Shown here: one piece after another, positions 1-10,124 of the stretch | Numbering within the stretch: position 1 is the stretch's first letter | Layout: every line of letters begins with the position of its first letter | Origin: Chloroflexota bacterium | Lineage (GTDB): Bacteria; Chloroflexota; Anaerolineae; CG2-30-64-16 | NCBI GenBank assembly: GCA_029555885.1 | Contig: JAKPQT010000732.1 | Location: 1 to 10,124 of the forward strand | Direction: 5' to 3' | Length of the DNA stretch: 10,124 nt | Translations under genes and position numbers: made by a program | Notes under the pieces: generated by a model | Databases searched by the model: none | The model's input: only the letters and a program-made list of their open reading frames with translations | What the model was told of the DNA's origin: nothing

Positions 1-520
1 TCAGCCGCTCGCCGAGTGTCATGGCAGCGAAGATGCCGGCTTGGGGCAGGACCAAAGCAAGGAGTTTGGCGCCTGCAGGTGCGGTTGTGCCCGTTCCCGG
101 CGGGCCGGCAGGTGCTATCCGGCGACCCACCACCCGGCTAATCCAGAGCAGATTGCCGATCCAGGCCAACATGCTGAGCAACTCCCGCGGCCAGCGCCAA
201 GCCGGGCCGGGCAAGAGCTGTGACAGCACGAAGCCCGTCACGAAGAATGTGACGGCGAACGGCACGAAGAGCGACAGCCCGATCCTGGCCTGCGGGATTG
301 CATCGTCGCGGCCCAAGCCGTACGCCTCCGGATCGCCGCGCAACAGAACCAACAGGAGTGACACGGAGATCCACACTGCATAGATCAAGAAGCGTGTGCT
401 CCACGCCTCGAGCTCAAGTCCGAGCACGGGAATCAACCACAGCACCAAGACGAGGCGCAGCAGGATGAAGACGACGATGACCTCGACCACTGCCAGCAAG
501 CGTGACCAGAAAGCAGGCAT
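1..520 (-). CDS. Polytopic membrane protein, N-terminal part; probable CPBP (Rce1/CAAX-like) intramembrane protease
   Basis: The frame opens with ATG at 520-518 and stays open to the left edge, giving 173 residues with no stop, so the gene is truncated by the window. I chose this start because GGAGGTGA lies just upstream (531-524) and the previous gene stops 3 nt away. Residues 8-35 and 42-60 are strongly hydrophobic, as are about 80-103, 113-128 and 150-167. A short linker reading DPEAYGLGR at about 63-71 resembles the linker after the second helix in CPBP-family proteins. The last residues in the window, LGERL (169-173), follow a hydrophobic helix, which is where CPBP proteins carry motif 1 (EExxxR, metal-binding glutamates). 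The catalytic motifs themselves are off-window, so the family call is inference; a generic multi-pass membrane protein is the alternative. It is the last visible gene of the left operon. Confidence 0.6.
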   Translation of the reverse strand, partial: MPAFWSRLLAVVEVIVVFILLRLVLVLWLIPVLGLELEAWSTRFLIYAVWISVSLLLVLLRGDPEAYGLGRDDAIPQARIGLSLFVPFAVTFFVTGFVLSQLLPGPAWRWPRELLSMLAWIGNLLWISRVVGRRIAPAGPPGTGTTAPAGAKLLALVLPQAGIFAAMTLGERL

Positions 521-523
521 AAG

Positions 524-531
524 TCACCTCC
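524..531 (-). promoter_or_regulatory. Shine-Dalgarno overlapping the stop codon of the upstream gene
   Basis: On the minus strand this reads GGAGGTGA, and its last three bases are the TGA stop of the serine hydrolase. The ATG of the membrane-protein gene follows 3 nt later (520). Ribosomes terminating on the hydrolase therefore sit on the next gene's initiation site, which suggests termination-reinitiation coupling. This site decides the start of the membrane-protein gene. Confidence 0.8.
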
Positions 532-2053
532 AGCGGATCGAGCTCCGTTCACCAATCAGTGTCTCGCGTGTGCAAGCCAGCATCCGCACCGCCATGCGCG
601 GATGCCGATGAGCGCGGGGAACAGACAACAACGCCAAAGCGAAGAGGCCCCACACGGCTGCGAGGCCGCCGCCGAGCTTCGAAACCCAGGCCAGATCAGG
701 CATGTACAAATCGAGAAAGCGCAGCAGGCCGGTGGACCGCAGGGAGAGCAGGCCTGCCGTCAGGGCAAGGTTGGGTATCAGCGGGGGTAAGATATGCCGG
801 ACCCACACGCGTCCGCCGGAGGGCCGCAGCAGTGGGTTGCGCTGCCAGCGTCGCAACAGTCGTAACCCCGCGCCGATACTGGCGACTTGCAGCAGCGGAA
901 TCAGAGGCGCAGCGCGAAAGATCCAGGGCAGGAATCCGAGCTGGATTGGTGGGGGCTGCTGGCCGGCCAACAGAGCGGCTACGCCTTCTCCAACTTCGGT
1001 CAGGATGAACGGGAATCCATGGTCGGCATTCGTGAGCAGGACGACGCCCTTTCTTTGTTCCGGCAGCAGTGCCATAAACGAGGAGAAGTCCGGCACGTTG
1101 CCGCCGTGCGAGACCAGCGTCGTCCCTCCGAGCTGCTTGACGAACCACCCCATCCCGTACGCTTCGACCGGCGAGCCCATCACCAGTTGTTCCGCTACGC
1201 CACGGTGCAGCTCATCGATGCCCGCGCTTGAGAGCACCTGCGCGGCGCCGTAGCGCCCGCCGTTAAGCTGCGCGATCACGTAATGGGCCATGTCCTCAGA
1301 TGTGGAGATGAGGCCGCCGGCCGGCAGAGCACTGCCGGGGTATGGCAGGTGTGGCGTTGCGCGCGGGATGCCGAACCAGTAACGGTGACCCATCGCCAGG
1401 CCGTGCTCCTTTGCGACAGCCCGGGAGGTATAGGTGTGGTGCATCTTCAGGGGATCGAGGATGTGTTCCTTGATGTATGGCGCATATGGCTGTTCGCTGG
1501 CCGCTTCAATAATCAGGCCCAACAGGTTGTAGTTCAGGTTGCAGTATTGAAACGCGGTGCCGAGCGGCCGACTGAGCTTGAGGGTGGACAAGGTCCGCGC
1601 GTGACGCTCCAGGGGCTCCAGGCTTTCGTCGATGTCCGTCTGCGCAAGAGGATCACCCAGGCTCGCGGTACCTACCAGGGCGGACATGCCGCTGGTCTGA
1701 TTCATCAGATGGCGCACAGTCATCCGGGCGGAGGCCTGCGGGTCGGCCACCCGAAACCAGGGCAGGTAACGTTGAACCGGGGCGTCCAGCTCGACCCTGC
1801 CAGCTTCGACGAGCTGCATCACTGCCAGCGCAGTGAGCGACTTGGTCGTGGAGCCGAGGACGAACGGCGTCTGGGGTGTGGGCGGTTCGCCGCCGGGGTG
1901 CGCCCGGCCATACCCGCGTTGGTACGCGATCCTATCGCCTTCGACAATCGCCAGCGCAAGGCCAGGAATCCTAAGGCGTAGCATCTGCTCTGCAATGTAG
2001 GCGTCGATGGCTTGGTAGGATATTGTGCCGGAGACCGGCTGCACTACAGCCAC
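524..2053 (-). CDS. Serine hydrolase, beta-lactamase/PBP4*-like (class C fold), with C-terminal membrane module
   Basis: This 509-residue protein belongs to the class-C beta-lactamase/D-alanyl-D-alanine-peptidase-like serine hydrolases, which act on peptides, D-amino-acid peptides or esters. All three signature motifs are visible: SxxK as S68-T-T-K71 (nucleophile and general base), YxN as Y170-C-N172, and the third-box equivalent H316-G-G318. The family segment HLMNQTSG lies at 116-123. After the catalytic domain (about 10-365) come roughly 140 residues with three hydrophobic stretches (about 374-396, 422-440, 460-477), which should anchor the protein in the membrane. No signal peptide is obvious, so the side of the membrane on which the active site lies is unclear. 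The start is GTG at 2053, with AGGAGG at 2070-2065; it overlaps the end of the upstream methyltransferase gene by 10 nt. A GTG at 2044 is an alternative start. The substrate cannot be deduced. Confidence 0.9.
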   Translation of the reverse strand: MAVVQPVSGTISYQAIDAYIAEQMLRLRIPGLALAIVEGDRIAYQRGYGRAHPGGEPPTPQTPFVLGSTTKSLTALAVMQLVEAGRVELDAPVQRYLPWFRVADPQASARMTVRHLMNQTSGMSALVGTASLGDPLAQTDIDESLEPLERHARTLSTLKLSRPLGTAFQYCNLNYNLLGLIIEAASEQPYAPYIKEHILDPLKMHHTYTSRAVAKEHGLAMGHRYWFGIPRATPHLPYPGSALPAGGLISTSEDMAHYVIAQLNGGRYGAAQVLSSAGIDELHRGVAEQLVMGSPVEAYGMGWFVKQLGGTTLVSHGGNVPDFSSFMALLPEQRKGVVLLTNADHGFPFILTEVGEGVAALLAGQQPPPIQLGFLPWIFRAAPLIPLLQVASIGAGLRLLRRWQRNPLLRPSGGRVWVRHILPPLIPNLALTAGLLSLRSTGLLRFLDLYMPDLAWVSKLGGGLAAVWGLFALALLSVPRAHRHPRMAVRMLACTRETLIGERSSIRWR

Positions 2054-2499
2054 GGTATCATGAGCCTCCTGTCGTATTCATCCCAGGCGGTCCCGAAGAG
2101 CCTCGACAGGTCCTCTTCCTCTTGAGGCGCGAAGAGCCGTGACGCGATGTATAGGATGATGCCGAGCAGGAGGCCCAGCCACGAGTTCAGCAGGAAGCCA
2201 ACCCACGGCAATACAAGCAACGCCACGCTGGTGTACAGCGGGTGCTTGACCAGCGCGTATGGGCCCCCTGTGATGAGTTCTTGTCGCGGTACTTTGGTCA
2301 GGATCAGAACGACCGACCAGAGCCAGATGATCAGGCCGGGAACCAGCAGGATGATGGAGAGCACTCTCAGCGCCGGTGGTGGGCCGCCGACAGCGAAGAG
2401 TGCAGGCCGCCAGATGTTCAGGACCAGGCCGATAACCAGGAACGGCAGCGTCAGCAGCATGATATTGTCGCCGCTGCCTGCGAGTTTTTTCAGGTTCAT
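2044..2499 (-). CDS. Isoprenylcysteine carboxylmethyltransferase-like membrane methyltransferase
   Basis: This 151-residue protein is hydrophobic, with helices at about 12-30, 43-67 and 90-122. It carries the hallmark of the ICMT/PEMT/NnrU-like superfamily: GGPYALVKHPLYT at 78-90 (the G-P-Y-x-x-x-[RK]-H-P-x-Y core), followed after the last helix by an acidic EEEDL at 127-131 and a G-x-x-x-x-x-Y segment around 136-142. In characterised ICMT relatives these elements bind S-adenosylmethionine at the cytosolic membrane face. Bacterial members methylate various, mostly unknown, lipophilic or thiol substrates, so the substrate here is undefined. The start ATG at 2499 has GGAGG 6 nt upstream and overlaps the TGA of the alpha/beta hydrolase by 4 nt (ATGA). 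It lies in the middle of the left operon. Confidence 0.88.
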   Translation of the reverse strand: MNLKKLAGSGDNIMLLTLPFLVIGLVLNIWRPALFAVGGPPPALRVLSIILLVPGLIIWLWSVVLILTKVPRQELITGGPYALVKHPLYTSVALLVLPWVGFLLNSWLGLLLGIILYIASRLFAPQEEEDLSRLFGTAWDEYDRRLMIPWL

Positions 2500-3341
2500 G
2501 CGTTGCCTCCAATCGTGAGGAAATCCCTGATGACCGGGAAAACTTGTGCGGGTTGTTCCTCATGCGGGCTGTGACCGGCGCGCTCGACTAGCACCAATTG
2601 TGCATTCGGCAGACGGTCCGCCAGGATCGCCTGGTGCTCCGGCGGGAAGAGGAAATCGTAGCGTCCAGCGATCACCAGCGTGGGCGCCTGGATTTTGCCG
2701 AGCCGGTCCATGACCGACCAGCCGTCGAGCAGTTGGGCGTAGCCGTGGATGAGGGCCTCGGGCCGGTACATCAAGCGCGGTCCCACGACCATTTCGCGGA
2801 GGATACCGAACGGATTGAGATGGTAGTAGTACGCGCTCATAAACCGCATGATGGTGGAGAAGAACTCATCAGGTGTGATCTTACCGCTGTAGAAACGCCG
2901 GGCCGCCTGCACCGCGCCGGCACGGTAGCCGCGCTTCGCCAGGATTTCCGGCGCATGTTGACTCACCCATTGCTGGTCGCCGCCCGTGTCCATCAAGATG
3001 AGATGCGAGAGTCTGTGCGGGTAGCGCAGCGCATACTCCAGGGCGACGTTCCCGCCGAAAGAGTGTCCCAGTACCGCCCACTTCTCGAAGTCGAGCGCCT
3101 CGCGCAGCGCATCCGCGTCGGCAGTCAGGTTCTCCCACGTCATGGTACTCATCGCCGCCCCATCCGAGCGGCCATTGCATCGGTGGTCATAGAAGACCAG
3201 GGTGAATTGGTCCGCCAGGGCTTCCAGGGGCAGGAGGGTAGTGTGATCCAGGCCAGGGCCGCCATGCATGAGCACCAGCGGATAGCCGTGGCCGCTGACT
3301 TTTACGAAGAGTGACACATCGCGTACAGACATGAGCGCCAT
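2496..3341 (-). CDS. Alpha/beta hydrolase, proline iminopeptidase-like
   Basis: This 281-residue protein has a complete alpha/beta-hydrolase layout and the usual length for the family. The oxyanion motif HGGPG is at 26-30 and the YDHRxxGRSDG segment at 51-61. The nucleophile elbow G-H-S94-F-G-G spans 92-97. The acid is D229 in AGRYD (225-229), and the base is H257 in AGHSPHEE (255-262). HGGPG is typical of proline iminopeptidases (peptidase S33) and their esterase/amidase relatives, so peptide, amide or ester hydrolysis is equally possible. A cap region lies at about 125-210. There is no signal peptide, so it is probably cytosolic. The ATG at 3341 has AGGAGG 11 nt upstream; a second ATG three codons later is an alternative. 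The gene overlaps the next one (methyltransferase) by 4 nt and lies 35 nt after the small membrane protein gene. Confidence 0.9.
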   Translation of the reverse strand: MALMSVRDVSLFVKVSGHGYPLVLMHGGPGLDHTTLLPLEALADQFTLVFYDHRCNGRSDGAAMSTMTWENLTADADALREALDFEKWAVLGHSFGGNVALEYALRYPHRLSHLILMDTGGDQQWVSQHAPEILAKRGYRAGAVQAARRFYSGKITPDEFFSTIMRFMSAYYYHLNPFGILREMVVGPRLMYRPEALIHGYAQLLDGWSVMDRLGKIQAPTLVIAGRYDFLFPPEHQAILADRLPNAQLVLVERAGHSPHEEQPAQVFPVIRDFLTIGGNA

Positions 3342-3376
3342 CGGTGCAACAGCCTCCTGCCTGGATCGATCAGGCC

Positions 3377-3619
3377 TTACTTCTGCTCAGGTTGCGTCGC
3401 GCGAAGCAGGCCCACAGCCAGCAGGACCGCGCCGAGACTCCGGTACATATCGGCCGCGGCCTGCATCTGGGCCAGATAGACGTTTGTATCTGCGCCCCCG
3501 CCTTGGGCGACGATGAAGTTGTGGCCGGCGGTCCGGGCCAGTTCCGGGGTCAGCAGCAACACCGCCAGGCCGGCCAGCGCAATCAGCACGCCGAGAATTC
3601 GCAGAACCCTGTTGCTCAT
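3377..3619 (-). CDS. Small membrane protein with two predicted TM segments, unknown function
   Basis: This is an 80-residue protein from ATG at 3619 to TAA at 3377. The open frame extends upstream to 3742, but I reject that longer start. The 41 extra residues are Cys/His/Pro-rich with no membrane-protein character, while a ribosome binding site (AAGGTG, 6 nt before the ATG) sits directly upstream of 3619. Residues 6-24 form a clear hydrophobic helix and 60-74 a second, shorter one. The loop between them (about 25-59) holds a GGGAD turn and an amphipathic stretch. The sequence ends in a hydrophilic PEQK tail. I do not recognise a characterised family. It is the first gene of the left operon, 35 nt before the alpha/beta hydrolase, so the operon promoter probably lies within 3620-3837. 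Confidence 0.7.
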   Translation of the reverse strand: MSNRVLRILGVLIALAGLAVLLLTPELARTAGHNFIVAQGGGADTNVYLAQMQAAADMYRSLGAVLLAVGLLRATQPEQK

Positions 3620-3837
3620 CTCTTGCACCTTCCCATGGTTACAGGCATCACAAAGCACTACGCAGGACCGATTGATGGGTTGCACTGTAGGGGCAGAAGC
3701 ATGTGTGCAGGGCAGAATCGGCCGGCCTGTGTGGTGTACCAAGCTGGCTGGTTGGGGCGAAGGTGGGTTACCGATGTTTACCTGCGGGTTATCAGATCGA
3801 AAGTGGGGCTTTCCAGTTACTACAGTACGTGCGTGCC
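3620..3837. other. Intergenic region between the kinase operon and the left operon
   Basis: These 218 bp separate the stop of the TPR-kinase gene from the start of the small membrane protein gene. The region should hold the terminator of the former and the promoter of the latter. I see only a weak 5-bp hairpin (3799-3813, GAAAG/CTTTC) without a T-tract, and no convincing -35/-10 pair on the minus strand. The open frames here have no recognisable protein character. Confidence 0.5.
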
Positions 3838-6800
3838 CTAATCGCCAGTCGCTTCGGTTGGGGGTTGCAGTTTGGCGAGGCTGCGCTCCAGCCGCGTGCG
3901 GGCCGGGGCGAGCGACTGGTCACATTCGGTGGCGCGGGCAAAGGCGATATCGGCTTGCTCGGTTTCGCCCCGGGCGAGGTGCGCCATCGCCAGTGCAAAC
4001 AGGGCCGTGGGCGAGCGGGGGGTGAGTGCGATGGCCGCCTCTGCTGTCTGGAGTGCCTGGTCCAGGGCCGCGGCGGCTGCCGCCTGGTCTCCGGTCCGAG
4101 CCAGGGCGTAACTGCGGCGGATGTGCAGGGAGACTTCGAGCATCTTGGCATTCTCGGTGGGCAGGCCGGCCAGGTACTGCGCGATGTGCGGCAGGGCGGC
4201 TTCGTAGTGGGCCAGGGCCTGAGCAGCATTTCCGGCGCGCAGCTCCAGGTTTCCAAGCCCGGCGCGGGCGTCTACATTGGCGTCATTGGCGGCTAGCGCC
4301 AGCTCGAACTCGCCGCCCGCGGCAAAGAGCCGTTCTTGCGCGTAGTCGATCTGGCCCAGTGCGGTATGAATCAGCGACATGACATAACCGGTGGGGACGT
4401 GGCCCGCCTCGATGAGCTGCTGGTAGGTCCGCGTGGCCTCATCCCACTGCTCGTTGCGCACGAAGTGCTCGGCCAGCGTCAGGTGCGCCAGCCAGTCCTC
4501 GGCCGGTGCAGCCGCCAGCTCAGCATACAGGTTTTCGGCATCTGCCGTGCGCCCCTGGGCCTCGTATAGCGTAGGCAGGGGCGTGCGATAGGCTGCCGAC
4601 AAACCGGCCGCGGTTGCCATCGCCTGCACTGCTACATTGACCCGGCACTGGCGATAGGCAGCATCCGCCAGGCCTGCGTACGCCTCGGCGTTGTTTGCAT
4701 CGCTCGCCAGCGCCGCCTGAAACGCTGCCTCCGCTTGGGCCAGATCGCCCCGGCTGGCATACAGGCTGCCCAGTCGCACCTGATAGCGCGGCTCCTGCGG
4801 ATCCAGTTCGGCTGCCCGTTCGTACTGCGAGATGGCCCCGGTTAGTTCGCCCTGTTGCAACAGGATGCCCCCCAGTTGGCTCCGGGCCAGCGCATTGTCT
4901 TCCAGCGCCAACGCCCGCTCAAAGGCCGCCGCCGCGTCCGCCAGCTGGCCCTGTTGCTGCTGCGCGTTGCCGAGGCTTTGCCACGCTAATACCGCGGAAG
5001 GGTCGAGTGCCACGGCAGCCTGATAGTGGGCAATGGCCGCATCCAACTCACCGAGCTGCTGCCGCGCGCTGCCGGCCAGGATGTGGGTATTGGCGTCATC
5101 GGATAGCGCGAGCGATGCTTCGTAGGCTGCGGCCGCCTCCTGCCACTGTTCCAGATTCAGGCGAACGTCTCCCAGCAGCGCATGGGTCGTGGGATCGTCC
5201 GGCGCCAGGCGCACCGCGGCTTCTGCCGCGGGCAGGGCCGCTGTCGCATCATCCAGGCTGAGGCGGGTCTCGGCCAGCAGGCGTTGGGCTTCGAGCATGT
5301 CCGGCGCACGGTTCGCGGCCTCCTGCGCAGCCTGGGCGGCCGTCGCCATCTCCCCGATCTCGTAGCGCAGGCCCGCCAGGACATACCAGGCGTCGGCGTT
5401 GGTCGAATCCAACGACAGCGCGGTTTCGTAGGCGGCTGCGGCCTTGGCGTAGTCGCCTTGGTCGAAGTACAGGCCGCCCAGGAGCAGGTGGGGTGCAGGG
5501 TCGCATTGCGACAGCCGGGCCGCTGTTTCCTGGGAGGCAATGGCGCCGTTCAGGTCGCCGGTCTGTGCCTGGATCAGGCCGGTCAGGAGGTGCGCGGCAG
5601 GGTCCTCCGGTGCGAGCGTGGCGGCCTCGCGATATTCGGCCAGGGCAGGCTCCAGCTCGCCCTGCCAGTAATACGCATTGCCGAGGCCCCGGTGCGCGGT
5701 GGCCGACTCAGGCCGCAGGCGCGCGGCCTCCTGGTAAGCGGCAATGGCCTCGGGATACCGGCTGGCGCCCACGTAGGCATCGCCCAGGGTGAGCTGCAGG
5801 GTGTAGGCGTCCGCACCCTCCTGCGCCAGTGCTCGCTGTACGAGGTCGATGGCCCGCTGGCTGGACTGGGCTGCTGCGCTCTGCTGGCCTAGGGCCGCCT
5901 GCACCGTCGCCAGCAACTGGTAGGTCAAGGCATCCTGGTCATCGTAACTGACGGCCCCTTGCAGCGCCGCCAGCGCATCCTCGTGTCGCCCCGCCTGCTG
6001 GTAGAGGCTGCCCAGCAAGCGCAGCGCCTTGGCATGGTCCGGCTGCAGGCGCGCCGCCGTCTCGGCCTCAACCAGGGCACGTGCGAGGCCGTCGGGCGGC
6101 TCGCAGCCGCTGGCATAGGCAATCGCCAGGTTGTAATGCGCCTCCATGAAGTTGGCGTCGAGCTCGATGGCCCGTTCCAGGTCCGCGGTGGCTTCTGACG
6201 CTCGCCCCAGTGCTTGCAGGGTGACAGCCCGCTGGAAGTAGACCTGCTCCAGTCCGCGGACGGTGTCGCCCGTGGCCGCGGCGTTGGCTAAGGACCGGTC
6301 GAACAATGCGAGGGCATCCTCGTATTGGCCATCCGCGACGAGCCCCGTGGCAAGCATCGCTGTGACCAGATAGGTGATTTGCTGTGGACCATTGGCTGCA
6401 AACAGTTCCAGGTCGGTCGTGGACAGCGGCACCCGAGAGAGCTGGGAAGGGTCCGCGACGCGGGACGGGCCGGCCTCCTGCAGCCGCGCCAGGGCAGGGC
6501 GGGGTGTGCCGAGGAGCGCCTGGGGCAGGGATGCCGGTTGTCCGAGGTGCGGCTGGCGCAGAAACTCGACGTGCGGGGTCACGCCAAAGTCATCATACGC
6601 GCCCCAGATGACCATCGTGGCCTTCGCACGTTGGCCGGCGGCCCGCGCTGCATCGGCATCGGCGTAGGTCTCCAGCGTGCGGCGCACCGCAACGTCGTCA
6701 CGGATATCAGTCAATTGGTCGATGAGCTCCGAGCCGATGCGCTGAGCGAAGTCGCCCTTGCGACTGGCGCTGGTTCCGTCGAAGTCGGCAATGAGGACCA

Positions 6801-8193
6801 GGAAGCCCTCCGGCGGCCTCAGCCGTTGGTAAAGCGTGTAGCCACCCCAACCCGCGCCCGCAAGCAAGATCACAACCACAGAGAGTACGGCCTGACGGCG
6901 CCGCGTTGCGGAGGTCGTGCGGAAGGCGACACGCGCGGACAGCAGCGCGGCGCCTGCCAGCAACGCGGCCACGACATACGGCAGCCAGCGACCGACGAGC
7001 GCAGCCGGCTTGGAGATCAGGCTGATGGTGCCGATGATGAATTGCAGGCTGGCGAGCAGGATTCCGATGGCGCCCATCGCGGCGGCCCACCGGCTGCGTG
7101 ACTCCTGCGGCGTCTCTTCGGCGGGCACAGGGCTTTTGCCGATGAGCGGCGCAAAGATGTTCGCCATCTTCAGCAGGCCGGTCAGCCAGGGAGTCTCGCG
7201 CTCGACATGCGAGGGTGTGCCAGGCACACCCCCGATGGCAGCGGGTGCAGCGGGCGGCGACACTTGGGTGGCCTTGGCGTGCGCGGGTTGTGCTTCTTGC
7301 GTCGCGGCCGCCTCCACAAGCGTCGCTGCTTCGGCTGACACCATCGCGCCATCCGCTGTGACCTCGCCCGGCAATGCCTTACGGAAGGCTGCCGCGAGTT
7401 CGCGGACGGAGGCGTAACGTTGGTCCGGCTGTTTGGCCAGAGCCTTGAGCAGGACGGCCTGCATGCCTTCCGGCACCTGCGGATTCAGTGAACGGGGCGG
7501 CGGCGGCGGGGTGTTCACGTGCTGCATGAGCAGAGTGGTGGGTGAGTCCGCCTGGAACGGCGGCCGGCCCGTGACCATCTCGTAGAGCACCACGCCCAGC
7601 GCATACTGGTCAGCACGACCGTCCACGCTCGTGCCGAGCGCCTGCTCTGGGGCCATATAGGCCGGACTGCCGACAATCTGCCCGGTGGTGGTGAGCTGGT
7701 TGGCATCGCCCAGCAGCCGCGCGATGCCGAAGTCGGTCAGCACGGGGTCGTTCTCGATAGTAAACAGGATGTTGCCGGGCTTGATGTCGCGATGGATGGC
7801 TCCGCGGCTGTGGGCGTAGTCCAGCGCCCCGGCCAGTGCATCGAGGATGGCTGCGGCGTCACGGAGCGGCAGGGTCTGGTGACGGCTGCGGAGGTCGGCC
7901 AGCCGGTCCTTGAGGGCACCGCCGGGCAGGTACTCCATGACCATATAGGGCTTGCCATCGGCCACGCCAAAGTCGTAGACCTGGACGATGTGTGGATGGC
8001 GCAGGCTGGCTACGAGGCGGGCCTCACGGCGAAACCGTTCCTCGAAGCCCGGTTCACTGCTCATGGCCGGCAGGATAACCTTGATGGCAACGCTGCGTTC
8101 TAGCTCGCGATCATAGCCCTCGTAGACCTCAGCCATGCCGCCGCGCCCCAGCAAGCGAACGATGGTGTATTCGTTGAGCGTTTCTGGCGTCAT
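3838..8193 (-). CDS. Transmembrane Ser/Thr protein kinase (PknB type) with large C-terminal TPR array
   Basis: This 1451-residue protein opens with a complete Hanks-type kinase domain (about 9-270). It has a glycine loop GRGGMAEVY (16-24), K38 in VAIK, the helix-C glutamate E57, H134-R-D136 with KPGN (138-141), D154-F-G, APE at 181-183 and the closing R259. The activation loop holds TTTG (168-171) and GSPAYM, likely autophosphorylation sites. An Ala/Pro linker leads to three hydrophobic segments (about 371-393, 403-424, 435-456). Residues about 463-545 form an alpha/beta stretch with FLVLIADFDG and MVIWGAYDDFG, reminiscent of TolB/CsgG-like N-terminal domains in other TPR proteins. From about 603 to 1437 there are roughly 20 TPR units. 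With the kinase inside, three membrane passes would place the TPR tail outside. The ATG overlaps the FHA-hydrolase stop by 4 nt (ATGA), indicating translational coupling. Kinase identity is near certain; the ligand or partner of the TPR tail is unknown. Confidence 0.95.
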   Translation of the reverse strand: MTPETLNEYTIVRLLGRGGMAEVYEGYDRELERSVAIKVILPAMSSEPGFEERFRREARLVASLRHPHIVQVYDFGVADGKPYMVMEYLPGGALKDRLADLRSRHQTLPLRDAAAILDALAGALDYAHSRGAIHRDIKPGNILFTIENDPVLTDFGIARLLGDANQLTTTGQIVGSPAYMAPEQALGTSVDGRADQYALGVVLYEMVTGRPPFQADSPTTLLMQHVNTPPPPPRSLNPQVPEGMQAVLLKALAKQPDQRYASVRELAAAFRKALPGEVTADGAMVSAEAATLVEAAATQEAQPAHAKATQVSPPAAPAAIGGVPGTPSHVERETPWLTGLLKMANIFAPLIGKSPVPAEETPQESRSRWAAAMGAIGILLASLQFIIGTISLISKPAALVGRWLPYVVAALLAGAALLSARVAFRTTSATRRRQAVLSVVVILLAGAGWGGYTLYQRLRPPEGFLVLIADFDGTSASRKGDFAQRIGSELIDQLTDIRDDVAVRRTLETYADADAARAAGQRAKATMVIWGAYDDFGVTPHVEFLRQPHLGQPASLPQALLGTPRPALARLQEAGPSRVADPSQLSRVPLSTTDLELFAANGPQQITYLVTAMLATGLVADGQYEDALALFDRSLANAAATGDTVRGLEQVYFQRAVTLQALGRASEATADLERAIELDANFMEAHYNLAIAYASGCEPPDGLARALVEAETAARLQPDHAKALRLLGSLYQQAGRHEDALAALQGAVSYDDQDALTYQLLATVQAALGQQSAAAQSSQRAIDLVQRALAQEGADAYTLQLTLGDAYVGASRYPEAIAAYQEAARLRPESATAHRGLGNAYYWQGELEPALAEYREAATLAPEDPAAHLLTGLIQAQTGDLNGAIASQETAARLSQCDPAPHLLLGGLYFDQGDYAKAAAAYETALSLDSTNADAWYVLAGLRYEIGEMATAAQAAQEAANRAPDMLEAQRLLAETRLSLDDATAALPAAEAAVRLAPDDPTTHALLGDVRLNLEQWQEAAAAYEASLALSDDANTHILAGSARQQLGELDAAIAHYQAAVALDPSAVLAWQSLGNAQQQQGQLADAAAAFERALALEDNALARSQLGGILLQQGELTGAISQYERAAELDPQEPRYQVRLGSLYASRGDLAQAEAAFQAALASDANNAEAYAGLADAAYRQCRVNVAVQAMATAAGLSAAYRTPLPTLYEAQGRTADAENLYAELAAAPAEDWLAHLTLAEHFVRNEQWDEATRTYQQLIEAGHVPTGYVMSLIHTALGQIDYAQERLFAAGGEFELALAANDANVDARAGLGNLELRAGNAAQALAHYEAALPHIAQYLAGLPTENAKMLEVSLHIRRSYALARTGDQAAAAAALDQALQTAEAAIALTPRSPTALFALAMAHLARGETEQADIAFARATECDQSLAPARTRLERSLAKLQPPTEATGD
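3883..6387 (-). repeat. Tandem TPR-coding repeats (about 20 units of about 102 bp)
   Basis: This region encodes kinase-protein residues about 603-1437. Units of 34 residues recur with the TPR signature: small residues at helix A positions 8, an A at 20, A/G at 24 and P or D near 32. Typical unit ends are ARLRPES, ATLAPED, ALSLDSTN, VRLAPDD and AELDPQE. Units around 815-1170 are the most regular. Those around 760-795, 1275-1310 and 1335-1395 carry insertions that lengthen helix B or the following loop. The repeats are diverged in DNA, so this is a protein-level repeat and not a simple tandem duplication. Confidence 0.88.
6820..7083 (-). other. Three-helix membrane segment within the kinase gene
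   Basis: This stretch encodes residues 371-458. Three hydrophobic helices are separated by short loops: KPA-GRW between the first two, and a basic RTTSATRRRQ between the second and third. PknB-type kinases usually have one membrane helix. An odd number keeps the kinase inside and the TPR part outside. The basic loop between helices 2 and 3 should be cytosolic by the positive-inside rule, which fits the N-terminus being inside. Confidence 0.7.
8190..8193 (-). promoter_or_regulatory. ATGA stop/start overlap coupling FHA-hydrolase and kinase genes
   Basis: On the minus strand the four bases ATGA contain both the kinase start (ATG) and the FHA-hydrolase stop (TGA). Upstream of the kinase start there is only a distant, weak AAGGTAG, which favours initiation by ribosomes finishing the first gene and hence fixed-ratio synthesis of the two proteins. 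Confidence 0.8.
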
Positions 8194-9890
8194 CGCGTCA
8201 ACTCTACCTTAAGCCGTGCCTTCACATCGTTATCCACGTAGAGGGAGCCATGCCCCTGTCGCACCGGGTGGATTTCAGCGCCGGGCAGGATGGCGCTGTG
8301 TTCGGGAATGCGATTATCGCCGCCCGGTTGTGCGCGGCTGTCGAATTGAGACCATCGGCCTTCGCTCGTGCGCGCCACCGAAATCTCGGTAATCGTTTCT
8401 AGGCCGTAACCGTAGATGCAAACGGTCGGTACGCTGGAAGTCGTACCAAGCTCTGCCCTGAACTGTCGGGCCTGCCGGAGCAGGGGGATCTGGTCGTCCG
8501 CCAGCCAGATTTCGTCGGCCAGGAGGTCGATCCGCGTGCCGTTCTGGTCCATTGTGCAGGCGTAGGTGGGCAGAATCTGGTAGACCGAGGGGAATGTCTT
8601 GATGACATCGCGCAGGCGGTTGCCCATCAGGCCGAACGGCAGCAGGCTGAGGCCCCTGACCAGCTCGGAGACAATAACCGGGGTGCCTTGATGTGGTCCG
8701 CCGACCAGCAGCGCCCTGCCGATCTTGTCCTTACCGCCCAGCCGTTCGATGTAGTAGCGGCTGACCAGGGTGCCTAGGCTATGCGCGATGAGGGTGATCG
8801 GGGGCGTCATGTTCCAGGCTTCGATGGCCTCCGCGAGCCGCCGCGCCGACTCGCGCACATCCAGCCGCCAGTCGTAGGCGAACTCGAACAGGTCACGGCC
8901 GCGCGCATATCCCAGGGCTTCCTCCAGGAAGTCGCCGGCCCGGCTGTACTGCTCCTGCTCCAGGAAGTGGGGTACGATAACCACTTCGCCCACGATGCCG
9001 CGGGCTTCCAGGTGGTCCCGTTCCGGCAAGCTGAAGAGCTCCGGCTCGCTGAAGAGCAGGCGGACGTTGGGCCAGATGCGCTCGTTGCCCAGCCATAACT
9101 GCGAACCCATCAAGCCGGGCACGATGACGACCGGGGGGCGGCTCCGGTGAGCGCTGCGGGTGGCAGCCGCATCGAGCAAGGTGAGATCGTCGGGCGCTGT
9201 CGCCTGCTTGAAGACGAGTTGGGCTGGCCCGATGCTGACCGTGTCACCGTTCTGCAGCAGATGTTCTGCGACTTTCCGGCCCGCGACATAGGTGCCGTTG
9301 GTGCTGTCCAGGTCGCGCAGCCAGAACCGGTCTCCGCGCCGCTCGATAGCGGCATGTTGGCGCGAAACCTGCGCGAGGTTGAGGGGAATATCGTTGTTCG
9401 CCTGGCGGCCGATGGTCAGGCGGTCTCCGAGAATCGGCGTCTCCCATGTGGACGCTCCGCCGCCAAGAGCCGGCGCGTGGATCGCCAGGCGAGCAACGCG
9501 CGTGTCACTGATCTGCATGGGCACGGTTGCCGCCGCCAACGTTGCCTCCAGATCGGCCGGCGTATCGATGACCGCGGGCACCGCAGCGATCGACTCCGCG
9601 CCCAGGTGCAGCAAGCTATCGCCGATTCGTATCACATCGCCAGGCTGAACGGTCACGGGGCCTTGAATACGCTGCTCATTGAGCCAGGTGCCGTTGGCAG
9701 AGGCCAAGTCGGTCAACGTCCAGCCTTGATTGTGCCAGGCCAATCGCGCATGGGTGCGCGATGCTCTGGGATCGGCAAGGATGATATCGTTGGTCGCGCC
9801 GCGACCGAGGGTAATATCGGCCTCAGTGAGGAGCACGCTGCGTTCGGTGCCCAGCGCGCTCCCGATGGTCAGCGTGGCTGTGGGTTGCAT
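8190..9890 (-). CDS. Tandem FHA-domain protein fused to an LCAT-like alpha/beta-hydrolase (lipase/acyltransferase)
   Basis: This is a 566-residue soluble protein. FHA domain 1 (about 5-97) has G29-R30, S44-R-T-H47 and N66-G67. FHA domain 2 (about 135-230) has G161-R162, S176-R-Q-H179 and N198-G199. These are the residues that bind phosphothreonine in FHA domains, and both domains look intact. A short linker leads to an alpha/beta-hydrolase (about 252-566) of lecithin:cholesterol-acyltransferase type: VPGLMGSQLW (257-266), the YDWR segment (339-342), nucleophile S371 in AHSLG, GGPHQGTP (397-404), a likely acid D525 in GGDNRIP and a likely base H547. Such enzymes hydrolyse or transfer acyl chains of phospholipids or other esters. 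No signal peptide is visible, so it is inferred to be cytosolic. The start ATG at 9890 has GGGGAGG 10 nt upstream. Its stop overlaps the kinase start, making the kinase the natural source of the phosphothreonine its FHA domains read. Confidence 0.92.
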   Translation of the reverse strand: MQPTATLTIGSALGTERSVLLTEADITLGRGATNDIILADPRASRTHARLAWHNQGWTLTDLASANGTWLNEQRIQGPVTVQPGDVIRIGDSLLHLGAESIAAVPAVIDTPADLEATLAAATVPMQISDTRVARLAIHAPALGGGASTWETPILGDRLTIGRQANNDIPLNLAQVSRQHAAIERRGDRFWLRDLDSTNGTYVAGRKVAEHLLQNGDTVSIGPAQLVFKQATAPDDLTLLDAAATRSAHRSRPPVVIVPGLMGSQLWLGNERIWPNVRLLFSEPELFSLPERDHLEARGIVGEVVIVPHFLEQEQYSRAGDFLEEALGYARGRDLFEFAYDWRLDVRESARRLAEAIEAWNMTPPITLIAHSLGTLVSRYYIERLGGKDKIGRALLVGGPHQGTPVIVSELVRGLSLLPFGLMGNRLRDVIKTFPSVYQILPTYACTMDQNGTRIDLLADEIWLADDQIPLLRQARQFRAELGTTSSVPTVCIYGYGLETITEISVARTSEGRWSQFDSRAQPGGDNRIPEHSAILPGAEIHPVRQGHGSLYVDNDVKARLKVELTR

Positions 9891-9984
9891 GGGCAGTCTG
9901 CCTCCCCAGTAGTGAATGGCCGGTGACCGTGAGCTGAGAAACCCCGTCCCGTAACGCAGCGACTACGGTGAAATTGCGGGCTAA
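9891..9984. other. Short leader between the FHA-hydrolase gene and the insertion sequence
   Basis: These 94 bp lie upstream of the FHA/kinase operon. Apart from the Shine-Dalgarno of the FHA gene and a small palindrome CGGTGACCG (9921-9929), I see no clear leftward -35/-10 pair. The operon promoter may be non-canonical or may have been separated by the IS insertion. Confidence 0.4.
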
Positions 9985-10009
9985 GAGTCTATCCGAAAAA
10001 TCGTTGGAG

Positions 10010-10038
10010 TTGAATTAGCAGGCGCACTTCGCTATAAG
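10010..10038 (+). promoter_or_regulatory. Sigma70-like promoter of the probable transposase gene
   Basis: The -35 box is TTGAAT (10010-10015) and the -10 box TATAAG (10033-10038), separated by exactly 17 bp. They match 4 of 6 and 5 of 6 consensus bases. Transcription would start near 10045, about 30 nt before the TTG start codon. A perfect TTGACA at 10043-10048 has no matching -10 box at the right distance, so I do not use it. Confidence 0.6.
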
Positions 10039-10075
10039 TGAGTTGACAACGATTCACAGAAAGCGGAGGTGCGCC
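10021..10075 (+). promoter_or_regulatory. Inverted repeat able to sequester the transposase ribosome binding site
   Basis: The arm 10021-10033 pairs with 10062-10075: 13 base pairs, one of them G-U in RNA, with one bulged G. The 28-nt loop contains a further nested palindrome, GTTGACAAC. The 3' arm contains the whole Shine-Dalgarno GGAGGT (10065-10070). The 5' arm lies upstream of the predicted transcription start, so only RNA entering from outside would form the stem. The same arrangement is known to protect IS10 and IS50 from activation by external transcription. Confidence 0.6.
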
Positions 10076-10124
10076 TTGGCTAAGCATCCTATCACAAAGC
10101 CACCCGCGGTGAACTACCATCAAG
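10076..10124 (+). CDS. Probable transposase, N-terminal 16 residues only
   Basis: The gene starts with TTG at 10076, preceded by GGAGGT with 5 nt spacing, and runs open off the right edge. It encodes (M)AKHPITKPPAVNYHQ. Too little is present to recognise a family. The transposase call rests on the context: an IS-like end, a compact promoter and an RBS-masking hairpin directly upstream. A non-transposase gene behind a regulated leader is the alternative. The TTG start fits low-level translation, as usual for transposases. Confidence 0.5.
   Translation, partial: MAKHPITKPPAVNYHQ

What the first reader, a model, noticed from the sequence alone, without database searches (positions are those of the whole stretch)
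3838..9890. Two-gene coupled module: FHA-lipase plus transmembrane TPR kinase, a candidate phospho-controlled membrane-lipid system
The ATGA overlap forces co-production of a phosphothreonine reader/lipase and a threonine kinase. This suggests a self-contained pathway: TPR sensor outside, kinase inside, autophosphorylated kinase docking the FHA-lipase, and lipid remodelling as output. I know of no described system with this exact composition.
Basis: inference. Interest (0 to 1): 0.75.

Follow-up and report, generated by a model that had tools for sequence, protein, structure and literature searches.

The report
Kinase paired with phosphothreonine-reading lipase-like enzyme
In some Chloroflexota bacteria, a lipase-like enzyme that carries two phosphothreonine-reading domains is usually encoded next to a protein kinase, much like a kinase-transporter pair known in mycobacteria, so the kinase probably controls the enzyme.

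Summary
On the minus strand an FHA-FHA-LCAT-like hydrolase (9890-8190) overlaps by ATGA a transmembrane Ser/Thr kinase with a TPR array (8193-3838). The pair is conserved, not unique. Of 55 loci with this hydrolase (window included), 34 have a same-strand kinase as neighbour, 3 more have one beyond an FHA-ABC transporter gene, 4 have one on the opposite strand, and 14 have none adjacent. The kinases come from several lineages and carry TPR, WD40, NB-ARC-TPR or no recognised sensor. All 40 linked kinases examined keep 12 checked catalytic residues; of 10 kinases with the window's ectodomain but no such hydrolase found, 7 have lost the HRD aspartate. Both phosphothreonine pockets and the Ser-Asp-His triad are nearly invariant. 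A threonine between the FHA domains, T117, tracks same-strand linkage best (33 of 34 against 4 of 16), but few contrasts are independent. The plan matches mycobacterial PknF-Rv1747 with the exporter replaced by a hydrolase.

The parts
8190..9890 (-). FHA-FHA-LCAT-like hydrolase, 566 aa
   Evidence: relatives; structure model
9597..9881 (-). FHA domain 1 (about residues 4-98); phosphothreonine pocket R30, S44, R45, H47, N66
   Evidence: pocket intact in 49 of 50 readable rows (53 rows aligned); pocket roles of these residues are recalled from FHA literature
9498..9581 (-). inter-FHA linker (residues 104-131) with conserved T117 (9542-9540)
   Evidence: predicted helix 111-120 at low confidence
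9204..9497 (-). FHA domain 2 (about residues 132-229); pocket R162, S176, R177, H179, N198
   Evidence: intact in 49 of 50 readable rows; structural match to GarA and OdhI FHA
8193..9143 (-). alpha/beta hydrolase domain (residues 250-566), triad S371, D525, H547
8190..8193 (-). ATGA overlap of hydrolase stop and kinase start
3838..8193 (-). transmembrane Ser/Thr kinase with TPR array, 1451 aa
7411..8169 (-). PknB-type kinase domain (residues 9-261)
   Evidence: PknB is the best-scoring solved kinase; catalytic residues intact
6832..7071 (-). three hydrophobic segments (residues about 375-454)
   Evidence: hydropathy
6364..6831 (-). ectodomain between membrane and TPR array, alpha/beta fold
   Evidence: no structural match at E 0.001 or better, weak ones to TPR proteins and TolB
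3874..6363 (-). TPR array

Best explanation
The two genes encode a dedicated kinase-effector pair. The kinase senses something through its TPR ectodomain and autophosphorylates. Its phosphothreonines recruit the cytosolic hydrolase through the FHA domains and so bring it to the membrane. The kinase then phosphorylates the hydrolase, most likely at T117 between the two FHA domains; binding of that phosphothreonine by an FHA domain (in the same or another molecule) rearranges or clusters the protein and changes hydrolysis of an acyl ester, most plausibly a membrane phospholipid. Shown from sequence: domain content, intact active sites, recurrent pairing, and frequent loss of kinase catalysis where the hydrolase is absent. 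Inferred: docking, T117 as the site, direction of control, and the substrate.
For: Pairing: same-strand neighbour in 34 of 55 loci, 41 of 55 counting 3 with an FHA-ABC gene between and 4 on the opposite strand. In a draw of 396 class genomes made without regard to kinases, 21 genomes hold 27 places, which I read as 26 genes (one split over two contigs); 18 of 26 have a same-strand kinase (one of them beyond an FHA-ABC gene) and 3 an opposite-strand one. Kinase density elsewhere in the loci is 4 in about 841 kb, and 0 in 669 kb of control loci. Recurrence: linked kinases fall into three well-separated clades and a further opposite-strand pair. Catalysis tracks the partner: 40 of 40 linked kinases keep all 12 checked residues; among kinases with the window's ectodomain the HRD Asp is lost in 0 of 13 linked and 7 of 10 unlinked. 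Pockets and triad are conserved. T117 is Thr in 33 of 34 same-strand-linked proteins and 4 of 16 others, the lowest carry-over among 121 positions conserved in the linked set. Precedent: PknF-Rv1747 (passages of PMC3908365, PMC9312465) and DgcB, whose FHA binds its own phosphopeptide (abstract of PMC6733907).
Against: T117 is not corrected for kinship: 7 of the 16 others form one clade; one linked protein has Ala (L023); four of the 16 keep Thr; D85 and S348 discriminate almost as well (0.31 and 0.38 in the 16, against 0.25 for T117). One clade member without the hydrolase (L191) has an intact kinase. 12 of 55 loci show no kinase (three of them with the gene near a contig end), and in 2 more it is not adjacent; FHA pockets stay intact in nearly all of these, so a distant kinase may serve. 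No activity was measured, and the LCAT fold does not fix the substrate. T117 lies in a low-confidence predicted helix, so its conservation could be structural. Most genomes of the phylum lack the hydrolase.
Confidence: 0.6

Rival explanations
1. The FHA domains only read phosphothreonine on the kinase (docking); T117 is not a phosphosite, and the hydrolase is regulated by location alone.
For: FHA pockets are conserved even where T117 is not. T117 sits in a predicted helix.
Against: T117 is Thr in 33 of 34 linked proteins within an otherwise variable linker, and in 23 of 23 rows of alignment A1.
Confidence: 0.25
2. A self-damaging defence or conflict system: the kinase senses invasion and unleashes an intracellular phospholipase on the cell's own membrane.
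For: A STAND-type sensor in one partner kinase (L002, NB-ARC and TPR), an NB-ARC/cyclase gene downstream of the pair in L012, and patchy distribution (4 full-length in 400 phylum genomes).
Against: The hydrolase matches no PADLOC model; the kinase matches through its kinase domain only, in the 25 of 33 rows shown. Of 20 neighbour genes scanned with Pfam only FHA-ABC transporters recurred; the neighbours were not scanned with PADLOC. All 5 solved or listed FHA-hydrolase layouts examined stay the same, where conflict effectors usually vary (the latter recalled).
Confidence: 0.08
3. Ordinary co-inheritance: two unrelated genes that sit together by chance in one lineage.
For: Pairing is clustered on the hydrolase tree (5 changes); 14 of 55 loci lack an adjacent kinase.
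Against: Kinases of several clades, on either side of the hydrolase gene, are paired, and kinases are rare in the flanks otherwise.
Confidence: 0.05

Closest known systems
Mycobacterium tuberculosis PknF and the FHA-ABC transporter Rv1747
   Same: Two-gene operon of a Ser/Thr kinase and an effector with FHA-linker-FHA at its N-terminus; Rv1747 is a PknF substrate in vitro and both FHA domains are needed for the two-hybrid interaction (passages of PMC3908365); phosphorylation by PknF promotes condensates (passages of PMC9312465). ABC relatives occur in the same locus as the Chloroflexota hydrolase in 11 of 58 loci, FHA seen in 10 of the 11.
   Different: The effector is a soluble LCAT-like hydrolase instead of an ABC exporter; the window's kinase has a TPR ectodomain and three hydrophobic segments.
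GarA / OdhI with PknB / PknG
   Same: FHA protein is both docking partner and substrate of the kinase; PknG also carries TPRs (passages of PMC8546545). FHA2 is structurally closest to GarA and OdhI.
   Different: Single-FHA proteins without a catalytic domain; PknG TPRs are cytosolic (both recalled).
Bdellovibrio DgcB (FHA-GGDEF)
   Same: FHA domain fused to an enzyme, with an activating phosphopeptide from the protein itself (abstract of PMC6733907).
   Different: Diguanylate cyclase output; gene neighbours not examined here.
Lysosomal phospholipase A2 (PLA2G15) / LCAT
   Different: Lysosomal or plasma enzymes without FHA domains (recalled); here no signal peptide is apparent.

Membership tests
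PknF-Rv1747 type STPK with FHA-ABC exporter | adjacent Ser/Thr kinase gene | tested here: met
   ATGA overlap in the window; 41 of 55 loci, 34 of them direct same-strand neighbours
PknF-Rv1747 type STPK with FHA-ABC exporter | two FHA domains separated by a linker | tested here: met
PknF-Rv1747 type STPK with FHA-ABC exporter | ABC ATPase and transmembrane exporter domain in the effector | tested here: not met
   LCAT hydrolase instead; so it works like this system but is not a member
PknF-Rv1747 type STPK with FHA-ABC exporter | threonines phosphorylated by the partner kinase | not testable with these tools
   T117 is a candidate only
LCAT / lysosomal phospholipase A2 hydrolases | Pfam LCAT above curated cutoff | tested here: met
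   50.2 bits against 21
LCAT / lysosomal phospholipase A2 hydrolases | Ser-Asp-His triad in the fold | tested here: met
   S371, D525, H547 in 50 of 50 readable rows; that D525 is the acid rests on invariance and homology
LCAT / lysosomal phospholipase A2 hydrolases | phospholipase or acyltransferase activity | not testable with these tools
   no assay
PknB-type Ser/Thr kinases | complete catalytic motifs | tested here: met
PASTA kinases (NF033483) | score above curated cutoff and PASTA ectodomain | tested here: not met
   342 bits against 450; no PASTA match among the families listed
FhaB (NF049868, Rv0019c) | curated cutoff reached by an FHA protein of that architecture | tested here: inconclusive
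   128 bits against 125, but with two FHA stretches in a protein of other architecture
Catalogued anti-phage systems (PADLOC) | both proteins match a system | tested here: not met
   hydrolase no match; kinase matches confined to its kinase domain in the 25 of 33 rows shown

The most novel reading that the evidence does not exclude
A bacterial phospholipase switch run by phosphothreonine: kinases with exchangeable sensors phosphorylate T117 of a cytosolic LCAT-like enzyme, whose tandem FHA domains bind it and turn membrane-lipid hydrolysis on or off. The kinase's catalytic activity is kept by selection chiefly for this one client, because catalysis decays where the hydrolase is missing.
Probability: 0.3. 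Interest if true: 0.7.

Novelty: new variant of a known kind. Interest (0 to 1): 0.5.

Why it matters
It would add a lipid-hydrolysing enzyme to the outputs of bacterial FHA signalling (others, partly recalled: metabolism, export, transcription, second messengers), give a kinase whose client can be named from the genome, and offer a testable phosphosite. The contrast between intact linked kinases and decayed unlinked ones is an unusual comparative sign that a kinase depends on one client.

Tried and rejected
Crude gene calling (its first try failed on a file name) picked antisense shadow ORFs over some genes, so neighbourhoods were redone with tblastn. The ATGA overlap as a conserved feature was rejected: the gap between the genes runs from -4 to several hundred bases and the kinase may lie on either side. 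A conserved third gene was sought: only the ABC transporter recurs (11 of 58 loci, four of the 58 being duplicates; FHA seen in 10 of 11, L026 being cut by a contig end); the other neighbours scanned differ (20 proteins). A known fold for the ectodomain: no match at E 0.001 or better (model pLDDT 74.5). An inverted repeat in the last 245 bases of the window: none. Plasmid carriage: no plasmid record covers 80% of the hydrolase. Literature: the searches listed no paper that, from title, start of abstract or the passages opened (PMC8546545, PMC7159879, PMC10765036), describes an FHA-lipase; one search found nothing at all. Most subscription papers are not held, so this is weak evidence of absence.

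Rows dropped: L036 from the kinase alignment (piece too short); L036, L037 and L038 from the pocket counts and L035, L037 and L152 from the triad count (fragments); L041 and L048 were not given; L187 from the Fisher table because a stop separates its kinase from its ectodomain (its motif reads HGA). L037 counts as intact at the checked residues although its gene is broken by stops. Five loci (L138, L143, L145, L147, L153) were exact duplicates and left out; near-copies remain (L024 and L144 99%, L013 and L036 93%, L012 and L016 92%). Of the 25 genomes with the ectodomain but not beside the hydrolase, 19 were opened and 6 weak ones were not. L184 and L195 have little sequence upstream of the kinase (531 and under 200 bases), so absence of the hydrolase there rests on the genome search (threshold 1e-100), which a fragment could escape and which incomplete genomes weaken. 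That searches drew the same genomes is inferred from the handle numbers.
Full report

How common. A search with the hydrolase part (residues 235-566) gave 1065 relatives among 7998 scored candidates. The best 120 are listed: 114 carry FHA, most are about 560-580 residues long, and the 8 rows that name an organism are all Chloroflexota. The protein is patchy: 4 full-length matches and one to the hydrolase part alone in 400 genomes drawn from the phylum, and 21 of 396 genomes from the class. Two loci labelled Acidobacteria and one labelled Actinobacteria also carry it.

Neighbourhood. Fifty-five loci (window, 42 from the scan, 12 from the draw, exact duplicates removed) were examined with tblastn. 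A same-strand kinase follows in 19 (within 531 bases) and precedes in 15 (within 263). In 3 it follows an FHA-ABC transporter gene. In 4 it lies next door on the opposite strand (16 to 724 bases). In 2 it is near but not adjacent, and 12 show none, three of these (L034, L041, L152) with the gene near a contig end. Restricting to the draw, which knew nothing of kinases, gives 26 genes (27 places, two of them read as halves of one gene): 18 same-strand, 3 opposite-strand, 5 none. Background: 44 kinase domains in 54 loci and 841 kb, 40 of them the partners; none in 37 loci (669 kb, mostly other phyla) around LCAT-like hydrolases without FHA.

Which kinases. In the kinase tree (64 rows) linked kinases fall into a clade of 24 rows (support 100/98) holding the window, two further clades of 9 rows in which the kinase mostly lies upstream, and a fourth, opposite-strand pair. 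Their C-terminal parts differ: TPR with the window's ectodomain in 13, WD40 in L027 and L029, NB-ARC plus TPR in L002, and nothing recognised in others such as L007, L012 and L013. In 10 of 10 genomes chosen for having the TPR type, the best genome-wide match to the window kinase, out of 29 to 84 first-look candidates (29 to 58 scored), was the hydrolase neighbour. That set was picked for the pair, so this shows closeness, not frequency. So kinase domain and FHA-hydrolase go together and the sensor is exchangeable.

Kinase decay. The window's ectodomain occurs in 36 of 396 class genomes. In 11 it is part of a kinase beside the hydrolase. Of the other 25, 19 were opened: 10 have ectodomain and kinase domain in one frame, 8 have no kinase domain in that frame, and L187 has a stop between the two. 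None of the 10 has a hydrolase hit in its locus or in the genome at the threshold. Of the 10, 7 have lost the catalytic Asp of HRD (L184, L188, L193, L194, L195, L196, L198); L191, L192 and L197 keep it, the last two with altered activation segments. Of 13 linked kinases with this ectodomain none has lost it (Fisher p 0.0005, not corrected for kinship; L195, L196 and L198 are one clade, so perhaps four or five independent losses). Inside the window's own clade, 3 of 4 unlinked kinases lack it (L184, L187, L188) against 0 of 20 linked (p 0.002). L184 is the closest relative of the window kinase in the tree (80% identity over 277 columns): HRA and DFD, and no hydrolase in the 531 bases upstream or in the genome search.

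A candidate site. The linker between the FHA domains is variable but for a short motif around T117. T117 is Thr in 33 of 34 same-strand-linked proteins (including those beyond an FHA-ABC gene) and 4 of 16 others, the lowest carry-over among 121 positions conserved in the linked set (mean 0.88); D85 and S348 come next with 0.31 and 0.38. The tree built without the linker shows that seven of the 16 are one clade. The clearest independent contrast is two sister copies in one genome, L004 (linked, Thr) and L015 (unlinked, Ser). Against it stand L023 (linked, Ala) and L001, L002, L010 and L152 (not same-strand linked, Thr). The site is a good lead, not a result.

How it compares. Rv1747 of M. [quoted passage not shown] export of PIMs is only proposed (passages of PMC5549992). 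The Chloroflexota pair shares that plan with a hydrolase as output, and ABC relatives stand in the same locus in 11 of 58 loci, FHA seen in 10, so both outputs can belong to one cluster. It is not a member of the Rv1747 type because the exporter domain is absent. I call it a new variant of a known kind.

Judgement. That the two proteins work together is likely (about 0.8). That the kinase phosphorylates the hydrolase at T117 and so sets its activity is plausible (about 0.4). That the substrate is a membrane phospholipid rests on the fold and on presumed recruitment to the membrane alone.

Noticed in passing
L184:310-4731: Closest relative of the window kinase looks like a pseudokinase (HRA, DFD) with ectodomain and TPR array and no hydrolase gene seen beside it.
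   Followed up: yes
L001, L025, L030, L139: FHA-bearing ABC-2 transporter gene directly after the FHA-hydrolase, followed by the kinase in L025, L030 and L139: a three-gene phosphosignalling cluster.
   Followed up: partly
L002:11721-14894 minus: Partner kinase carries NB-ARC and TPR domains in place of the window's ectodomain, and converges on the hydrolase gene.
   Followed up: no
L031 and L142: One of the two FHA pockets has degenerated (FHA1 in L031, FHA2 in L142); both have the kinase on the opposite strand.
   Followed up: no
window 524-3341 minus: A separate run of overlapping genes: alpha/beta hydrolase, an isoprenylcysteine or phospholipid methyltransferase-like protein, and a protein of the beta-lactamase family (PF00144).
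   Followed up: no
L188:5548-7427: A pseudokinase with the same ectodomain stands near a two-gene ABC-2 transporter in which Pfam finds no FHA.
   Followed up: no
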